Source: Maricaulis sp.
GTDB taxonomy: Bacteria; Pseudomonadota; Alphaproteobacteria; Caulobacterales; Maricaulaceae
Assembly: GCF_017642925.1 (NCBI RefSeq)
Contig: NZ_JAEPOL010000018.1
Coordinates: forward strand, 1 to 64,000
Reading direction: 5' to 3'
DNA: 64,000 bases
Below, one piece after another: positions 1-64,000 of this stretch. How positions within the stretch are numbered: the first letter of the stretch is position 1; every line of letters starts with the position of its first letter. The position numbers were made by a program, and so were the translations under genes. The notes beneath the pieces were generated by a model. It saw only the letters and a list, made by a program, of their open reading frames with translations. It ran no database searches and had not been told where the DNA came from.

Positions 1-27
1 ACCGCCTCATTTCTCCCAACCGCCTCA

Positions 28-158
28 TTTTTCCCGGACGGAGGCCTGCGCAGGCAGGCTGCAGATCCGGGACCGACCGAAGATCATTTCAAGCGATGTG
101 TTTCCCGTCGATCCCGGCGCTTCCGCCCGGCTTTCGCCGGGCTTCCGGCCGGGAAAAA
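28..158. repeat. Intergenic inverted-repeat element (131 bp)
   Basis: Perfect 10-bp arms TTTTTCCCGG (28-37) and CCGGGAAAAA (149-158) enclose internally palindromic GC-rich sequence such as CCCGGCTTTCGCCGGG. The style matches the other intergenic elements in this window. A short direct repeat, CCGCCTCATTT at 2-12 and 20-30, precedes it. No gene is visible in 1-185. Confidence 0.5.
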
Positions 159-185
159 CGGAGGGCTATTTGGGCATCCAGGGGG

Positions 186-896
186 TCATCCATCCCCCAC
201 ACACTTGCCGCCCGCCACCGGCCAGACCTTCTCCCGCCCCATCACCAGCGCATCCGGTACGCGGCCGAAGCAGCGGGAGAAGGCCTCGTCGCAGACATTC
301 AGCCCCCCCGTGAACGCCCCGAAGGCGGGCATGACCAGCCTCGTGCCGTCCGTCGCGAAACACCTCCGCCTCAGCGCGCGGCCGTTGCGGCGGATTTTGG
401 CGGCGGGGTGGAGGTGGCCGGCGATTTCGCCTTTCGCTTCGCCCTCCGTGGGTTCATGACGGAAGACGAGGCCGGCGAGTTCGACGGTCTCGTGCACTTC
501 GCCGCCGAATTGCGGCGGCGGGGCGGGGTCGTGATTGCCCTCGATCCAGATCCAGCGCGGCACCGACGCCACCAGGGCGGCGAGCGCGGCGGTGTCGTCG
601 GCGTGCATGCGGCCGGCGGCGCGCAGATCGTGAAAACTGTCGCCCAGGGCGATGACGGTGGAGGGGGTGTGGCGGGCGATGCCGGCGGCGAGGCGTTTCA
701 GCGTCGCGCGGGTGTCATAGGGCGGCATCAGCTGGCCGCCGGCCGCCCAGGCTGAACCCTTCTCGAAATGCAGGTCCGAAGCGACGAGAATGCCGGCCCC
801 GGGCACAGCGAGCAGGCCCGCCGGGTCGGCGAGGACCGGGATGCCGGCGATGGCAGTTTTCAACATGTCGGCCGGCAGGTGCGGTGGGGCGTTCAT
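186..896 (-). CDS. pdeM: Ligase-associated DNA damage response endonuclease PdeM
   Basis: A 236-residue calcineurin-like metallophosphoesterase. The metal-binding motifs are in order: DLH (41-43), GDSFHD (85-90), GNHD (120-123) and GHLH (160-163). Members of this family sit beside a Lhr-like DEXH helicase, an exonuclease and an ATP-dependent DNA ligase, and are thought to act in DNA end repair. Here the Lhr-like helicase lies just upstream on the same strand; no ligase or exonuclease is in the window. The ATG at 896 was chosen because the motif spacing fits the family and the sequence upstream of it reads through a repeat element. No clear Shine-Dalgarno sequence is visible. Confidence 0.88.
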   Translation of the reverse strand: MNAPPHLPADMLKTAIAGIPVLADPAGLLAVPGAGILVASDLHFEKGSAWAAGGQLMPPYDTRATLKRLAAGIARHTPSTVIALGDSFHDLRAAGRMHADDTAALAALVASVPRWIWIEGNHDPAPPPQFGGEVHETVELAGLVFRHEPTEGEAKGEIAGHLHPAAKIRRNGRALRRRCFATDGTRLVMPAFGAFTGGLNVCDEAFSRCFGRVPDALVMGREKVWPVAGGKCVGDG

Positions 897-979
897 GGGT
901 GTGGTTATCGCGCAAACTTCCTGGCGGGGTAAGCAAGGGGTGCAGGTTTTCCTGTGGGCTCTCGAAATCCATAAACCGC

Positions 980-1138
980 CGTCATCCCACGGTCGCTGCG
1001 CAGCAGCGATCCGGGGGACCTCAGCCAACCCGTTCGCATGCCGCACGCGCCTCGCTACAGAGTGAAGCCGTCACCCTGATAGCTAAGGTCCCCCGGACCA
1101 CCCGCCCGCGCTGCGCGCGGGCTGGCCGGGGGATGACG
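980..1138. repeat. Nested inverted-repeat element between helicase and pdeM
   Basis: Outer arms CGTCATCCC (980-988) and GGGATGACG (1130-1138) flank inner arms CCGGGGGACCT (1011-1021) and AGGTCCCCCGG (1086-1096). The unit fills the 277-bp gap between the helicase stop and the pdeM start, so the two genes may be uncoupled by an RNA hairpin. The GTCATCC...GGATGAC ends resemble the repeats at 15.56 and 35.98 kb. Confidence 0.6.
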
Positions 1139-1173
1139 CTGTTTCATGATTTCGATTCGGCGCCCGACAGGCC

Positions 1174-3654
1174 CTAATCAAGCCGCATCGCCTCCGCGAT
1201 CAGGTCTTCGGACGAGACATCTTCCAGGATGCTTTCATGGCCCTCGCCATAGACCGGTTCCTTGCCAATCTCGAGCATGACGGGCACGGCGAGCGGGGAG
1301 ATGCGGTCCAGATCGACATGTTCGATATGGCCGCGGACACGGGCGAGCGCAGTGCCGAGGCGGTGGATGTCCAGAAGGCCGGTGCCGGCATCGGCCCAGG
1401 CGGCTTTGAGGAGGATGTGGTCGGGCTCGTGCTCGCGCAGCACATTGTAGATCAGGTCGGTGGAGATGGTGACCTGACGGCCGGTCTTTTCCTGGCCGGG
1501 AAAACGGCGCTCGATCAGGCCGGCGATGACGGCGCAATTCCTGAACGTGCGCATCATCAGCTGGCTTTCCGCCAGCCAGGCATCGAGATCGTCGCCCATC
1601 ATGTCCTCGGAGAAAAGCGCGTCGAGATCGACCCCGGACATGTCGCGCAGCCCCCAGACCGAGAGCGCGTATTCATTGGCGACGAAGCCCATGGGGCGCA
1701 TCCGCATGCGCTCAAGCCGGCGGGTGAGCAGCATGCCCAGCGTCTGGTGCGCCAGCCGCCCCTCGAACGGGTAGCAGACGAGATAGAAGCGCGCCGAACG
1801 CGGGAAGGTCTCCACCAGGAGGCCGTCGGCCCGGGGCAGGCGCGAGCGCAGCTTCTGCAGCTCGAGCCAGTCGCGCACCTGGTCCGGCAGGGCATGCCAT
1901 TTGCCCGGATCCTGCACCATGTCGCGCACCCGGGCGGCGAGATAGGTGGAGAGCGGAAACTTGCCGCCCTGATAGGAGGGGATGCGCGGATCTGTGTCGC
2001 TGGAGCGGGTGACGCGGGCGGTCATCTCCTCGATCCCCTCGAAGCGCAGCACCTGGCCGGCGAACAGGAAGGTGTCGCCGGGCACGAGCTGTTCCAGGAA
2101 CCATTCCTCGATCTGGCCGAGCCTGAAACCGCCGCGCCCCTTTGAGGAAACGACCACATCGAGCATGGGGGCCTCGACAATGGTGCCGACATTGAGCCGG
2201 TGGCGCTGGGCGATCTGCGGCGTGCGCACACCCCAGCGCCCGTCCTTGCGCCTGATGAGACGGCGGAAGCGCTCATAGGTTTTCAGCGCGTAGCCGCCCG
2301 TGGCGGTGAAATCGAGCAGGCTGTCGAAGGTCTCGCGATCGAGTTCGGCGTAGGGCGCCGCGCTGCGGATCTCGTCATAGAGGTCGTCTTCGTCGAAAGG
2401 TTCGCCGCAGCCGCGGCCCATGATGTGCTGGGCCAGCACGTCCAGCGCACCGGCCTTCAAGGGCTCTCCGTCGAGCGCATTCTCCGTGACGGCCTCGGCA
2501 GCGGCCTGGCATTCCAGATGCTCGAACCGGTTGGTGGGCGCGAGCAGGGCTTTCGAGGGCGCGTCGAGCCGGTGATTGGAACGGCCCAGACGCTGGATCA
2601 GGCGCGAGGAGCCTTTCGGCGCGCCCATCTGGACCACCAGGTCGACATCACCCCAGTCGATGCCCAGATCGAGCGTCGAGGTACACACCACCGCTTTGAG
2701 CTTGCCGGCCGACATGGCCGCCTCGACCTTGCGCCGCTGTTCTGGCGAGAGCGAGCCATGGTGCAGGGCGATGGGCAGGTTTTCGGTATTGATGTTCCAG
2801 AGTTCCTGGAAGGTCATCTCGGCCTGCGAGCGTGTGTTGACGAAGACCAGCGCCATCTTCGCGGCCTTGATGCGCTGATAGACGTCGGCCATGGCGTGAC
2901 GGCCGGAATGGCCGGCCCACGGAATGCGCTCGCCCGGATCGAGGATTTCCACTTCCGGCCGCGCGCCGGCCTGGCCGCGCACGATGCGGGCAAAGCGGGC
3001 CTCTTCTCCCGTCTGCGGCGTCAGCCAGCGGGCCAGCCCGCCCTCGTCGGCCACCGTCGCGGACAGCCCGGCCCGCCGCACATCCGGCGCCCATTGCGCG
3101 ATGGCGGCAAGGCCCAGGCTGAGGAGGTCGCCGCGCTTTTGCGGCGCGATGGCGTGGATCTCGTCGATGACGATGCGCTTGAGGTCGCGGAAGAAGGCCT
3201 CGGCATTTGCCGTGGCGCAGAACAGGGCGAGCTGCTCCGGCGTGGTGAGCAATATGTCCGGCGGATGGGCGCGCTGGCGCTGGCGTTTGGACGGCGAAGT
3301 GTCGCCGGTCCGGGTCTCGATGCGAATATCCAGCCCCATCTCGCTGACCGGCGTCATGAGATTGCGGGCGACATCGACCGAGAGCGCCTTCAGCGGCGAG
3401 ATATAGAGCGTGTGCAGACGGTGCGGCCGCTGCTTGCCGGGGCGCTCGGACACGATCTCCGCCAGCTCGATCAGGCTGGGCAGGAAACCGCCCAGCGTCT
3501 TGCCGCCGCCGGTGGGCGCGATCAGCAGTGCATCCTCGCCGGCCTGCGCTGCAGCGATCATCTCCAGCTGATGCGCACGCGCCGCCCAGCCGCGGCTGGC
3601 GAACCAGTCGGCGAAGCGGGCAGGAAGCAGCATGTCGGCCTGGCTGTCGGGCAT
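1174..3654 (-). CDS. Ligase-associated DNA damage response DEXH-box helicase (Lhr-like)
   Basis: An 826-residue superfamily 2 helicase. Walker A APTGGGKT is at 46-53 and the DEIH box at 164-167. Later come the motif III-like SAT, an NTRSQAE segment, HHGSLS and the motif VI QRLGRSNHR. A long C-terminal region typical of Lhr-type helicases follows. It probably unwinds DNA during repair with PdeM, encoded next downstream. The ATG at 3654 places the DEXH core at the usual distance; a second ATG at 3633 is possible. A 132-bp element with long terminal inverted repeats lies 41 bp upstream, so the native promoter may be displaced or supplied by the element. Confidence 0.87.
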   Translation of the reverse strand: MPDSQADMLLPARFADWFASRGWAARAHQLEMIAAAQAGEDALLIAPTGGGKTLGGFLPSLIELAEIVSERPGKQRPHRLHTLYISPLKALSVDVARNLMTPVSEMGLDIRIETRTGDTSPSKRQRQRAHPPDILLTTPEQLALFCATANAEAFFRDLKRIVIDEIHAIAPQKRGDLLSLGLAAIAQWAPDVRRAGLSATVADEGGLARWLTPQTGEEARFARIVRGQAGARPEVEILDPGERIPWAGHSGRHAMADVYQRIKAAKMALVFVNTRSQAEMTFQELWNINTENLPIALHHGSLSPEQRRKVEAAMSAGKLKAVVCTSTLDLGIDWGDVDLVVQMGAPKGSSRLIQRLGRSNHRLDAPSKALLAPTNRFEHLECQAAAEAVTENALDGEPLKAGALDVLAQHIMGRGCGEPFDEDDLYDEIRSAAPYAELDRETFDSLLDFTATGGYALKTYERFRRLIRRKDGRWGVRTPQIAQRHRLNVGTIVEAPMLDVVVSSKGRGGFRLGQIEEWFLEQLVPGDTFLFAGQVLRFEGIEEMTARVTRSSDTDPRIPSYQGGKFPLSTYLAARVRDMVQDPGKWHALPDQVRDWLELQKLRSRLPRADGLLVETFPRSARFYLVCYPFEGRLAHQTLGMLLTRRLERMRMRPMGFVANEYALSVWGLRDMSGVDLDALFSEDMMGDDLDAWLAESQLMMRTFRNCAVIAGLIERRFPGQEKTGRQVTISTDLIYNVLREHEPDHILLKAAWADAGTGLLDIHRLGTALARVRGHIEHVDLDRISPLAVPVMLEIGKEPVYGEGHESILEDVSSEDLIAEAMRLD

Positions 3655-3695
3655 GAGGGTTCGCTGGCGCTTCGGGCGACAAGGGGTATGCGGCC

Positions 3696-3827
3696 GACGC
3701 CTCATATACCGTCACCCTGACGAAAGTCAGGGCCCAGTTCGCAAGGCTGCCTTGAGCCAAACCTGGCCCGATTCAGCTTTAGGACCTGGGTCCCGGCTTT
3801 CGCCGGGATGACGGTATATGAGGCGTC
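3696..3827. mobile_element. MITE-like element with perfect 19-bp terminal inverted repeats
   Basis: The left end GACGCCTCATATACCGTCA (3696-3714) and the right end TGACGGTATATGAGGCGTC (3809-3827) are exact reverse complements. The core holds palindromes such as CCCTGACGAAAGTCAGGG and CCCGGCTTTCGCCGGG. It has no coding capacity. No flanking target duplication is obvious. It makes up much of the gene-free stretch 3655-3984; the rest shows only a weak GAGGGA-like ribosome-binding site before the next gene. Confidence 0.6.
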
Positions 3828-3984
3828 GAGTTCCTGGATCGATGATCTAGCGCATTGCGGACGCCTGCGCGAGCCGCGAGGCGGAACGAACGGGGGACAA
3901 ATCCGCGGAGCGTCCCCCTGCAAAGCCTGCCCCGTTTTCGCCATGCTTGCAGGCGTAGAGTAAGGCAGCGAGGGATTTGGGACC

Positions 3985-4929
3985 ATGACGGCTTCCGTCA
4001 TCGATCGTTTTGTGGCGCTGGACAGCGCCTTCCGCGAGCATTCACGCCGCGGCGAACGCATGTATGCACGCTTTGCGGCCCTGTCGGGCCTGTCGAGCGA
4101 TGCGCCGCCTGAATTCCTGGTCTCCCGCGCCATTGCCATCCGCGATGAGCTGGATGCGGGCCTGGGGGCGTGGAAGGAGCCGGGCAAGTCGATGCGCCTG
4201 GTCTTCGCAGCGGCCCTGGCCGCCGCCGGCCGTACGGCGCCGCACTTTTTCGACACGCGCAGCGCGCTGAACCGCCGCCGCAAGGAGCGCGGCGGGCGCG
4301 GCCTCAATCATGGCGGTTCCTGCGCGGCGCTGGCCTTGGTGTCTGCTGGTGGCCTGCCGCACCATGTCGACGCCTTCTACGACATTCTCGAAGCCATCGC
4401 CGCGCCCTGGTGGCGCCGCGACAGTGCACGCGAGGAAATGGTCGCCGCGATCTTTGCCGCCATGGGCGAGATGCCGCACGAGGCACTGGAACGGCTCGAC
4501 ACGGCCCGCGAAGCGCTGCGCACGGCCGGTGTGCCCAAGAGCCACGCCGAAGCGGCCGCCTGCGAGATCGCCTTTTTCGACTTCGATCCGGCCGCCATCG
4601 CCCCGGCCTGGACCACGCTGAACACCGCGGTGCGCGGCCGTTCGGCCCTGCGTCACGGGGTGGGCAAGACCGGACTGGCGGTACTGGCTGCCCACGGCAA
4701 TGGCCGCGCGACGGCCGACGCCCTTGTCGCCAGTTTCGAAGCCGTGCGCGCCCTGAAGCCGAAACCGTCCGGCGATGTGGCCGCGAAGCTGGCCATGCGC
4801 CTGGCCCAAGCCCAGACCGGCGAGACCGCGCCGATCGCTGCGGCGCGCGACCTGGCTGCCATCCTCGCCGCCCAGGCGGCGATGATCGCCGCCGTGGCCG
4901 CTTCGACCGCCGTCGTCGCCGCAAGCTGA
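3985..4929 (+). CDS. Conserved hypothetical alpha-helical protein
   Basis: A 314-residue soluble protein that I do not recognise with confidence. It is Ala-rich and apparently almost entirely helical. It has no signal peptide and no clear membrane segment, apart from a hydrophobic Ala/Ile/Val-rich C-terminal tail from about residue 285. A basic patch RRRKERGGRG lies near residue 95. A distant relation to the DUF4003 family is possible but unproven. It is a single gene downstream of the inverted-repeat element, with a GAGGGA-like site about 15 bp before the ATG. It is followed after 95 bp by the MscS gene. Confidence 0.7.
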   Translation: MTASVIDRFVALDSAFREHSRRGERMYARFAALSGLSSDAPPEFLVSRAIAIRDELDAGLGAWKEPGKSMRLVFAAALAAAGRTAPHFFDTRSALNRRRKERGGRGLNHGGSCAALALVSAGGLPHHVDAFYDILEAIAAPWWRRDSAREEMVAAIFAAMGEMPHEALERLDTAREALRTAGVPKSHAEAAACEIAFFDFDPAAIAPAWTTLNTAVRGRSALRHGVGKTGLAVLAAHGNGRATADALVASFEAVRALKPKPSGDVAAKLAMRLAQAQTGETAPIAAARDLAAILAAQAAMIAAVAASTAVVAAS

Positions 4930-5024
4930 CCCGCCTGCCCGCCGTCCGCTGCAACCGCATTCCCCTCTCCCCCCAAGGGTGGTAGGAGCGAATACGGGAC
5001 GACCTGCAAGCGGAGAGCGAGAGC

Positions 5025-5855
5025 ATGAACGTCGAAGAATTCCTCAATCCGGAAACCATGGCGGTTCTCGCCGAGCGCGCCATCGCGGCCGGGACGAACC
5101 TTGTTCTGGCCATCCTGATCCTGATCATCGGCTTCATCGTGGCCGGCATGGTGAAGAGCGGTGTGCGCAAGGCGGTCTCGCGGTCCAGCCGCATGGACGC
5201 GACGCTGGCGGGCTTCTTCTCCTCGATCGCCTACTATGCCGTTGTCGCCGTGGTCCTCATCGCCGTCCTGGCGCGCTTCGGCGTGCAGACGGCCAGCCTG
5301 GTGGCCGCGCTCGGTGCAATCACCCTGGCTATCGGCTTTGCGCTGCAGGGCACGCTGTCGAACATCGCCGCCGGCGTGATGATCATCGCCTTCCGCCCCT
5401 ACTCCATCGGGGACTGGGTGGAAGTGGCCGGCGTGGCCGGCGGTGTGAAGGACGTCAATCTCTTCACCACCGTGCTGGCGACCGGCGACAACAAGAAGAT
5501 CATCATCCCCAATGGCCAGGCCTGGGGCGACATCATCACCAACTATTCGGCGAACCCGACCCGGCGCGTCGATTTCACCTTCTCGATCGATTATTCCGAC
5601 GATATCGACAAGGCGATGGACGTGATCAAGTCGACGCTGGGCGCCGATGCGCGCATCCACAAGGATCCCGAAATCTTTACCGCGGTTGCGGCGCACGGCG
5701 CGTCCTCGGTGGATATCGTGACGCGTGTCTGGGTGAATACGGGCGACTATTGGGGTGTGCATTTCGACGCCATGAAGAGCGTCAAGGAAGCCTTCGACAC
5801 GAACGGCATCTCCATCCCCTACCCGCACCAGGTCAATGTCGAGAAGAAAGACTGA
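5025..5855 (+). CDS. Small-conductance mechanosensitive channel (MscS family)
   Basis: A 276-residue inner-membrane channel that releases solutes under hypo-osmotic stress. Three membrane spans are visible at roughly 20-42, 62-85 and 88-110. The third is the Gly/Ala-rich pore helix (ALGAITLAIGFALQGTLSN). The middle beta domain follows (RPYSIGDWVEV, then IIIPNGQAWGDIITNYS) and a C-terminal alpha/beta cap. Length is close to E. coli MscS (286 residues). A purine-rich GGAGAG lies just upstream of the ATG. Confidence 0.93.
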   Translation: MNVEEFLNPETMAVLAERAIAAGTNLVLAILILIIGFIVAGMVKSGVRKAVSRSSRMDATLAGFFSSIAYYAVVAVVLIAVLARFGVQTASLVAALGAITLAIGFALQGTLSNIAAGVMIIAFRPYSIGDWVEVAGVAGGVKDVNLFTTVLATGDNKKIIIPNGQAWGDIITNYSANPTRRVDFTFSIDYSDDIDKAMDVIKSTLGADARIHKDPEIFTAVAAHGASSVDIVTRVWVNTGDYWGVHFDAMKSVKEAFDTNGISIPYPHQVNVEKKD

Positions 5856-5868
5856 CCGGCCTCTTGTG

Positions 5869-5891
5869 ATCGGGGCCGTCATGGCCCCGAT
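5869..5891 (+). terminator. Hairpin after the mscS-type gene
   Basis: A perfect 9-bp stem ATCGGGGCC/GGCCCCGAT has a 5-base loop and lies 14 bp past the stop codon. There is no strong T-run. Confidence 0.5.
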
Positions 5892-5920
5892 TGCGCCCCA
5901 TTTGGACGTAGAGTGAGCCC

Positions 5921-6226
5921 ATGAGCGAGAATTCGACACCGCAGCGCCGCAGCTTCGTGCAGCGCCTCGTCAGAATGTCCACCGCCGACATTCTGCGTCT
6001 GGTCTTCCTGTGCGTCCTGGCCGGCTTCCTGCTGGCCGCACTGAATGTGAACCCCGGCGACCTCTGGGTCGACTTCTTCGGCACGCTGGCCGAGAGCTGG
6101 GGCCGTTTCATCCGCTTCATCACCGAAAGCGCCGGCTGGGCTGTCGAATACTTCCTGCTGGGTGCGGTTCTGGTCATCCCGATCTGGATCGTGTTCCGGG
6201 TCCTGCGGACGCTGGGCCGCGAATAG
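5921..6226 (+). CDS. Small two-span membrane protein, DUF6460-like
   Basis: A 101-residue protein with two predicted membrane helices (about 25-44 and 76-94) separated by a segment with NPGDLWVDFFG. It resembles the alphaproteobacterial DUF6460 proteins, which have no known function; this is family resemblance from memory. It ends in a basic tail (RVLRTLGRE). It lies 65 bp after the channel gene, behind a hairpin, so it may be read from its own promoter or by partial readthrough. Confidence 0.75.
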   Translation: MSENSTPQRRSFVQRLVRMSTADILRLVFLCVLAGFLLAALNVNPGDLWVDFFGTLAESWGRFIRFITESAGWAVEYFLLGAVLVIPIWIVFRVLRTLGRE

Positions 6227-6299
6227 CGCCCTGAAATCAACCACCTGTTAACCGGCTTATTTTGCGACTTGGCAATACTGAGTTGCTAAGACCGGGCGC

Positions 6300-7130
6300 A
6301 TGAACGCTGCAGCCCACGATATTCTCGGCATCGACATGACGTCGAGCGAACCGGCCGCGCCGCCCTCCAGGGGACGGCCGCTCCTGCTGCAGTCCAACCC
6401 GTTCCTGCGGTCCATCCTGATCTCGCTGATGCGCGAGGCCGGCTCGCAGGACGTGCTCGTCGCGCGCTGTGCCGACAGCGCCCTGACCGTGATGGACCAG
6501 AGCCTGCCCAGCATGATCGTCGCCGACTGGAACGATCAGGAAGAGGCATCGGAAGACCGGCTGCGCCTGGTGCGGCGGATCCGCGAGAGCGAGAGTGCCA
6601 TCTACCGCCGCACGCCGATCATCATGGTGTCGCAGCCGCGTTCACGCCGCGAGATCGAGATGGCGCGCGATGTCGGCGTCACCGAGTTCATCATCACGCC
6701 CATCGCCCCCGTCACGCTGCAGACACGGATCCGCTCGCTCTACGACATGCCGCGTGAATTCGTGGCCTCGCCGCGTTTCAACGGACCGGACCGCCGGCGC
6801 CGCAAGCGTCACGCCGCGGGCCCGAGCTACAAGCGCACAGCCGATGTCGATGCCGGTCTGACGACGCCGATGGCCGCCGCCCGCGCCGCCGCCGTTGCGC
6901 TGGTCAACGAGACCCAGCTGAGCGGCGATCCGCTTGCCGTTCGGGTCGGCCGGTCGCTGCAGCGTTTCATCTCGCATATCCGCGACTACACCTCCGTCGA
7001 GGCCGAGGTTGCCAACATGCACCGGGCTGCGCTGGCGCAGCTGACGCGGATGGCGGAAGACGGCAATCCGCTGCGCGAGCCCGTCGTGACCGGCCTGGAA
7101 CAGGTCGTCGACAAGCGCATGCGGCGCTGA
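6300..7130 (+). CDS. Degenerate response-regulator receiver protein
   Basis: A 276-residue protein with a CheY-like receiver fold at about 26-150. The likely phospho-acceptor Asp76 (IVADW) and the switch Ser111 remain. The acidic pocket is replaced by Gln31-Ser32-Asn33, and the conserved Lys is Thr133 (FIITPI). A basic linker GPDRRRRKR near residue 160 leads to a helical C-terminal domain without a DNA-binding motif. I infer phosphorylation-independent scaffolding or signalling. The start could also be Met13 (6336). TTAACCGGCTTATTT just upstream (6248-6262) resembles part of a CtrA site, but the second half is imperfect. Confidence 0.8.
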   Translation: MNAAAHDILGIDMTSSEPAAPPSRGRPLLLQSNPFLRSILISLMREAGSQDVLVARCADSALTVMDQSLPSMIVADWNDQEEASEDRLRLVRRIRESESAIYRRTPIIMVSQPRSRREIEMARDVGVTEFIITPIAPVTLQTRIRSLYDMPREFVASPRFNGPDRRRRKRHAAGPSYKRTADVDAGLTTPMAAARAAAVALVNETQLSGDPLAVRVGRSLQRFISHIRDYTSVEAEVANMHRAALAQLTRMAEDGNPLREPVVTGLEQVVDKRMRR

Positions 7131-7226
7131 CGACACACCCGGTCACACGCGCCCCTGTCCTGAAAACAAGTCTGGCAGACCGGACGGCCCTGCCGTATCA
7201 CCGGATAAACCGGATACGGAACCGCC

Positions 7227-7715
7227 ATGGACGACGATATTCAGCACCGTCTCGACACGATCGCCCCGCTGATCGTGGACGGGTCTCCCCACGCTGTGGC
7301 GCTGGGCTTCCGCATCGACCGGCTGACGCCGGGCAAGGCCGCAATGAGCGCGCCCTACAGCGAAGCCCTGATCGGCGATCCGGAAACCGGCACCTTGCAT
7401 GGCGGTGTGATCACCGCCCTTCTGGACCATGTATGCGGCATGGCCGCCTTCGGCGGGCTGGGCGCCAAGGATACGCCGGCGACGCTGGACCTGCGGATCG
7501 ACTATATGCGCCCGGCCAGACCGGGACAGGACATCCACGCCGAGGCCGAATGCCTGAAGTCGCACGGGCTGGTTGCCTTTGTGCGGGCCACGGCCCATGA
7601 CGGCGATATCGACGATCCGGTCGCCATCGCCCAGGCCGCCTTCATGATCACGCGCGCCTCCAAGGCCGCCCAGGAGCGCGCCATGAAGGCCATGCGCGGG
7701 GAGCATCCGCTGTGA
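7227..7715 (+). CDS. PaaI-family thioesterase (first of a tandem pair)
   Basis: A 162-residue hotdog-fold protein. The family signature TLHGGVITALLDHVCGMAAF at about 55-74 carries the HGG turn and the catalytic Asp/Glu region. LRIDYMRPARPGQ follows, the usual strand of PaaI/YbgC thioesterases that hydrolyse acyl-CoA. Its stop overlaps the GTG start of a second thioesterase (GTGA), so the two are translationally coupled. They may form a heteromeric enzyme; substrate unknown. Confidence 0.88.
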   Translation: MDDDIQHRLDTIAPLIVDGSPHAVALGFRIDRLTPGKAAMSAPYSEALIGDPETGTLHGGVITALLDHVCGMAAFGGLGAKDTPATLDLRIDYMRPARPGQDIHAEAECLKSHGLVAFVRATAHDGDIDDPVAIAQAAFMITRASKAAQERAMKAMRGEHPL

Positions 7716-8143
7716 GCCGCGCCCTGCTCGACACGCTGATGACAGCGCCCTATGTCGCCCGTTTCGGGGTGCGTCTGGAAGTGAAGGGCACCGAGCTGAC
7801 CGGTGTCCTGCCCTTCGACAATGACCTGGTCGGCAATCCGCTGATCCCGGCACTGCATGGCGGCGCTGTGGGGGCTTTTCTGGAGATCGTGGCCTCGGGC
7901 TCGCTGCTGCTCAGCCAGCCGCTGCAAAAATTGCCCAAGCCGATCGATGTCGCCATCGACTATCTGCGTCCGGCGCGGGCCCAGGATGTCTATGCCCGGG
8001 CGATCGTTGCGCGTTCGGGCCGCCGGGTCGCCAATGTCCGCGCAGAGGCGTGGCAGGGCCGCACCGACGCGCCGGTCGCGACCCTGCACGGTCATTTCCT
8101 GATCACGCCGGAAAGCAGCGATCCCGCACCAGTCCAGCGCTGA
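7712..8143 (+). CDS. PaaI-family thioesterase (second of a tandem pair)
   Basis: A 143-residue hotdog-fold protein starting with GTG at 7712, overlapping the stop of the first copy. The motif ALHGGAVGAFLEIVASG aligns with the LHGG turn of its neighbour, with Glu in place of Asp at the catalytic position. VAIDYLRPARAQD aligns with the second conserved strand. Tandem pairs of this kind occur in other alphaproteobacteria. Function is inferred to be acyl-CoA thioester hydrolysis; no substrate can be read from the sequence. Confidence 0.87.
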   Translation: MSRALLDTLMTAPYVARFGVRLEVKGTELTGVLPFDNDLVGNPLIPALHGGAVGAFLEIVASGSLLLSQPLQKLPKPIDVAIDYLRPARAQDVYARAIVARSGRRVANVRAEAWQGRTDAPVATLHGHFLITPESSDPAPVQR

Positions 8144-8336
8144 CGCGGAACCATCCCGACACGCAAGACAGGCTTCGATGACGGCGCCATGTCAGCCGCT
8201 ACAGCGCTTCCGCATGGCGGGCCTGCACGCGTGAGGTGCGATCGGTCACGGCGCTGAGACGCAGGTGCGCGAAGAGGACGCCGCGCCGGCAATCGCCTGC
8301 GCCTGGCCCCGAATCACCCCGTCCTGGAGACCCCGC

Positions 8337-8648
8337 ATGATCCGCGTTCTGCTCGCCGCCGCCCTTCTGGCCACCTCTGCCGCTCCGGCTTTCGCCAACG
8401 ACACCCGCACCGTGGAAATCCGTTACGATGTCCGCGATCTGACCCGCCCGGAAGGCATCCGGGACCTTGAAGCCCGTATTGCCGACGCCGCTGAACGCGT
8501 CTGCGAACTGGACTCCCGCCGCCTGTCCGACCGCCAGGCCGAACGCCGCTGCGAAGCCGAAACCGTCGCGGACGCCCTGGCTTTGGTTCGCGCCAAGGCC
8601 GGCGAGCCGGCCCTTCGCCCCGCATCGGCCGAAGCATCCACCAACTGA
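8337..8648 (+). CDS. UrcA-family secreted protein 1
   Basis: A 103-residue protein with a clear signal peptide (cleavage after AFA, residue 20). The mature UrcA-type domain has Cys56 and Cys72, 16 residues apart, which could form a disulfide in the periplasm. UrcA proteins are common in Caulobacterales relatives and have no firm function. This is the first of four adjacent paralogues, each with its own leader region. The ATG at 8337 was chosen because it begins the signal peptide. Its RRC-x-ETE segment is most like copy 2. Confidence 0.85.
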   Translation: MIRVLLAAALLATSAAPAFANDTRTVEIRYDVRDLTRPEGIRDLEARIADAAERVCELDSRRLSDRQAERRCEAETVADALALVRAKAGEPALRPASAEASTN

Positions 8649-8660
8649 TCCTGTTTGCGG

Positions 8661-8689
8661 AAAGCGGGCCGCTGCATGCGGTCCGCTTT
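8661..8689 (+). terminator. Hairpin after UrcA copy 1
   Basis: The stem AAAGCGGGCCGC/GCGGTCCGCTTT (12 bp with one G-U) has a 5-base loop and is followed by a pyrimidine-rich CTCCTCTCC. It lies 13 bp after the stop, so copies 1 and 2 are probably separate transcripts. Confidence 0.65.
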
Positions 8690-8868
8690 CTCCTCTCCGC
8701 CTGCAAGACCCGGCAAACCTGCGCATTACCGCGACGACAGTTTGTGAACACGAGCTTTCACCGTTTTAGGGTGCAGGTCACACCACCGTCAGACGAGAAT
8801 TGCGACCATCCTCCTGCGGCATGCGGTTCACAAGGGGTGAGCCAGCCGCGCCAAGGGAGGTTTCCACC

Positions 8869-9204
8869 ATGCTCGCTCGTATACTTGTTTCCGCATCGGT
8901 CGTCCTGGCCGCCGGCTCCGCAGCCTGGACCGACGACGATGACCATCGCTCGCAGGTCATTACCGTTCGTCCGTTCGAGCTGGCCGATCCAGTCGCGCGC
9001 GAAGAACTCCAGGTCCGGATCGAAAATGCGATTGAATCCGTCTGTCGCTTCAGCGGCCAGCGCGATCTTGCCAGCCTGAACAATCGGCGGCGGTGCAGGA
9101 CCGAAACGCGGGAAAGTGTCGAATCCCAGCTCGGCTTCCCGATCGCGGAACTGAAAGACCGGCACCTTGACCGGCAGCTCGCCCTTCACCTGACCTCCCA
9201 CTGA
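8869..9204 (+). CDS. UrcA-family secreted protein 2
   Basis: A 111-residue protein starting at ATG 8869, preceded by a good GGGAGG ribosome-binding site. The signal peptide ends near residue 20 and a short acidic stretch DDDD follows it. The paired cysteines are Cys59 and Cys76. NNRRRCRTETRE matches copy 1 in the second-cysteine region. It is the most divergent copy and has an extended His-rich C-terminus. As for the other copies, the role is unknown and the location is presumed periplasmic. Confidence 0.8.
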   Translation: MLARILVSASVVLAAGSAAWTDDDDHRSQVITVRPFELADPVAREELQVRIENAIESVCRFSGQRDLASLNNRRRCRTETRESVESQLGFPIAELKDRHLDRQLALHLTSH

Positions 9205-9418
9205 CCCTGTCAGTGATCGACTCGTGCAAGGGCTCGCACGGTCCGTCACCGGGCGGAAGAAGAAACAAAGGGATACCGTCGCCCGGTAACCGATCATACG
9301 ATTTTGCATGACCGACCAACACGACAAAGATGCGACCTCCTCTGGTATTCCCTTTTTTTCACACCAGATGGCTATCCGCTGACATTCGAATTTGAATGAC
9401 GTCTTCGCGGAGGCCCCA

Positions 9419-9733
9419 ATGCCCAGATTTACCCCTACCGCCCTGGCGCTGGCCTTGCTTTGCGCGCCAGCATCGCACGCCCTTACGCCACCCCCATCCA
9501 TCGAGATCGAAGTCGATCGGCGCGAGCTTGCCGATCCGGACCGGCTGCCCGCCCTGCAGTCGCAAATCCGCGATGCCGCAAGGCGTGTATGCCGGGAATA
9601 TGTCATCGACGATCTGTTGCGAGCCTACACCCTGCATGACTGCATCGAGGCCACAACGGCGCAGGCCATGAGCCAGCTCGAAGCACTGAGAGCCGCCGAC
9701 CAGCCTGAAATCCAAACACCCCGCGGCAACTGA
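9419..9733 (+). CDS. UrcA-family secreted protein 3
   Basis: A 104-residue protein with a signal peptide ending near SHA (residue 21). The UrcA domain has Cys58 and Cys75. Its DDLLRAYTLHDCIEATT segment is nearly identical to that of copy 4, so these two are recent duplicates. GGAGG at 9409-9413 is a fair ribosome-binding site for the ATG at 9419. About 215 bp separate it from copy 2, so a separate promoter is likely. Confidence 0.83.
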   Translation: MPRFTPTALALALLCAPASHALTPPPSIEIEVDRRELADPDRLPALQSQIRDAARRVCREYVIDDLLRAYTLHDCIEATTAQAMSQLEALRAADQPEIQTPRGN

Positions 9734-9742
9734 CAGCCCATA

Positions 9743-9812
9743 CATTATTGAATTATTGCGCTGCATCATTTTTGCTGCATCGCCGTGGACAATCGCTTTC
9801 GACGCAATAATG
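9743..9812. promoter_or_regulatory. AT-rich dyad ahead of UrcA copy 4
   Basis: ATTATTGCG (9752-9760) and CGCAATAAT (9803-9811) form a 9-bp inverted repeat. ATTATTG also occurs directly upstream at 9744-9750. The AT-rich tract stands out from its surroundings. It is a candidate regulator-binding or promoter region for the following gene; inference only. Confidence 0.35.
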
Positions 9813-9869
9813 TTTAACCCAACAACCCCATTCAAACGCGTATAGCGCCATCTCGACTGGAGTTCTGCC

Positions 9870-10193
9870 ATGACCCGCATCGCCATCGCCGCCCTTGCCA
9901 TCACCCTCGCAGCGCCCGCCGCTTTTGCGTCGCAGCCGGTGTCCGGCATCGCCATTGAGGTCACCGACGCCGACCTGAACGACGACGCCCGCCTCGCCCG
10001 GATCGAAACCAGCATCAGCGAAGCGGCCGAACAGGTCTGCCGCAGACAGGTTATTTCCGACCTGCTGCGCGCCTACACGCTGCGGGACTGCATCGAGGCC
10101 ACCACCGAACACGCCATGGCCCAGCTGGACGCCCGCCGCGGCGTCACCACGCTGGCCGCAGCCGAAAACCAGGTCGCCAGCTCCGAACACTAG
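9870..10193 (+). CDS. UrcA-family secreted protein 4
   Basis: A 107-residue protein with a clean signal peptide (AFA, residue 20). Cys57 and Cys74 lie in the same spacing as in copies 1-3. SDLLRAYTLRDCIEATTEHAM matches copy 3 closely. A GGAG ribosome-binding site precedes the ATG at 9870. It closes the run of four paralogues and is followed by a strong hairpin at 10204. The repeated pattern suggests duplication within the locus rather than separate acquisitions. Confidence 0.86.
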   Translation: MTRIAIAALAITLAAPAAFASQPVSGIAIEVTDADLNDDARLARIETSISEAAEQVCRRQVISDLLRAYTLRDCIEATTEHAMAQLDARRGVTTLAAAENQVASSEH

Positions 10194-10203
10194 GCGACCC
10201 GTT

Positions 10204-10233
10204 CGTTGCCCGGCCCCTCCCGGCCGGGCAACG
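10204..10233 (+). terminator. Hairpin closing the UrcA cluster
   Basis: A perfect 12-bp stem CGTTGCCCGGCC/GGCCGGGCAACG has a 6-base loop and lies 10 bp after the stop of copy 4. There is no T-run. Confidence 0.55.
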
Positions 10234-10289
10234 CCCACCTCCCGCGAAAGACATTTCCCCTCGCGCTGGAAACGCGCTAGGTGCCCGGC

Positions 10290-11657
10290 ATGTCGATCGC
10301 GCCCCTTACCCGCACCGATGTCCTTAAGCGCGCCTGGCCACTGGTCTTTGCCAATGCGGCCGTGCCGCTGGCCGGCGTGACCGACACTTTCGTGCTCGGC
10401 CTGTCAGGCGAGACCGCCGATCTGGGCGGTGTGGCACTGGGCGGCGCCATCTTCTCCGTTTTCTACTGGAGCTTCTATTTCCTGCGCATGGGAACGACCG
10501 GCCTGACCGCCCAGGCCGACGGCGCAGGCGATACGGCCGAGATCCAGCGCATTCTGATACGGGCTTTCGCGATTGCCGGCCTGCTGGGCTTCGCACTCTT
10601 CATCCTGCGCGACGCGATCGCCTGGGGCGGGTTCGCCGTGCTGCAGGGGACAGCCGACGTCGAGGAAAAGGGGGCTCACTACCTGCTCGCCCGGGCCTGG
10701 GGCGCACCCGCCGCGCTGGGCGCCTTCGCGCTGTCCGGCTGGCTGATCGGGCTGGGCCGCAACGGCGCCACGCTGGCTCTCTATGTCATCTTCTCCCTGA
10801 CCAATATCGCGCTGGACCTCTGGTTCGTGCTGGGCCTTGGCTACGGCCCCGGCGGCGTTGGCGCAGCAACCGCGATTGCCGAATGGGCCGGCCTTGCCGT
10901 CGGCCTGGTCTTCGCAGCACTGGTGCTTCGGCAGCAGGGCGGCTGGACCGATGGCGCGACGGACCGCACACGCCTCGTCGATCCAGGCGCCCTGCGCGAG
11001 ATGTTCCAGGTCAATATCAATCTGATGATCCGCACCTGGTCGCTGGTGATCGGCTTTACCTGGTTCGCCAATGCCGGCGCCCGCCAGGGCACGGCGCCGC
11101 TGGCCGGCAATCACGTCCTGCTGCAGATCATCTCGCTGTGGGCCTTCGTGCTGGATGCCTTCGCCTTCGTGGCCGAAGCCGAGGCCGGCCGGGCCTTCGG
11201 ACGCAAGTCGCTACCTGCCCTGCGCCGGGCCGTGCGGCTGACCGGCGAGCCCATGTTCGCGGCCGGCGCGGTGTTTGCGGTCGCAACCTTCCTGTTCGGC
11301 GCCGACGCGCTGGCCCTGGTGATCGAGGATGCGGATACACTGGCCGCCGCACAGGCCTATCTGCCCTGGTGCGCCATTGTGCCCTTCCTGGGGGCAGGTG
11401 CCTGGCTGATGGACGGGGTGTTTATCGGCACAACCAGCGGCAAGTTCCTGCGCAATGCCGGCCTGGCCGCGGTCGCAGTCTATCTCGCGGCCGACGCCAT
11501 CTTGTCGCCCATGTTTGCCAATCACGGCGTCTGGGCTGCCTTCCTGATTTTCTATGTCGCACGCGGCGGCGCGCTGGCAGCGGCCTACCCGGCTCTGGAG
11601 CGCCGGCTTCAGCCCGCACCGACAGCCTCGGACACCGAAGCGAACCCGTCGGCCTGA
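10290..11657 (+). CDS. MATE-family multidrug/toxin exporter (DinF-like)
   Basis: A 455-residue integral membrane protein with about twelve hydrophobic spans in two similar halves, as in MATE antiporters. The N-terminal signature WPLVFANAAVPLAGVTDTFVLG is typical of the DinF subgroup. It probably exports cationic compounds in exchange for Na+ or H+. An earlier ATG at 10281 is possible. The gene converges with pyrD, and its last 49 bp overlap the end of pyrD on the other strand. Confidence 0.88.
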   Translation: MSIAPLTRTDVLKRAWPLVFANAAVPLAGVTDTFVLGLSGETADLGGVALGGAIFSVFYWSFYFLRMGTTGLTAQADGAGDTAEIQRILIRAFAIAGLLGFALFILRDAIAWGGFAVLQGTADVEEKGAHYLLARAWGAPAALGAFALSGWLIGLGRNGATLALYVIFSLTNIALDLWFVLGLGYGPGGVGAATAIAEWAGLAVGLVFAALVLRQQGGWTDGATDRTRLVDPGALREMFQVNINLMIRTWSLVIGFTWFANAGARQGTAPLAGNHVLLQIISLWAFVLDAFAFVAEAEAGRAFGRKSLPALRRAVRLTGEPMFAAGAVFAVATFLFGADALALVIEDADTLAAAQAYLPWCAIVPFLGAGAWLMDGVFIGTTSGKFLRNAGLAAVAVYLAADAILSPMFANHGVWAAFLIFYVARGGALAAAYPALERRLQPAPTASDTEANPSA

Positions 11658-12640
11658 AGCCGCTCGACCAAGCCGTCCTTGATCTGCTGTACCAGGCCGG
11701 GCCCGTGATAGACGAGGCCGGTATAGAGCTGGATCGCATTGGCCCCGGCGCGGATCTTGGCATAGGCCGCATCGGCACTGTCGACACCGCCGACACCGAT
11801 GATCGCCAGGTCCGGCCCCGCCGCCTCGCGGAACAGGCGCACCAGCTGCGTCGAACGCTCGAAGATCGGCGGGCCGGACAATCCGCCCGCCTCGCCCATA
11901 TTCGCGCTCTTGAGGCTTTCCGGACGCAGGATGGACGTGTTCGAGACGATCACGCCATCAAGACCGTGGCGCGCGACGGCCTCGACCATCACCCCGGCCT
12001 CACTGTCATCGATATCCGGCGCGATCTTCAGGAAGACCGGAACCTGGCTGCCAATTGCAGCAACGGCCGCCAGCAGCGTGTCCAGCGCACCGGAGGATTG
12101 CAGCGTGCGCAGGCCGGGCGTGTTGGGCGAGGAAACATTGACCGTGAAGAACTGCGCCAGCCCCTGCAGCGCCTCCAGACAGGTCACGTAGTCCGCGACA
12201 CGGTCCTCGCTATCGAGATTGGCGCCGATATTGACGCCAACGACACCGCCCCTGCGGGCGCGGCGGGCGAGATTGCTGCGAAAGCGGGCCAGCCCCTGAT
12301 TGGGGAAGCCCATGCGGTTGATCACCGCCTCGTCATCCTCGAGCCGGAAGATACGCGGGCGCGGCTTGCCATCCTGCGGCCGCGGCGTGACAGCGCCGCA
12401 CTCCACAAAGCCGAACCCCATGGCAAGCAGCGCGTCCGGCGCTTCGGCGTTCTTGTCGAAGCCTGCAGCAAGGCCGATCGGATTGGGCAGGTCGATCCCC
12501 GCGAGGCGTATCGCCAGACGCGGATCGTCCGCGCCGCGCTGCCGGGGCCCCAGCCCGGCCTTGAGACCGAGAATGCCCAGCCTGTGGGCGCGCTCGGGAT
12601 CCAGCCCTTTCAGCCAGTGTGTCGCCTTGTCGTGCAGCAT
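11609..12640 (-). CDS. pyrD: Quinone-dependent dihydroorotate dehydrogenase (class 2)
   Basis: A 343-residue FMN enzyme that oxidises dihydroorotate to orotate in pyrimidine synthesis, using membrane quinone. The class 2 signatures include GLAAGFDKNAEAPDAL, NRMGFPNQG and NVSSPNTPGLR, where a serine is the class 2 catalytic base. The C-terminal phosphate-binding GVGGV is also present. The amphipathic N-terminus fits membrane association. Its start codon overlaps the stop of the DUF952 gene (TGATG), so the two are coupled. The 3' end overlaps the convergent MATE gene by 49 bp. Confidence 0.95.
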   Translation of the reverse strand: MLHDKATHWLKGLDPERAHRLGILGLKAGLGPRQRGADDPRLAIRLAGIDLPNPIGLAAGFDKNAEAPDALLAMGFGFVECGAVTPRPQDGKPRPRIFRLEDDEAVINRMGFPNQGLARFRSNLARRARRGGVVGVNIGANLDSEDRVADYVTCLEALQGLAQFFTVNVSSPNTPGLRTLQSSGALDTLLAAVAAIGSQVPVFLKIAPDIDDSEAGVMVEAVARHGLDGVIVSNTSILRPESLKSANMGEAGGLSGPPIFERSTQLVRLFREAAGPDLAIIGVGGVDSADAAYAKIRAGANAIQLYTGLVYHGPGLVQQIKDGLVERLQADGFASVSEAVGAG

Positions 12641-12996
12641 CAGTCTCGCTCCAGCTCGGCGGGCAGCACCCAGTCGCCCTCGTCATTGCGGCGCACGTGG
12701 CGCAGGCCCCGCACCGCACTGGCCGGGATATCGCCATAGACATGCGGGAAAAGCGCACCGCCGCGCGACTTCTCCCATTTCACCGTATCACCCAGCGCTT
12801 CCAGATCGATTTCGACCAGGAGGAGGCGCTCATGCGCGTTATAGTGCTTGACCAGCGTGCCCTCGACCTGGTCAGCGGCAGATAGGTGGATGAAACCGTC
12901 CGCGACGTCGTGGGGGTCGCCGGAAAAGACGCCCTCCATCATGACGGCGGCCCAGCGTTCAGGCACGGCGAGTCGATATGCGGTTTTCGGTGTCAT
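12640..12996 (-). CDS. DUF952 family protein
   Basis: A 118-residue cytosolic protein. It has the DUF952 pattern: SGDPHDVADGFIHLSAADQVEGTL, then the LLLVEIDLEAL strand, and GALFPHVYGDIP. The family has no established activity. The ATG at 12996 gives the usual length; an upstream ATG would add an atypical leader. It is translationally coupled to pyrD, an arrangement that may link it to nucleotide metabolism, but this is context only. Confidence 0.88.
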   Translation of the reverse strand: MTPKTAYRLAVPERWAAVMMEGVFSGDPHDVADGFIHLSAADQVEGTLVKHYNAHERLLLVEIDLEALGDTVKWEKSRGGALFPHVYGDIPASAVRGLRHVRRNDEGDWVLPAELERD

Positions 12997-13045
12997 GCCT
13001 GACGGGGTAGCCCTGCCCGCCAGACGTGGCAAGGCCGGGCGGCAA

Positions 13046-13073
13046 TTGCGATCCGGTTCGCAGATGCTATATT
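13046..13073 (+). promoter_or_regulatory. Sigma-70-type promoter of a candidate small RNA
   Basis: The -35 TTGCGA (13046-13051), a 16-bp spacer and the -10 TATATT (13068-13073) predict a start near 13080. No coding gene follows before the terminator at 13131. Confidence 0.55.
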
Positions 13074-13079
13074 GGGAAT

Positions 13080-13170
13080 TGGAGTGCGGACGAGCCTTAC
13101 GGCCCGCCCGCTTTCCTCAGATCATGATGAAGACCCGGATTCGAACGTGCCAGCTCGTCCGGGTCTTTTT
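13080..13170 (+). ncRNA. Candidate small RNA or attenuator leader
   Basis: The predicted transcript of about 90 nt ends in an intrinsic terminator. The alternative helix CGGACGAGC (13087-13095) with GCTCGTCCG (13153-13161) shares bases with the right arm of the terminator stem, so the two cannot form together. This is the architecture of an attenuator or of a conformationally switching small RNA. It does not match any RNA family I can recognise (not SRP, 6S or tmRNA). The next gene on the strand starts about 290 bp later. Confidence 0.45.
13130..13170 (+). terminator. Rho-independent terminator
   Basis: The 10-bp stem AAGACCCGGA/TCCGGGTCTT spans 13130-13167 around an 18-nt loop. An inner CGA/TCG helix is possible. 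A T-run follows directly (13166-13170). Confidence 0.65.
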
Positions 13171-13335
13171 CATTTCCAAGGTGATGCTAAGTGGTATAGG
13201 CCACATGACATCACTCCAATCTGAAGGCGAGGCCCTCTCGCCTCGGTCGGGGTGGCCCATCCTCCCCGAGCGCGCCGCTGGCCCGGCGCTGCTGCTTTCA
13301 CCTTCAAACCGATCCGCAATCAGCACGCCTGAACA

Positions 13336-13391
13336 CCCGGATTGCGTACATATACCATATAATGCATCTTTTGCGTGTATATCAATCCGGG
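13336..13391. promoter_or_regulatory. AT-rich dyad upstream of the S24-like regulator
   Basis: Perfect outer arms CCCGGATTG (13336-13344) and CAATCCGGG (13383-13391) enclose ATATAC and GTATAT half-sites and a TATAAT (13358-13363). TTGCGT is also repeated directly at 13342 and 13371. The site lies 68 bp ahead of the regulator gene and is a plausible operator plus -10 region for autoregulation. Inference only. Confidence 0.45.
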
Positions 13392-13458
13392 CAAGCGCTC
13401 TCCGGTTGCAAGCCGCTTCGCGTTTTCCCAAACCCGCTCGTCGCACTAAACTCGGGCC

Positions 13459-14079
13459 ATGTTCACGCACGAAGAGATCTGGCGGGGGATTGACCGCCTG
13501 GCGGCCCACGCCCAGACCAGCCCCTCCGGGCTGGCGCGACGCGCCGGGCTTGACTCCACCACCTTCAACCCGTCCAAACGTTTCTCACGTGATGGCGAAA
13601 AACCGCGCTGGCCCTCGACCGAGAGCCTCGCCAAGGCCCTCGCCGCGGCACACATGGACTTCACCGGCTTTGCCGATCTCGTCGCGGGCAAACAGCGCAC
13701 GGACAATCTGAGAACTCATAGCCTGGCTGACAGTGCAGGCGCTTTCGATGCCGGTGGCCTGCCGCGTGGCGAGGGCTGGGCGCGCATCCCCTTCCCCGGT
13801 CTGGCGTTTGACAAGGCCTATGCGCTGACCGTCGAGGGCGACGAGATGGAACCGGTCTTCCGGGCCGGCGATCGCCTGGTCGTCACACCGGACGACCCGC
13901 CGCGCGAAGGTGACCGGGTCGTCGTGCGCGAGCGCGGCGGCGCCATCTGCGCCTGGAGGCTGGGCGTACAGACCGTCCAGACGCTCACCCTGCACGCCCT
14001 CAACCCCGCGCGCCCGGACCGCAAGCTGGCCCTGAGCGAACTGGACTGGATGGCGCGCATCGTCTGGGCCAGCCAGTAG
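13459..14079 (+). CDS. LexA/CI-like S24 regulator with both catalytic residues replaced
   Basis: A 206-residue protein of the helix-turn-helix plus S24 type. The N-terminal DNA-binding part has STTFNPSKRF...RWPSTESLAKAL (about 33-61). The C-terminal S24 fold starts near 106 and ends DWMARIVWASQ, as usual for alphaproteobacterial members. The nucleophile motif usually reads GDSM; here it is GDEM (Glu129). The position normally holding the catalytic Lys is Trp166 (ICAWRL). It should therefore be unable to self-cleave. It is probably a repressor controlled in another way, perhaps through the dyad upstream. Confidence 0.85.
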   Translation: MFTHEEIWRGIDRLAAHAQTSPSGLARRAGLDSTTFNPSKRFSRDGEKPRWPSTESLAKALAAAHMDFTGFADLVAGKQRTDNLRTHSLADSAGAFDAGGLPRGEGWARIPFPGLAFDKAYALTVEGDEMEPVFRAGDRLVVTPDDPPREGDRVVVRERGGAICAWRLGVQTVQTLTLHALNPARPDRKLALSELDWMARIVWASQ

Positions 14080-14136
14080 CAAGCCGCGACCTTTCGCGCA
14101 TGGGCGGCGCGTGCCGGCCGCACTAGATTGAGGGAA

Positions 14137-15549
14137 ATGTCAGGCGAGAACGTGATGAACCAGGTCTTCCAGCCGCCCAAACCGCCCTATGCCGTCTACA
14201 GCGGCGTCGGCAAGCTGCGCCCGTCGGACTACTGGATCTATTTCCGGGCCATGCGCCGCAATCCGCTGGAAGTCTGGGGCGAGCATCATTTCTCGATCCG
14301 GCTCGCGCCCTTCCGCTTCCTCGGCCGCTCCAGCTTGATCGTCAACGATCCGGACGCCATCCATCACTGCTTCGTCACGCGGTCGGACAATTTCACCATG
14401 AACCCGCTGCGCCAGGCCGTGCTGAAACCCTTCCTGCGCGACGGGCTGCTCACCGCCGAGGGCGAGACCTGGAGCAAGGCGCGCAAGGCCGTCTCGCCCG
14501 TCTTCACCCCGCGCAAGGTCAACGCGTTCGCGCCGCAGATCCGGCAGGTGTGCGAAGACGCTGCCGCCGCATTCGAAGCGATCGACGGGCGCACCATTCC
14601 GGTGTCCGACGCCATGGTCGATCTCACGCTCGACGTGCTGATCGAGACCCTGTTCTCCGGCGACGAGGCGCTGGACAAGGCGCGCTTCACGGCGGGCATT
14701 CACCAATTGCTGGAGATCAGCGGCATCCCCCATCCGTTCGATCTGTTGCACCTGCCCGGCTGGATCCCGCGGATCGGCCAGGGCAAGTCGCGACGGGTGA
14801 TCGCCGATCTGCGGCGCCAGGTCTCCGACGTCGCCGCACAGCGCCGCAAGGCGCCCTCGCCGGAGGAGAGCGGCCGTGCGCCGGACTTCCTTGACCTGCT
14901 GCTCGGCGCAGGACTGGACGACACGGCGGTAACCGACAATCTCCTCACCTTCCTCGCCGCCGGACACGAGACCACGGCCCGCTCGCTGGCGTGGACGCTC
15001 TATTTGCTGTCGCGCGCGCCCGATGTGCGCGACCGGCTGGAAGCCGAGATCGACGCGGCTGCGCTGGACGACACAGATCCGGCAAGCTGGGCACAGGCGC
15101 TGCCCTGGACCGAGGCCGTCATCAAGGAGAGCCTGCGCCTCTACCCGTCCGCCCCGATGCTGGCGCGCACCTCGCGGGAGTGGGATATCGTCGCCGGCTT
15201 GCCGGTTCCCGCCAGGACCGACGTTCTCGTCTCGACCTGGCTGCTGCACCGCCAGCGCGACATCTGGGCCGAGCCCGACAGCTTCCGGCCAGAGCGTTTT
15301 CTGGGCGAAGCCGGCAAGGCGATCCCGCGCGACGCCTACCTGCCCTTCGGACTGGGACCGCGCGTGTGTATCGGCGCCCGTTTCGCGATGATGGAAATGG
15401 TGATCGTGCTTGCCTGCCTCTTGCGGCGTGTTCGCTTCGAATTCGACGGTCCGCGCGATCCGCGCCCGGTCATGCGCATCACCCTGCAACCGGACAATGA
15501 GGTTCCGATGCGGGTTTCGCGACGTGGCGAGGACGAGCGGATATCTTGA
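14137..15549 (+). CDS. Cytochrome P450
   Basis: A 470-residue heme monooxygenase. The I-helix oxygen-activation motif AGHETT, the ExxR pair in KESLR, PERF, and the heme loop FGLGPRVCIG with the cysteine ligand are all present. There is no N-terminal membrane anchor, so it is a soluble bacterial type. It resembles the P450 proteins with a CYP4/CYP102-like core, which often hydroxylate fatty acids or terpenes, but the substrate cannot be read here. No ferredoxin partner is adjacent; fdxA lies 27 kb away. The start could instead be the ATG at 14155. Confidence 0.92.
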   Translation: MSGENVMNQVFQPPKPPYAVYSGVGKLRPSDYWIYFRAMRRNPLEVWGEHHFSIRLAPFRFLGRSSLIVNDPDAIHHCFVTRSDNFTMNPLRQAVLKPFLRDGLLTAEGETWSKARKAVSPVFTPRKVNAFAPQIRQVCEDAAAAFEAIDGRTIPVSDAMVDLTLDVLIETLFSGDEALDKARFTAGIHQLLEISGIPHPFDLLHLPGWIPRIGQGKSRRVIADLRRQVSDVAAQRRKAPSPEESGRAPDFLDLLLGAGLDDTAVTDNLLTFLAAGHETTARSLAWTLYLLSRAPDVRDRLEAEIDAAALDDTDPASWAQALPWTEAVIKESLRLYPSAPMLARTSREWDIVAGLPVPARTDVLVSTWLLHRQRDIWAEPDSFRPERFLGEAGKAIPRDAYLPFGLGPRVCIGARFAMMEMVIVLACLLRRVRFEFDGPRDPRPVMRITLQPDNEVPMRVSRRGEDERIS

Positions 15550-15559
15550 GGTTCTTCAT

Positions 15560-15727
15560 TGTCATCCCGGCCAAATGCCCCGCGCAGGCGGGGCGTGGAG
15601 CCGGGCCCCATACGCGCCAATGCCGCCCGCAAGCAGGCTGGATATCAGCGACAGCTGGATAAGCCCCCGGGATTATGGGTCCCGGACTTACGCCCGCCCC
15701 AAGGCCGGACATCCATCCGGGATGACA
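15560..15727. repeat. Dispersed palindromic intergenic repeat, copy A (168 bp)
   Basis: The 11-bp terminal arms TGTCATCCCGG (15560-15570) and CCGGGATGACA (15717-15727) match those of the copy at 35975-36145. Shared internal blocks include GATATCAGCGACA and ATGGGTCCCGGACTT. It lies between the convergent ends of the P450 gene and accA, where it may also act as a transcription barrier. Confidence 0.75.
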
Positions 15728-15753
15728 AGTTGAGGGGAAGCAATCACCCCGAT

Positions 15754-16734
15754 TTAGCCGCCATTCTCCATGCGGCCGATGGCGAGGAAACGCTCGCGGC
15801 GCTGCTTGCGCAGGGCTTCCGGCGATTGGCCGTCGAGTGCGATCAGGTGTTTCTCGATCGCATTACCGACCGCGCGCATGATCTCCGCCGGGTGACGGTG
15901 GGCACCGCCGATCGGTTCGGGAATCACCTCGTCGACGATCTTCAGCTCCAGAAGGTCCGGTGCCGTCACTTTCATGGCGACGGCGGCATCCTTGGCGCGC
16001 GCCGAGTCCTTCCACAGGATCGAGGCACAGCCTTCCGGCGAGATCACCGAATAGATCGAGTGTTCCAGCATCATCACGACATTGCCTGAGGCCAGCGCCA
16101 CGGCACCGCCGGACCCGCCCTCACCGGTAACGGTAGAGATCAGCGGCGTGCCCAGATTGATGCAGCGCTCGGTCGAACGGGCAATCGCCTCGGACTGGCC
16201 GCGCTCTTCCGCGCCAAGGCCCGGATAGGCACCGGCCGTATCGACGAAGGTCAGCACCGGCAGGTCGAACTTCTCCGCCATATCCATCAGGCGGATCGCC
16301 TTGCGATAGCCTTCCGGGCGCGCCATACCGAAATTGTGCTTGATGCGGGTTTCGGTGTCGTGGCCCTTCTCGTGACCGATCACCACAACCGAACGGCCGC
16401 GGAAACGGCCCAGGCCGCCGACAATGGCGGCGTCCTCGGAAAAGCGGCGGTCGCCGCACAACTCTTCGAAATCCTCGATCAGCGCCTTGCGGTAGTCGCG
16501 GAAGTGCGGGCGTTCCGGATGCCGGGCCACCTGCGTCTTGCGCCAGGGATCGAGCTTGGAATAGAGCGCGGCAAGCTGTTCATTCGCCTTGTGGCGAAGA
16601 CGCGCCGTCTCTTCCGCCGTATCGGGCGAATCCTCGCCGGACGATCCGGCCAGCGACTCCAGCTCTTCGATCTTGGCTTCCAGTTCGGCCAGCGGCCGCT
16701 CGAAATCGAGATAGGTACGTGTGGGGTCGGACAT
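15754..16734 (-). CDS. accA: Acetyl-CoA carboxylase carboxyltransferase subunit alpha
   Basis: A 326-residue protein that with AccD transfers the carboxyl group from biotin to acetyl-CoA, the first step of fatty-acid synthesis. Recognisable segments are [18 protein letters not shown] at the N-terminus, [20 protein letters not shown], the [11 protein letters not shown] stretch, [18 protein letters not shown] and GEGGSGGA. Length is normal. The ATG at 16734 begins the conserved N-terminal helix. It lies about 100 bp downstream of xerD on the same strand, as in many alphaproteobacteria. Confidence 0.97.
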
Positions 16735-16836
16735 GCCCTGCCAACGCCTGTGAACGCAAAAAGGAGCCGGCAACCTAGCCAGCTAGCGAGACGGTCACAA
16801 GCCTTCGTGACCGTGCTTACGCATACGTCAATCCCG

Positions 16837-17772
16837 TCAATCACCGCTGGAGCCGCGTGCCAGCGGGTGTGCTGTCTGCACCAGCGTCTTCAACCGCTCG
16901 TCCAGCACATGCGTGTAGATCTGTGTCGTCGACACATCCGCATGCCCCAGCAGCATCTGCACACTGCGCAGATCGGCCCCGCGTGCCAGGAGGTGCGTGG
17001 CAAAGGCGTGGCGCAGCACGTGCGGCGAGATTTTGGCCGGATCCAGCCCGGCCGCAACAGCCAGATCGCCGAGAATCTGGGCGAAACGCTCGCGGGTCAT
17101 ATGGCCGCTCTTCGCGGTCCGGGACGGGAAGAGAAAGCGCTGGGCCCGCTTGGCGCGCCCGGCATCGGGCGGCAAATGCGTCTCGCGCACCGCCCTGTAG
17201 GCATCGACCGCTTCCAGCGCATTCGGCGTCAGGGGAACAAGGCGCTCGCGGCCGCCCTTGCCGGTGACATGGATACAGCGCTCGGCCCGCACAAAGGCGT
17301 TGAGCGGCAGCGAGACCAGTTCGCTGACCCGCAAACCGCCGGCATAGAGGATTTCCATCAGCGCGCGGATACGCACGCCATTCGCGCCTTCGATACGGCT
17401 GGCCGCATCGAACAGCGCGTCGACATCCGCCTCGCTGAGAATCTTGGGCAGGCTGCGGCCCTTCTTCGGCCCTTTGAGCGCCGCGGCCGGATCATCGGCC
17501 CGGCGTCCGTCGGACAGGAGAAAGCGGTAGAAGCGCTTCATCGCCGACAGGCGGCGCGCCGCGGTGGAGGCCGACAGCCCGTCCGAGGCCAGCCCTGCCA
17601 GCATGGCTTCAAGATCGGCTGTCGACGCCTCGGCCAGGGCCGTGCCGCGGGCTGCCAGACGGCCCGCGATATCGTCGAGATCGCGGCGATAGGCCTCCAA
17701 CGTATTGAATGCCGCACCGCGTTCGGCGGCCATCATGTCCAGGAAGAGCGCAATGTCCCGGTTGGCGCTCAC
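16837..17772 (-). CDS. xerD: Tyrosine recombinase XerD
   Basis: A 311-residue site-specific recombinase that resolves chromosome dimers at dif with XerC. The N-terminal SAM-like core-binding domain (1-90) precedes the catalytic domain. The catalytic residues lie in GGLRVSELVSL (Arg), GKGGRERLVPL (Lys), HVLRHAFATHLL (HxxR), GHADVSTTQIYTHV (His and the Tyr nucleophile). Its housekeeping context next to accA and aroK, and its normal length, argue against a phage or island integrase. Its ATG overlaps the stop of the secreted protein upstream. Confidence 0.94.
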   Translation of the reverse strand: MSANRDIALFLDMMAAERGAAFNTLEAYRRDLDDIAGRLAARGTALAEASTADLEAMLAGLASDGLSASTAARRLSAMKRFYRFLLSDGRRADDPAAALKGPKKGRSLPKILSEADVDALFDAASRIEGANGVRIRALMEILYAGGLRVSELVSLPLNAFVRAERCIHVTGKGGRERLVPLTPNALEAVDAYRAVRETHLPPDAGRAKRAQRFLFPSRTAKSGHMTRERFAQILGDLAVAAGLDPAKISPHVLRHAFATHLLARGADLRSVQMLLGHADVSTTQIYTHVLDERLKTLVQTAHPLARGSSGD

Positions 17773-19421
17773 AGGGCCGACCTGACGACCCGTTCCAGCA
17801 AGACCGACAGGGCCGCCCGGCGCAGTCCCGCAGCATCCAGCGCGGCAATCGCCCGCGCCGTAGCATCGGCATTCCCTGCCGCGGCCGGATCGGCCAGGAC
17901 CGAGATCGCCAGCAAGGCAGCCTCACCGCGCGCATCGGCCCGCACGGCAGCATCCATGGCGGCCAGACCGGCCGGCGTCGCCGCCGCTTCCTGTGCCAGA
18001 AGCATCGGGCGCAAGCCTTCCGGCATCGGCGCCCCCAGACGGGTCAGGGCCAGCATGTCGGTCGCCACGGCCGGGCCATGGGCCTCGAACCAGGCCGCCT
18101 GCACGGCTTCATACGTGCCGCCGCGCAAGTCATCGCCGGCAATCGCGATCGCCATGTCCAGCGCAACCATGCGGCGCGGGCTGGGCGGCACCCATTCCGG
18201 CTGCGGCGGCAGCGACATCGGCGCAGCAACGCCAGCCGCAGACGGCTTACCGTCCATATCGGGTCCGGCCGGAGCCAGACCCGGCACAGGCTGCGGACGG
18301 GCGGGACCATTGACCAGCGCATCGCGCCATTCACGCGCCAGACCGGTCTCGCCGACCAGCAGCGCGGCCAGCGCGATCTCGTAGCCATGTTCCAGCGTCA
18401 CGCGCGTGATCGGCACGGTCTCGATTTCGCGGCCGTGGTGACGCGCGACATGGACGAAGCGGCCACCACCGCCCGTATCGGCCAGCATCAGCCCCAGCGC
18501 CTGACCCGCGAGCTCGCGGTCATAACCCTGGGCGATAACCTCCTCGAGCGCATGGTGACGTTCCATGCCTTCCATCGATCCGGCAGCGACGAAGAGCGCC
18601 ATCGGATCCTCGCTCGAGGACGCGCGCCGCTCCATGCCGTGATGGGCGACTTCGCGCAGCCAGGCCGGCGCGGTCTCGTCGACGGCCGGTGCCGGTTCGC
18701 CCGGCGCGTGCAACGCCCGGCTCATCGCCCATTCCAGACCGTTGTCGGCAGCGGGCGCATCCGCGTCCAGCGTCGTATCGAGCATGATGGCGAACAGGCG
18801 CGCCTCGAAACCCTCATCCGGTTCCTGGCTGCGCGCGAGCTCGGCCGTCAGTTCGGCCGCGCCATCCCGGCCGTCGAGCGTCAGGCAATAGGCCCGCACC
18901 CGCAGCCAGTAGGCGTCTTCGCGGCCCTGGGTCATCGCATCGGCCGTGCGGCAGGCGCGTTCGGCATTGCCGGTGGCAAAGGCAAGCTCGGCGTGCCAGC
19001 GCGCCAGGGCCGGCGTGCGGTTGATACCCGGTGTGCGCTCGAGCAGGTCGAATGTGTCATCGGCACCGGCCGCGGCAAGCAGCAGATCGATCCGCAGCGC
19101 TGCAAGCTCGGCATCGCCACGTCCACCCGCCGGCGGACGGCCGCCGGATACTAGGACGGAGCGTGCGATTTCGGCCAGGGTTTCGCTTGTATAGCCATCG
19201 CCTTCAGCGGCCGGCAGCCGCGACAGCACGGCCTGCGCCATCGCGCGATCCGTGCCCGCCCACAGGCGGTTGCTCATCGCAGCGCCCGGCAGGCCGACTT
19301 CCAGCGGATCGAGCGCGTCCAGGCGCTCCACCTCGATCGGATCCTGAGCCAGGGCGGTACCGCCCAGCAGCGCCGCCAGCAGGCTAGCGCGGGAAATTGT
19401 CTTCCAACTCGACACGTACAT
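17769..19421 (-). CDS. Secreted helical-repeat protein of unknown function
   Basis: A 550-residue protein with a signal peptide (RASLLAALLGGTALAQ, cleavage near residue 26). The rest is Ala/Leu-rich and looks like stacked helices, perhaps divergent TPR-like repeats; a Pro-rich break lies near residue 395. I do not recognise a family. It is coupled to xerD by a 4-bp overlap. Its own start lies inside the 3' end of the 46-residue membrane protein gene. Conserved alphaproteobacterial loci often have such an unnamed gene between aroK and xerD. A periplasmic structural or assembly role is possible. Confidence 0.78.
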   Translation of the reverse strand: MYVSSWKTISRASLLAALLGGTALAQDPIEVERLDALDPLEVGLPGAAMSNRLWAGTDRAMAQAVLSRLPAAEGDGYTSETLAEIARSVLVSGGRPPAGGRGDAELAALRIDLLLAAAGADDTFDLLERTPGINRTPALARWHAELAFATGNAERACRTADAMTQGREDAYWLRVRAYCLTLDGRDGAAELTAELARSQEPDEGFEARLFAIMLDTTLDADAPAADNGLEWAMSRALHAPGEPAPAVDETAPAWLREVAHHGMERRASSSEDPMALFVAAGSMEGMERHHALEEVIAQGYDRELAGQALGLMLADTGGGGRFVHVARHHGREIETVPITRVTLEHGYEIALAALLVGETGLAREWRDALVNGPARPQPVPGLAPAGPDMDGKPSAAGVAAPMSLPPQPEWVPPSPRRMVALDMAIAIAGDDLRGGTYEAVQAAWFEAHGPAVATDMLALTRLGAPMPEGLRPMLLAQEAAATPAGLAAMDAAVRADARGEAALLAISVLADPAAAGNADATARAIAALDAAGLRRAALSVLLERVVRSAL

Positions 19422-19524
19422 TCTCCCGGGTGGGTTCCAGCCCATTCGCGATCACGGCCAGCGTCCCGAAGCCGGCCAGAACCAGCACGCCGACAACCAG
19501 CACTCCAATCAGGAAACCCCGCAT
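19384..19524 (-). CDS. 46-residue single-span membrane protein
   Basis: The frame reads ATG at 19524 to TAG at 19384. One hydrophobic helix (FLIGVLVVGVLVLAGFGTLAVI, about 4-25) is followed by a charged tail containing EPTRENVRVELEDNFPR. The tail motif EPTR...VEL.DN.FPR looks conserved in similar short proteins next to xerD/aroK loci, from memory. Its last 38 bp overlap the start of the secreted protein gene in another frame, which suggests translational coupling. It may be an inner-membrane partner of that protein. Confidence 0.65.
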   Translation of the reverse strand: MRGFLIGVLVVGVLVLAGFGTLAVIANGLEPTRENVRVELEDNFPR

Positions 19525-19596
19525 TCGCCCTACTCCATGACGTTTGAAACCGGTGCGATCGGCTGCACCGGACCTCCGTGCGGAGCCTAACCGTGA

Positions 19597-19624
19597 TTGC
19601 GGCGATTTCCAGACCGTTTATACC
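19597..19624 (+). promoter_or_regulatory. aroK promoter predicting a leaderless mRNA
   Basis: The -35 TTGCGG (19597-19602), 16-bp spacer and -10 TATACC (19619-19624) end 7 bp before the aroK ATG at 19632. Transcription would begin at or within a base of the start codon. No Shine-Dalgarno sequence is present. Confidence 0.55.
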
Positions 19625-19631
19625 GCTAGGC

Positions 19632-20171
19632 ATGACGCGAACTCTCGAAACGGATCGTCCCATCGTGCTGATCGGCCTGATGGGGGTCGGCAAGACCACG
19701 GTCGGCCGCCGGCTGGCCAAGGCGCTTGGCCTGAAATTCCGGGATGCCGATGAAGAAGTCGAACGCGCCGCAGGGCGTTCGGTTTCCGAGATCTTCGACG
19801 ATTTCGGCGAGGCCGCCTTCCGTGATGGCGAACGCAAGGTGATAGCCCGCCTGCTGGACGAACCACCCATGGTGATTGCCCTGGGCGGCGGCGCCTTTGT
19901 CGATCCGGAGACGCGCGCACGCATCAAGGAAAAGGGCGTGTCGGTCTGGCTTCAGGCCGATGTCGACACGCTGGTCAAACGCGTCTCCCGGCGCGACACC
20001 CGTCCGCTGTTGCGGGATCAGGACCCGCACAGCGTTCTGCAGCGCTTGCTCGAAGCCCGCACACCCGCGTATGCAGAAGCGGACATCCATGTCGATGCGT
20101 CCGCCGGATCGCATCAGACAACACTGGACCTGATCATGCGGGCGCTGGAAGCCCGGGAGGCCGAGGCGTGA
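19632..20171 (+). CDS. aroK: Shikimate kinase
   Basis: A 179-residue P-loop kinase that phosphorylates shikimate in aromatic amino-acid synthesis. Walker A is GLMGVGKTT (14-22). The shikimate-binding Asp lies in FRDADEEVE, the GGGAF loop follows, and the lid arginines are in SRRDTRPLL. Length is typical. Its stop overlaps the GTG start of aroB (GTGA), so both enzymes of the pathway are made together. The promoter abuts the ATG. Confidence 0.96.
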   Translation: MTRTLETDRPIVLIGLMGVGKTTVGRRLAKALGLKFRDADEEVERAAGRSVSEIFDDFGEAAFRDGERKVIARLLDEPPMVIALGGGAFVDPETRARIKEKGVSVWLQADVDTLVKRVSRRDTRPLLRDQDPHSVLQRLLEARTPAYAEADIHVDASAGSHQTTLDLIMRALEAREAEA

Positions 20172-21271
20172 GCGACATACTTTCCGTGTCCGTCGGGCTA
20201 GGCGCGCGCAGCTATGACGTGCTGGTCGGCGCCGGCGCATTGAAGGCGGCGCAATCGCGGCTGGGTGCGCATTTCCCGCGCGGGCGCGCCATTCTGGTGA
20301 CCGACCGTACCGTTGCGGGCCTGCACCTGAAGACCGTGTCCGACTGGCTGGAAGGCGCCGGACTGCGCGCCGATCCGATCGTGCTGGAGCCGGGCGAGAC
20401 GACAAAAAGTTGGGCGGGCCTGCAACACCTCGTGGACACGCTGCTCGACCGCAATATCGAGCGCTCCGAGGCGGTCATCGCGCTGGGCGGCGGCGTGATC
20501 GGCGACCTCACCGGCTTCGCCGCCTCCATCGCCAAGCGCGGCGTGGACTTCATCCAGATCCCCACAACGCTGCTCTCGCAGGTCGACAGCTCGGTCGGCG
20601 GCAAGACCGGCATCAATACCAGCCATGGCAAGAACTTCGTCGGCACTTTCCACCAGCCCCGCCTGGTGATTGCCGATGCCGACCTGCTGGCCAGCCTGCC
20701 CCTGCGCGAACGCCGCGCCGGATATGCCGAGATCGTCAAGGCTGCGCTGATCGGCAACCGGCCGCTGTTCGACCGGCTGGAAGCGGCGGGCGAGACGGCC
20801 CTCGACGGTGAGACACTGAGCGAAGCCGTCGCCGCGGCCGTGGCGTTCAAGGCGCGCATTGTCGCCGAGGACGAGCGCGAGGCCGGTGCCCGCGCCCTGC
20901 TCAATCTCGGGCATACTTTCGGCCATGCCTTCGAAGCCGAAGCGCCCAAGGACAAGATCCGCCATGGCGAAGCCGTCGCCGCGGGCCTTGCGCTGGCGTT
21001 CGGCTTTTCGGTGCACAAAGGGCTCTGCCCGGCCGGGGATGCCGACCGGGTGCGGGCGCATCTGCACGCGGCCGGCTTGCCCGATAGCCCGACGACGCTG
21101 GCCCATGCCGAATGGGATGCGGAACGCTTGATCGACCGCATGCGCGATGACAAGAAGAACCGGGACGGGCGGATCGCCCTCGTCCTGGCACGCGGTATCG
21201 GCGAAGCCTTCATCGATCGCGATACCGACGAGACCGACCTGCAACGCTTTCTGGAGACCCAGCTCTCATGA
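20168..21271 (+). CDS. aroB: 3-dehydroquinate synthase
   Basis: A 367-residue NAD- and metal-dependent enzyme converting DAHP to 3-dehydroquinate. Signatures include EPGETTKSW, the NAD-binding GGGVIGDLTGF, PTTLLSQVDSSVGGKTGIN, and the metal-ligand stretch LLNLGHTFGHAFE. The start is GTG at 20168, coupled to aroK. Its stop overlaps the ATG of the CorC-type gene at 21268, extending the operon to three genes. Confidence 0.96.
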   Translation: MSDILSVSVGLGARSYDVLVGAGALKAAQSRLGAHFPRGRAILVTDRTVAGLHLKTVSDWLEGAGLRADPIVLEPGETTKSWAGLQHLVDTLLDRNIERSEAVIALGGGVIGDLTGFAASIAKRGVDFIQIPTTLLSQVDSSVGGKTGINTSHGKNFVGTFHQPRLVIADADLLASLPLRERRAGYAEIVKAALIGNRPLFDRLEAAGETALDGETLSEAVAAAVAFKARIVAEDEREAGARALLNLGHTFGHAFEAEAPKDKIRHGEAVAAGLALAFGFSVHKGLCPAGDADRVRAHLHAAGLPDSPTTLAHAEWDAERLIDRMRDDKKNRDGRIALVLARGIGEAFIDRDTDETDLQRFLETQLS

Positions 21272-22554
21272 GCCTCGACTGGACCCTGATCGGCCCGGTG
21301 CTGATGATTATCGGCCTTCTGTGCCTGTCTGCCTTCTTTTCCGGATCCGAAACTTCGCTGACCGCGACGTCGCGGGCCCGCATGCTGCAGATGGAACGCG
21401 ACAAGCATCCCGGCGCGGCCGTGGTGAACAAGCTGATCGGCGACGGGGAAAGCCTGCTCGGCTCGATCCTGCTGGGCAACAACCTCGTGAACATCGCCGC
21501 CTCGATGATTGCGGGCCAGCTGTTCGAGGACCTGCTGGGCGGCAATTCGGTACTGTGGGCCACGCTGATCATGACCTTCACGGTGCTGATCTTCGCGGAA
21601 GTCCTGCCCAAGACCTACGCCCTGTCCAATCCCGACCGCTTCGCCCTCACCGTGGCGCGGCCGATCCTGCTGGCGGTGAAGGTTTTCGCGCCGGTGGTGC
21701 GGGCCGTGCAGGTGGTGGTGCGCGGCACGCTGCGCATTTTCGGCGCCAATGTGGAAGGCCCGGTCCTGTCGGCCCATGACGAACTGCGCGGTGCGATCGC
21801 CCTGCACCATGAGGAAGGCGGCGTGGTGAAGGATGACCGCGACATGCTGGGCGGCGTGCTCGACCTGCGCGAGCTGACGGTCGACGACATCATGGTCCAC
21901 CGCAAGTCGATCCTGATGATCGATGCCGACAAGAAGCCGGCAGAGATCGTCACCGAGGCGCTGCACAGCCCGCACACCCGCCTGCCGCTCTATCGCGAGG
22001 ACACGGAGAATATCGTCGGCATCCTGCATGTGCGCGACATTGCCCGCGCGCTGCACGAGGCCGATGGCGATGCGTCGGTGATCGATATCGATGCGCTACG
22101 CCGCGAACCCTGGTTCGTGCCGGAAACGACCGAGGTGCTCGACCAGCTCAACGCTTTCCGCGAAAAGCGCGAGCACTTCGCCCTGGTCGTCGACGAGTAT
22201 GGCGCGCTGATGGGTCTGGTGACGCTGGAAGACATTCTCGAGGAGATCGTCGGCGCCATCGAGGACGAGCATGATATCGCCGTCGAGGGCATCCAGCCGG
22301 ACAATGAGAACGGCTCCTGGCTGGTCGACGGGGCGGTGCCGATCCGCGATCTCAACCGCGCGCTGGACTGGGAGCTTCCCGACGAGGAAGCCGTCACCAT
22401 CGCCGGCCTTGTGATCCACGAAGCCCAGACGATCCCGGAACGCGGCCAGGTCTTCCAGTTCCACGGCGCGCGCTTTGAAGTCGTCGAACGCCGCCGCAAC
22501 CAGATCACCAGGCTGCGGGTTTCGGTGAGCCCGGACGAGCTGGACGCGCTTTAA
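21268..22554 (+). CDS. CNNM/CorC-HlyC family transporter protein
   Basis: A 428-residue membrane protein. A DUF21 (CNNM) domain with about four spans (1-185) contains FFSGSETSLTATS and IFAEVLPKTYAL, typical of Mg2+ exporter-type proteins. A CBS pair (about 205-330) follows, then a C-terminal CorC_HlyC domain (345-425) with IAGLVIHEAQTIPERGQ. It may take part in Mg2+ or Co2+ handling. It is the last gene of the aroK-aroB operon and converges with a lipoprotein gene, with 4 bp overlap. Confidence 0.9.
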   Translation: MSLDWTLIGPVLMIIGLLCLSAFFSGSETSLTATSRARMLQMERDKHPGAAVVNKLIGDGESLLGSILLGNNLVNIAASMIAGQLFEDLLGGNSVLWATLIMTFTVLIFAEVLPKTYALSNPDRFALTVARPILLAVKVFAPVVRAVQVVVRGTLRIFGANVEGPVLSAHDELRGAIALHHEEGGVVKDDRDMLGGVLDLRELTVDDIMVHRKSILMIDADKKPAEIVTEALHSPHTRLPLYREDTENIVGILHVRDIARALHEADGDASVIDIDALRREPWFVPETTEVLDQLNAFREKREHFALVVDEYGALMGLVTLEDILEEIVGAIEDEHDIAVEGIQPDNENGSWLVDGAVPIRDLNRALDWELPDEEAVTIAGLVIHEAQTIPERGQVFQFHGARFEVVERRRNQITRLRVSVSPDELDAL

Positions 22555-23330
22555 CCGGCGGCCTCCGCAGCGTCGTCTTCATCCTGGCCGATCTGGTCGA
22601 AATAGGCATCGCACGTACCGCGCGGCGTCTCGCCTTCGCTGACGTCATAGCCGGCCCTGGCCTCGACGACGAGATCGCCGAAGGCGTCGGCGAAAATGCT
22701 GGCGAGTTCGTTGGCATCAGCCAGATCGCCGAAGGCTGCCGGTCCGTCGAGCACGGTGGTGAAACCGCCGCCCGAGGCGAGGTGGTTCTGGGACGCCCAG
22801 CGGATCGCGGCGAGCTGGGTGCCGTCCTCGGCGAGGATTTCGCCTTCCGCTCCCAGCGCGCCGATGCCGATGGGCACGCGCGGATTGAGCGGCCCCGGCA
22901 CTGCTGTGCCGATCACCCGTGACAGCCCCGTAGTTGCAACATTATTGCGACGCAGCCCCGTCACAGCTGCACTCAACCGTGCCGTTGCGGCCCCCTCTTC
23001 CGGCTCCGGCAGCACGGAGAAGCCGCCGCGCGCGAAACGCTGGCAGATTTCCTTGGAGAGGACCGCGCGCAGGCGATCGAGGCGCGCACCATCCAGATCG
23101 CCATCGACCTCGGCTCCGGGCGCGATTTCCACCAACGGCAGGTGCAGCACCGACAGAGCCGACAGCGCTTCGCCGTCGGCATATTCCATCACCGGCACCA
23201 GCCGGCGTTCGCCCGGCACAAGCTGCGCATCGTTCGACAGGGTGGTCGGGGTTTCAAAAGCCGTGCTGCAGCCGGCCAGCAGAAGTGCCACCCCGCCCAT
23301 GACGGGAAGAGCCGATCGGGACATGCGCAT
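22551..23330 (-). CDS. DUF3313-like lipoprotein
   Basis: A 259-residue protein with a lipobox LLAGC at the end of a signal peptide, so it should be lipid-anchored, probably in the outer membrane. The mature part shows the DUF3313-type arrangement with a VIGTAVPGPLNPRVPIGIGAL segment and an acidic C-terminal tail. The family has no known function. Start at MRMSRSALP (23330); the second Met is 6 bp in. Assignment to DUF3313 is by eye. Confidence 0.72.
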   Translation of the reverse strand: MRMSRSALPVMGGVALLLAGCSTAFETPTTLSNDAQLVPGERRLVPVMEYADGEALSALSVLHLPLVEIAPGAEVDGDLDGARLDRLRAVLSKEICQRFARGGFSVLPEPEEGAATARLSAAVTGLRRNNVATTGLSRVIGTAVPGPLNPRVPIGIGALGAEGEILAEDGTQLAAIRWASQNHLASGGGFTTVLDGPAAFGDLADANELASIFADAFGDLVVEARAGYDVSEGETPRGTCDAYFDQIGQDEDDAAEAAG

Positions 23331-23408
23331 GGAGAGGACGCCTCGCTGTTGCCGGTTACAGCCGGGCAAGCTAGCGCGCCCTTGTGTCATTTCAACGTTC
23401 TGGCGCGA

Positions 23409-23675
23409 TTATTCTCCCGGCGCGCGGGCGCGGATGACGAGGGCGTGGATCTGCCCCGCCAGCTCATGGGACAGGGCCTCGTTGACCAGGCGGTGACGCT
23501 CGACCCGTGAGCGGCCGGCAAAGGCGTCCGCCACGATCTCGACGGTGAAATGGCTTTCCCCGCCCGGCCGCGCACCGGCATGTCCGGCGTGCAGATGGCT
23601 GTCATCGCGCACATCCAGCTGTTGCGGCGAGAGGGCCGCTTCGAGCCGGGCCTGGATCGTGTCCCTCATGGACAT
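23409..23675 (-). CDS. bolA: BolA family protein
   Basis: An 88-residue protein of the BolA fold. The conserved parts are SHLHAGHAGARPGGESHFTV, with His residues that could bind a Fe-S cluster shared with a glutaredoxin, and the RVERHRLVNEAL helix with the conserved HR. BolA proteins act in Fe-S trafficking and stress. In many alphaproteobacteria bolA neighbours a J-domain gene and cobS, as here, though an M14 peptidase gene intervenes. A second ATG at 23669 is possible. Confidence 0.9.
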   Translation of the reverse strand: MSMRDTIQARLEAALSPQQLDVRDDSHLHAGHAGARPGGESHFTVEIVADAFAGRSRVERHRLVNEALSHELAGQIHALVIRARAPGE

Positions 23676-23744
23676 GGCAATACTCCACAAGTCTTGACGC
23701 GTCCGACCATAACCGCGCGGACGGCACCGATGCCATGCGCGGTG

Positions 23745-24923
23745 TCAGTGATCGGCCGCAACCGCCAGCACCGCCTCGGCGGCCAGCCGCCCGACCGCAT
23801 GGCTCTCCTCAACGGAGGCCTCGTCGGCAAGCTCGACGGTCAGCCCGGCCACGCCGAAGGTCTGCAGCGCCCAGGCCTTGGACGTGCCGGCATCGCCATT
23901 ATGTCCCTCGATCCAGTCCGGCTGCGGGTCGAGCGCGGCTGTGAAGCGCGCCGCCATTTCGGCCATCAGTGCGTCGCCGCGTGCGGCAATGCCGGCGGGC
24001 GGATTGTAGACCAGGGTGCGGCGGGTGGAGTGGAAATCGAGGAAGACCTCGACATCGCGGCCCTCGGCCTCCCGGCGGATCAGCGCCTGCAGCGCGGCGA
24101 CCTCGGGCTGGTCGGCCTCGAACCAGTCGCGATTGAGGTCCATGCCACCGGAGTTCAGGCGCCAGTGGCCGTTTGCCATGCCGTCAGGATTGGCCAGCGG
24201 CACCAGCACCAGGCGATAGCCGGCCAGCGCACCGCCGTCATGGGCCTCGCCGATCGCTGTCGCGAAAGCCTCGAAGGCGCGGCCGCCGGAGTATTCCGGC
24301 GGATGCTGGCGGGTCAGCGCGACCAGAAGACGGCCGGCATCGGCGGGTCCAGCGACCAGCGCCTCGAGCGGCCGGCCTTCCAGCGAGCGGCCATATTCGA
24401 CAGAGGTGAAGCCATGGGCATTGGCAAAGGCCGCGGACCAACCGGCCACATCGGCCGGCGTATAGGTCGGCTGGGCGGAAATCCGCGTGCGGCCGGCGGG
24501 CAGGTCGAGCGTCAGCCGGGCGCGATTGTCCTCTTCAAGGACTTCGATAAGCGCCGGATCCACCCTCTGCCAGTCCTCGCCCGGCCGGCGGATGCGAGGC
24601 TCGTAGCGATGACGATAGCCGCCATAGTCCAGCACGATCTCGACAGGTCCCGCTTCCTCGCGCTCGATGTCGAAGGCGAACCAGGGGCTGGGATTGATCC
24701 ACGGGGCGATCGCGACTTCCGGATCGGTGCGCACGATCACGGCCTCGGCCGAACGCGCCAGGCAGCGGTGCTGTCCGGCGGTGGGGAAGTCGGCATGCAA
24801 GCTCACCCCCTCGGCCCGGCACAGGGCCGCAGTCTCCGCTGCAGGCGGCAGGGTGGCACAACCGGTCAGACCGAGACCGCCGGCCGCGAGGGCGGCGAGG
24901 AAGGAGCGGATGTGAAGTGTCAT
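23745..24923 (-). CDS. M14-family zinc carboxypeptidase-like lipoprotein
   Basis: A 392-residue protein. A lipobox LGLTGC near residue 19 indicates a membrane-anchored lipoprotein. An N-terminal beta-sandwich-like domain precedes the M14 catalytic domain. Zinc ligands are in RQHPPEYSGG (His and Glu) and DFHST (His). The substrate site includes NPDGMANGHWRLNSGGMDLNRDW, and the catalytic Glu lies in TVELADE. This layout resembles the cytosolic-carboxypeptidase-like subgroup rather than pancreatic types. It probably trims peptides or peptidoglycan fragments in the envelope. ATG at 24923 begins the signal peptide. Confidence 0.85.
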   Translation of the reverse strand: MTLHIRSFLAALAAGGLGLTGCATLPPAAETAALCRAEGVSLHADFPTAGQHRCLARSAEAVIVRTDPEVAIAPWINPSPWFAFDIEREEAGPVEIVLDYGGYRHRYEPRIRRPGEDWQRVDPALIEVLEEDNRARLTLDLPAGRTRISAQPTYTPADVAGWSAAFANAHGFTSVEYGRSLEGRPLEALVAGPADAGRLLVALTRQHPPEYSGGRAFEAFATAIGEAHDGGALAGYRLVLVPLANPDGMANGHWRLNSGGMDLNRDWFEADQPEVAALQALIRREAEGRDVEVFLDFHSTRRTLVYNPPAGIAARGDALMAEMAARFTAALDPQPDWIEGHNGDAGTSKAWALQTFGVAGLTVELADEASVEESHAVGRLAAEAVLAVAADH

Positions 24924-25066
24924 GGCAGTCTCCGGCGCTGTCACCGGATCACGACGCCCCGGCTCTGGCGACAGCGGAGCCGAGCCCATTTCGCCTGTCA
25001 ATCTGGCGTGAACGCCTTTCGCAGCGGCCAGGCTGCGCGATGACGCAAATTTCAACAGGCATTTCA

Positions 25067-25095
25067 TTGCCGCTTTACCGACGCATGCCCATAAT
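25067..25095 (+). promoter_or_regulatory. Promoter of the J-domain gene predicting a leaderless mRNA
   Basis: The -35 TTGCCG (25067-25072), 17-bp spacer and -10 CATAAT (25090-25095) end 6 bp before the ATG at 25102, placing the transcript start on the start codon. No ribosome-binding site is seen. Confidence 0.6.
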
Positions 25096-25101
25096 TGGCG
25101 C

Positions 25102-25716
25102 ATGTCCGGCGCCTATGACTACAAACCGCGGTTCAAGGATATCCGCATCAAACCGCCCCGGGACGAGCCGGCGCCGGAGGAACGCGTGTGCGAATGGCCC
25201 GGTTGCCGCAAGCATGGCGACAGCCGCGCGCCCAAATCGACCGACCGGCTGAACGAGTTCTACTGGTTCTGTCAGACGCACGCGTCGGAATACAACAAGT
25301 CCTGGAATTTCTTCGAGGGCATGAGCGAACACGCCGCCCAGTCCTTCCGGGAAAGCGCCGCTTACGGCCACCGGCCGACCTGGAGCTGGCGCAATACGCA
25401 TTCGGCAAGTTCGAAAGCCCAGCGCGCCAGCCGCGACTTTGCCGACGGCTTCACCGATCCTTTCGGGATGTTCGGCGACCGCCGCGATCCGCACAAGGAA
25501 GCCCCGCGCGAGAAATCGATGGGGCGTCTCCAGTCCAAGGCGCTGGAGACGATGGGGCTGGACGCCGATGTCGAACCGGCCAAGGTTCGCCGGCGCTATG
25601 CCGAACTGGTGAAGCGTTTCCACCCGGACGCCAATGGCGGCGATCGCTCGAGCGAGGAACAGCTGGGCCGCGTGATCGCCGCCTACCAGATCCTCAAGAA
25701 TGCGGGCATGGCCTAA
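25102..25716 (+). CDS. J-domain protein (DnaJ-like)
   Basis: A 204-residue co-chaperone-type protein. The C-terminal J domain (about 145-204) has YAELVKRFHPDANGGDR with the HPD tripeptide needed to stimulate DnaK. The N-terminal part has a Cys/His cluster, CEWPGCRKHGD...FWFCQTH-like spacing, that may bind zinc. This form is found next to cobS in many alphaproteobacteria. Here a chemoreceptor gene lies between them. It is divergent from the M14 gene. Confidence 0.9.
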   Translation: MSGAYDYKPRFKDIRIKPPRDEPAPEERVCEWPGCRKHGDSRAPKSTDRLNEFYWFCQTHASEYNKSWNFFEGMSEHAAQSFRESAAYGHRPTWSWRNTHSASSKAQRASRDFADGFTDPFGMFGDRRDPHKEAPREKSMGRLQSKALETMGLDADVEPAKVRRRYAELVKRFHPDANGGDRSSEEQLGRVIAAYQILKNAGMA

Positions 25717-26042
25717 GCCACAACATTCAGGCCGCACAATTTTTGTTTGCCCCTGATCCGTAAAACAGCCTCAAATAGTCACAAGATGGATCACAGCACT
25801 CGTGCTAATCTATTATTATACTTGTTTCAAAACGAGACCGTTGACTAATAAAATAACAATTCCTTGATTTTTATGGAGTTTTTCCGTAAATACTTCAGAA
25901 ACTAGGCACTGAATATTTGCCCTCTATTCGGCCGTTAACTTTCTGTTCACAGGTGCAGCGCGAAATCGATTCAAATTCGAATAAAAGAATTCTCGCCAAC
26001 AAGCCTCCCCGGCCCAACACGAGATAGCGACGGGACATCGCC
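25717..26042. other. AT-rich gene-free region upstream of a chemoreceptor
   Basis: These 326 bp are clearly richer in A and T than the flanks and contain no plausible gene. A possible promoter is TTGTTT (25822-25827), 18 bp, TAATAA (25846-25851). A small palindrome AGCACTCGTGCT lies near 25797. It probably holds promoter and regulator sites for the chemoreceptor gene. Confidence 0.4.
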
Positions 26043-27530
26043 ATGCTGCACCTGATGAATTCGGGCAAAAGCCAGATTGCCGACAAGTACGACGCCATTG
26101 CCCGCTCACAGGCCGTGATCGAATTCACGCCGGACGGCAAGATCCTGACCGCCAACCGGAACTTCCTCGATGCCCTGGGTTATGAACTGGACGAGATCGT
26201 CGGTCAGAACCACGCGCTGTTCGTCGAACCCGAATATGCCGCCACACCCGAATACCGGCAGTTCTGGGATGCGCTGCGGGCCGGCCAGTTCCAGGCCGCC
26301 GAGTACAAGCGGATCGGCAAGGGCGGCCGCCCCGTCTGGATCCAGGCGAGCTATAATCCGGTCAAGGACGCATCGGGCCGCACCTATCGCGTGGTCAAGT
26401 TCGCGACCGACGTCACCCAGCGCAAACTGGCCAATGCCGAAGTGAACGGCAAGCTGGCCGCGCTCGACAAGTCGCAGGCGATCATCGAGTTCGAACTCGA
26501 CGGCACCATTCTGACGGCGAATGAGAATTTCCTGAAGACGCTCGGCTATACGCTCGACGAAGTCCGCGGCCAGCACCACCGGCTGTTTGTCGCGAAGGAC
26601 GAGCGCGATACACCGGCCTACAAGGAGTTCTGGGCAAAACTGGCCCGCGGCGAATTCCAGGCCGCCGAATATCGCCGGATCGCCAAGGGCGGGCACGACG
26701 TCTGGATCCAGGCCAGCTACAACCCGATCCTCGACATGGACGGCAAGCCCTTCAAGGTCGTGAAGTTTGCAACCGACATCACCGCCGAGGTGAGCGAACG
26801 GCATCGCCGTGCCGACGCCCAGCGCTCGATCGCGGCCGATCTGCAGAAAATCTCCCGGTCTGCCTCGAACACCTCCTCGCAGACCGCCAGCGTGGCCGCG
26901 GCCGCTCAGCAGGCCTCGACCGGTGTGCAATCGATCGCTTCGGGTGCGGAAGAACTGTCCGCGTCGGCCGCCGAGATCAGCCAGCAGATGTCGCGTGCAT
27001 CCCAGGTCAGCCGGGAAGCCGTGGAGCAGGCCGACAAAACCGACGCCACGGTCCGCACGCTCTCCGAAGCCGCTCAGCGTATCGGCGAGATCGTCAACCT
27101 GATCACCGCCATCGCGGAACAGACCAACCTGCTTGCGCTCAATGCGACCATCGAGGCGGCGCGCGCCGGCGAAGCCGGCAAGGGGTTCGCCGTCGTTGCA
27201 TCCGAAGTGAAGGGCCTGGCCAACCAGGCATCCGCGGCGACCGGGGAAATCTCGGCGCAGGTCTCCGAAGTCCAGGGCGCAACGCAACGGGCCGCCGATG
27301 CCATCTCCTTGATCCGCAACACCATCTCGGAAGTCGAGAGCATGTCGACGGCCGTCGCCGCCGCCGTCGAGGAACAGACATCGGTGACATCCGACATGTC
27401 CCGCAACATGCAGGACGTCGCCCAGGGCGTGACGGACATCTCGAAGGCGATCCAGGAAATCGACGCGGCCACCCGCGACGTGGAGAGCTCGACCCGCAGC
27501 GTCGAGGAACTCGCCCGGCAGATCGCCTGA
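26043..27530 (+). CDS. Soluble methyl-accepting chemotaxis protein with two PAS domains
   Basis: A 495-residue cytoplasmic receptor without membrane spans. PAS domain 1 (about 15-125) and PAS domain 2 (135-250) are very alike: both have ...AEY(K/R)[14 protein letters not shown] and VVKFATD(V/I)T. They are recent tandem duplicates, and may bind heme or flavin as in BdlA/Aer2-like receptors. The signalling domain (265-495) has the hairpin tip [32 protein letters not shown] that contacts CheA and CheW. No C-terminal CheR-docking pentapeptide is visible. It is not in a che operon. Confidence 0.92.
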
Positions 27531-27554
27531 TCCTGCTATCCGCACACATCGGAC

Positions 27555-27580
27555 AGCCGGGGCAATTTGCCGCCCCGGCT
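27555..27580 (+). terminator. Hairpin after the chemoreceptor gene
   Basis: The 9-bp stem AGCCGGGGC/GCCCCGGCT has an 8-base loop and lies 24 bp after the stop codon. The following sequence is only weakly T-rich. Confidence 0.5.
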
Positions 27581-27691
27581 GTGTTCGCCGCATTGACTTG
27601 AAGCCGGTGCGGCCTTGCAATACCTGTCGATATCAAATCCAGGCGTCAGGCAGTCCCTGCCCAAAGGCGCGCAACGATAAAGACCGGTTCG

Positions 27692-28681
27692 ATGAGCGAA
27701 GACTTCCCCCTGGCTGCCCCCGATACGACCGCTGACACAAAGGCCCTGTTCGGCTTCGATGCCGGCTTTGAGGTGCCGATGTTCTCCAGGGCGGACGAAC
27801 ACACGCCGAAGATCGATCCGGACTATGTCTTCGATCCGGCGACGACACGGGCCATCCTGGCGGGCTTTGCCTATAATCGCCGCGTGATGGTCCAGGGCTA
27901 TCACGGCACCGGCAAGTCGACCCATATCGAGCAGGTCGCCGCGCGGCTGAACTGGCCGATGGTCCGGGTCAATCTCGACAGCCATGTCAGCCGGATCGAC
28001 ATGGTGGGCAAGGACGCCATCGTGCTGCGCGACGGCAAGCAGATCACCGAATTCCAGGAAGGCATCCTGCCCTGGGCCCTGCAGCGCCCGGTCGCGCTCC
28101 TGTTCGACGAGTACGATGCCGGCCGCCCCGACGTGATGTTCGTGATCCAGCGCGTACTGGAAGCCTCGGGCTCGCTGACCCTGCTGGACCAGACCAAGGT
28201 GATCCGGCCGCACCCCTTCTTCCGCCTGTTCGCAACGACGAACACGATCGGCCTGGGCGACACGACCGGCCTCTATCACGGCACCCAGCAGATCAACCAG
28301 GGCCAGATGGACCGCTGGTCCATCGTCTCGACGCTGAACTATCTGCCGCGCGAGACCGAGAATGCGATCGTGCTGGCCAAGATGAAAAAACTCTCCGCCA
28401 GCGAGGACGGCCGGAAAATGGTCGCCGACATGGTGAAGGTTGCCGATCTCACCCGCGATGCCTTCATCAATGGCGATATCTCCACGGTGATGAGCCCGCG
28501 GACCGTGCTGACCTGGGCCGAGAATTACGAGATCTTCGGCGATCTGGGCGCGGCCTTCCGCCTGACCTTCCTGAACAAATGCGACGAGCTGGAACGTCCG
28601 ACCATTGCGGAATTCTACCAGCGCGTCTTCGGCGAGGACCTGCCGGAAGCGCCGATCAAGGCGGAAAGCTCGGCAGCCTGA
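27692..28681 (+). CDS. cobS: Cobaltochelatase subunit CobS
   Basis: A 329-residue MoxR-type AAA+ ATPase, the motor subunit that with CobT and CobN inserts Co2+ into hydrogenobyrinate diamide in aerobic B12 synthesis. Walker [10 protein letters not shown] is at 69-77 and Walker B LLFDEYD at 136-142. The sensor motif FATTNTIG follows. Length is normal. Usually cobT follows at once; here it begins 4.4 kb later, beyond an arsenic operon and a flagellin gene. cobN is not in the window, so the complex depends on a distant gene. Confidence 0.95.
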
Positions 28682-28709
28682 CACCGCAAGTCACTGACGG
28701 CCGTGTTGA

Positions 28710-28729
28710 CCCCCGGTGCACACCGGGGG
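28710..28729 (+). terminator. Hairpin after cobS
   Basis: CCCCCGGTG (28710-28718) and CACCGGGGG (28721-28729) pair 29 bp after the cobS stop. It may insulate cobS from the following gene. Confidence 0.4.
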
Positions 28730-28770
28730 CACGGTGCCCGCGTCACTTCAAGACGGGCGGGGAGCCAGGC

Positions 28771-29334
28771 ATGACGTTAAGCGATCTCTTGCTGCCGACC
28801 TACCGGCAGATGCTCACCGCGCTGGCGGCCTGGCTGCGCAAGGCCGAGGAGCAGACGGGCAATGCCGACGCGCTGCTGGCGGCGCGGCTCGCACCCGACA
28901 TGTTCCCCCTGTCGACCCAGATCCGCTTTGCCTGCCTGCAGGTCCATGAGGGTGGCCGCCGGCTGCGGCATGAGGCCTTCCCCGACGCGATGGACGCCTT
29001 GCTGAACGAGGGGCGTCAGGGCGGCGACAATCCCGGCACAATGGCCGAGGCTCTCGCGCGGATCGACGAGGCCGTGGCCTATCTCGACAGCTTGTCCGCC
29101 GATGCGCTGGATGACGGCGCGAGCCAGCCGCTGGCGCTGGAATTGCCGATGGGTATCGCCTTCGACCTCGACGACGGCGAACGCTATGCCCGCGACTGGG
29201 CCCTGCCGCAATTCTACTTCCACGTCATGACGGCCTACGCGATCCTGCGCCGTGAAGGCGTGGAACTGGGCAAGGCCGACTATGTGGCGCACATGTTTGC
29301 CTATCTGCGCCCGGGAACCGCGCCCGCCGGCTGA
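28771..29334 (+). CDS. DUF1993 family protein
   Basis: A 187-residue soluble helical protein of the DinB-like DUF1993 family. Visible family features are LLLPTYRQMLTALAAWLRKAEE at the N-terminus, RLAPDMFPLSTQIRFACLQV, and LPQFYFHVMTAYAILRREGVELGKADYVAHMF at the end. Function is unknown. A GGGGAG site precedes the ATG at 28771. It lies between cobS and the arsenic operon and is not part of either by function. Confidence 0.88.
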   Translation: MTLSDLLLPTYRQMLTALAAWLRKAEEQTGNADALLAARLAPDMFPLSTQIRFACLQVHEGGRRLRHEAFPDAMDALLNEGRQGGDNPGTMAEALARIDEAVAYLDSLSADALDDGASQPLALELPMGIAFDLDDGERYARDWALPQFYFHVMTAYAILRREGVELGKADYVAHMFAYLRPGTAPAG

Positions 29335-29399
29335 TCCACTGACGGCTGATCTGCTGGCGGCTGAACATCGCAGCAAAACCGGCTTGCGCGGCCTCATAA

Positions 29400-29415
29400 T
29401 TCAATTATCGTTGAA
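29400..29415. promoter_or_regulatory. Probable ArsR operator
   Basis: The dyad TTCAA-N6-TTGAA (29400-29415) directly precedes the arsR start codon, with CATAAT at 29395-29400 as a possible -10. ArsR proteins usually repress their own operon by binding such AT-rich dyads. Confidence 0.5.
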
Positions 29416-29417
29416 AT

Positions 29418-29780
29418 ATGGAATCAGAAACCGCCGTCCGCCGCCTCGCCGCCCTGGCCCAGCCCAGCCGCCTTGCCGTCTTCCGCCTGCTGGTGAAAGC
29501 CGGACCCGACGGGATGGCAGCAGGAGAGATCGCCCGCGCGCTCGATATCGCGCCCAACACGCTGTCGGCTCAGCTGAACCTGCTGTCGCAGGCCGGTCTG
29601 GTCCGCCAGCGCCGCGACGGACGCTCGCTGATCTACAGCGTCGAGTTCGAAACCATGTCGGCACTCCTCCTTTATCTGATGGAGGATTGCTGCCAGGGCC
29701 ATTCGGAGATCTGCACCCCGGTTGTCGAGGCGGCCGCACGCGGCGCCTGCTGCCCTACACCCCAGGAGTCCCTGTCATGA
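29418..29780 (+). CDS. arsR: ArsR/SmtB-family arsenic-responsive repressor
   Basis: A 120-residue winged-helix repressor. The recognition region ALDIAPNTLSAQLNLLSQAGLVRQRRDGR fits the ArsR family. Metal-site cysteines are C-terminal (EDCCQGHSEIC and, further on, ACC) rather than in the alpha-3 helix, as in several proteobacterial As(III) sensors. Arsenite binding should release the operator dyad that overlaps the promoter. The stop overlaps the start of arsI (ATGA), and the operon continues through acr3 and arsC. Confidence 0.92.
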   Translation: MESETAVRRLAALAQPSRLAVFRLLVKAGPDGMAAGEIARALDIAPNTLSAQLNLLSQAGLVRQRRDGRSLIYSVEFETMSALLLYLMEDCCQGHSEICTPVVEAAARGACCPTPQESLS

Positions 29781-30271
29781 AACGCCTGCACGTCCATCTC
29801 GCCGTCGACGACCTACAAAAGGCCATCACCTTCTACTCCACCCTGTTCGCCGCCGGTCCGACGACGACCAAGCCCGACTACGCCAAATGGATGCTCGACG
29901 ATCCGCGGGTCAATTTCGCGATCAGCGCGCGCGGGGGACGTCCGGGCATCCAGCATCTGGGCATCCAGGCGGAAGACAAGACCGAACTCGACGAGGTCTA
30001 TGAACGCCTCTCGCGCGCCGGTGCCGAGACTCTCGAGGAGGGCGAGACGACCTGCTGCTATGCGCGGTCGGAAAAGAGCTGGGTCGCCGATCCCGTCGGA
30101 ACCAATTGGGAAGTCTTCCGCACGATGGGCGAAAGCACCGATTACGGTCACGATCTCGGCGAGGCGCCCGCACCGGCGGTCATCGCCAACGCTCCCCACA
30201 AAGCCGGAGACGGTGGCTGCTGCACGCCCAAGGCCGCACCGCGGCCTGACGGACAAGCCTGCTGCGGCTGA
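29777..30271 (+). CDS. arsI: ArsI/CadI-family metalloenzyme (probable C-As lyase)
   Basis: A 164-residue vicinal-oxygen-chelate dioxygenase. Likely Fe(II) ligands are His5, His60 and Glu112. The vicinal pair Cys93-Cys94 is in the position used by ArsI to bind trivalent methylarsenicals before cleaving the C-As bond. Two extra Cys pairs lie in the C-terminal tail (about 147-148 and 162-163). If it is a true ArsI, it demethylates MAs(III) to As(III), which Acr3 exports. A CadI-like role in metal binding is the alternative. It overlaps arsR by 4 bp. Confidence 0.88.
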
Positions 30272-30285
30272 GGGAAGCGGGATCG

Positions 30286-31323
30286 ATGAACACGTTCGAA
30301 CGCTACCTGTCCGTCTGGGTCGGTCTGTGCATCCTGGCGGGGATCGGGCTTGCTCAGCTCGTGCCCGGTGTGTTCGCCGCCCTCGCCGCGCTGGAATATG
30401 CCAATGTCAATTTCGCCGTGGCGGTGCTGATCTGGGCGATGGTCTGGCCGATGATGATCGCCGTCGATTTCGGCAGTCTCAAGCGCGTCGGCGAGCGGCC
30501 CAAGGGCCTGGTCATCACCCTGGTGGTGAACTGGCTGATCAAGCCTTTCACCATGGCCTTTCTCGGCGTCGCCTTCTTCAAGCACATCTTTGCCGGACTG
30601 ATCCCCCCGGCCGAGGCCGACGGCTATATCGCCGGCCTGATCCTGCTCGGCGCGGCGCCGTGTACCGCCATGGTCTTCGTCTGGTCGCAACTCACCCGCG
30701 GCGACGCCACCTACACCCTCGCCCAGGTCAGCGTGAACGATGCCATCATGGTGTTCGCCTTCGCCCCGATCGTCGCCCTGCTGCTGGGCGTGACCGATAT
30801 CGCGGTGCCCTGGGAAACGCTGATCCTGTCGGTCGCGCTCTATGTGGTGATCCCGCTGATTGCCGGCATCGCGATGCGTACCCTCCTGGTCCGCCAGGGC
30901 GGGGAAGAGGCTGTCACGCGCTTTACCGGCCGCATCAAACCGGCCTCGATCCTCGGGCTTCTGGGCACGGTCGTGCTGCTGTTCGGCTTCCAGGGTCATG
31001 TCATCCTGGAGCGCCCCCTGCTGATCGCCCTGATCGCCGTGCCGATCCTGATCCAGTCCTACGGCATCTTCGCCCTCGCCTATGGCGCCGCCTGGGCCTG
31101 GCGCGTGCCGCACCCCGTTGCCGCCCCCTGCGCGATGATCGGCACATCGAACTTCTTCGAACTGGCGGTCGCCGTCGCGATCAGCCTGTTCGGGCTCAAT
31201 TCGGGCGCGGCGCTGGCGACCGTTGTCGGCGTGCTGGTGGAAGTGCCGGTCATGCTGTCGCTGGTGGCCTTCGCCAACCGCACCCGCCGCCATTTCCCCG
31301 CACCGGAGACACCCGCGCCATGA
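30286..31323 (+). CDS. ACR3-family arsenite efflux transporter
   Basis: A 345-residue membrane protein with about ten spans. The ACR3 signatures include [12 protein letters not shown], the [16 protein letters not shown] stretch with the conserved Cys in span 4, and the [19 protein letters not shown] segment near the C-terminus. It expels As(III) using the proton-motive force. It begins 14 bp after arsI and its stop overlaps arsC. Acr3 genes are often labelled arsB although they are unrelated to ArsB. Confidence 0.94.
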
Positions 31324-31742
31324 TCGTCATCCATCACAATCCGGACTGCGGCACATCGCGCAATGTCGTCGCCATCGTGAAAGCGGCGGGCGAGGACCCG
31401 GTCGTGATCGAATATCTGGAAACCGGCTGGACGCGGCCGCAACTGCTCGGCCTGTTCGCAGCCGCCGGCCTGACGCCCCGCCAGGCGCTGCGCGAGACCA
31501 AATCTCCGGCAGCGGAACTGGGCCTGCTCGAGCCCGGCGTGTCCGATGCGCAGATCCTGGATGCCATGCTGGAGCATCCCGTTCTGGTGAACCGCCCCAT
31601 CGTGTGCACGCCGCGCGGTGTCCGCCTGTGCCGGCCCAGCCCCGGCGTACTCGACCTGCTGGAGACCTGGCCTTCAGGCCCGTTCGAACTGGAAGACGGC
31701 ACGCCCGTGATCGACGCAAGCGGCGCCCGGGTCAGCGGCTAG
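31320..31742 (+). CDS. arsC: Arsenate reductase, glutaredoxin-coupled type
   Basis: A 140-residue ArsC of the R773/Spx-like fold. The catalytic Cys10 lies in [10 protein letters not shown]. Arg residues that stabilise the arsenate adduct lie in [16 protein letters not shown]. It reduces As(V) to As(III) with glutathione and glutaredoxin. It is the last gene of the operon and ends 7 bp before the convergent flagellin stop. No terminator is visible between them. Confidence 0.94.
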
Positions 31743-31748
31743 CGGACC

Positions 31749-32597
31749 TTACTGGAAGAAGCGCAGGATGGTGCGCGGCGCCTCATTGGCGATCGCAAGC
31801 GCCTGCAGGCCCAGATCCTCGCGCACCATCAGCGCCTTTAGCTTGGCCGATTCCCGGCCGAGATCGGCGTCGACCAGACTGCCGATACCGGCATCGGTCA
31901 CGTCGATCTGCTTGACCAGGAGGGTGCGCTGGATCTCCAGCGTCTTCAGGCTGACGCCCAGGCGCGAGATCGAGGCATTGACCGCGTTCATCGAGGCTTC
32001 GAAATCCGCCACCATGGATGCGTCCGGCCGGGTGGCGAGACCGCTGGCATCGGTTTGCGGCAGGCTGGCCGGCAGGGTGGAGTCGAAAATCCCGCCGCCA
32101 TCGCTCAGATCTTCCGCGGCAATCGCCATCTGGGCGTTGGGGTTCTCCGAAACCAGCACCGAGATATCGGCCGCCCCGGCTTCGAGCAGGTTGATATCGT
32201 TGAAGGACGCGTTGGCGACGAGGTGCTGGGCCTGGTTACCCAGGGCGACAAAGTCGTTCATCAGGGTGCGCCAGCCCTGTTCGTCGAGCGAGGTGTCGGT
32301 GGCGGCGACGAGCTTGCCCTGCATTTCAACCATCAGATCGGAAATGCCTTCGGCGGCGGCGAGCGCCGTTTCCACGACGCCGGTGGCCAGATCCATCGAG
32401 GTCAGCGCCTCGCCGCGCGCACCATTGGACGCGCGCATGCCCTGGGCCAGGGCCCAGATCGCGCCGCCATCGCTCGCGCTGCCAATCTTGAGCCCTGTCG
32501 CGATACGGGTGTGCACTTTCACACTATCCCGTTGCAGCATGTCCATATGCTGCAGCGCAGAGTTCACGCTGGCCATGGAATGGACCGAATAGGTCAT
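31749..32597 (-). CDS. Flagellin
   Basis: A 282-residue flagellin with only the conserved terminal D0/D1 parts: N-terminal RIATGLKIGSASDGGAIWALAQGMRA and C-terminal DADLGRESAKLKALMVREDLGLQALAIANEAPRTIL. The central variable domain is minimal, as in Caulobacter flagellins (about 273 residues). The N-terminus (MTYSVHSMASVNSALQHM) is diverged from the standard form, so this could be a minor or specialised filament subunit. No other flagellar genes are near. I saw no clear sigma-54 or sigma-28 promoter. Confidence 0.92.
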   Translation of the reverse strand: MTYSVHSMASVNSALQHMDMLQRDSVKVHTRIATGLKIGSASDGGAIWALAQGMRASNGARGEALTSMDLATGVVETALAAAEGISDLMVEMQGKLVAATDTSLDEQGWRTLMNDFVALGNQAQHLVANASFNDINLLEAGAADISVLVSENPNAQMAIAAEDLSDGGGIFDSTLPASLPQTDASGLATRPDASMVADFEASMNAVNASISRLGVSLKTLEIQRTLLVKQIDVTDAGIGSLVDADLGRESAKLKALMVREDLGLQALAIANEAPRTILRFFQ

Positions 32598-32707
32598 CCA
32601 GCCTGTGTCTCGCCACCTGTCGGGCCCACTTTTTCCGGGCTCCACCGGACAGGATGCCGTGATGTGGTTATCAAGTCCTTTCCGGACTGTTCATGGATTA
32701 TGCCGCG

Positions 32708-32932
32708 TCAGACCGCGTCCAGCGCCTTGGCGACCTTGCGCAGCTGGGTCTCGCCGCCGCCGGGCATGCCCTCGCCGGACGCGACGACCAGCTCCTCGGC
32801 ATCATGCTGCCAGCGCTCGAGAATTTCCTTTTTCTGTTCGCGCGAGAGCGTGTCGTCGCGGACGACATCATCCGGCTCGCCGAATGTGCCTGCCGGGTCC
32901 AGAAGGGCTTTTTCAAAATCAACCTTGGTCAT
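32708..32932 (-). CDS. Small conserved acidic protein
   Basis: A 74-residue soluble protein beginning MTKVDFEKALLDPAGTF. It continues DDTLSREQKKEILERWQHDAEEL, a pattern seen in small conserved alphaproteobacterial proteins of unknown role (recognised from memory). It has a strong AAAGGAGG ribosome-binding site before the ATG at 32932, which excludes the upstream start. It is encoded immediately upstream of the flagellin gene on the same strand, but separated by about 110 bp. Confidence 0.82.
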   Translation of the reverse strand: MTKVDFEKALLDPAGTFGEPDDVVRDDTLSREQKKEILERWQHDAEELVVASGEGMPGGGETQLRKVAKALDAV

Positions 32933-33069
32933 GACCGGGCCTCCTTTCAGGTTGCGAAACAACCGGTACTCTCAAAACGCGTGGCGGCGGTGCCGGTTCC
33001 GCTGAAATGCCATGCAGGCGGACGCTTTACCGCCCTCGCAATTTCGTGCGGATGGATTAGGTTGCGCTT

Positions 33070-34980
33070 ATGAGCCAGCCGCCCAGAGACCCGGACGCGT
33101 TCAAGCGCGCCCTCGCCATCACCACCCGCGCCATCGCCGGCGACAAGGATCTCGATGTCCGCTATGGCGGCGAGATTGCCGGCCTGTCGGGCGGACGCAT
33201 CGTGCTGCCCAATCCCGGCCCCGAGCCGTCGGCCGCCGCCGCAGCAGCCGTGCGCGGCCGCGCCGATGCGCTGGCGCTGCGCCTGGCACATCATGACGAA
33301 GCGGCCCATCTCGGCGCCCTGCCGCCCGGCGCGACGGCGCGTGCCATCTTCCATTCCGCCGAGCAGGCGCGGGTGGAAAGCCTTGGCGCCCGCGATATGC
33401 GCGGCATGGCGAACAATCTCGATGCCGCCCTTATCGCCCGCTGCCGCCAGAAGGGCTGGCAGCGCGTGGAGGACCGCCAGGCCGCACCGATGGAAGAGGC
33501 CGTGGCGATGCTGGTCCGTGAGCGGATCACCGGCCGGCCGACCCCGCCGGAAGCCGACGGGCTGATGAAGCTGTGGCGCGACCAGCTGGAAACCGTTGCC
33601 GGCAAATCGCTCGACGCCCTGGCGCGCAATGCCGGCGACCAGCAGGCTTTTGCCGATCTCCTGCGCACCGTGATCGAGGATCTCGACCTGGCCGACGAGC
33701 TGGGCGGCGATCCCGAACAGTCGGAAAACCAGGACGATGACGATGAGGGCGTCGATCGCGAACAGCGTACCGGCGAGGACGAGCAGGATGACGGCAAGGA
33801 CGGCGAACAGCCCGACACGCCGGACGCCTCGGGCACGGCCGGCGACGAGGAAGAGATCAATGCCGAGGGCGAGGACGCCGATACGCGCGTCGACGCCATG
33901 GATGATGAAGGCGCCGCCCAGACCGCGATGCGGCCCAACTGGCAGCCTTCCGGCGAAGGCGATGCCAAGGCCTACAAGGTCTTCACCCGCGAATTCGACG
34001 AGGTGATCCAGGCCCAGGATCTGTGCGATGCGGACGAGCTGGAGCGCCTGCGCAAATATCTCGACAATGCCCTGAAGGGGCTCGACCAGGTCGTCGGCCG
34101 TCTGGCCAACCGCCTGCAGCGCCGCCTGATGGCGCAGCAGGAACGCGCCTGGCAGTTCGACCTCGAGGAGGGCGTGCTGGACGGTTCGCGCCTGGCCCGT
34201 GTCATCGCCGACCCCACCCTGCCCCTGTCCTACAAGCAGGAGAGCGATACCGAATTCCGCGACACGATCGTCACCCTGCTGCTGGACAATTCCGGCTCCA
34301 TGCGCGGCCGGCCGATCATGGTGGCCGCGGCCTGCGCCGACATTCTCGCGCGCACGCTGGAGCGGGTCGGCGTGAAGACGGAGATTCTCGGCTTCACCAC
34401 CAAGGCCTGGAAGGGCGGCCGCTCGAAGGAGCAATGGCTCTCCGAAGGCAAGCCGCCGCATCCGGGCCGGCTGAACGATCTGCGCCACATCATCTACAAG
34501 TCCGCCGACACGCCCTGGCGCCGCGCCCGCACCAATCTGGGCCTGATGATGCGCGAAGGCCTCCTGAAGGAGAATATCGACGGCGAAGCCCTGCTGTGGG
34601 CCTGGAAGCGCATGGGCGCCCGGCCGGAACAGCGCCGCATCATGATGGTGATCTCCGACGGCGCACCGGTCGATGACGGCACCCAGTCGGCCAATTCACC
34701 GGGCTATCTGGAACGCCATCTGCGCGAGACCATCGCCCTGATCGAGAACCGTTCGGAAGTCGAACTGCTGGCGATCGGGATCGGCCATGATGTCACACGC
34801 TGGTATCGCCGCGCGGTTACCATCAATGACGTCGAACAGCTCGGCGGGGCCATGACGGACCAGCTGGCGGCCCTGTTCGACGAGGATGGCGGCCCGGGCT
34901 CGCGTTTTTCCAGCCGGGGCGAGACGGCGACATCGGGCCTGAAACGCGGCGACTGGGCCTCCCTGGCCGGCGGCCGCTGA
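33070..34980 (+). CDS. cobT: Cobaltochelatase subunit CobT
   Basis: A 636-residue protein that partners CobS in the chaperone ring that drives cobalt insertion by CobN. A helical N-terminal domain (1-215) is followed by a very acidic linker (about 215-290, rich in Asp and Glu). The C-terminal von Willebrand A domain has the MIDAS motif [11 protein letters not shown] and ends with a [10 protein letters not shown] segment. Length and layout are typical. A further gene for a phytase-esterase-like protein follows after 10 bp, as in many alphaproteobacteria. Confidence 0.95.
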
Positions 34981-34990
34981 GGAGTTTCAC

Positions 34991-35959
34991 ATGATGCGTT
35001 TCGGTCTTGCTGCGGCGGCTCTCTGTCTGGCGCTGCAGCCGGCATCCCATGCCCAGACGGTGACCGCGGCAGCCCTGCCGCTGGATGCCGGCCCCGAAGA
35101 ACAGGCTGCGCTGGGCCGGCTGGACTATCGCGGCGGGCTTGTCCTGGCGTCGGACGATGAACGCTTCGGCGGCCTGTCGGCCCTGGAAGTCTCGGCCAAT
35201 GGCACGCGTCTTCTGGCGCTCTCCGACAGCGCCTGGTGGGTCACCGGTGCACTGGCCTGGGACGACGCCACGAACACGCTGACCGGTTTCAGCGAGCTCT
35301 CCATCTCACCCGTGCGCGACAGCGATGGCCGCCATTTCGAGGGCCGCTCCGGCGACAGTGAAGGCCTGACCGCGCTGGGCGATGGCCGCTATGCGGTGAG
35401 TTTCGAGCGCCGCCACCGCGTGCTGACCTATGCGCTGGGCGAGGACTGGTCGTCCGTGGAAACGGCCCTGCCCGAAACAATGGATATCCCGGAAGCCCTG
35501 TCCGGCCTGCCGGACAATCGCGGCCTTGAATCCCTGGCCCGCACGGATGATGGCCACCTGCTGATGGGCGTGGAATATCCGACCGATCTGAGCCTGGGCC
35601 ATGCGCTGTGGGTGGGCGGCGATACGGGCTGGCAGCGCTTCAGCCTGCATTCGCGCCCCTCATTCGGGCTTACCGGCATGGCCGCACATGACGGCACGAT
35701 CTACGCCGTGGAGCGCTTCTATTCGCGCGCCGCCGGCAACCGGATCGGCATCATCGCCTTCCCCGTGCCCGAAACCGGCGCATCGGCCACGATCACACCG
35801 GAAACGCTCGGCCGGATCGACCCGCCCCTGCCCGTCGACAATTTCGAGGGCATCGCTGTGATCGAACGCGGCGGCGAGACGCTGGTCCTGATCATCTCCG
35901 ACGACAATTTCTCGAACCGCCAGCGCACCCTGCTGATGGCATTTGCGGTGGGGGAGTAG
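34991..35959 (+). CDS. Secreted esterase-like activity of phytase family protein
   Basis: A 322-residue protein with a signal peptide (cleavage near SHAQ, residue 22). The mature part is a probable beta-propeller of the phytase-esterase-like domain. Typical segments are RFGGLSALEVSANGTRLLALSDSAWW, GDSEGLTALGDGRYAVSFERRHR, NRGLESLARTDDGHLLMGVE and NFEGIAVIERGG. The substrate is not known. It is linked to cobT by only 10 bp and is commonly co-located with it. The start may be the second ATG at 34994. Confidence 0.88.
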   Translation: MMRFGLAAAALCLALQPASHAQTVTAAALPLDAGPEEQAALGRLDYRGGLVLASDDERFGGLSALEVSANGTRLLALSDSAWWVTGALAWDDATNTLTGFSELSISPVRDSDGRHFEGRSGDSEGLTALGDGRYAVSFERRHRVLTYALGEDWSSVETALPETMDIPEALSGLPDNRGLESLARTDDGHLLMGVEYPTDLSLGHALWVGGDTGWQRFSLHSRPSFGLTGMAAHDGTIYAVERFYSRAAGNRIGIIAFPVPETGASATITPETLGRIDPPLPVDNFEGIAVIERGGETLVLIISDDNFSNRQRTLLMAFAVGE

Positions 35960-35974
35960 TTCACCTCAACACCC

Positions 35975-36145
35975 TGTCATCCCGGCCGGAAGCCCGCGCA
36001 GGCGGGTTGCAGGGCCGGGACCCATAAGCACTGGATTCACCCGGAAGCCGGCTCGATATCAGCGACATAGCGAGCTGGAGCTGCAGGAAGCGTATGGGTC
36101 CCGGACTTCCGCCCCGCCTTCGCGGGGCATTCATCCGGGATGACA
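35975..36145. repeat. Dispersed palindromic intergenic repeat, copy B (171 bp)
   Basis: The ends TGTCATCCCGG (35975-35985) and CCGGGATGACA (36135-36145) are identical to those of copy A at 15560-15727. Internal matches include GATATCAGCGACA, ATGGGTCCCGGACTT and CGCCC-rich stems. It separates the cobT operon end from the convergent amidohydrolase gene. Confidence 0.75.
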
Positions 36146-36172
36146 AAATAAGCAGACGCCGGCCTGTGCCGC

Positions 36173-37921
36173 CTACTCCGCGCGGTCCCAGACAATCTCC
36201 CCCTCGACCACCGTCATCACCGGTTCGACCTCGAGGATCTCCGCTTCGGGGATGGTCATGATGTCGGCGGAGAAGACGGTGAAGTCTGCGCGCTTGCCGG
36301 TCTCGATCGAGCCCAGCTCGTCCTCGCGGAAGGAGGCATAGGCCGGCCAGAGCGTGAAGAGTTTCAGCGCGTCGCTGCGCGAGAGGGCTTCCTCGGCATG
36401 CCAGTTCTCGCCCTGGAAACCGGAGAGATCGGCGCGTGCCGTGGCGGCATAGTATTCGATCCGCGGATCGCCCTGCTCGACCGGCGCATCCGATCCGCCG
36501 GTGATGTGTGCGCCGGCGTCCAGCAGGCTCTGCCAGGCATAGGCGCCTTCCAGCCGGTCATCGCCCAGCCGGTCCGGGGCGAAATGCAGATCGCCGATCG
36601 CGTGCGAGGGCTGCATCGACGCGATCACACCCAGTTCGGCAAAGCGGGGGATGTCGTCCGGGTGGACGATCTGGCTGTGCTCGTCGCGCCAGCGGTGCTC
36701 GGCCAGGGCGCGGTCTTCTGCGGGAACCTGGTCCAGCGCCTCGCCGACCCAGTCGAGCAACGAGCGATTGCCGCGGTCGCCGATGGCGTGGACATTCATC
36801 TGGATCCCGTCACGCAGGGCCTGGGTCATCATGCCCGTCGTCTCGTCCGCTTCCGCGATGCGCAGACCGGACGTGTCCGGCCGGTCGGAATAGGGCTCCA
36901 GCAGCGCCGCACCACGCGAGCCCAGTGCCCCGTCCATATAGAGTTTCACGGCCCGGGTGATGACGCGGCCATCATCGGCCACACGCGGCACGTCGCCGGC
37001 CGCCAGATCGGCATAGCCGTCCGGATTGATCGAGACATAGACGCGGATCGGCAGGCGGTCCGCTTGGGCGAGATCCTCGATCATCGCCACGTCGGACCAG
37101 GGCACGGACATGTCGTGTGCGCCGGTCCAGCCCAGGCTGGCGAGACGATCGGCGCCCTCGGCATAGGTGTCGGCACGCTCGGCTCCGGACGGCTGGGCGA
37201 CGAGTGCCTGGGCCGGGCCCATGGCGGTATCGATCAGCATGCCGGTCGGCTCGCCCGCTTCGTCGAACAGGATTTCCCCGCCTTCCGGCGCCCGCGAATC
37301 GCGATTGATCCCGGCAGCCCCCAGCGCGGCGGAATTGGCGACCAGCGCGTGGCCGTCGGCGCGGACCAGCACGACCGGATTGTCCGGCGACGCCGCATCC
37401 AGATCGTCCCGCGTCGGGAAGCGGCCCTCCGGCCAGTGGGTTTCGATCCAGCCACGCCCGAAGACGACATCGCCCGGCTGGGCCGCCTCGACCGCACCGG
37501 ACACACGCTCGACCAGCTCGGCGACCGAGACGACGTCGTCCAGATTGAGCAGGCGTTCACGCTGGCCGACGCCGAGCACATGGATATGGCTGTCGGTAAA
37601 GCCGGGATACATCGCGGCGCCATCCAGATCGACGAGGCGCGTGGCCTGCCCCACCCAGATATTGGCGCCGGCCCGCGGTCCGGCAAAGACGATGCGGCCG
37701 CCCTGGACAGCAACGGCCTCGACCATGGGGCGGGTATCGTCGGCGGTGTAGATGGGGCCGCCGAAGAAGACCATGTCGGCGGCGGGAATGCCGCCATCAT
37801 CCGGTGCAGGTTCGGCCGGGCGCGGTGTGGCCGGCGCCTCGGCGGCGGGCTCGCCGCTGCCGCAGGCGGCCAGTGCGAGTGCGCCGAACGCAGCGGCGAT
37901 TGCGGAAATCCTGTTCGTCAT
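36173..37921 (-). CDS. Amidohydrolase-family lipoprotein (YtcJ-like)
   Basis: A 582-residue secreted hydrolase. A lipobox LALAAC near residue 20 and an Ala/Pro/Glu-rich linker place it on the membrane. The metal-dependent hydrolase fold shows GFTDSHIH (first two His ligands), the NVHAIGDRGNRSLLDW segment, RDEHSQIV, GGSDAPVEQ (Asp) and TGKRADFTV at the end. Such YtcJ-type enzymes act on amides or cyclic substrates; the real substrate is unknown. A strong GGGGGGAGG site precedes the ATG at 37921. Confidence 0.9.
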   Translation of the reverse strand: MTNRISAIAAAFGALALAACGSGEPAAEAPATPRPAEPAPDDGGIPAADMVFFGGPIYTADDTRPMVEAVAVQGGRIVFAGPRAGANIWVGQATRLVDLDGAAMYPGFTDSHIHVLGVGQRERLLNLDDVVSVAELVERVSGAVEAAQPGDVVFGRGWIETHWPEGRFPTRDDLDAASPDNPVVLVRADGHALVANSAALGAAGINRDSRAPEGGEILFDEAGEPTGMLIDTAMGPAQALVAQPSGAERADTYAEGADRLASLGWTGAHDMSVPWSDVAMIEDLAQADRLPIRVYVSINPDGYADLAAGDVPRVADDGRVITRAVKLYMDGALGSRGAALLEPYSDRPDTSGLRIAEADETTGMMTQALRDGIQMNVHAIGDRGNRSLLDWVGEALDQVPAEDRALAEHRWRDEHSQIVHPDDIPRFAELGVIASMQPSHAIGDLHFAPDRLGDDRLEGAYAWQSLLDAGAHITGGSDAPVEQGDPRIEYYAATARADLSGFQGENWHAEEALSRSDALKLFTLWPAYASFREDELGSIETGKRADFTVFSADIMTIPEAEILEVEPVMTVVEGEIVWDRAE

Positions 37922-37988
37922 GACTGCCTCCCCCCGGACCTTCACGTCCGAAAACCGCGAGGAAGCTAGCGGCATGCCGCGCATACGA

Positions 37989-38018
37989 CAACGCCCGCTG
38001 CAGGAACAGCGGGCGTTG
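37989..38018. terminator. Hairpin downstream of rpmB
   Basis: A perfect 12-bp stem CAACGCCCGCTG/CAGCGGGCGTTG has a 6-base loop and lies 28 bp past the rpmB stop, read leftward. No T-run follows. It also lies in the upstream region of the amidohydrolase gene. Confidence 0.55.
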
Positions 38019-38045
38019 ATCGAATTCGGTCAAGTCCGGAAGCGC

Positions 38046-38330
38046 TTAAGCTGCCAGAGCCTTCTTCAGGTCGCGCTTGATCTTCAGGGCGCGGTCCGAG
38101 AGGCTCTCGTCGCGGGCCTTGAGGAGGAAGGCATCCAGGCCGCCGACATGGTCGACAGAGCGCAGCGCCTTCGCAGCGATGCGCAGCTTGAAGTTACGAC
38201 CCAGCTTTTCCGAAGCCAGTGTGACATCGCACAGGTTCGGCAGGAAACGGCGGCGGGTCTTGTTCTGAGCGTGGGACACATTGTTCCCCGTCATCACGCC
38301 CGTGCCGGTCAGTTCGCAGCGACGCGCCAT
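38046..38330 (-). CDS. rpmB: 50S ribosomal protein L28
   Basis: A 94-residue ribosomal protein. It begins [27 protein letters not shown], the standard L28 N-terminus, and continues [19 protein letters not shown] and the basic helix [11 protein letters not shown]. Position next to DUF3108 and the helicase gene matches many alphaproteobacteria. A good sigma-70 promoter lies 64-92 bp upstream. It is followed by a strong hairpin. Confidence 0.97.
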
Positions 38331-38393
38331 AGTCGCACCTTTCACATAGAATAATCCGTGCGCACCGATCTTGCGAGCGGCGCGAGAGCGGGC

Positions 38394-38422
38394 GAGATAA
38401 CGGAGCGGCGCGACGGCGTCAA
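38394..38422 (-). promoter_or_regulatory. rpmB promoter
   Basis: Read leftward, the -35 TTGACG (38417-38422), a 17-bp spacer and the -10 TATCTC (38394-38399) predict a leader of about 55-60 nt to rpmB. Confidence 0.6.
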
Positions 38423-38519
38423 GCTTGCTGCGTTCATCTTGCAGCCGGTTTTGTTCGGTTATTGCAGTTGTTATATCGGGGTCAAGCTGGCGGCGGTGCA
38501 TAGCCGAGGAGAGTTTTGA

Positions 38520-39332
38520 GTGAAAAACGCGTGGGTTATCGGAGCCATGGCGCTGGGCCTGACCGGCGCCGTGCCGGTTCTTGCAGCTGACGATGCCGCA
38601 GACAGTGCGGCAGGCAGCGGTCCGCTGGGCATCACCGTGCAGTATTCCGGCTCGGTCATGATCTTCCAGGTCGCCGATATCGTCGTGAACGGCCAGTTCG
38701 CCAATGACGATTACAGCGCCTCGGCGCGGCTGACGACGGCCGGGCTGGCCGCCCTGTTCTCCGATGCGGACATCGAGGCCGGCGTGTCCGGCTATCGCTA
38801 CGGCCCCCGGCTGCAGCCCTGGCGCTACAGCCACTACAATCATGCCAGCTCGAAGAACCGCACGGTCGGCATCGACTTCCCCGACGGGGTAGCCACGCCG
38901 GATATCGAGCCGCCCTTCGGCAATATGGGCGAACCGCCCGCCACGGCAGAAGAGCGCGCCGGCGCCGCCGATCCGCTCTCGACCCTGCTCGCCATCGGGC
39001 TGGGCGCTGCCTCCAGCAGCGATTCGCTGTGTGACGGCCAGCTGCCCGTCTTCGACGGCCGTGCCCGCTATAATCTGCGCTTCGAGGATGGCGGTACCGA
39101 GCGGGTCCGCACCCGGGCCTGGTCGGGCGATGCCCAGATCTGCCACGCCTATTACGAGCCGATCTCGGGCTATGAGGCCGATGAGTTTCCCGACGATGAC
39201 ACCATCTCCCATCCGATCACCTTCTGGATGGCGCCGGTGCATGGCGGCGATCTCTATGTCCCCGTGCGCATCCGGACGAATGCCGGCTTTGGCGGGGTGA
39301 CGATCACCGCCCGCTCGATCCAGGAAAGCTGA
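38520..39332 (+). CDS. Secreted DUF3108 protein
   Basis: A 270-residue protein with a signal peptide ending at VLAA (about residue 23). The DUF3108 pattern is present: an N-terminal [13 protein letters not shown] strand, the ADYSA-like [15 protein letters not shown] segment, [16 protein letters not shown], and a C-terminal [16 protein letters not shown]. The family is periplasmic and of unknown function. It starts with GTG at 38520 behind a good GAGGAG site. It is divergent from rpmB and precedes the helicase gene. Confidence 0.88.
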
Positions 39333-39400
39333 TCCTGCATGCCGGGTGCCGGTGAGCAGCCTTGCGCTGCCCCCGGCGTCCGGCCTAAGGAGGGGGCGTC

Positions 39401-42004
39401 ATGTTGGCGCGCAATGACGGTCCCGGCCAGATAACGGCCGCGCTCGGACCGACCAATACCGGAAAGACACACCTCGCCGTCGAGCGGATGCTGGGCCGGT
39501 CCTCCGGGATGATCGGCCTGCCCCTGCGCTTGCTCGCGCGCGAAGTCTATGACCGGGTGGTGAAAACCAAGGGGCCGGCCGCCGTCGCGCTGATCACCGG
39601 CGAGGAAAAGATCGTGCCGGCCTCGGCGCGCTATTTCATCTGCACCGCCGAGGCCATGCCGGTGGAGAAACGCGTCGCCTTCGTTGCCATCGACGAGGTG
39701 CAGCTGGCCGCCGATCCGGAGCGCGGCCATGTCTTCACCGACCGCCTGCTGCGCGCCCGCGGCACCGAAGAGACCATGATCCTCGGCTCGGGCACGATGA
39801 CCCGGCTGATCCGTGAACTCGTGCCGCGCGCCGATACCGAGCATCGCGAGCGCTTCTCCCAGCTGAGCTATTCCGGCCCCGCCAAGCTGACCCGCCTGCC
39901 GCGCCGGTCGGCCGTCGTCGCCTTCTCGGCCGAGGCCGTCTACGCCATCGCAGAACTCCTGCGCCGGCGGCGGGGCGGGGCTGCGGTCGTGATGGGCGGT
40001 CTGTCACCACGCACCCGCAACGCCCAGGTCGAGCTCTACCAGTCCGGCGAAGTGGATTTCCTCGTCGCCACCGATGCCATCGGCATGGGGCTGAACATGG
40101 ATATCGACCATGTCGCCTTTGCCGAAAGCCGCAAGTTCGACGGCCGCCGCCGGCGCCGGCTGACCCCGGCCGAGCTGGGCCAGATCGCCGGGCGCGCGGG
40201 CCGTTTCCGCTCCGACGGCACATTCGGCGAGACCGCAGACTGCCGGCCGTTCGAGCCGGATGTCGTCGAGGCTGTGGAAGCGCACACATTCGCACCCGTG
40301 GAACGCCTGCGCTGGCGCAATCCCGATCTCGACGAGAGCTCGCTGGAAGCCCTGCAATACTCGCTCGGCAAACCCTCGCGCCATCCGGCGCTGGAGCGGG
40401 TCGGCGAAGCGATGGACGAGCGGGCCCTGGGCGTGCTGGCTGCCGACCGCGAGGTGCGCGAGCGCGCCACCGGCCGCGACGGGGTGAGCCGGCTGTGGGA
40501 TGCCTGCCGCCTGCCCGATTTCCGCAAGGCGACGCTGGACGCCCATGCCCGTCTGGTGAAATCGATCTACCTGCACCTGACCGGCCCCGGCAATCGCCTG
40601 CCCGACGACTGGCTGGCCGGTCATCTGGAGCGGCTGAACAAGACCTCCGGCGATGTCGACGCCCTGGCCTCGCGGCTCGCCTATGTGCGCACCTGGGCCT
40701 ATGCCGCGCACCGGGCCGACTGGACGCACGACCCCGATCACTGGCGCGGCCGCACACGGCAGATCGAGGACGCGCTGTCCGACGCCCTGCACGAACGGCT
40801 GATGCAGCGCTTCGTCGATCGCCGCACCAGTGCGCTGGTAAAAGGCCTGCGCGACGAGCGCGATCTGCTGGCCGGCGTATCGCACACGGGCGAGGTGACG
40901 GTGGAGGGTCATTTCGTCGGACGGCTTGACGGACTGACCTTCAGGCCCGATGCAGAGGGCCGCGAGCTGGCCGCCCGCACCCTGAAGTCCGCAGCGCTGA
41001 GAGCGTTGCGACCCGAAATCAACCGGCGCCTCGGCGCCCTGGCTAGGACAGACATGACAGACCTGACCTTCACCGATGATGGCCAGATCATCTGGAACGG
41101 CGAGACCGTGGCCCAGCTGATCCCCGGTCCCGGCCCGCTGAAGCCGGCGATCAAACTGGTCGGCGGCGATCTGGGAACGACGGAAGCCCAGACGGCCGCC
41201 CAATCGACGCTGGAAGCGCGCGTGCGCGAGCATATCGAGACGGTTCTGGCACCCCTGTTCAAGCTGCGCGAGGCCGGCCAGTCCGACGAGCTGCCCGGCC
41301 CGGCGCGCGGTGTTGCCTGGCGCCTGCACGAGGCCGGTGGTGCCCTCGCCCGCCTGACCATTTCCGAGGAAGTGCGCGCCCTGTCCCAGGACGAGCGCCG
41401 CGCCCTGCGCGCTGTCGGCGTGCGGATCGGCGAGCACATGGTCTATGTGCCCGAGCTCGTGAAACCCGCCCCGGCGCGGCTCAACGCCCTCCTGCAGGCG
41501 ATCGCGGCCGGGTCGACCGATATCAGCTGGCTGCCGGCTCCGGGCCTGACCTCGATCGCCAATGACCGCGGCCGGTCGCGCGCCGATTATGCGACCGTCG
41601 GCTTCTATCCCTGCGGTCCGCGCGCCGTGCGCTTCGACATGCTCGAACGCCTCGCCGATACGCTGCGCGATGCCCGCGCGGTCGATCAGGAACCCGGCTT
41701 CCCGCTGACCGCCGACATGACGGCGCTGCTGGGCTGTTCGGTCGAGGACCTGCGCGGCACGCTGACCACGCTCGGCTACAAGCGCATCCAGAAGGGCCCG
41801 GATCCGGAGAAGGCCGAAGGCGAGCGCTGGGACCGGCGCAAGCGGCGTCCCCAGGCCCGGCCCCGGCCGAAGCCGGCGGCCGCAACACCGCCGCCTGCCG
41901 ACAGCCCGTTTGCCGCTCTGGCCGCGCTGAATGTCGCCGGCGCGGGTTCCACGAACGGCCGCAAGCCGGCCCGCAAGCGTAGCCGCAAGGCCTCCAAGCC
42001 GTGA
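39401..42004 (+). CDS. SUV3-like superfamily 2 helicase
   Basis: An 867-residue RNA/DNA helicase. Walker A GPTNTGKT is near residue 16-23. The DEVQ box (IDEVQLAAD) replaces the usual DEAD. Later come ATDAIGMGLNMDI and the motif VI GQIAGRAGRF. The C-terminal third ends in a Pro/Arg/Lys-rich low-complexity tail. It resembles mitochondrial SUV3 and its alphaproteobacterial relatives, which act in RNA turnover. An AAGGAGGGGG ribosome-binding site precedes the ATG. Its stop overlaps the S4 gene start. Confidence 0.93.
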   Translation: MLARNDGPGQITAALGPTNTGKTHLAVERMLGRSSGMIGLPLRLLAREVYDRVVKTKGPAAVALITGEEKIVPASARYFICTAEAMPVEKRVAFVAIDEVQLAADPERGHVFTDRLLRARGTEETMILGSGTMTRLIRELVPRADTEHRERFSQLSYSGPAKLTRLPRRSAVVAFSAEAVYAIAELLRRRRGGAAVVMGGLSPRTRNAQVELYQSGEVDFLVATDAIGMGLNMDIDHVAFAESRKFDGRRRRRLTPAELGQIAGRAGRFRSDGTFGETADCRPFEPDVVEAVEAHTFAPVERLRWRNPDLDESSLEALQYSLGKPSRHPALERVGEAMDERALGVLAADREVRERATGRDGVSRLWDACRLPDFRKATLDAHARLVKSIYLHLTGPGNRLPDDWLAGHLERLNKTSGDVDALASRLAYVRTWAYAAHRADWTHDPDHWRGRTRQIEDALSDALHERLMQRFVDRRTSALVKGLRDERDLLAGVSHTGEVTVEGHFVGRLDGLTFRPDAEGRELAARTLKSAALRALRPEINRRLGALARTDMTDLTFTDDGQIIWNGETVAQLIPGPGPLKPAIKLVGGDLGTTEAQTAAQSTLEARVREHIETVLAPLFKLREAGQSDELPGPARGVAWRLHEAGGALARLTISEEVRALSQDERRALRAVGVRIGEHMVYVPELVKPAPARLNALLQAIAAGSTDISWLPAPGLTSIANDRGRSRADYATVGFYPCGPRAVRFDMLERLADTLRDARAVDQEPGFPLTADMTALLGCSVEDLRGTLTTLGYKRIQKGPDPEKAEGERWDRRKRRPQARPRPKPAAATPPPADSPFAALAALNVAGAGSTNGRKPARKRSRKASKP

Positions 42005-42312
42005 GCGAGGCGGGCAAGGCACAGCGGCTGGACGTCTGGCTGTGGCATGCCCGCCTGTTCAAGACCCGCACCCTGGCCACCCGTATCGTTGCGAAGGGGC
42101 AGATCCGCGTCGAAGCCGCCGGGACAACACGCCGGATCACCAAGGCTTCGGCCCTGGTTCGTGAGGGCGACACATTGACGCTCCCCCTGAATAATCAGAT
42201 TGTTCGGCTCGAAATTCTGGGTCTGGGCGAACGGCGCGGCCCGGCGGCCGAAGCCCGCCTGCTCTACCGCCGGCTCGACGAAGCCGGAGAGCCGTCCGAG
42301 CCCGCCGCCTAA
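42001..42312 (+). CDS. S4-domain RNA-binding protein (HslR-like)
   Basis: A 103-residue protein starting with GTG at 42001, overlapping the helicase stop (GTGA). The S4 motif RLDVWLWHARLFKTRTLATRIVAKGQIRVE (about 8-37) is typical of Hsp15/HslR, which rescues stalled 50S subunits in E. coli. The acidic Pro-rich end is short. Translational coupling to the SUV3-like helicase suggests the two handle RNA together. Confidence 0.92.
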   Translation: MSEAGKAQRLDVWLWHARLFKTRTLATRIVAKGQIRVEAAGTTRRITKASALVREGDTLTLPLNNQIVRLEILGLGERRGPAAEARLLYRRLDEAGEPSEPAA

Positions 42313-42348
42313 ATATGCCGATAAACCCGGACCTTAGAGGACCCGGCC

Positions 42349-42798
42349 ATGTTCGAATCCATCAAGCGTCTCTTCACCGCCGAGACGGGCGAATCCCATC
42401 CCGAACTCGATCCGCACGTCGCGGCGACGGCCCTGCTCGTCGAGGCCGCACTGGCCGATGGCATCTATGCCGACTGCGAGCAGGACCAGATCCGCGCCAT
42501 CCTGTCGGCGGCCTTCTCGATGCCCGAAGACAAGGCGGCCCGCGTGCTTGAACAGGCCGAGAGCCTGGCCGAGACTGCGGTCGATCATCACAGCTTCACC
42601 AAGGTGGTGAAGGCCTGTCTGGACAAGCAGGAACGCGTCGCCCTGGTGGAGCAGTTGTGGCGCGTCGCGCTGGCCGATGGCGAGAAATCGCCCTTCGAGG
42701 ACGCCTTCATCCGGCGCATCACGCCCCTGCTGGCCGTCGGCGACCGGGAGCGCGTCTTCGCCCGCTCGCGTGCAGAAGCGCACATGCGGCCCCGTTGA
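42349..42798 (+). CDS. TerB-like protein
   Basis: A 149-residue helical protein of the TerB/DjlA-N fold. The two metal-binding style motifs DPHVAATALLVEAALADGIYADCEQ and LVEQLWRVALADGEKSPFEDAF are the mark of the family. Solitary TerB proteins are common in alphaproteobacteria. Their role is unknown and is not specifically tellurite resistance. It follows the S4 gene by 36 bp, probably in the same operon. Confidence 0.9.
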   Translation: MFESIKRLFTAETGESHPELDPHVAATALLVEAALADGIYADCEQDQIRAILSAAFSMPEDKAARVLEQAESLAETAVDHHSFTKVVKACLDKQERVALVEQLWRVALADGEKSPFEDAFIRRITPLLAVGDRERVFARSRAEAHMRPR

Positions 42799-42862
42799 CA
42801 AAACCGCGCCTGCGGCCCATGTCCCGCCGGCATACCTGCCCCGTCCATGAAATCCGGCTGCC

Positions 42863-43204
42863 ATGACCTATATCGTCACTGACGCCTGCGTGCGCTGCAA
42901 ATATACCGATTGTGTCGAAGTCTGCCCCGTCGACTGCTTCTACGAGGGCGAGAATTTCCTCGTCATCCATCCGGACGAGTGCATTGATTGCGGCGTCTGC
43001 GAACCGGAGTGCCCGGTCGAGGCGATCAAGCCGGACACCGAGGACGATCCGGACGGCAAGTGGCTGGCCGTGAACTCGAAATTCGCCGAGATCTGGCCGA
43101 ACATCACGGTGCGCAAGGATCCGCCCGCCGACGCCGACGCGATGGCCGAGGAAGACGGCAAGTACGAGAAGTACTTCTCCGAAAAACCCGGATCGGGCGA
43201 CTAG
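42863..43204 (+). CDS. fdxA: 7Fe ferredoxin FdxA
   Basis: A 113-residue electron carrier. Cys9, Cys17 and Cys50 probably hold a [3Fe-4S] cluster, and Cys21, Cys40, Cys43 and Cys46 a [4Fe-4S] cluster; Cys12 and Cys25 are additional. The sequence [18 protein letters not shown] is the classic cluster motif. The acidic C-terminal half is typical of FdxA. fdxA followed by carD is conserved among alphaproteobacteria. Confidence 0.96.
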
Positions 43205-43218
43205 CCGCGCCGGGTTAA

Positions 43219-43236
43219 CCAAACGCTACCGTTTGG
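43219..43236 (+). terminator. Hairpin after fdxA
   Basis: The 7-bp stem CCAAACG/CGTTTGG has a 4-base loop and lies 14 bp past the fdxA stop. An AAATTT stretch follows instead of a T-run. Confidence 0.45.
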
Positions 43237-43426
43237 AAATTTCCGTAGTTTGTGATATGTTCCACAGATTGATGGGCAGTGCATGTGGCGCTGCCCGCTT
43301 TTCTGTGCGGTGGCTTGCACGCAGGATTAGTCGATCTCGGAGCCGGGTGGGTGCCGGAACAACTTCGGGAGCGATGTGCGTGCTATTGGATGCCACCGGC
43401 AAGGAAGGCCCAACCAGAGAGCATCC

Positions 43427-43945
43427 ATGACGAAAAAAACCGCCAACGACAACAAGTCTTTCAAGCAAGGCGACTTTATCGTGTACCCGGCCCACGGTGT
43501 CGGTCAGGTCACGGGCGTTGAGAAGGATACGGTCGCGGGTTTCGACATCGAAGTCTACGTCGTCACGTTCGAACAGGATAAAATGACGCTGCGCGTGCCG
43601 ACCGCCAAAGCCGACGTGTCGGGTATGCGCCCGCTGTCCAGCGACCGCATCGTGAAGGACGCGATGAAGACGCTGAAGGGCAAGGCCAAGGTGAAGCGCA
43701 CCATGTGGAGCCGCCGGGCACAGGAATACGAAGCGAAGATCAATTCGGGCGACCTGATCATGATCGCCGAAGTCGTTCGCGACCTGCACCGTGCAGAAGA
43801 CCAGCCCGAGCAGTCCTATTCCGAACGTCAGCTCTATGAATCCGCGCTGGACCGCATGGTCCGCGAACTGGCTGCCGTCGAGAATATCGAGCACGACAAG
43901 GCCCGTGAAATGCTGTCGGTCTCGCTGGCCAAGAAAGCCGCCTGA
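43427..43945 (+). CDS. carD: CarD-family transcription factor
   Basis: A 172-residue protein. An N-terminal RNA-polymerase-interacting Tudor-like domain (FKQGDFIVYPAHGVGQV, about 10-65) precedes a helical DNA-binding domain with TMWSRRAQEYEAKINSGDL. CarD stabilises the open promoter complex and controls ribosomal and stress genes. The ATG at 43427 begins the usual short basic leader MTKKTANDN. It has a 222-bp upstream region for its own promoter and a strong terminator after it. Confidence 0.95.
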   Translation: MTKKTANDNKSFKQGDFIVYPAHGVGQVTGVEKDTVAGFDIEVYVVTFEQDKMTLRVPTAKADVSGMRPLSSDRIVKDAMKTLKGKAKVKRTMWSRRAQEYEAKINSGDLIMIAEVVRDLHRAEDQPEQSYSERQLYESALDRMVRELAAVENIEHDKAREMLSVSLAKKAA

Positions 43946-43973
43946 TCCGTCACACATTGCAACGCCCAGACAG

Positions 43974-43999
43974 ACGCCCGGCTCCGGCCGGGCGTTTTT
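43974..43999 (+). terminator. Rho-independent terminator of carD
   Basis: The stem CGCCCGG/CCGGGCG (43975-43994) with a 6-base loop is followed by TTTTTCTTT. It lies 29 bp after the carD stop. Confidence 0.85.
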
Positions 44000-44093
44000 C
44001 TTTATGCATCCGCTGCGGCAGCACTGCCCCCTGCCCGGCCCGGTGATCCGCTCCGCTCCGCCCGCCGTATGAGACGGTGAGGAGGATGTGAGG

Positions 44094-45005
44094 ATGCCTG
44101 CAACCCGGACTGCCCCCGAGACAACCGCCGCCCCGCGCCAGCGCGACGCCGGCGAACAGCGCTTTGTCAAAACCGCCATGGCGGTGCCGCTCCTGTCACG
44201 CGAGGAAGAGCAAGAGCTCGCCCGCCGCTGGGCCGAGCATCGCGACGAGGCTGCTCTCCACCGGCTGACCGAGGCTCATATGCGCCTTGTCGTTGCCACG
44301 GCCGCCCGCTTCCGGCGCTACGGCCTGCCCTTCTCCGACCTGATCCAGGAAGGCAATATCGGCCTGATGAAAGCAGCGGAGCGGTTCGATCCCTCCCGCG
44401 ATGTCCGCTTTTCCACCTATGTGACCTGGTGGGTGCGCTCCTGCATCCAGGACTATGTGCTGCGCAACTGGTCGATCGTGCGCACCGGCACGACCTCGGC
44501 CCAGAAATCCCTCTTCTTCAACCTGCGCCGCATCCGCGCCCGCACGGGCGATGTCGATGGCGGCGGGCTGACGCCGGAGAACCGCCGCCTGATCGCCGAG
44601 GAGCTGAAGGTGCGCGAGGAGGATGTAGACATGATGGCCTCGCGCCTGAGCGCCGTCGACCGGTCACTCAACGCGCCGGTCGGCGAAGAGGACCAGATGC
44701 AGTGGCAGGACCTGCTGGTGGACGAGACCTGTGCGCCCGAGGACGAGGTGATGGACCGCACCGACAGCGAGCGCCGCAAGGCGTGGCTGGGCCAGGCCAT
44801 CGACACGCTGAACCCGCGCGAACAGCTGATCATCCGTGAGCGCCGTCTCAGTGAGGAAGGCTCGACCCTGGAAATGCTGGGCGACCGCCTGGGTATTTCC
44901 AAGGAGCGCGTCCGCCAGATCGAGACTGCAGCGCTGGACAAGATCCGCCGCGCCCTGACCGAACGCCACGGCGATCCGGCTACCTGTGGACTGATCCCGA
45001 ACTGA
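44094..45005 (+). CDS. rpoH: RNA polymerase sigma-32 factor (RpoH paralogue)
   Basis: A 303-residue sigma-70-family factor. Region 2 has DLIQEGNIGLMKAAERFDP and STYVTWWVRSCIQDYVL, and the RpoH box reads KSLFFNLRRIR. Region 4 is ISKERVRQIETAALDKIRRAL. It directs the heat-shock or, for RpoH2-type copies, oxidative-stress regulons. The diverged RpoH box (QKSLFFN) and acidic linker favour an RpoH2-like paralogue. The ATG at 44094 is 8 bp from GGAGG; a GTG at 44088 is possible. It is downstream of carD as in related genomes. Confidence 0.92.
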   Translation: MPATRTAPETTAAPRQRDAGEQRFVKTAMAVPLLSREEEQELARRWAEHRDEAALHRLTEAHMRLVVATAARFRRYGLPFSDLIQEGNIGLMKAAERFDPSRDVRFSTYVTWWVRSCIQDYVLRNWSIVRTGTTSAQKSLFFNLRRIRARTGDVDGGGLTPENRRLIAEELKVREEDVDMMASRLSAVDRSLNAPVGEEDQMQWQDLLVDETCAPEDEVMDRTDSERRKAWLGQAIDTLNPREQLIIRERRLSEEGSTLEMLGDRLGISKERVRQIETAALDKIRRALTERHGDPATCGLIPN

Positions 45006-45027
45006 TCCAGAACTCGATCCCGGCGAC

Positions 45028-45049
45028 GCCTGCCGGTGACGGCAGGCGG
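45028..45049. terminator. Bidirectional hairpin between rpoH and the nuclease-like gene
   Basis: The 8-bp stem CGCCTGCC/GGCAGGCG has a 6-base loop. It lies between two convergent genes. Confidence 0.5.
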
Positions 45050-45087
45050 ACGGCTGGTCTTTCACACGCCGCACACGGCCGACCGTA

Positions 45088-45852
45088 TCAATCGACCAGG
45101 ACTTCGATCCGTTCAGGATGATCGATGCGGATCATCGGACCGTTCTCGTCCTCGATCCAGCCGCGCACCCGGATGCGGCGTGTCTCCAGCGCATCGGGGC
45201 CCAGACCGGCCTCGATGAAGGCCGGGGCATCCTCCGCCTCGATCATGACGGTGAAATCGGTCCGGTAGTCAGCGCCGAAGTTGAGATAGATGCGGCCCGA
45301 GCGCAATTGCGTCGCTTCCACCACCCGGCCCTCGACCAACTGCACCGATCCGATGTCCTGGGCCAGCGCATCGGGATGCGTGTCGCGCACGGCATGGGCC
45401 GGGTTCGCCCACAGCCCGCGCCGCTGGTCCCGCGCAAACGCTTCGAGCACCAGAAGATCGCGCGCCGCGGCCCGGTTGTCCGCGTGGCTGAGCACCCGGG
45501 CGGCCCCCGATTCGACCAGGCGGGCCTGCAGCCAGGTTTCACCACCCGCCTCGTCCTGAACATGCACCTGCGCCAGCGCACGGCCATAGCGATCGCGCTC
45601 CTGGCCGGCATAGGCGAGGCGCACCGGATGGTCCGCCGCTTCAGCCTCCAGCAGCGCCCGGCTCAGGGCTTCGTCCGGCGCATCCAGCTCGGCCAGACGC
45701 ACCTCCAGCGTGCTGTCGCCAGTGTCCACGGCGAGCGTTAATGCACCGGAAACTTCAGTGACTTGTCCGTTTTCACCCGGTGTGAAAGGGTCGGCACCGA
45801 ATGAGCAGGCCGCCAGGGCCAGTAAAAACAGGAGGGGCATGATCGCGCGCAT
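45088..45852 (-). CDS. Thermonuclease (SNase)-like lipoprotein
   Basis: A 254-residue protein with a lipobox LALAAC at residues 11-16. The staphylococcal-nuclease-like fold is visible as VRLAELDAPDEALSRALLE, RDRYGRALAQVHV and WLQARLVESGAARVLSH. The first active-site Arg of micrococcal nuclease is present in VRLAELDAP, Asp and Glu positions are partly preserved, and the RYGR Arg is present. A second OB-like domain (about 160-254) follows. Activity is uncertain. Start at 45852 has a GGAAAG site. Confidence 0.83.
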   Translation of the reverse strand: MRAIMPLLFLLALAACSFGADPFTPGENGQVTEVSGALTLAVDTGDSTLEVRLAELDAPDEALSRALLEAEAADHPVRLAYAGQERDRYGRALAQVHVQDEAGGETWLQARLVESGAARVLSHADNRAAARDLLVLEAFARDQRRGLWANPAHAVRDTHPDALAQDIGSVQLVEGRVVEATQLRSGRIYLNFGADYRTDFTVMIEAEDAPAFIEAGLGPDALETRRIRVRGWIEDENGPMIRIDHPERIEVLVD

Positions 45853-45994
45853 CGCTTTCCGGCTTTCCGTTCATTCCATGGTTATACCACTTGTAATTGC
45901 ATTGCAAGCCTCGCTTGCGTCCCGCGTGTTTACCAATCCGTTTACCATCTGCGCGTAATGATCCGGGCAGCCAACAACCAGGGACGCTCCCACG

Positions 45995-46549
45995 ATGAAC
46001 GCCTATGCCTCTTCCGACGACGCGATGACCCATCCGGCCGGCGCGTCCGACAGCAATTCCCGCGCGGTCGCCGAAGCGGTCGGCGAGACGGCCGCCCGCG
46101 CCTCGCAGGGCGCCGAGGCAGCCCAGATCGCCCGCGATGCGATGAACCAGGTGGAAGAGTCCAGTCAGGTTCTCGAACGCCGTGTCGAAGCGCTGACCGA
46201 CGCGTCCCAGCGCATCAATGCGATCCTGTCGACCATCGAGGCGATCGCCAGCCAGACCAACCTCCTCGCCCTCAACGCCACGATCGAAGCCGCCCGTGCC
46301 GGCGAAGCCGGTCGCGGCTTTGCCGTTGTGGCTGGCGAAGTGAAGGCGCTGGCCGGCCAGACCGCCAAGGCCACCGAGGACATTGCCTCGCGCATCGCCG
46401 CCCTGGACACGGAAGTGAAGGAAATCCTCGACGGCGTACGCGGGTCCGGCCAGTCGGTCGCCCGCGGCAAGGCCGCCGTCGACCAGATGACCCAGGCGAC
46501 CCAGGAAGTCGCCCAGCAGCTCAACACGCTGCGCCAGACCATCGGCTAG
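45995..46549 (+). CDS. Minimal soluble chemoreceptor signalling module
   Basis: A 184-residue protein made of little more than the methyl-accepting chemotaxis signalling hairpin. The tip is [34 protein letters not shown] (about 85-118), flanked by coiled coil on both sides. It has no membrane span, HAMP or sensor domain. It could contact CheA and CheW but not sense a ligand directly, unless through the polar N-terminal 25 residues. A strong terminator follows. It may be an adaptor or a decoy that joins receptor arrays. Confidence 0.85.
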
Positions 46550-46575
46550 GCTTTCGCCAGGCCGGAATGCAAAGA

Positions 46576-46607
46576 AGCGGCGGGGCCAGGCTCCGCCGCT
46601 TTTTTTT
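46576..46607 (+). terminator. Rho-independent terminator of the minimal chemoreceptor
   Basis: The stem AGCGGCGG/CCGCCGCT with a 9-base loop is followed by a run of eight Ts (46600-46607). Confidence 0.9.
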
Positions 46608-46683
46608 GTGCGCCGGAATATCTTTAAATTGTTGTTGTGATTTGATACAACTTTGACTCACTCGCTGAAAACGGGAGTGAGAT

Positions 46684-47340
46684 ATGCAACCGGAATCAAG
46701 GATCACAAAGGACGGCCTGACGGAAATCATCGTCGCGTCGGACAATACCGAGGACGTCATTGTCCGCTCATCGATCGGCTACACGCCGCAATACGTGACC
46801 GACGTCTATGGCCGCACAAAACGCGTCACCAAGGACGTGACCTTCGCCAAACTTCTGCGCCGCCTGAAACACGATCTGCCCGAGCACGAGCTCGTCAGTA
46901 TCGGTACGCCGGTCAATTTCAACATCGCCCCCACCCATCTGACGCGGGTGGAGATGCAGTTCGAGACCGATGACCAGGTCGAAAAATGCCTCAAGGAGAT
47001 CGGTGCGTCCGACATGATGATCCGGGCGCGGGTCCAGCCGGCCTGGGACTGGCAATCCCCCATGCTGCACGACCGCCACGTCGTCCTGCATGTCGGCTGG
47101 TATGACACCGTCTACTTCATGCAGTTCAAGGACATCTTTCTCGGCGACCTTCATTGCCGTTACTCGGCGAAATTCGATTTCGACCCCCGTGAGGCGAAGA
47201 TCACGCATTTCCGCTATGACGCGCACGGAGACCTCGAAGAAATCGGCGAGTTCAACGCCGCAGAGCGCGAGGCGGATGCCATCAAGGAAAAAGTGGAGTT
47301 CCTGCGGATATTCCGCGACGGGTCATCGGAAACGACTTGA
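46684..47340 (+). CDS. Unrecognised soluble protein
   Basis: A 218-residue protein that I cannot place. It is soluble, without a signal peptide, with alternating strands and helices. Aromatic and His-rich stretches such as WDWQSPMLHDRHVVLHVGWYDTVYFMQF lie near the middle (about 118-150), and a charged helix is at the end. The GGGAGTGAG site 6-12 bp before the ATG is a good start signal. The region reads as more AT-rich and less biased in codon use than its neighbours. It may be an acquired gene, next to the tRNA-linked patch at 47.9 kb. Confidence 0.75.
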   Translation: MQPESRITKDGLTEIIVASDNTEDVIVRSSIGYTPQYVTDVYGRTKRVTKDVTFAKLLRRLKHDLPEHELVSIGTPVNFNIAPTHLTRVEMQFETDDQVEKCLKEIGASDMMIRARVQPAWDWQSPMLHDRHVVLHVGWYDTVYFMQFKDIFLGDLHCRYSAKFDFDPREAKITHFRYDAHGDLEEIGEFNAAEREADAIKEKVEFLRIFRDGSSETT

Positions 47341-47419
47341 TACGCGCCGGTCTGAGGTGCGACTCTTCGCAATCGCGCCGCCGCACTGACGGCGGCCCGG
47401 TTGCCAGGAGATATGCAAG

Positions 47420-47830
47420 GTGCTCGTCGGAAAGCTCAGGGACGCGCCGCTCGAACCGGTCAGAAGCCGGTCAACGGCGGAGATTTTCACGCTCTACAAG
47501 TCTCTGTCGGAACCGGCCGGCATCGGCTCGGTATCCGTGATGTTCGAGACGCTCGCGCCGGGGCACCGCGCGTCCTCGCCGCATGTCCACAGCACCAGGG
47601 ACGAGTTCTATATCGTCCTGAAAGGGTCCCCGACCGTGCATTCGGGTACCCAAACCGCCACCCTCGCCCCCGGCGATTATGTCGCTTTTCCGGCCGGCCC
47701 AGGCGACTTCCACTACCTGCACAATCCCACCGACACGGAGGTCGAGCTGATCACGATCGCGTCCTGCCCGGACAATGATGTGATCGAGTATGCGCCGGTC
47801 GGGCCCGAAACGCGGGCCAGTGCGGAATAA
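47420..47830 (+). CDS. Cupin-domain protein
   Basis: A 136-residue single-domain cupin. The first motif is PHVHSTRDEFYIVLKG, with His-His-Glu metal ligands, and the second is GDYVAFPAGPGDFHYLHN. Starts with GTG at 47420, with AGGAG nearby. Single-domain cupins include isomerases, dioxygenases and regulators; nothing here picks one. It is 79 bp downstream of the unrecognised protein and may be co-transcribed. A tRNA-Arg fragment follows at 47900. Confidence 0.85.
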   Translation: MLVGKLRDAPLEPVRSRSTAEIFTLYKSLSEPAGIGSVSVMFETLAPGHRASSPHVHSTRDEFYIVLKGSPTVHSGTQTATLAPGDYVAFPAGPGDFHYLHNPTDTEVELITIASCPDNDVIEYAPVGPETRASAE

Positions 47831-47859
47831 CCCGCACACCCATTCCCCGCATCGCAGGC

Positions 47860-47888
47860 TTCAGCCGTCCGGAAAAACCGGCTAAGAC
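47860..47888 (+). promoter_or_regulatory. Possible old tRNA-Arg promoter
   Basis: TTCAGC (47860-47865), 17 bp, TAAGAC (47883-47888) lies 12 bp before the tRNA fragment. If active it would transcribe the fragment and run antisense into the Mrr-like gene. Confidence 0.35.
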
Positions 47889-47899
47889 GCCCGTCTGGC

Positions 47900-47940
47900 G
47901 GCCCCGTAGCTCAGCAGGATAGAGCAACGGATTCCTAATC
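47900..47940 (+). pseudogene. Broken tRNA-Arg(CCT), 5' half only
   Basis: GGCCCCGTAGCTCAG, the D-arm and AACGGATTCCTAATC up to the anticodon loop match tRNA-Arg with anticodon CCT. The sequence after 47940 departs from any tRNA; the T-arm and the 3' acceptor strand are missing. It differs from the intact tRNA at 48602 in several positions, so it is not a simple copy. It is probably the remnant of the resident gene after an insertion at the anticodon loop. Confidence 0.7.
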
Positions 47941-48025
47941 GGTGGGTTGGCGTCCGGAAGGGCGTTTTGGTTCAGCACCTTGGGATCGTGGCGGGGTCGA
48001 TGAGCACCGGATAGGTACCGAACCG

Positions 48026-48541
48026 CTAGTCCAGACCGCCGGACTCTCGTCGTTCGACGATGTTTCCGCTTTCGTCCCGTATTTCTACGGTTGTGCGCTC
48101 AGTCAGGCTGATACGCGCTACTTCAGTTTCTTTGACGAATATCCGCTCAAGAAACCGGGCCACATAGCTGTCCAATGAAGATCCCTCCTCGATTTCGAGT
48201 TGATCGATCTTTTCAGCCTCGGCGATCTGTTCGGCACCCTTCTGAAGACCGGACCGAGAGACCACGATACCCCCTTCGGCGTCGGCATCCTGAACGCGAT
48301 AGACGAAGCCGCCCATGGCCTCCCCCTCCATCGGCCTATTTCGGTTCTTGACCTCGATGAGCACGAAGTTGCCATTTTCGCGGTAGGCGACGACTTCCAC
48401 ATTTATTCGATCTCGGCCCGACCGTTTTCCAGCGACCGTCGCATCCCTCTCGACGTGAGTGAAACCCAGGCTCGCCTTGATATCGTCGATTATGCCGTAG
48501 GTGAGGTCCTCGTACGTCTTCCAGTCAGGGGTGTCTCTCAT
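48026..48541 (-). CDS. Mrr-like restriction endonuclease-fold protein
   Basis: A 171-residue protein with a PD-(D/E)xK-type nuclease core. The pattern is GRDRINVEVVAYRENGNFVLIEVKNRNRPM (about 42-71), with the ExK pair in IEVKN, followed by GGIVVSRSGLQKGAEQIAEAE, as in Mrr_cat enzymes (SRSGF...GA...A). A C-terminal acidic helical tail may be specific. There is no methyltransferase next to it. It lies alone between two tRNA-Arg sequences. Defence against foreign or methylated DNA is possible; activity is inferred from fold motifs only. Confidence 0.75.
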   Translation of the reverse strand: MRDTPDWKTYEDLTYGIIDDIKASLGFTHVERDATVAGKRSGRDRINVEVVAYRENGNFVLIEVKNRNRPMEGEAMGGFVYRVQDADAEGGIVVSRSGLQKGAEQIAEAEKIDQLEIEEGSSLDSYVARFLERIFVKETEVARISLTERTTVEIRDESGNIVERRESGGLD

Positions 48542-48554
48542 GGCGACCTACCAA

Positions 48555-48581
48555 TTGCGGAACGGGATGACCTTGTATACG
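48555..48581 (+). promoter_or_regulatory. tRNA-Arg promoter
   Basis: TTGCGG (48555-48560), 15 bp, TATACG (48576-48581) precedes the intact tRNA by 20 bp. It lies between the two tRNA sequences, so the element would carry its own promoter. Confidence 0.5.
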
Positions 48582-48601
48582 ACAGCCCTGCCGTTGTTTG
48601 G

Positions 48602-48678
48602 GTCCCCGTAGCTCAGGTGGATAGAGCACGAGATTCCTAATCTCGGGGCCGCAGGTTCGAATCCTGCCGGGGACACCA
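48602..48678 (+). tRNA. tRNA-Arg, anticodon CCT
   Basis: The 7-bp acceptor stem GTCCCCG (48602-48608)/CGGGGAC (48668-48674), the D-arm, the anticodon stem CGAGA/TCTCG around TTCCTAA, and the T-arm GCAGG-TTCGAAT-CCTGC all fold. CCA is encoded at 48676-48678. It decodes AGG. Confidence 0.95.
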
Positions 48679-48697
48679 GCCTTTCAAAATGGTGCGA

Positions 48698-48940
48698 CTA
48701 GTGCTTTCGGTCTTTCGGCGGGTTCGGGTCGTTTCCTGGCGGGACCGTGTCAGAGTCTCGCCAACGACCGTCACGGCCTTGAATACGCACCTCTCCGCCG
48801 CCAAGGTTCTTCACTATCTCCTTGGCTCGGCCTTCAGCTTCCTTCTGGGTCCGAAAAACCCCACTGGCACGCTCGGCTCCGCCGCCGGTGACGGCCCAGC
48901 CGTCGGCATGTTTCACAACGTATCGATCATTACCACTCAT
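48698..48940 (-). CDS. DUF2188 protein
   Basis: An 80-residue protein of the DUF2188 family. The visible signature is DRYVVKHADGWAVTGGGAERASGVFRTQKEAEGRAKEIVKNLGGGEVRIQGRDGRWRDSDT. Such proteins often lie in accessory regions and have no known role. The start at 48940 has GAGG 7 bp upstream; a Met at 48958 is an alternative. It adjoins the tRNA-Arg and points back towards it. It may belong to the same accessory patch. Confidence 0.87.
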   Translation of the reverse strand: MSGNDRYVVKHADGWAVTGGGAERASGVFRTQKEAEGRAKEIVKNLGGGEVRIQGRDGRWRDSDTVPPGNDPNPPKDRKH

Positions 48941-49074
48941 CAGCGACCTCATCTTCACACTGCAGACAGTATAATCGATTCAAGGACGGAACACAAAGAG
49001 AACAAACTCGCGCACCCCTCTGGCATTCTTCTTGCTCGCCTCGCAGGGGAAATCCCGGGAGGAGACAGCGCGCC

Positions 49075-50286
49075 ATGACCCAATCCATCGCTGCCGAACA
49101 TGTCGCCAAGCGCGAACGGCTTGATCATCTCGATGTCCTGCGCGGTCTGGCCGTGATCGGGCTGCTGTTCGCGCGCTTCCCGGCCAAGGGCGGCTCCATT
49201 CTCGCAATCGAACACCCGGACATTCTCGGCTGGTCCATCGGGGAACAGGTGATCTGGTTCCTCAATTCGGTCCTGGTCGACGATGCGATGCGCGGCCTGT
49301 TCGCCCTGCTGTTCGGCGTCTCGCTTTGGATGATGACGCGCCCGCGCGAAGGCGTCGCCCTGGCCGAGACCTATACGCGCTACCTGGCGCGCACGGCCGG
49401 CCTGTTTGCCTTCGGTCTTGTCTTCCACGTGATCCTGCTGGCCGAAGCCTCGGACATCCTGCACGTTTATGCGCTGGCCGGTGTCGTCGCGCTGGCCCTG
49501 TCGCGGCTGGATCCGCGCCTTCTCGTGCTGGGCGGTCTGGGCGGGTTCGGCCTGCTCGCGCTGCACGAGTTCACCAATGAACTGACCACCGCACCGGTGA
49601 CCGAGGCCAGCCTGGCCGATGCGGCGGCCTATCATGCCGGTTCCTACCTCGACCATGTCCGCCTCTCCCTGGTGCAATTCCAGTCCTGGAGCCTGTCGAC
49701 GGGCATTGTCTGGAAATGCCTGGAAGCAGGCAGCTACATGCTGCTGGGCCTGGGCCTGTTCCGTATGGGCGCCTTCACCGGCTGGTCGGCCGGACGCCTG
49801 ACAGCCCTGCTGGCTGCGGGCTATGGCATCGGCTTCGCCTTGTGCGGCGGTGTCGCCGCAATGGCTGCGGCCGGCGGGTTCGAGATCGTGGTGAAATCCC
49901 ATCCGCTGACCACGCTGGGCAAGCCTTTCATCGTGCTGGGCCATGCCGCGCTGATCATGCTGGCCATGCGGGCCCCGGCCCTGCGCCCGGCCCTGATGGC
50001 GACGCTGGCGCCGGTCGGACGTCTGGCCCTGACGCTCTATCTGGGCGGCACGGCGATCGCGCTCTTCGCCTTCACCGGTGCCGGCCTCGCGCTGGGTCCG
50101 TTCGACCGCTACGGCATCACGGCCGCAGCCCTGATCGGTGCCGTCGCGCTCATCGTCTTCGCCCGGCTGTGGCTGTCGGTGTCGAAACAGGGTCCGCTGG
50201 AATGGGCGCTGCGGGTGTGGAGCTCGGCCTCGGGCGATCTCGCTTGCCGGCTTCTGCCGAAACCGCGGGCCGTCCAGAACGCCTGA
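49075..50286 (+). CDS. DUF418 membrane protein
   Basis: A 403-residue integral membrane protein. It starts with LDHLDVLRGLAVIGLLFARF, the typical DUF418/YeiB opening, and has about nine to ten hydrophobic spans. RLALTLYLGGTAIALFAF near the end fits the C-terminal DUF418 domain. It may act in transport or acylation; function unknown. It ends 4 bp before the convergent pgeF stop. Confidence 0.9.
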   Translation: MTQSIAAEHVAKRERLDHLDVLRGLAVIGLLFARFPAKGGSILAIEHPDILGWSIGEQVIWFLNSVLVDDAMRGLFALLFGVSLWMMTRPREGVALAETYTRYLARTAGLFAFGLVFHVILLAEASDILHVYALAGVVALALSRLDPRLLVLGGLGGFGLLALHEFTNELTTAPVTEASLADAAAYHAGSYLDHVRLSLVQFQSWSLSTGIVWKCLEAGSYMLLGLGLFRMGAFTGWSAGRLTALLAAGYGIGFALCGGVAAMAAAGGFEIVVKSHPLTTLGKPFIVLGHAALIMLAMRAPALRPALMATLAPVGRLALTLYLGGTAIALFAFTGAGLALGPFDRYGITAAALIGAVALIVFARLWLSVSKQGPLEWALRVWSSASGDLACRLLPKPRAVQNA

Positions 50287-50290
50287 GGGC

Positions 50291-51079
50291 TCAAGCCCCG
50301 GTCAGGGCGATAATGCCCGCCTGGCCGCCGAACAGTCCGCTCTCGCCACGATGGTGGGCGCGGCGGGCGGAAAACAGGCGGGCCTCTTCGCCATAGGTGC
50401 ACAGGGGGGAGCGTTCGATCGCCCCTTCCGGCACACCCGCCAGTACCAGCTGGCGGCGGCAGGCCTCGCCCACATCGAGCTGGGCGCCGCCTTCCGGATC
50501 ACGCGGCGAGACAATGCCGCCGGTATGTTCGAACGCGGCCTCGAATTCAGCGACGACTTCCGGTCCGACGCGATAATTCGCCGGCGATATCGACGGGCCG
50601 ATGGCGGCCAGCAGATCGGCCGGACGTGTGCCATAGCGCGCGGTCATGGCCTCGATCGTCGCGGCGGCGACGTTCACCACTGTGCCGCGCCAGCCGGAAT
50701 GGATCGCCGCCACGGCGCGGCGCACAGGATCGAACAGCAGGATGGGCGTACAGTCGGCGGTCTGGCAGACCAGACCCAGGCCCGGCCTGTCCGTGATCAG
50801 CGCATCGCCCTCACCGGCCGGCTGATCGCCCTTCGGCCAGCCCTCGACGGTGACGACGTCACGGCCATGCACCTGCACGGCGAAGACCAGATGATCCAGC
50901 CCCAGCGCCTCGCGCACACGGTCGCGGTTTTGCGAGATGTGTGCCGGATCATCGCCGCGCGACCGGGTGAGGTTGAGCGAGGCATAAGGCCCCTCGCTGA
51001 CACCGCCCGTGCGCGTGGTGAAGGCATGGACGATGCCGGGCCGGTCGAGCACCGGCATGCGAATCAGATCGAGCGTCAT
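50291..51079 (-). CDS. pgeF: Peptidoglycan editing factor / multicopper polyphenol oxidase-like (PgeF)
   Basis: A 262-residue protein of the YfiH family. The conserved metal or active-site parts are CQTADCTPILLFDP, HSGWRGTVVNVAAATIEAM and IVHAFTTRTGGVSEGPYASLN. The E. coli protein removes wrong amino acids from UDP-MurNAc or acts on purine nucleosides. Its stop overlaps no gene, but its start overlaps the stop of selO (51076-51079), so both are one transcript. Confidence 0.92.
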   Translation of the reverse strand: MTLDLIRMPVLDRPGIVHAFTTRTGGVSEGPYASLNLTRSRGDDPAHISQNRDRVREALGLDHLVFAVQVHGRDVVTVEGWPKGDQPAGEGDALITDRPGLGLVCQTADCTPILLFDPVRRAVAAIHSGWRGTVVNVAAATIEAMTARYGTRPADLLAAIGPSISPANYRVGPEVVAEFEAAFEHTGGIVSPRDPEGGAQLDVGEACRRQLVLAGVPEGAIERSPLCTYGEEARLFSARRAHHRGESGLFGGQAGIIALTGA

Positions 51080-52512
51080 GGCCGAAATCCTAGCCGCCCC
51101 CGGCCGAGATCATAGCCCTCGCCGGCGGCGCGGATATCCGCGATGCGCTGCTCGAAGCGCGACCAGTCATCGGCCGCGTCGATCGCCGCCCAGGTCTCTT
51201 CCACCACCTCGATCGTCATGGCGACAGGCTCGCTCTTCCCGAACACGGCATGGCCAAGCCGTTCCGGACGCACAGGGTCATGGGCCGCCATCGCCGCGCG
51301 CCAGGCGTCGAATGTGTCGCCGGTATAGGCCGATGCCCGTGGCCCGGACATTGCCCGCTCTGCCGAGGCTTCGCCGCAGAACCAGTCGAAGATCACGCCT
51401 TCCCAGGGCAGCTGCGAGCGCTCCATGAAAGCCAGGAATGCCCGTACCAGCGCCTCGTCCGCCGCCTCGCCGGCAGACGCCAGGCCGAAGCGGGCCAGGA
51501 AAGCCTCCAGCAAGGCGGTGCGGTAGACAGCGGGGAAACTGGCCAGGGCCGTCTCCAGGCTCGACCGGTCTCCTACCAGCGACAGCGCACCGGCAAACTG
51601 CTGCAGCGCCCAGAACACGGCCTCCGGCTGGCGCGCGAAACAGTAGAGCCCGGAATGGTCGAAATAGGCCGCCGTGAAGCCGGGTTCATAATGCGGCAGG
51701 AAGCGCCAGGGGCCGTAGTCGAAACTCTCGCCCGTGACATTGATATTGTCGGTGTTGAGCACGCCGTGCACAAAGCCCGCCGCCATCCACCCCGCGGCCA
51801 TGCGGGCATTCGCCGCGATAACCGCCTCCAGCAGCGCGGCGGGCCGGTCTTCTGCCTCCGCGAGACCGGGATAACAGGTCTCGATCACATGCCCGATCAG
51901 GGCCTCGATGCGTTCCGGTGCGTGTTCGAAAGCATGGCGCTGGAATGTGCCGAGGCGGACATGGGAATGACCGAGCCGGGTGAGCACGGCCGAGCGTGTC
52001 GGCGAAGGCTCGTCATTGCGCTGCAGGGCCTCGCCGGTCTCGAAGACGGCAAAGGCCTTGGAGGTGTAGACGCCCAGCGCTTCCAGCATCTCCGCCGCCA
52101 GTACTTCGCGCATGGCGCCTTTCAGTGTCAGCCGGCCGTCGCCGCTGCGCGACCAGGGTGTCGTGCCCGAGCCCTTGGTGGCCAGGTCCAGCAGACGGTC
52201 CTGATCGTCGCGCAATTGGGCAAACAGGAAGCCGCGCCCGTCGCCGAGATCGGGATTATAGGTACGGAACTGGTGGCCGTGATAGCGCATGGCGCGCGGC
52301 TGCGGCTGGTTATCCGGCAGCGCTTGGAAACGGTGGAAATGCGCGGCGCGTTCGGCCGCATCCAGCGTGTCCAGGCCGACAGGTCCGGCCCAGCGGTCAT
52401 TCCAGAAGCGCAGATGCGCCTCGGGGAAATCGGCCGGACGCACCGGGTCGGAGAAATCATCGCCCAGGGCGGCGAAGCGCGGATCGGGGCGGTAGGTCGC
52501 GGAAACGGTCAT
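51076..52512 (-). CDS. selO: SelO-type protein adenylyltransferase (YdiU)
   Basis: A 478-residue pseudokinase of the SelO family, which transfers AMP from ATP to Ser/Thr/Tyr residues of proteins involved in redox balance. The inverted-ATP-site features are LDLATKGSGTTPWSRSGDGRLTLKGAMREVLAAEML and the HGVLNTDNINVTGESFDYGPWRF metal-site segment. Length is typical. A SelO-type C-terminal Cys/Sec is not present at the end here (GRGRLGFRP). It is co-transcribed with pgeF. Confidence 0.93.
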   Translation of the reverse strand: MTVSATYRPDPRFAALGDDFSDPVRPADFPEAHLRFWNDRWAGPVGLDTLDAAERAAHFHRFQALPDNQPQPRAMRYHGHQFRTYNPDLGDGRGFLFAQLRDDQDRLLDLATKGSGTTPWSRSGDGRLTLKGAMREVLAAEMLEALGVYTSKAFAVFETGEALQRNDEPSPTRSAVLTRLGHSHVRLGTFQRHAFEHAPERIEALIGHVIETCYPGLAEAEDRPAALLEAVIAANARMAAGWMAAGFVHGVLNTDNINVTGESFDYGPWRFLPHYEPGFTAAYFDHSGLYCFARQPEAVFWALQQFAGALSLVGDRSSLETALASFPAVYRTALLEAFLARFGLASAGEAADEALVRAFLAFMERSQLPWEGVIFDWFCGEASAERAMSGPRASAYTGDTFDAWRAAMAAHDPVRPERLGHAVFGKSEPVAMTIEVVEETWAAIDAADDWSRFEQRIADIRAAGEGYDLGRGRLGFRP

Positions 52513-52552
52513 GCTACCGAGCTAGGCGCTTGCCCGCCCGAATGCAAACGGA

Positions 52553-53479
52553 TCAGCCGCGCAGCCCGTCGCCCAGCGCCACGGCCGCCGCGTCGACCAG
52601 CGCCTTGGCGCCCGGCAATACGGCGGTGAGATTGAAATAGCCGTGCGGCAATCCCTTGCCCAGCGTGTAGTCGACCGGCAGGCCCAGCGCGATCAGCCGG
52701 TCGCGATAGGCCTTGCCCTCATCCAGCAGCGGATCGAGCTCGGCCGCGAAGATATGCGTCTTGGGCAGGCCGGCCAGATCGCTCTCGAACAGGGGCGAGA
52801 CCCGCGGATCCTTCGCCAGCTCCGGATCGGGCAGATAGGCCAGCGCGATCTTCTCCAGCGTGAAGGCGGCCAGGAGATGCCCCTCCAGCGCCTTCAGCCG
52901 CGGCTTGCGCCGTTCAACCAGCTGCAACAGCGGATAGATCAGCAGCTGGAAGCGGATCTGCTCGCGCCGCGCCTGGGCGAGCATGGCGGCCAGCCCGCCA
53001 CCCGCACTGTCACCGGCCACGGCGATGCGCTGCGGGTCGGCGCCGGCGCGCGTCTGGCCCTCATCCGAGACCAGCCAGTCGAAGGCGGCCAGCGTGTCCT
53101 CGATCGCCGCGGGAAAGGGATGCTCCGGCGCCAGGCGATAATCGATCGCCATCAGGCGCGCGCCGCTGTGCGCGGCCAGCCGCCGGCACTCGCGGTCATG
53201 CGTATCCAGATCGCCGATCACATAGCCGCCACCATGCATGTAGAGCGTCAGCGGTGCCGGCCCCACCGACCCGAACGGGATATAGAGACGCGCGGGGATA
53301 TCGCCCGCCGGCCCCGGAATGGCGAAGTCCTCGACCGCTTCGAGATCCGGCGCCTTCACATCCATGTGCGGCGTGGCATTGCGCAGGGCCTGACGCATGC
53401 GCGGCGCCGTGCGGGCCGGTTCGAACGGGTCTTCAATACCGAATTTGACGAGGGCCTCGGGCCATTGGGTCGTGTCCAT
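52553..53479 (-). CDS. HSL-family alpha/beta hydrolase (esterase)
   Basis: A 308-residue esterase of the hormone-sensitive-lipase (family IV) group. The oxyanion-hole motif is MHGGGYVIGD. The nucleophile is Ser in GDSAGGG, followed by the Asp of the DPLLDEG segment and His in LPHGYFNL. ATG at 53479 was chosen over an upstream start because the mature N-terminus begins there. It is divergent from the Sel1-repeat gene, and separated from selO by 40 bp. The substrate is likely a short-chain ester. Confidence 0.93.
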   Translation of the reverse strand: MDTTQWPEALVKFGIEDPFEPARTAPRMRQALRNATPHMDVKAPDLEAVEDFAIPGPAGDIPARLYIPFGSVGPAPLTLYMHGGGYVIGDLDTHDRECRRLAAHSGARLMAIDYRLAPEHPFPAAIEDTLAAFDWLVSDEGQTRAGADPQRIAVAGDSAGGGLAAMLAQARREQIRFQLLIYPLLQLVERRKPRLKALEGHLLAAFTLEKIALAYLPDPELAKDPRVSPLFESDLAGLPKTHIFAAELDPLLDEGKAYRDRLIALGLPVDYTLGKGLPHGYFNLTAVLPGAKALVDAAAVALGDGLRG

Positions 53480-53635
53480 GATTGAGCAGTTAGCACAGGC
53501 CCGTGACAGCGCAACTGCGGCGTGACGGGATGCCGCTGGCCACGCCCGGCGCCACACCTCCCCTGAACCGGGGAGACCGGAACTCCGGCGTCTGGCCTAT
53601 TTTTTCCGAAGACCATGATCGGACGGGAGAAATAC

Positions 53636-54928
53636 ATGTTCAGAACGCTTGTCATCCTGGGGCTTGCCCTGGGGTTCGCACCGGCTGTGCAGGCCCAGCA
53701 ATCGCCATCCCAGGCCGCGTGTGCCACCGGCGATGGCGAAGCCTGCTTCTATACCGGCGCCGAGTATGCGCAGGGCCAGGGCGTGCCCGAGAACAAGCAG
53801 CGCGCTGTCGACTATTTCCTGCGCGCCTGCAATCTGGGTGTGCCGGATGGCTGCAACACGGCGGGCTATCTGATGAGCGTCGGCGAGGGCAATCTCGAGC
53901 GGAATGTCGAACTGGGCGTGGAATACATGGCGCAGGCCTGTACGATGGGGCATGAGGATGGCTGCAGCCGCTCGCTGGGCCATTTCATCAGCGCCAGCTC
54001 ACCGGCGCGCAACTATGCCCGCGCCGTCGCCACCGCCCGGGCCGGCTGCGAGGCGGGTGTCCGGAACCCGTGCCTGTGGGGGCTGGACTGGAGCTGGGAC
54101 GGCAATTCCGGCGACCATCCGGACATGATCAATCTGGAAAACGCCGCCTGGTTCGCCGAGCGCGCCTGCGACCGCTATCGCGACATCAAGGGCTGCGACG
54201 TCGCCGCGCGTGTCTATGCCAATCCGGAAGCCGCGACGTTCGACCCGGAAAAGGGCCTGCGCTATTCCATCATCCGCTGCGACGAGCAGCAGAGCGGCGG
54301 CGATTGCCGCAATGTGGCGGCCGTCTATGTCAGCATCGACGAGTACCGGCTGGGCGCGACCTATTACGAGCGGGCCTGCTCGAACGGTCATGCCAATTCC
54401 TGCGACATGGCCCGCCAGTGGCAGACCTATTTCCGCGACCAGGCCGCCTATGAAGCCAATATGGCCGCACTGAACGCCCAGATCGAGGCGCCGCTGGCCC
54501 AGGGCCGCTATGGCGATGCCGTGTCGGTCGCGATCAATACCGCCCGTTCGCGCGATCTGGCCGAGCGCGCCATCCTCGCCGCCCGGCAGGCCGGCCGGAT
54601 GGGCGATATCGCGACGAATGATCTTTATGCTGCTGCGCTGTGGTTCTCGTCGGGCCCGGTACGCCAGGCCGCCGATGCGGAACTCGCAGCTCGCGGCACC
54701 GGGCTGGAAGGCCGTTTCGGCACCGGCACCAACTCACCGGGCGCCGCTGACGCCCGCTGGCGCGAACTCTACGGCTCCAGCGCGCCGACCTATACATCGT
54801 CCAGCGCGAGCTCCACGCCGCCGCCGATGGCCAGCTCTGCGGATATCTCTGCCGCGACACGGGACCGCTATCGCTATGCCCACTGCGTGATGAGCGGCAG
54901 CAATACGAGCGCGCAGGTCTGCCAGTAG
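53636..54928 (+). CDS. Secreted cysteine-rich Sel1-repeat protein
   Basis: A 430-residue protein with a signal peptide (cleavage at VQAQ, about residue 21). The mature part contains Sel1-like repeats of the form YxxACNLGVPDGCNTAGYL, CTMGHEDGCSRSL and CSNGHANSCDMA. The CxxG...GC pairs resemble Helicobacter Hcp proteins, where they form disulfides. The C-terminal part is Ser/Ala/Pro-rich low complexity. A GGGAGAAATAC site precedes the ATG at 53636. It is followed by a strong terminator. Confidence 0.88.
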   Translation: MFRTLVILGLALGFAPAVQAQQSPSQAACATGDGEACFYTGAEYAQGQGVPENKQRAVDYFLRACNLGVPDGCNTAGYLMSVGEGNLERNVELGVEYMAQACTMGHEDGCSRSLGHFISASSPARNYARAVATARAGCEAGVRNPCLWGLDWSWDGNSGDHPDMINLENAAWFAERACDRYRDIKGCDVAARVYANPEAATFDPEKGLRYSIIRCDEQQSGGDCRNVAAVYVSIDEYRLGATYYERACSNGHANSCDMARQWQTYFRDQAAYEANMAALNAQIEAPLAQGRYGDAVSVAINTARSRDLAERAILAARQAGRMGDIATNDLYAAALWFSSGPVRQAADAELAARGTGLEGRFGTGTNSPGAADARWRELYGSSAPTYTSSSASSTPPPMASSADISAATRDRYRYAHCVMSGSNTSAQVCQ

Positions 54929-54943
54929 AACTCAGAGAAAGCC

Positions 54944-54975
54944 GTGCGGGCGCACCGGCAGCGGTGCGCCCGCAC
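54944..54975. terminator. Strong hairpin between convergent genes
   Basis: A perfect 14-bp stem GTGCGGGCGCACCG/CGGTGCGCCCGCAC has a 4-base loop, followed by ACGATTTTAG. It may serve both flanking genes. Confidence 0.75.
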
Positions 54976-54981
54976 ACGATT

Positions 54982-55206
54982 TTAGTGAACCGTGATATCG
55001 CCGTCGCGGGCAAGACGGCCGGCCAGCGCGTCTTCCATCACCGAGCGCAAGGCGCGCCAGGCATCGGCGCCCTCGGGCTGGCCCTGCTCGTCCAGATCCG
55101 TCACCGCCTCGTCGGCATAGCCGATCGCCTGGGGGCCGTGCAGATCGACCATGGTCCAGGCGATCTGGCGGATATCTTCGACGGTGATATGGACGCGCGG
55201 GGTCAT
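54982..55206 (-). CDS. Small conserved protein of unknown function
   Basis: A 74-residue acidic protein beginning MTPRVHITVEDIRQIAWTMVDLHGPQAIGYADEAV. It has no signal peptide or membrane span. I cannot assign a family. An AGGAG site 8 bp before the ATG at 55206 supports this start rather than the longer frame. It stands alone. Confidence 0.75.
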   Translation of the reverse strand: MTPRVHITVEDIRQIAWTMVDLHGPQAIGYADEAVTDLDEQGQPEGADAWRALRSVMEDALAGRLARDGDITVH

Positions 55207-55327
55207 GCAACGGGCTCCTGTGGACGGGTCTGCCAGACACAGGAGCAAGGGCGGGGCCAAATCGGCACTCCGATTACATATAATAATATCTGATAGTTAG
55301 ACTATCAGCACCCGAGCCGGCCGGCGG

Positions 55328-55933
55328 TCAGCCCTGCCCTCCGGACGATTTTGCCGAGTCGTTCCGACCGGGTGCGTATCCGCCGCTGTCGAGATAGGCG
55401 ATTTCTTCCGCGGTCGAGCTCCGCCCCAGCGCCTCATTGCGATAGGGGAAGCGCCCGAACCGCTCGATCACCTCGCGATGCTTGCGGGCATGATGCAGGG
55501 TGGAGCCGGTCTCCAGCCGCTCCTGCGCCAGCGCGATGCAGCGATCCTGGTCGGCCAGGGCTTCGGAATGCATGAAGGGCAGATAGACGAAGGCGCGGCG
55601 ATCCTCGGCGACGGCCCAATCCAGACCACGATCGATCATGGCATCAGCGATATCGCGTGCCAGCGGGTCGAATTCGAAGGCCTTGCCCGAACCGCGCCAG
55701 ACATTGCGCGGAAACTGGTCGAACAACAGGATCAGCGCCAGGGCGCCCTCGGCATCGTCGAGCCAGGGATGAGAGCCGGCGCGATAGCGCGCGGCCTCGC
55801 GCTCGATCGCCTTGCCGAAGCGCCGGCGCAACACGGCATCGAACGCGGCGGACACGGCATACCATTTCGCCGGCCCGGCCTCCTCGAACCAGAAATCGAT
55901 GATGTCCTGCGGCGTCGGGTCGGCAAGGCTCAT
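55328..55933 (-). CDS. DUF924 family protein
   Basis: A 201-residue helical protein of the DUF924 (YbbN-like TPR fold) family. Signature parts are IIDFWFEEAGPAKWYAVSAAFDAVLRRRFG, ALALILLFDQFPRNVWRGSGKAFEFD, and AFVYLPFMHSEALADQDR. The family is widespread in proteobacteria with no known function. Its start overlaps the stop of the acyl-CoA synthetase gene (4 bp), so the two are coupled. Confidence 0.92.
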   Translation of the reverse strand: MSLADPTPQDIIDFWFEEAGPAKWYAVSAAFDAVLRRRFGKAIEREAARYRAGSHPWLDDAEGALALILLFDQFPRNVWRGSGKAFEFDPLARDIADAMIDRGLDWAVAEDRRAFVYLPFMHSEALADQDRCIALAQERLETGSTLHHARKHREVIERFGRFPYRNEALGRSSTAEEIAYLDSGGYAPGRNDSAKSSGGQG

Positions 55934-57723
55934 ACGCGAAGGGCTCCGGACTGGATCTGCTCGTACAATTCCGGGGTCAGAGTGACATAGCGCCCCTCGC
56001 CGGGATGGTCGAACAGGATCGTGTCCGAAATCGCGGCCGGATCAAAGCCTTCCTTCACCAGATCCACCTTGCGGAATTTGAACGTGCCGGTCGTGTCGGT
56101 CTGCGGCTGCAGGCGCAGGAAGAGCGGACGGGCAAAGGCCGGCAGTTCGGCGTGGACATGGGCGTGCAGCGCGTCGAAGTCGACACCGTCGGCGGACAGG
56201 ACCAGCGCGGCCATGCCGGCGCGGCCGGAATGCCCCTCCACCTCGACGCCATAGACATTGGCCTGCTCGACACCGTCGACGCTCAGCGCTTCGGCCACCT
56301 CGCCGGTCGCCACGTTTTCCGACTTCCAGCGGAAGGTGTCGCCGACTCGGTCGACGAAATAGTAATAGCCCAGCTTGTCGCGCGTCATCAGGTCGCCGGT
56401 GCGGAACCAGGCATCGCCCTCTTCATAGACATTGCGCAGGATCTTCTTCTCGGTGTCTTCCTTGCTGCCATAGCCGTCAAAGCGGAAACGGGCGTCGTCG
56501 GTGTCAATCTTGCCGATCGCCTCGCCCACCTCGCCGGGCGCACACTGGATGCAGAACCCGTCCTCGCCGCGCATCGGCTTTTCCGCCTCCATGTCGAAGC
56601 GGACGAGATCGATATTGAAGCGGGATTTCAGATAGCCGGGCACGCGGCCGATCGACCCGGGCGTGTTGTCGGTATTGACCAGGCCGACATTGCCCTCGGT
56701 CGAGCCGTAGAATTCCACGATCTGCGGCAGATCGAACCGCTCCTGGAACTCCTCCCAGACCTCGCGGCGCATGCCGTTGCCAATGGCAACACGCAGCTTG
56801 TGCTGTTTTTCCTCGGGCGTCTCGGGCGAGTTGACCAGGAAACGGCACAGCTCGCCGACATACATGAACATGGTGGCGCCGAAGCGCTGTACGTCGGGCC
56901 AGAAATTCGTCGCGGAGAAGCGCGGCCGGATGATCAGCGCGCCGCCGAAACAGATCGCACAGCCCACACCGCACAGCCCGCCCGTCGCATGATAGAGCGG
57001 CAGCACCATCATCATGCGATCGGTCTCGCGCGCCTTGGCGACGATGGCGAAGACGTGGAGATAATAGAGCGCGCGGATATGCGTCATCAGCGCCGCCTTG
57101 GGCAGACCGGTCGTGCCGCTGGTGAACATTTTCAGCACCGCGTCTTCCGGCTTCACCGTGTCTCGCAGGATGGGGTCGGGCCGTTCCGACGACTGCGCCG
57201 CCAGGGCCGCGTCGAAGGACTGCGCCCCGTCGAGTTCACCGTCGAACACCCAGGCGCCGATCTCGCCGATACCGCAACCGCGGGCGCTCTCATAGGCACC
57301 GGCCAGTTCGCCCTCGACGATGGCGTGCTTCGTCTCGCCGATGGTCAGGCAGTGGGCAAGGGAATGACCGGTGAGCTGGTTGTTGATCAGCGAGATCACG
57401 ATGCCGACCTTGGACAGGCCGAACCAGATCGCGATGTATTCCCAGCGATTGCTCATGAACAAGGCGACCGTGTCGCCGGGCTTCAGGCCCCGGTCCAGTG
57501 CCCAGTGGGCGACCCGGTTCGCATAGGCGTCGAACTGGCGGTAGGAAATCTCGCCATCGTCCAGCAGGGCCATGGGCCTGTCGGGATAGCGGTCGACGGT
57601 CGCCTCGATCTTGTCCGGCACGCGCATGCCGGAGCCCGAGCCCACCTTGCGGATCTCGCGCAGCACGCGAAGCATGCCCGACACATAGTCGAACTCGCGC
57701 TTGATCGCGCCGAAAACGCCCAT
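55930..57723 (-). CDS. Long-chain acyl-CoA synthetase (FATP type)
   Basis: A 597-residue AMP-forming ligase that activates fatty acids to acyl-CoA. The ATP/AMP motif is MFTSGTTGLPKAALMTH. The FATP signature is YGSTEGNVG, and the hinge motif is WFRTGDLMTRDKLGYYYFVDRVGDTFRWKSENVATGEV. Length is that of FATP/very-long-chain synthetases rather than the FadD group. It probably feeds beta-oxidation or lipid synthesis. Coupled to the DUF924 gene at its 3' end; a GGGAGG site precedes the ATG at 57723. Confidence 0.94.
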   Translation of the reverse strand: MGVFGAIKREFDYVSGMLRVLREIRKVGSGSGMRVPDKIEATVDRYPDRPMALLDDGEISYRQFDAYANRVAHWALDRGLKPGDTVALFMSNRWEYIAIWFGLSKVGIVISLINNQLTGHSLAHCLTIGETKHAIVEGELAGAYESARGCGIGEIGAWVFDGELDGAQSFDAALAAQSSERPDPILRDTVKPEDAVLKMFTSGTTGLPKAALMTHIRALYYLHVFAIVAKARETDRMMMVLPLYHATGGLCGVGCAICFGGALIIRPRFSATNFWPDVQRFGATMFMYVGELCRFLVNSPETPEEKQHKLRVAIGNGMRREVWEEFQERFDLPQIVEFYGSTEGNVGLVNTDNTPGSIGRVPGYLKSRFNIDLVRFDMEAEKPMRGEDGFCIQCAPGEVGEAIGKIDTDDARFRFDGYGSKEDTEKKILRNVYEEGDAWFRTGDLMTRDKLGYYYFVDRVGDTFRWKSENVATGEVAEALSVDGVEQANVYGVEVEGHSGRAGMAALVLSADGVDFDALHAHVHAELPAFARPLFLRLQPQTDTTGTFKFRKVDLVKEGFDPAAISDTILFDHPGEGRYVTLTPELYEQIQSGALRV

Positions 57724-57853
57724 CGATTTCCTCCCGTTTTGCCCAGCAGAGTAGGTAGGGACCCCACCCGGTCAAGCACAACAGGACGACTGCGGCGGCA
57801 AGTGTGAAACGTGTTTCAGAACATGTCCGGGAATTTCCGCGTCAACCGGCGGA

Positions 57854-58765
57854 TCACCGCCGGTAGCGCGTCCCTTCGCGGCCGGTTTCCGCAGCGAGAG
57901 CAAGGCAGACCGCCAGCAGGGGCAGATCCTTCAGGATGAAATGCCCGGCCGATGCCAGCGCCGGGAAACCGCCCAGCTCGCTCTCCCAGGATCCGGAGAA
58001 GGTGACCAGGAAGGACAGGGTCACGCAGAAGGTCACCGCGGCCAGGAAAAGCCCGGTCCGGTAGGCTCGGGTCGAGAACCAGAAACCGAAGAGCGCGGCG
58101 ACCGTGAACAGCTCGATCGCGCCGATCGCATAGGAGGTGCCCTGGAGACCGATCTGGCCGGGCATCCAGTAGAAGAAGAGGTGCGAGCGCACGAGCGGTT
58201 CGATCCCGGCCGCCTCGGTGGCGGTGAATTTCATCGCGCCGATCCAGCCGAGCACCAGCACCAGCCCGGCCCACATCACCAGCTGTGCCCATACCCGCAT
58301 CTGCGAATACCGGTTGGAGAACATGCGCGTATTGTCGAAGGAGCCGCACCACAGGGCGAGACCGAGAATGGCGAGATATTTGATGATGTCCTGACCCGCG
58401 CCGATGGCCGGAAAACCGCCCTCGGCCGCGATCCAGACCGGATTGGTGAGCATCAGCGTCAGCGCGCCGACGCAGAACAGGCCGAGCATGGCAAAGCCGA
58501 TACGCCTGAAGCTGCCGGAGGGAATGGGCAGGCCGATCAGTACGGCCATGACGATCTGGTAGACGCCGATTGCCCGCGCGGCCGAAGACGCCTGGTCGGA
58601 CACATCCGGCAGCATGGCATGACCATCAAGCCAGCTCGACGTGATCGCCGTGCCGACGCTTGTGAAATCCATGGCGCCGAACCACAAGAAAGTCAGCGCC
58701 AGCGCGAAACGCGCAAAAATCAACGCACTACCCGGTGACAGCAAGGCCCGCCTCCTCAAACTCAC
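57854..58765 (-). CDS. Duplicated DUF417-like membrane protein
   Basis: A 303-residue protein with about eight spans, formed by two similar halves. Each half starts with a G(A/I)M(D/K)FT span and ends GGFPA-x(4-6)-(G)-x-(I/F)-(I/L)-K-x-L. The second half reads like a standard DUF417/YkgB protein (LGWIGAMKFTATEAAGIEPLV); the first is diverged. Single-domain DUF417 proteins are about 150-200 residues, so this looks like an internal duplication and fusion. Starts with GTG at 58765. It may be a membrane partner of redox or thiol stress systems; not known. Confidence 0.85.
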   Translation of the reverse strand: MSLRRRALLSPGSALIFARFALALTFLWFGAMDFTSVGTAITSSWLDGHAMLPDVSDQASSAARAIGVYQIVMAVLIGLPIPSGSFRRIGFAMLGLFCVGALTLMLTNPVWIAAEGGFPAIGAGQDIIKYLAILGLALWCGSFDNTRMFSNRYSQMRVWAQLVMWAGLVLVLGWIGAMKFTATEAAGIEPLVRSHLFFYWMPGQIGLQGTSYAIGAIELFTVAALFGFWFSTRAYRTGLFLAAVTFCVTLSFLVTFSGSWESELGGFPALASAGHFILKDLPLLAVCLALAAETGREGTRYRR

Positions 58766-59006
58766 CCCGCCAGCTGGCCGGTGCCGACGCTAGCACTCCG
58801 GACCGCATCTGACGAGGCCGCGAACACGTCCGCCGATCAAAAGTTGCAATTGGCAGCGTGAAAGCGCTGGCTGGCGGTGGTGGTGGATGGTGTGGCGGAT
58901 GGCTTGTCACGAACAGTCCGCCTTCGCCAAGGCTTCGGCGAGACAGCCTACGCTCGAGGATAGGGCACGGCTTGCCTAGCCGAAGCTCGCGCAAGCGAGC
59001 GTAGGC

Positions 59007-59091
59007 TGGTGCCCCTGGTCAGACTCGAACTGACACTCCTTGCGGAAACGGATTTTGAATCCGTCGCGTCTACCAATTCCGCCACAGGGGC
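59007..59091 (-). tRNA. tRNA-Leu, anticodon CAA
   Basis: Read leftward it begins GCCCCTG, has D-arm GGAATTGGTAGAC, anticodon stem around TTCAAAA, a long variable arm typical of class II tRNAs, T-arm with TTCGAGT, and ends CAGGGGC-A-CCA. Encoded CCA is at the left end. It decodes TTG. Confidence 0.96.
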
Positions 59092-59101
59092 TCCGGGGCG
59101 G

Positions 59102-59130
59102 GGTAAAGCCGCCGCCCGAGCGCGCCGCAA
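59102..59130 (-). promoter_or_regulatory. tRNA-Leu promoter
   Basis: Read leftward, TTGCGG (59125-59130), a 17-bp spacer and TTTACC (59102-59107) lie 11 bp before the tRNA. Confidence 0.45.
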
Positions 59131-59237
59131 GCTGACCGCGAACCCCCGGCAAGTCAACAAGCCATTGCGCTCGACGGGACGGGCCGCGCTGGCTAGTGTC
59201 CGCGCATCTCGACACCGTTTGTCAGGACACGATCCGC

Positions 59238-59855
59238 ATGACCGATGCAGCCGAAAACCGGGGCCTCCTGTCGGCCCTGGAAGCTATTGCCGCAGACACG
59301 GGCGAGGAGGGCTGCACGCTGGGCGAATTCGTCGACGCCCTCGGCGAGCGCGCCTTCGGCATCATCCTGTTCGCCATGGCCCTGCCGGTTTCCATCCCCT
59401 TCCTCTATGGCGTGCCGCAGGTCATGTCGCTGCCGATGATGGCACTGGCGGCCCAGATGGCGATGGGCCGCGACGAACCCTGGCTGCCGGTGAAGTTCAA
59501 GGCGCGGCGCCTGTCCAAGGCCGGTCTGGACCGGATGGCGCGCAGCGGCCGCAAATGGTTCGGCTGGCTGGAAGCGCTCGCCCGGCCGCGCCTGCGTTTC
59601 CTGTCCGGCCCGTCGGCCGAGCGCGCGATCGGCGTCATCTTCATGATCTTCTGCGCCTCGATCCTGGTGCCGCTGCCGGCCACCAACACCACGCCGGGGA
59701 TCGCGCTCGCCATCGCCGCGCTGGGCCTTCTGACCCGCGACGGGCTGCTGATCATTGCCGGCCTGATCCTGGGTCTGGTGTGGATCACGCTTTTGTTGGT
59801 TTTCGGCTATGCCATGATTGATATAGCCAAGGACTTCCTCCGGTCCCTGGTTTAG
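59238..59855 (+). CDS. exoD: Exopolysaccharide synthesis protein ExoD
   Basis: A 205-residue membrane protein of the ExoD family with about four spans. The opening is LGEFVDALGERAFGIILFAMALPVSIP, then VPQVMSLPMMALAAQMAMGRDEPWLP and the later ILVPLPATNTTPGIALAIAALGL. ExoD affects exopolysaccharide and symbiosis in Rhizobium, by an unknown mechanism. ATG at 59238 was preferred over 59196. It follows a tRNA-Leu gene on the other strand. Confidence 0.9.
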   Translation: MTDAAENRGLLSALEAIAADTGEEGCTLGEFVDALGERAFGIILFAMALPVSIPFLYGVPQVMSLPMMALAAQMAMGRDEPWLPVKFKARRLSKAGLDRMARSGRKWFGWLEALARPRLRFLSGPSAERAIGVIFMIFCASILVPLPATNTTPGIALAIAALGLLTRDGLLIIAGLILGLVWITLLLVFGYAMIDIAKDFLRSLV

Positions 59856-59931
59856 CGGGCCGGCAGGTCTGTGCGAATTGGTCGCGGTACATGTTCGGGC
59901 CCGGCCGCTAGATTGCCCGGTACTTGCAACA

Positions 59932-60456
59932 ATGGACACCATGACACCTGTTCTGACCCAGTTCCCCCTTTCGCGCTGGCCCCTGCTGATGGCAGGCGGC
60001 TCGCTTCTTCTGCTTCTGGGCGCCTGGGGCTTCCAGTATATCGGCCACTACGATCCCTGCGCCTTGTGCTACGACCAGCGCCATATCCATATGGCGGTGA
60101 TCGCTCTGGGCTTGGCCTTCGGCGGCCTGATGATCGCCCGCCCGGGTCTTGCCCGTTTCGCACCCTTCATGATTTTCGCCGTGGCGGCCGTGCTGATCTT
60201 CTCGGCGGGCTTTTCGGCCTGGCATGCGGGGATCGAGTACAAATGGTGGGATGGTCCGGAAACCTGCACCGCTTCGGGCGGCAGCGTGTCGGTCTCCGAC
60301 GTGCTCGCCGCGCTGGACGGCCAGCGCCCCGTCGTCCTGTGCGACGAGGCGGCCTGGACACTGCTGGGCATCTCGATGGCAGGCTATAACGCGCTGATCT
60401 CGGCCGCGATGGCCGGCCTGTCGATCGCCGTGGGCATCCGGGGGCTGAAGTCATGA
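59932..60456 (+). CDS. dsbB: Disulfide bond formation protein DsbB
   Basis: A 174-residue inner-membrane protein with four spans. The cysteine pair Cys43-x2-Cys46 (PCALCYDQR) and the periplasmic-loop pair Cys112 and Cys137 are all present. It oxidises DsbA and passes electrons to ubiquinone. Start may be 59932 or 59941. It overlaps the coq7-type gene by 4 bp (ATGA), and that enzyme makes ubiquinone, the electron acceptor of DsbB, so the pairing is functionally sensible. Confidence 0.92.
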   Translation: MDTMTPVLTQFPLSRWPLLMAGGSLLLLLGAWGFQYIGHYDPCALCYDQRHIHMAVIALGLAFGGLMIARPGLARFAPFMIFAVAAVLIFSAGFSAWHAGIEYKWWDGPETCTASGGSVSVSDVLAALDGQRPVVLCDEAAWTLLGISMAGYNALISAAMAGLSIAVGIRGLKS

Positions 60457-61025
60457 CCGCGCAACGCGCACCCCGCCCGCCTTTGCCCGGCCGCCGCCGC
60501 GACCGGACGCGGATCGAGCAGATGGTCCGCGTCGACCATGCCGGCGAATATGGCGCCGTGGCGATCTATCAGGGTCAGCGCGCCGTGTTCGGACAATTGC
60601 CGCACAAGGCCCGTATCGCCGCCCAGCTGGAGGAGATGGAGGCCGACGAGCAGCACCATCTCGACACGTTCGACCGGCTGATCTTCGAACACGACGCCCG
60701 CCCCACCGCGCTGGCCCCCGTCTGGGACGTCGCCGGTCACGCGCTGGGCGCCGTCACCGCGCTGATGGGCGAAAAGGCGGCCCATGCCTGCACCGAAGCC
60801 GTCGAGACCGTCATCGAACGCCATTATGCCGGCCAGGTCGCCGAGCTGAAGGCGATGGGCGAGGACGAGCTGGCCGAGCTGTTCGAAAAATTCCGTCTGG
60901 AAGAGATCGAGCACCGCGACCTCGCCGTCGAGGAAGGCGCAAAGGAAGCCCCCGGCTACGCCCTCCTCTCCCGCGCCATCCAGGCCGGCTGCAAGATCGC
61001 GATCAAGGTGAGCGAGCGGGTGTAA
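60453..61025 (+). CDS. coq7: 2-polyprenyl-3-methyl-6-methoxy-1,4-benzoquinone hydroxylase (Coq7/UbiF-type)
   Basis: A 190-residue di-iron hydroxylase of the COQ7 family. The iron ligands occur as Glu in VDHAGEYGAV, ExxH in MEADEQHH, Glu and ExxH in VETVIERHYAGQ and EEIEHRDL. It adds the penultimate hydroxyl of ubiquinone. It is translationally coupled to dsbB. A palindromic hairpin follows. Length matches bacterial COQ7 proteins. Confidence 0.94.
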   Translation: MTAQRAPRPPLPGRRRDRTRIEQMVRVDHAGEYGAVAIYQGQRAVFGQLPHKARIAAQLEEMEADEQHHLDTFDRLIFEHDARPTALAPVWDVAGHALGAVTALMGEKAAHACTEAVETVIERHYAGQVAELKAMGEDELAELFEKFRLEEIEHRDLAVEEGAKEAPGYALLSRAIQAGCKIAIKVSERV

Positions 61026-61048
61026 GGACTCTACCGCCCCAACACCAT

Positions 61049-61079
61049 CGTCATCCCCCGGCTTGTCCGGGGGATGACG
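61049..61079. terminator. Hairpin between convergent coq7 and histidine kinase genes
   Basis: A perfect 13-bp stem CGTCATCCCCCGG/CCGGGGGATGACG has a 5-base loop. The stem ends share the GTCATCC/GGATGAC core with the dispersed repeats, so it may be a reduced copy serving as a terminator. Confidence 0.65.
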
Positions 61080-61099
61080 CTGCTGGAGTTTATGCCCCC

Positions 61100-62551
61100 C
61101 TAAACCACCGGCAGCCGCACCGCGAACACCGTTCCCGCCGCATCGCTCTCGACAAGCTCGACATCGCCGCCATGAGCGCGGGCGAGTTCGCGGGCGATGG
61201 AGAGGCCGAGGCCGGTGCCGCCCTTGCGGACCGATCCGGAGAAGGCCTCGAACAGGCGCTCGCGCGCCTTGGGCGGCAGGCCGGGACCGGTATCGCGGAT
61301 CTCGATGACGGCCTGGCCATCCACAAGAGTTGAGACAGCCACAAGCGCGCGCTCACCGGCCTGCTCCTGCATCGCCTGGATGGCATTGCGGCACAGGTTG
61401 AGAAAGAGACGGTGCGCCTGGTCCGGATCGGCATCCAGCAGCAGCGTGTCCGCGACGCGGTTGTCCCAGCTGACGCCGGAGCCCGCCAGACCGGCATCGG
61501 CCACCACCTCGTCCAGCAGCGCCCGCGCCGGCACGGCGGCCCGCACCGGCGGTGTTTCCTCGGCCCGGCCGTATTGCAGCGTCGCCTCGCACAGGCGGAT
61601 ACCACGGTCGACGGCACGGACCAGCCGCTCGCCCATCTTGCGCACCCGCTCATCGCTCTCGGTCGCGAGCCGGTCGGAGACCAGCTGGGCGCTGGCCAGC
61701 ACATTGCGCAGATCGTGATTGATCTTGGCGACGGCGCCACCGAGGGCCGCCAGGCGCTCGCGCTGGTGCAGTGCCTGACGGATATCGGCCTGCATGCGCG
61801 CCAGCTCCGCTTCGGCCTGGCCGATCTCGGTGCGCGCACCGGATGGCCGGATCGCACGCGCGGGGTCGGACGGATCGGCGCTGAAATGCGTCATCGCCGC
61901 CGCCAGCCGCCGCATCGGGCGCACAAAGAGGTAGAAGAGCGCGGCATAGATCACCGCTCCGGCGATCGCGGCCCCGATACTCGCCCACACCAGCAGCCAG
62001 CGCGAGAAGGCGTGCAATTCCGCCCGCAGCGGCGTTTCGCGCACAATCACGTCGATCGTCTCGCCCGGCGCCCCCATCGGCTCGGCCCGGATGCGCAACA
62101 GCCGGCCCGGCGGGGCGAACAGCACATCGACCGTGTCGCGAAGATGGGTGAACCAGCCCGCCTTGCGCAGATCCGTCTCCACCAGCCCCTCGCCGATCGG
62201 GCCGGAATAGAGCACCAGCTCGTTCATGCCGTCGCGCACGCGGGACACGGCGACGGCATCGGCGCCCATCAGCAGCGCCCGCACCTCGTCCTCGCCCAGC
62301 GCACCGCCCGGCGCCACATCGGCCGCCAGCGCGGCCAGGTGCGCCGCCTCGGCACGGTCGCTCATCCATTGCATGCGGAAGCCGGCGGCGGCCGGAAAAT
62401 AGATCAGCGCCACGCCAGCCGCGATCAGGCCCAGCGTGACCATCAGCAACTGCCCGGGCAGGCTGTCGATCAACGGCCCGACACCCCGGCGGTGCGGCGG
62501 CTGGCCTTCCTCGCTCGGGCGGGAAGAATCGGTGTCCGGATCGTTGACCAT
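61100..62551 (-). CDS. Membrane sensor histidine kinase
   Basis: A 483-residue kinase. Two membrane spans (about 34-55 and 187-210) enclose a periplasmic sensor of 130 residues. HAMP-like sequence follows, then a DHp helix with His279 (KINHDLRN) and a HATPase domain (NLCRNAIQAM, DTGPGLP, GTGLGLSIARELARAHGG). No receiver or response regulator is adjacent. HDLRN is the HWE/HPK-like variant of the H-box. The signal is unknown. It is divergent from rpmH. Confidence 0.93.
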   Translation of the reverse strand: MVNDPDTDSSRPSEEGQPPHRRGVGPLIDSLPGQLLMVTLGLIAAGVALIYFPAAAGFRMQWMSDRAEAAHLAALAADVAPGGALGEDEVRALLMGADAVAVSRVRDGMNELVLYSGPIGEGLVETDLRKAGWFTHLRDTVDVLFAPPGRLLRIRAEPMGAPGETIDVIVRETPLRAELHAFSRWLLVWASIGAAIAGAVIYAALFYLFVRPMRRLAAAMTHFSADPSDPARAIRPSGARTEIGQAEAELARMQADIRQALHQRERLAALGGAVAKINHDLRNVLASAQLVSDRLATESDERVRKMGERLVRAVDRGIRLCEATLQYGRAEETPPVRAAVPARALLDEVVADAGLAGSGVSWDNRVADTLLLDADPDQAHRLFLNLCRNAIQAMQEQAGERALVAVSTLVDGQAVIEIRDTGPGLPPKARERLFEAFSGSVRKGGTGLGLSIARELARAHGGDVELVESDAAGTVFAVRLPVV

Positions 62552-62673
62552 GAGCTGGCAGGCCGAATAGCCTAGGCGTCCGGGTGCGGCAAGCGGAAGG
62601 CGATGAGCAGCCGGCCTGCCCCGGCCATGGTAGCGAACAGGGCTTTTGCCTGCGCAATCTGCGGCACCCGCCC

Positions 62674-62702
62674 TTGACGTGGCCGGATGGGCCGCGTATT
62701 AG
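62674..62702 (+). promoter_or_regulatory. rpmH promoter
   Basis: TTGACG (62674-62679), a 17-bp spacer and TATTAG (62697-62702) predict a start near 62709 and a leader of about 30 nt. Confidence 0.65.
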
Positions 62703-62739
62703 CCGCCGCTCTCGAATTGAACGCCGATGGAGCGCGACC

Positions 62740-62874
62740 GTGAAACGCACATTTCAACCGTCCAAGCTCGTCCGCAAGCGTCGGCACGGCTTCCGTGCGC
62801 GCATGGCGACGAAAAACGGCCGTCAGGTTCTGGCCCGCCGCCGGGCCAAAGGCCGCAAGCGCCTGTCCGCCTAA
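62740..62874 (+). CDS. rpmH: 50S ribosomal protein L34
   Basis: A 44-residue basic protein beginning [18 protein letters not shown] and ending [13 protein letters not shown], the invariant L34 pattern. It starts with GTG at 62740, with GGAG 8-10 bp upstream. It is the first gene of the conserved rpmH-rnpA-yidC order. Confidence 0.97.
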
Positions 62875-62879
62875 ATACG

Positions 62880-63269
62880 ATGGACACGCAGCCGCTGGCC
62901 GTTAATCGGCTGAAAAAGCGGCGCGAATTCTTGTTCGTCGCCCAAGGCAAGAAAGCCGTCCGGTCCAGCGTCGTCATCCAGGCGCGAAGACGGGACGGCT
63001 CTTCTTGTTTGTACGATACGGTCGGCGCAGGCTTCACCGCCACGCGCAAGATCGGCGGCGCAGTTGTCCGGAATCGCTGCAAACGCCGTTTGCGCGAGGC
63101 CGCAAGGCTGCTACTCCCCCTCCACGGACAGCCCGGCTTTGACTATGTATTCATCGCGCGTGCGTCCACGTCCGCAAAGGACTGGCCGCGTCTGATGGGG
63201 GATGTCAAAAGCGCACTGGTGAGCCTCGCCGAAGACGGAGCTCCGGGTGGCAAGGGACAAACAGCCTGA
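62880..63269 (+). CDS. rnpA: Ribonuclease P protein component
   Basis: A 129-residue basic protein that helps the RNase P RNA process tRNA precursors. It starts RLKKRREFLFVAQGKKAV and has the central RNR motif RKIGGAVVRNRCKRRLREAARL, followed by FDYVFIARAST. Only 5 bp separate it from rpmH. The C-terminal tail is somewhat longer than in E. coli. It is followed after 14 bp by yidC. Confidence 0.94.
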   Translation: MDTQPLAVNRLKKRREFLFVAQGKKAVRSSVVIQARRRDGSSCLYDTVGAGFTATRKIGGAVVRNRCKRRLREAARLLLPLHGQPGFDYVFIARASTSAKDWPRLMGDVKSALVSLAEDGAPGGKGQTA

Positions 63270-63283
63270 AAGGCCGAGTTTTC

Positions 63284-64000
63284 ATGGGCGAAGAACAACG
63301 CAATCTGTTTATCGCGCTGGGTCTGATCCTGGCCATCATGCTGGGCTATGAGTTCTTCTTCCTGCGCCCGGCCCAGGAAGCCCGCGAGGCCGAGCGCCAG
63401 GAAGCCCTGGAAGCCGCCGGCGAACTGGCCGAGGCCGATCCCGACCTGCAATTGCCCGACACCGAAGCGGCGCCCGCCTATGAAACGCGTGACGACGCGC
63501 TGGGCGATGTGCAGCGTGTGGAGATCGAGGGTCCGGCCGTCCTAGGCTCGCTCTCGCTGACCGGTTCGCGCTTTGACGATATCCGCCTGCGCCGTCACAC
63601 GGTCACCGTCGACAATGACACCCCGATCGCCCTGCTCAACCCGATCGGTACCGAACACACCTTCTACGCCCGTGACGGCTGGCAGTCGGCCACGCCGGGC
63701 TTTTCCGACCTGCCGGGCAATGCCGCGGAGTGGACGCTGGCCTCGGGCAGCCGCCTGACGCCGGAAACACCCGTCGTGCTGGTCCACGAGACCGCTTCGG
63801 GCCTGCGCTTCGAACGCACCGTCTCGCTGGACGAGAACTACATGTTCACGATCGCCGACACGGTGACGAACAATTCCGGCCAGCCGGTCGATCTCGCCCG
63901 CTACGGCCTGGTGCGCCATGAAGGCATTCCCGAAGACCTGGTGAACAATATCGCCGTGTTCGAGGGCCCGCTGGCGGTCGTCGACGGCGCCGTCACCCGC
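63284..64000 (+). CDS. yidC: Membrane protein insertase YidC (5' part)
   Basis: The first 239 codons, reading off the window end. The N-terminal membrane span NLFIALGLILAIMLGYEFFF is followed by an acidic linker and the start of the large periplasmic beta-super-sandwich domain, with ETASGLRFERTVSLDENYMFTI. YidC inserts proteins into the inner membrane with or without SecYEG. Position after rnpA is conserved. The catalytic membrane core lies outside the window. Confidence 0.93.
   Translation, partial: MGEEQRNLFIALGLILAIMLGYEFFFLRPAQEAREAERQEALEAAGELAEADPDLQLPDTEAAPAYETRDDALGDVQRVEIEGPAVLGSLSLTGSRFDDIRLRRHTVTVDNDTPIALLNPIGTEHTFYARDGWQSATPGFSDLPGNAAEWTLASGSRLTPETPVVLVHETASGLRFERTVSLDENYMFTIADTVTNNSGQPVDLARYGLVRHEGIPEDLVNNIAVFEGPLAVVDGAVTR

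What the first reader, a model, noticed from the sequence alone, without database searches (positions are those of the whole stretch)
47900..48678. tRNA-Arg(CCT) split by a 702-bp unit carrying an Mrr-like nuclease
A 5' half of a tRNA-Arg(CCT) stops at its anticodon loop (47940). An intact tRNA-Arg(CCT) lies 702 bp on, and both share GATTCCTAATC (47930-47940 and 48632-48642). The halves differ elsewhere, and the right copy has its own promoter inside the unit. This fits an element that inserted at the anticodon loop, left the resident 5' half broken, and supplied a replacement. The cargo is one orphan Mrr_cat-like nuclease and no integrase. A very small tRNA-targeted defence unit of this kind would be unusual.
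Basis: partly seen in the sequence, partly recalled or inferred. Interest (0 to 1): 0.66.

Follow-up and report, generated by a model that had tools for sequence, protein, structure and literature searches.

The report
Foreign tRNA-Arg displacing a broken original
A short piece of foreign DNA cut a bacterial arginine-tRNA gene in half at its anticodon and brought a complete substitute, which looks like the worn-down remnant of a tRNA-targeting island, not a working miniature defence element.

Summary
Against sister genome G018, which keeps the empty site, the resident tRNA-Arg(CCT) is conserved up to 47940 (88/89 identical) and broken there; homology resumes at 49019 (56/56). The foreign stretch is 47941-49018 (1078 bp, not 702), replacing 180 bp: the tRNA 3' half and 144 bp beyond. 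It holds an Mrr_cat-like ORF, an intact tRNA-Arg(CCT), a DUF2188 ORF and no detectable integrase. The intact tRNA is foreign in both halves (35/41 and 26/36 identical to the resident; 94% to another genus of the family), so it is not the host/element hybrid that integration normally leaves. It is the only intact tRNA-Arg(CCT) among 42 tRNA hits of the draft genome. Best reading: remnant of an island that recombined at the anticodon loop; its other end was later deleted, tolerated because it carried its own tRNA. A defence cassette is not supported: no copy of the nuclease in 136 other family or 384 other class genomes, no tRNA in the DNA held around 17 homologues, and Asn where 14 of 14 aligned homologues have Asp. 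The locus is hit repeatedly: G016 (same genus), G044 and G045 show related disruptions.

The parts
47832..47899 (+). Resident upstream (promoter) region of tRNA-Arg(CCT)
   Evidence: collinear with sister genome G018
47900..47940 (+). Orphan 5' half of the resident tRNA-Arg(CCT), ending at the anticodon loop/stem
   Evidence: identical to the intact resident tRNA in G018
47930..47940 (+). Shared GATTCCTAATC, left copy (presumed crossover core)
47941..49018 (.). Foreign stretch of 1078 bp replacing the resident 3' half (36 b) and 144 bp of intergenic DNA
   Evidence: junctions against G018
48026..48541 (-). 171-aa Mrr_cat-like protein, N47 at the conserved Asp position
   Evidence: Pfam PF04471; alignment with 14 homologues
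48542..48601 (.). Divergent gap between nuclease and tRNA; possible promoter, none found by scan
48602..48678 (+). Intact foreign tRNA-Arg(CCT) with CCA; only intact one found in the draft genome
48632..48642 (+). Shared GATTCCTAATC, right copy
48698..48958 (-). 86-aa DUF2188 protein (PADLOC candidate PDC-S16)
   Evidence: Pfam PF09954 E 1.2e-19; PADLOC E 9.4e-23
49019..49074 (.). Resident right flank up to the DUF418 start codon
   Evidence: 56/56 identical to G018

Best explanation
A tRNA-targeting integrative element recombined with the resident tRNA-Arg(CCT) at its anticodon loop and left the host 5' half as one attachment end (position of the break shown; use of an integrase inferred). 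The element, or donor DNA it had picked up, also carried a complete tRNA-Arg(CCT). Because that copy could serve the cell, the other end of the element, with its integrase, the distal attachment site, the host 3' half and 144 bp of host DNA, was lost in a later deletion ending at 49018 (inferred). What remains is a fixed scar with two small cargo ORFs. The foreign tRNA now decodes AGG, alone or together with tRNA-Arg(TCT) (inferred).
For: Exact junctions against the sister empty site. Insert G+C 0.573 against 0.661 for the window. The break lies at the anticodon loop, one of the crossover places listed for tRNA-targeted islands (PMC4383910, passages). In the same family, G044 carries a 3' fragment whose identity starts at ATTCCTAATC of the same tRNA, 1.8 kb from the intact copy, and G045 carries such a fragment with a similar-looking arm beside it; so elements that cross over at this loop exist in the family. 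The intact tRNA differs from the resident in both halves (35/41 and 26/36 identical), has complete stems (7/5/5 pairs; host-element hybrids would have 6/3/5 or 6/2/5) and is 94% identical to a tRNA-Arg(CCT) of another genus in the family, so it arrived whole. No other intact tRNA-Arg(CCT) among 42 tRNA hits of the 35-contig draft. tRNA-Arg(CCT) seems expendable: in one-contig G045, 39 of 42 tRNA hits were typed and none is CCT.
Against: No integrase, no second attachment site and no intact version of the element was found. Two events are needed where one capture might do. The 3' half of the intact tRNA should be the host's under simple integration, and it is not. G016 shows that this tRNA can also die by point mutation over its whole length, and ARAGORN still calls a tRNA over the left piece.
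Confidence: 0.55

Rival explanations
1. One-step capture without an integrase: foreign linear DNA (natural uptake or transduction) that carried a tRNA-Arg(CCT) was joined by end-joining or short-homology recombination, replacing 180 bp.
For: One event explains both exact junctions, the replacement of 180 bp, the wholly foreign tRNA and the missing integrase.
Against: The left join falls at the anticodon loop, a known crossover place, and elements that use this loop exist in the family.
Confidence: 0.27
2. The left piece is a full-length resident tRNA that decayed by mutation after the foreign tRNA arrived; the insertion point lies beyond it.
For: Anchored gapped similarity of the 40 bases after 47940 to the resident 3' half is marginal (1.3-2.8% of random positions reach it); ARAGORN calls a tRNA there; G016 shows such a state at the same locus.
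Against: The 5' half plus upstream is 88/89 identical while the 3' half is 15/36 ungapped; unanchored similarity is not notable (5% to 86% of random positions). Decay confined to one half is unlikely.
Confidence: 0.1
3. A live, very small tRNA-targeted defence element.
For: Mrr_cat-like ORF beside a tRNA piece, and a DUF2188/PDC-S16 ORF just after the intact tRNA.
Against: Nuclease found in none of 136 other family and 384 other class genomes; no tRNA in the DNA held around 17 homologues; DUF2188 seen near the nuclease in 1 of 15 homologue genomes or records, two further hits not placed; N47 instead of Asp; no recombinase.
Confidence: 0.05

Closest known systems
tRNA-targeted genomic islands of the 5'-fragment kind (Islander: 159 islands with a 5' tDNA fragment against 3760 with a 3' fragment; PMC4383910, passage)
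   Same: Displaced 5' fragment upstream of an intact tRNA in the same orientation; break at the anticodon loop.
   Different: 1.08 kb, no integrase; the intact tRNA is wholly foreign, not element 5' half plus host 3' half. Islander rejects candidates under 2 kb or without integrase, so it would not list this.
Small Mrr_cat-like proteins, several annotated 'restriction endonuclease', on plasmids of Streptomyces, Paraburkholderia, Hoyosella and others
   Same: Same small domain, 23-38% identity to the 14 aligned homologues.
   Different: Asn at the conserved Asp; EVK where 10 of 14 homologues read ECR and 4 read ECK.
Disrupted tRNA-Arg(CCT) loci in G016, G044 and G045 of the same family
   Same: Same tRNA; small cargo without integrase between tRNA pieces (G016, G044).
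   Different: Other cargo (NDP-hexose dehydratase and GT61; AAA/DUF4143); the G016 left copy is full length but mutated; G044 and G045 carry 3' fragments.

Membership tests
tRNA-targeted genomic island (Islander definition) | Displaced tDNA fragment and intact tDNA, same orientation, fragment on the proper side | tested here: met
   5' half upstream of the intact tRNA
tRNA-targeted genomic island (Islander definition) | Intact tRNA regenerated from one host part and one element part | tested here: not met
   both halves differ from the resident, 35/41 and 26/36; best stems only in the unmixed combination
tRNA-targeted genomic island (Islander definition) | Integrase gene inside | tested here: not met
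   six ORFs of the insert against Pfam: Mrr_cat, DUF2188, four without match
tRNA-targeted genomic island (Islander definition) | Length 2-200 kb | tested here: not met
   1078 bp
Mrr_cat restriction-endonuclease family | Match above Pfam gathering score | tested here: met
   24.5 bits against 21
Mrr_cat restriction-endonuclease family | Catalytic D...ExK residues (motif recalled) | tested here: inconclusive
   E63 and K65 present; N47 where 14 of 14 aligned homologues have Asp; nearby D44 might stand in
Mobile defence element | Same unit at other sites or in other genomes | tested here: not met
   nuclease in 1 of 137 family genomes and 1 of 385 class genomes, in both cases its own genome; 95 and 315 of these genomes are at least 90% complete
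Mobile defence element | Protection against phage or plasmid | not testable with these tools
   needs an experiment

The most novel reading that the evidence does not exclude
The tRNA-Arg(CCT) locus is a docking site for a class of very small, integrase-less cassettes that bring their own complete tRNA and are moved by integrases acting in trans; because the resident tRNA dies, the cell comes to rely on the cassette. The window and G016 would be two members, invisible to screens that demand an integrase and at least 2 kb.
Probability: 0.1. Interest if true: 0.65.

Novelty: new variant of a known kind. Interest (0 to 1): 0.36.

Why it matters
It is a clean case, with an empty-site control, of a resident tRNA gene displaced by a wholly foreign one with the old half left as a scar. 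It shows how tRNA genes can be swapped horizontally, and that scars of this size escape island screens that require an integrase and a length of 2 kb.

Tried and rejected
Searches without result: nuclease in phages, in viral contigs by protein and by alignment, in genome contigs by the single protein, in solved structures by a 7-row profile. Exact pattern of 38 bases of the right tRNA in viral contigs: 0. The right tRNA against phages and plasmids gave only tRNA-level similarity, all records below 90% identity (96 and 80 records). Single-sequence structure prediction of the nuclease was poor (mean pLDDT 38.8), so no fold search was made. Nuclease-DUF2188 pair as a module: 3 of 15 genomes or records of homologues have a DUF2188 hit; one (Rhodococcus plasmid) lies about 4 kb from the nuclease, the other two were not placed relative to it. 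Hybrid-tRNA model (element half plus host half) rejected on sequence and stems. Literature: the listings of searches showed no title or abstract start that describes this case, and one search returned nothing; these are six searches of one open-licence library, not proof of absence. I saw passages of PMC4383910 and its section 4, the abstract, outline and section 12 of PMC9897764 and passages of PMC8371274; the rest as listings only.

Full report
Observation. The window holds a 5' half of a tRNA-Arg(CCT) at 47900-47940 and an intact tRNA-Arg(CCT) at 48602-48678. Rfam finds the right copy at 68.9 bits and the left piece at 20.7 bits, below the gathering score of 29; ARAGORN nevertheless calls a tRNA-Arg(CCT) over the left piece, 47898-47990. 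Both share GATTCCTAATC.

Empty site. Of 18 other genomes of the genus searched, G018 (69% complete) is the closest at this locus. It has the same upstream DNA, one intact tRNA-Arg(CCT) and the same downstream DUF418 gene. Walking left from 47940 the two agree at 88 of 89 bases; in the 36 bases to the right of it at 15 of 36. Walking left from the DUF418 start codon they agree at 56 of 56 bases, back to 49019, and then not. The left contrast has Fisher p 3e-13. So 1078 bp (47941-49018) stand where G018 has 180 bp: the 36-base tRNA 3' half and 144 bp of intergenic DNA. The insert has G+C 0.573 against 0.661 for the window. ARAGORN calls a tRNA-Arg(CCT) in the loci of 16 of the 18 other genus genomes; loci of G007 and G013 were not given to it.

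The intact tRNA is foreign throughout. It matches the G018 resident at 35 of 41 bases in the 5' half and 26 of 36 in the 3' half; the listed full-length matches in the genus are 79-87%; the best in the family is 94% in another genus (G060, a tRNA-Arg(CCT)) and the best in the class sample 96% (G190). Its stems are complete (7 acceptor, 5 anticodon, 5 T pairs), as are the resident's; hybrids of the two lose pairs in the acceptor and anticodon stems. Classical integration would have left an element 5' half joined to the host 3' half. That is not what is seen. All 42 tRNA hits of the genome were accounted for: 30, 10, a tRNA-Tyr also shown by locus L043, and the tRNA-Leu at 59007. The right copy is the only intact tRNA-Arg(CCT); tRNA-Arg(TCT) is present. 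The genome is a draft of 35 contigs, so a further copy in a gap is not excluded. In 19 long high-GC3 ORFs of the window AGG makes 33 of 10311 codons (mechanical ORFs).

Cargo. The 171-aa ORF matches Mrr_cat. It was not found in 136 other family genomes or 384 other class genomes drawn from a larger group. Homologues lie on 15 plasmid records (26-41% identity, the 41% over 56 residues; 8 of 15 fetched) and in 9 genome loci (28-36%). None of the 17 homologue loci fetched (L102-L118) has a tRNA in the DNA held, which is 4 to 12 kb each. In an alignment with 14 of these 17 the window protein has N47 where all 14 have Asp; E63 is invariant; the next catalytic position is K in the window, R in 10 and K in 4 homologues. 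Of the other three, L109 also has Asp there; L106 and L108 were not aligned. The 86-aa ORF is DUF2188 and matches PADLOC candidate PDC-S16; DUF2188 occurs in 12 of 136 family genomes including this one, and the five further family loci that I scanned (L088-L091, L099) hold no tRNA. Four other ORFs of the insert match no Pfam family.

A recurrently hit locus. In G016 of the same genus, upstream DNA like that of congeners (up to 81% to G017) leads into a full-length but mutated tRNA-Arg(CCT), followed by an NDP-hexose 2,3-dehydratase and a glycosyltransferase-61 gene and then an intact tRNA-Arg(CCT), 2.4 kb on; four further ORFs between them match no Pfam family. In G044 an intact tRNA-Arg(CCT) is followed by an AAA_14/DUF4143 gene and a 3' tRNA fragment that begins at the anticodon loop. 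In G045 such a fragment was found without a full tRNA-Arg(CCT) beside it. Of the 42 tRNA hits of G045, 40 stretches were given to ARAGORN: 39 were typed, with Arg CCG, TCT and ACG but no CCT, and one (below the family cut-off) held no tRNA; two hits of 82 and 85 nt, lengths usual for long-arm tRNAs, were not examined. So this tRNA is a repeated target and probably not indispensable. That the arms of G044 and G045 are related is my reading, not a scored alignment.

Mechanism. Shown: exact break at the anticodon loop; loss of the host 3' half; a whole foreign tRNA; no detectable integrase. Inferred: integrase crossover in the loop, then deletion of the far end, tolerated because the element carried a complete tRNA. 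The chief rival is a single capture of foreign DNA by short-homology joining. A live defence cassette is unlikely.

Known. Islands that displace a 5' tDNA fragment are known but rare (159 against 3760 with a 3' fragment, PMC4383910, passage). This locus fails three of the four island criteria tested (hybrid tRNA, integrase, length), so I do not file it as an island, only as a probable remnant of one.

Noticed in passing
46605-47830: A 218-aa ORF without Pfam match and a cupin ORF, in DNA partly of lower G+C just upstream of the same tRNA, are absent from this place in sister G018.
   Followed up: partly
L007 1883-2026 (minus), L009, L010, L129 5356-5440: G+C-rich repeats (TCTCACGGCAGTCCGC and similar) follow the resident tRNA-Arg(CCT) in G018, G005, G001 and G016; they are not seen after the tRNA pieces in the window.
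   Followed up: no
L129 2840-5355 (G016): Parallel case in the genus: mutated tRNA-Arg(CCT), two sugar-metabolism genes, intact tRNA-Arg(CCT).
   Followed up: partly
L131 3695-3740 (G045): 3' tRNA-Arg(CCT) fragment in a one-contig genome in which no intact tRNA-Arg(CCT) was found among 39 typed of 42 tRNA hits.
   Followed up: partly
48698-48958: DUF2188 protein matching PADLOC candidate PDC-S16; function unknown.
   Followed up: partly
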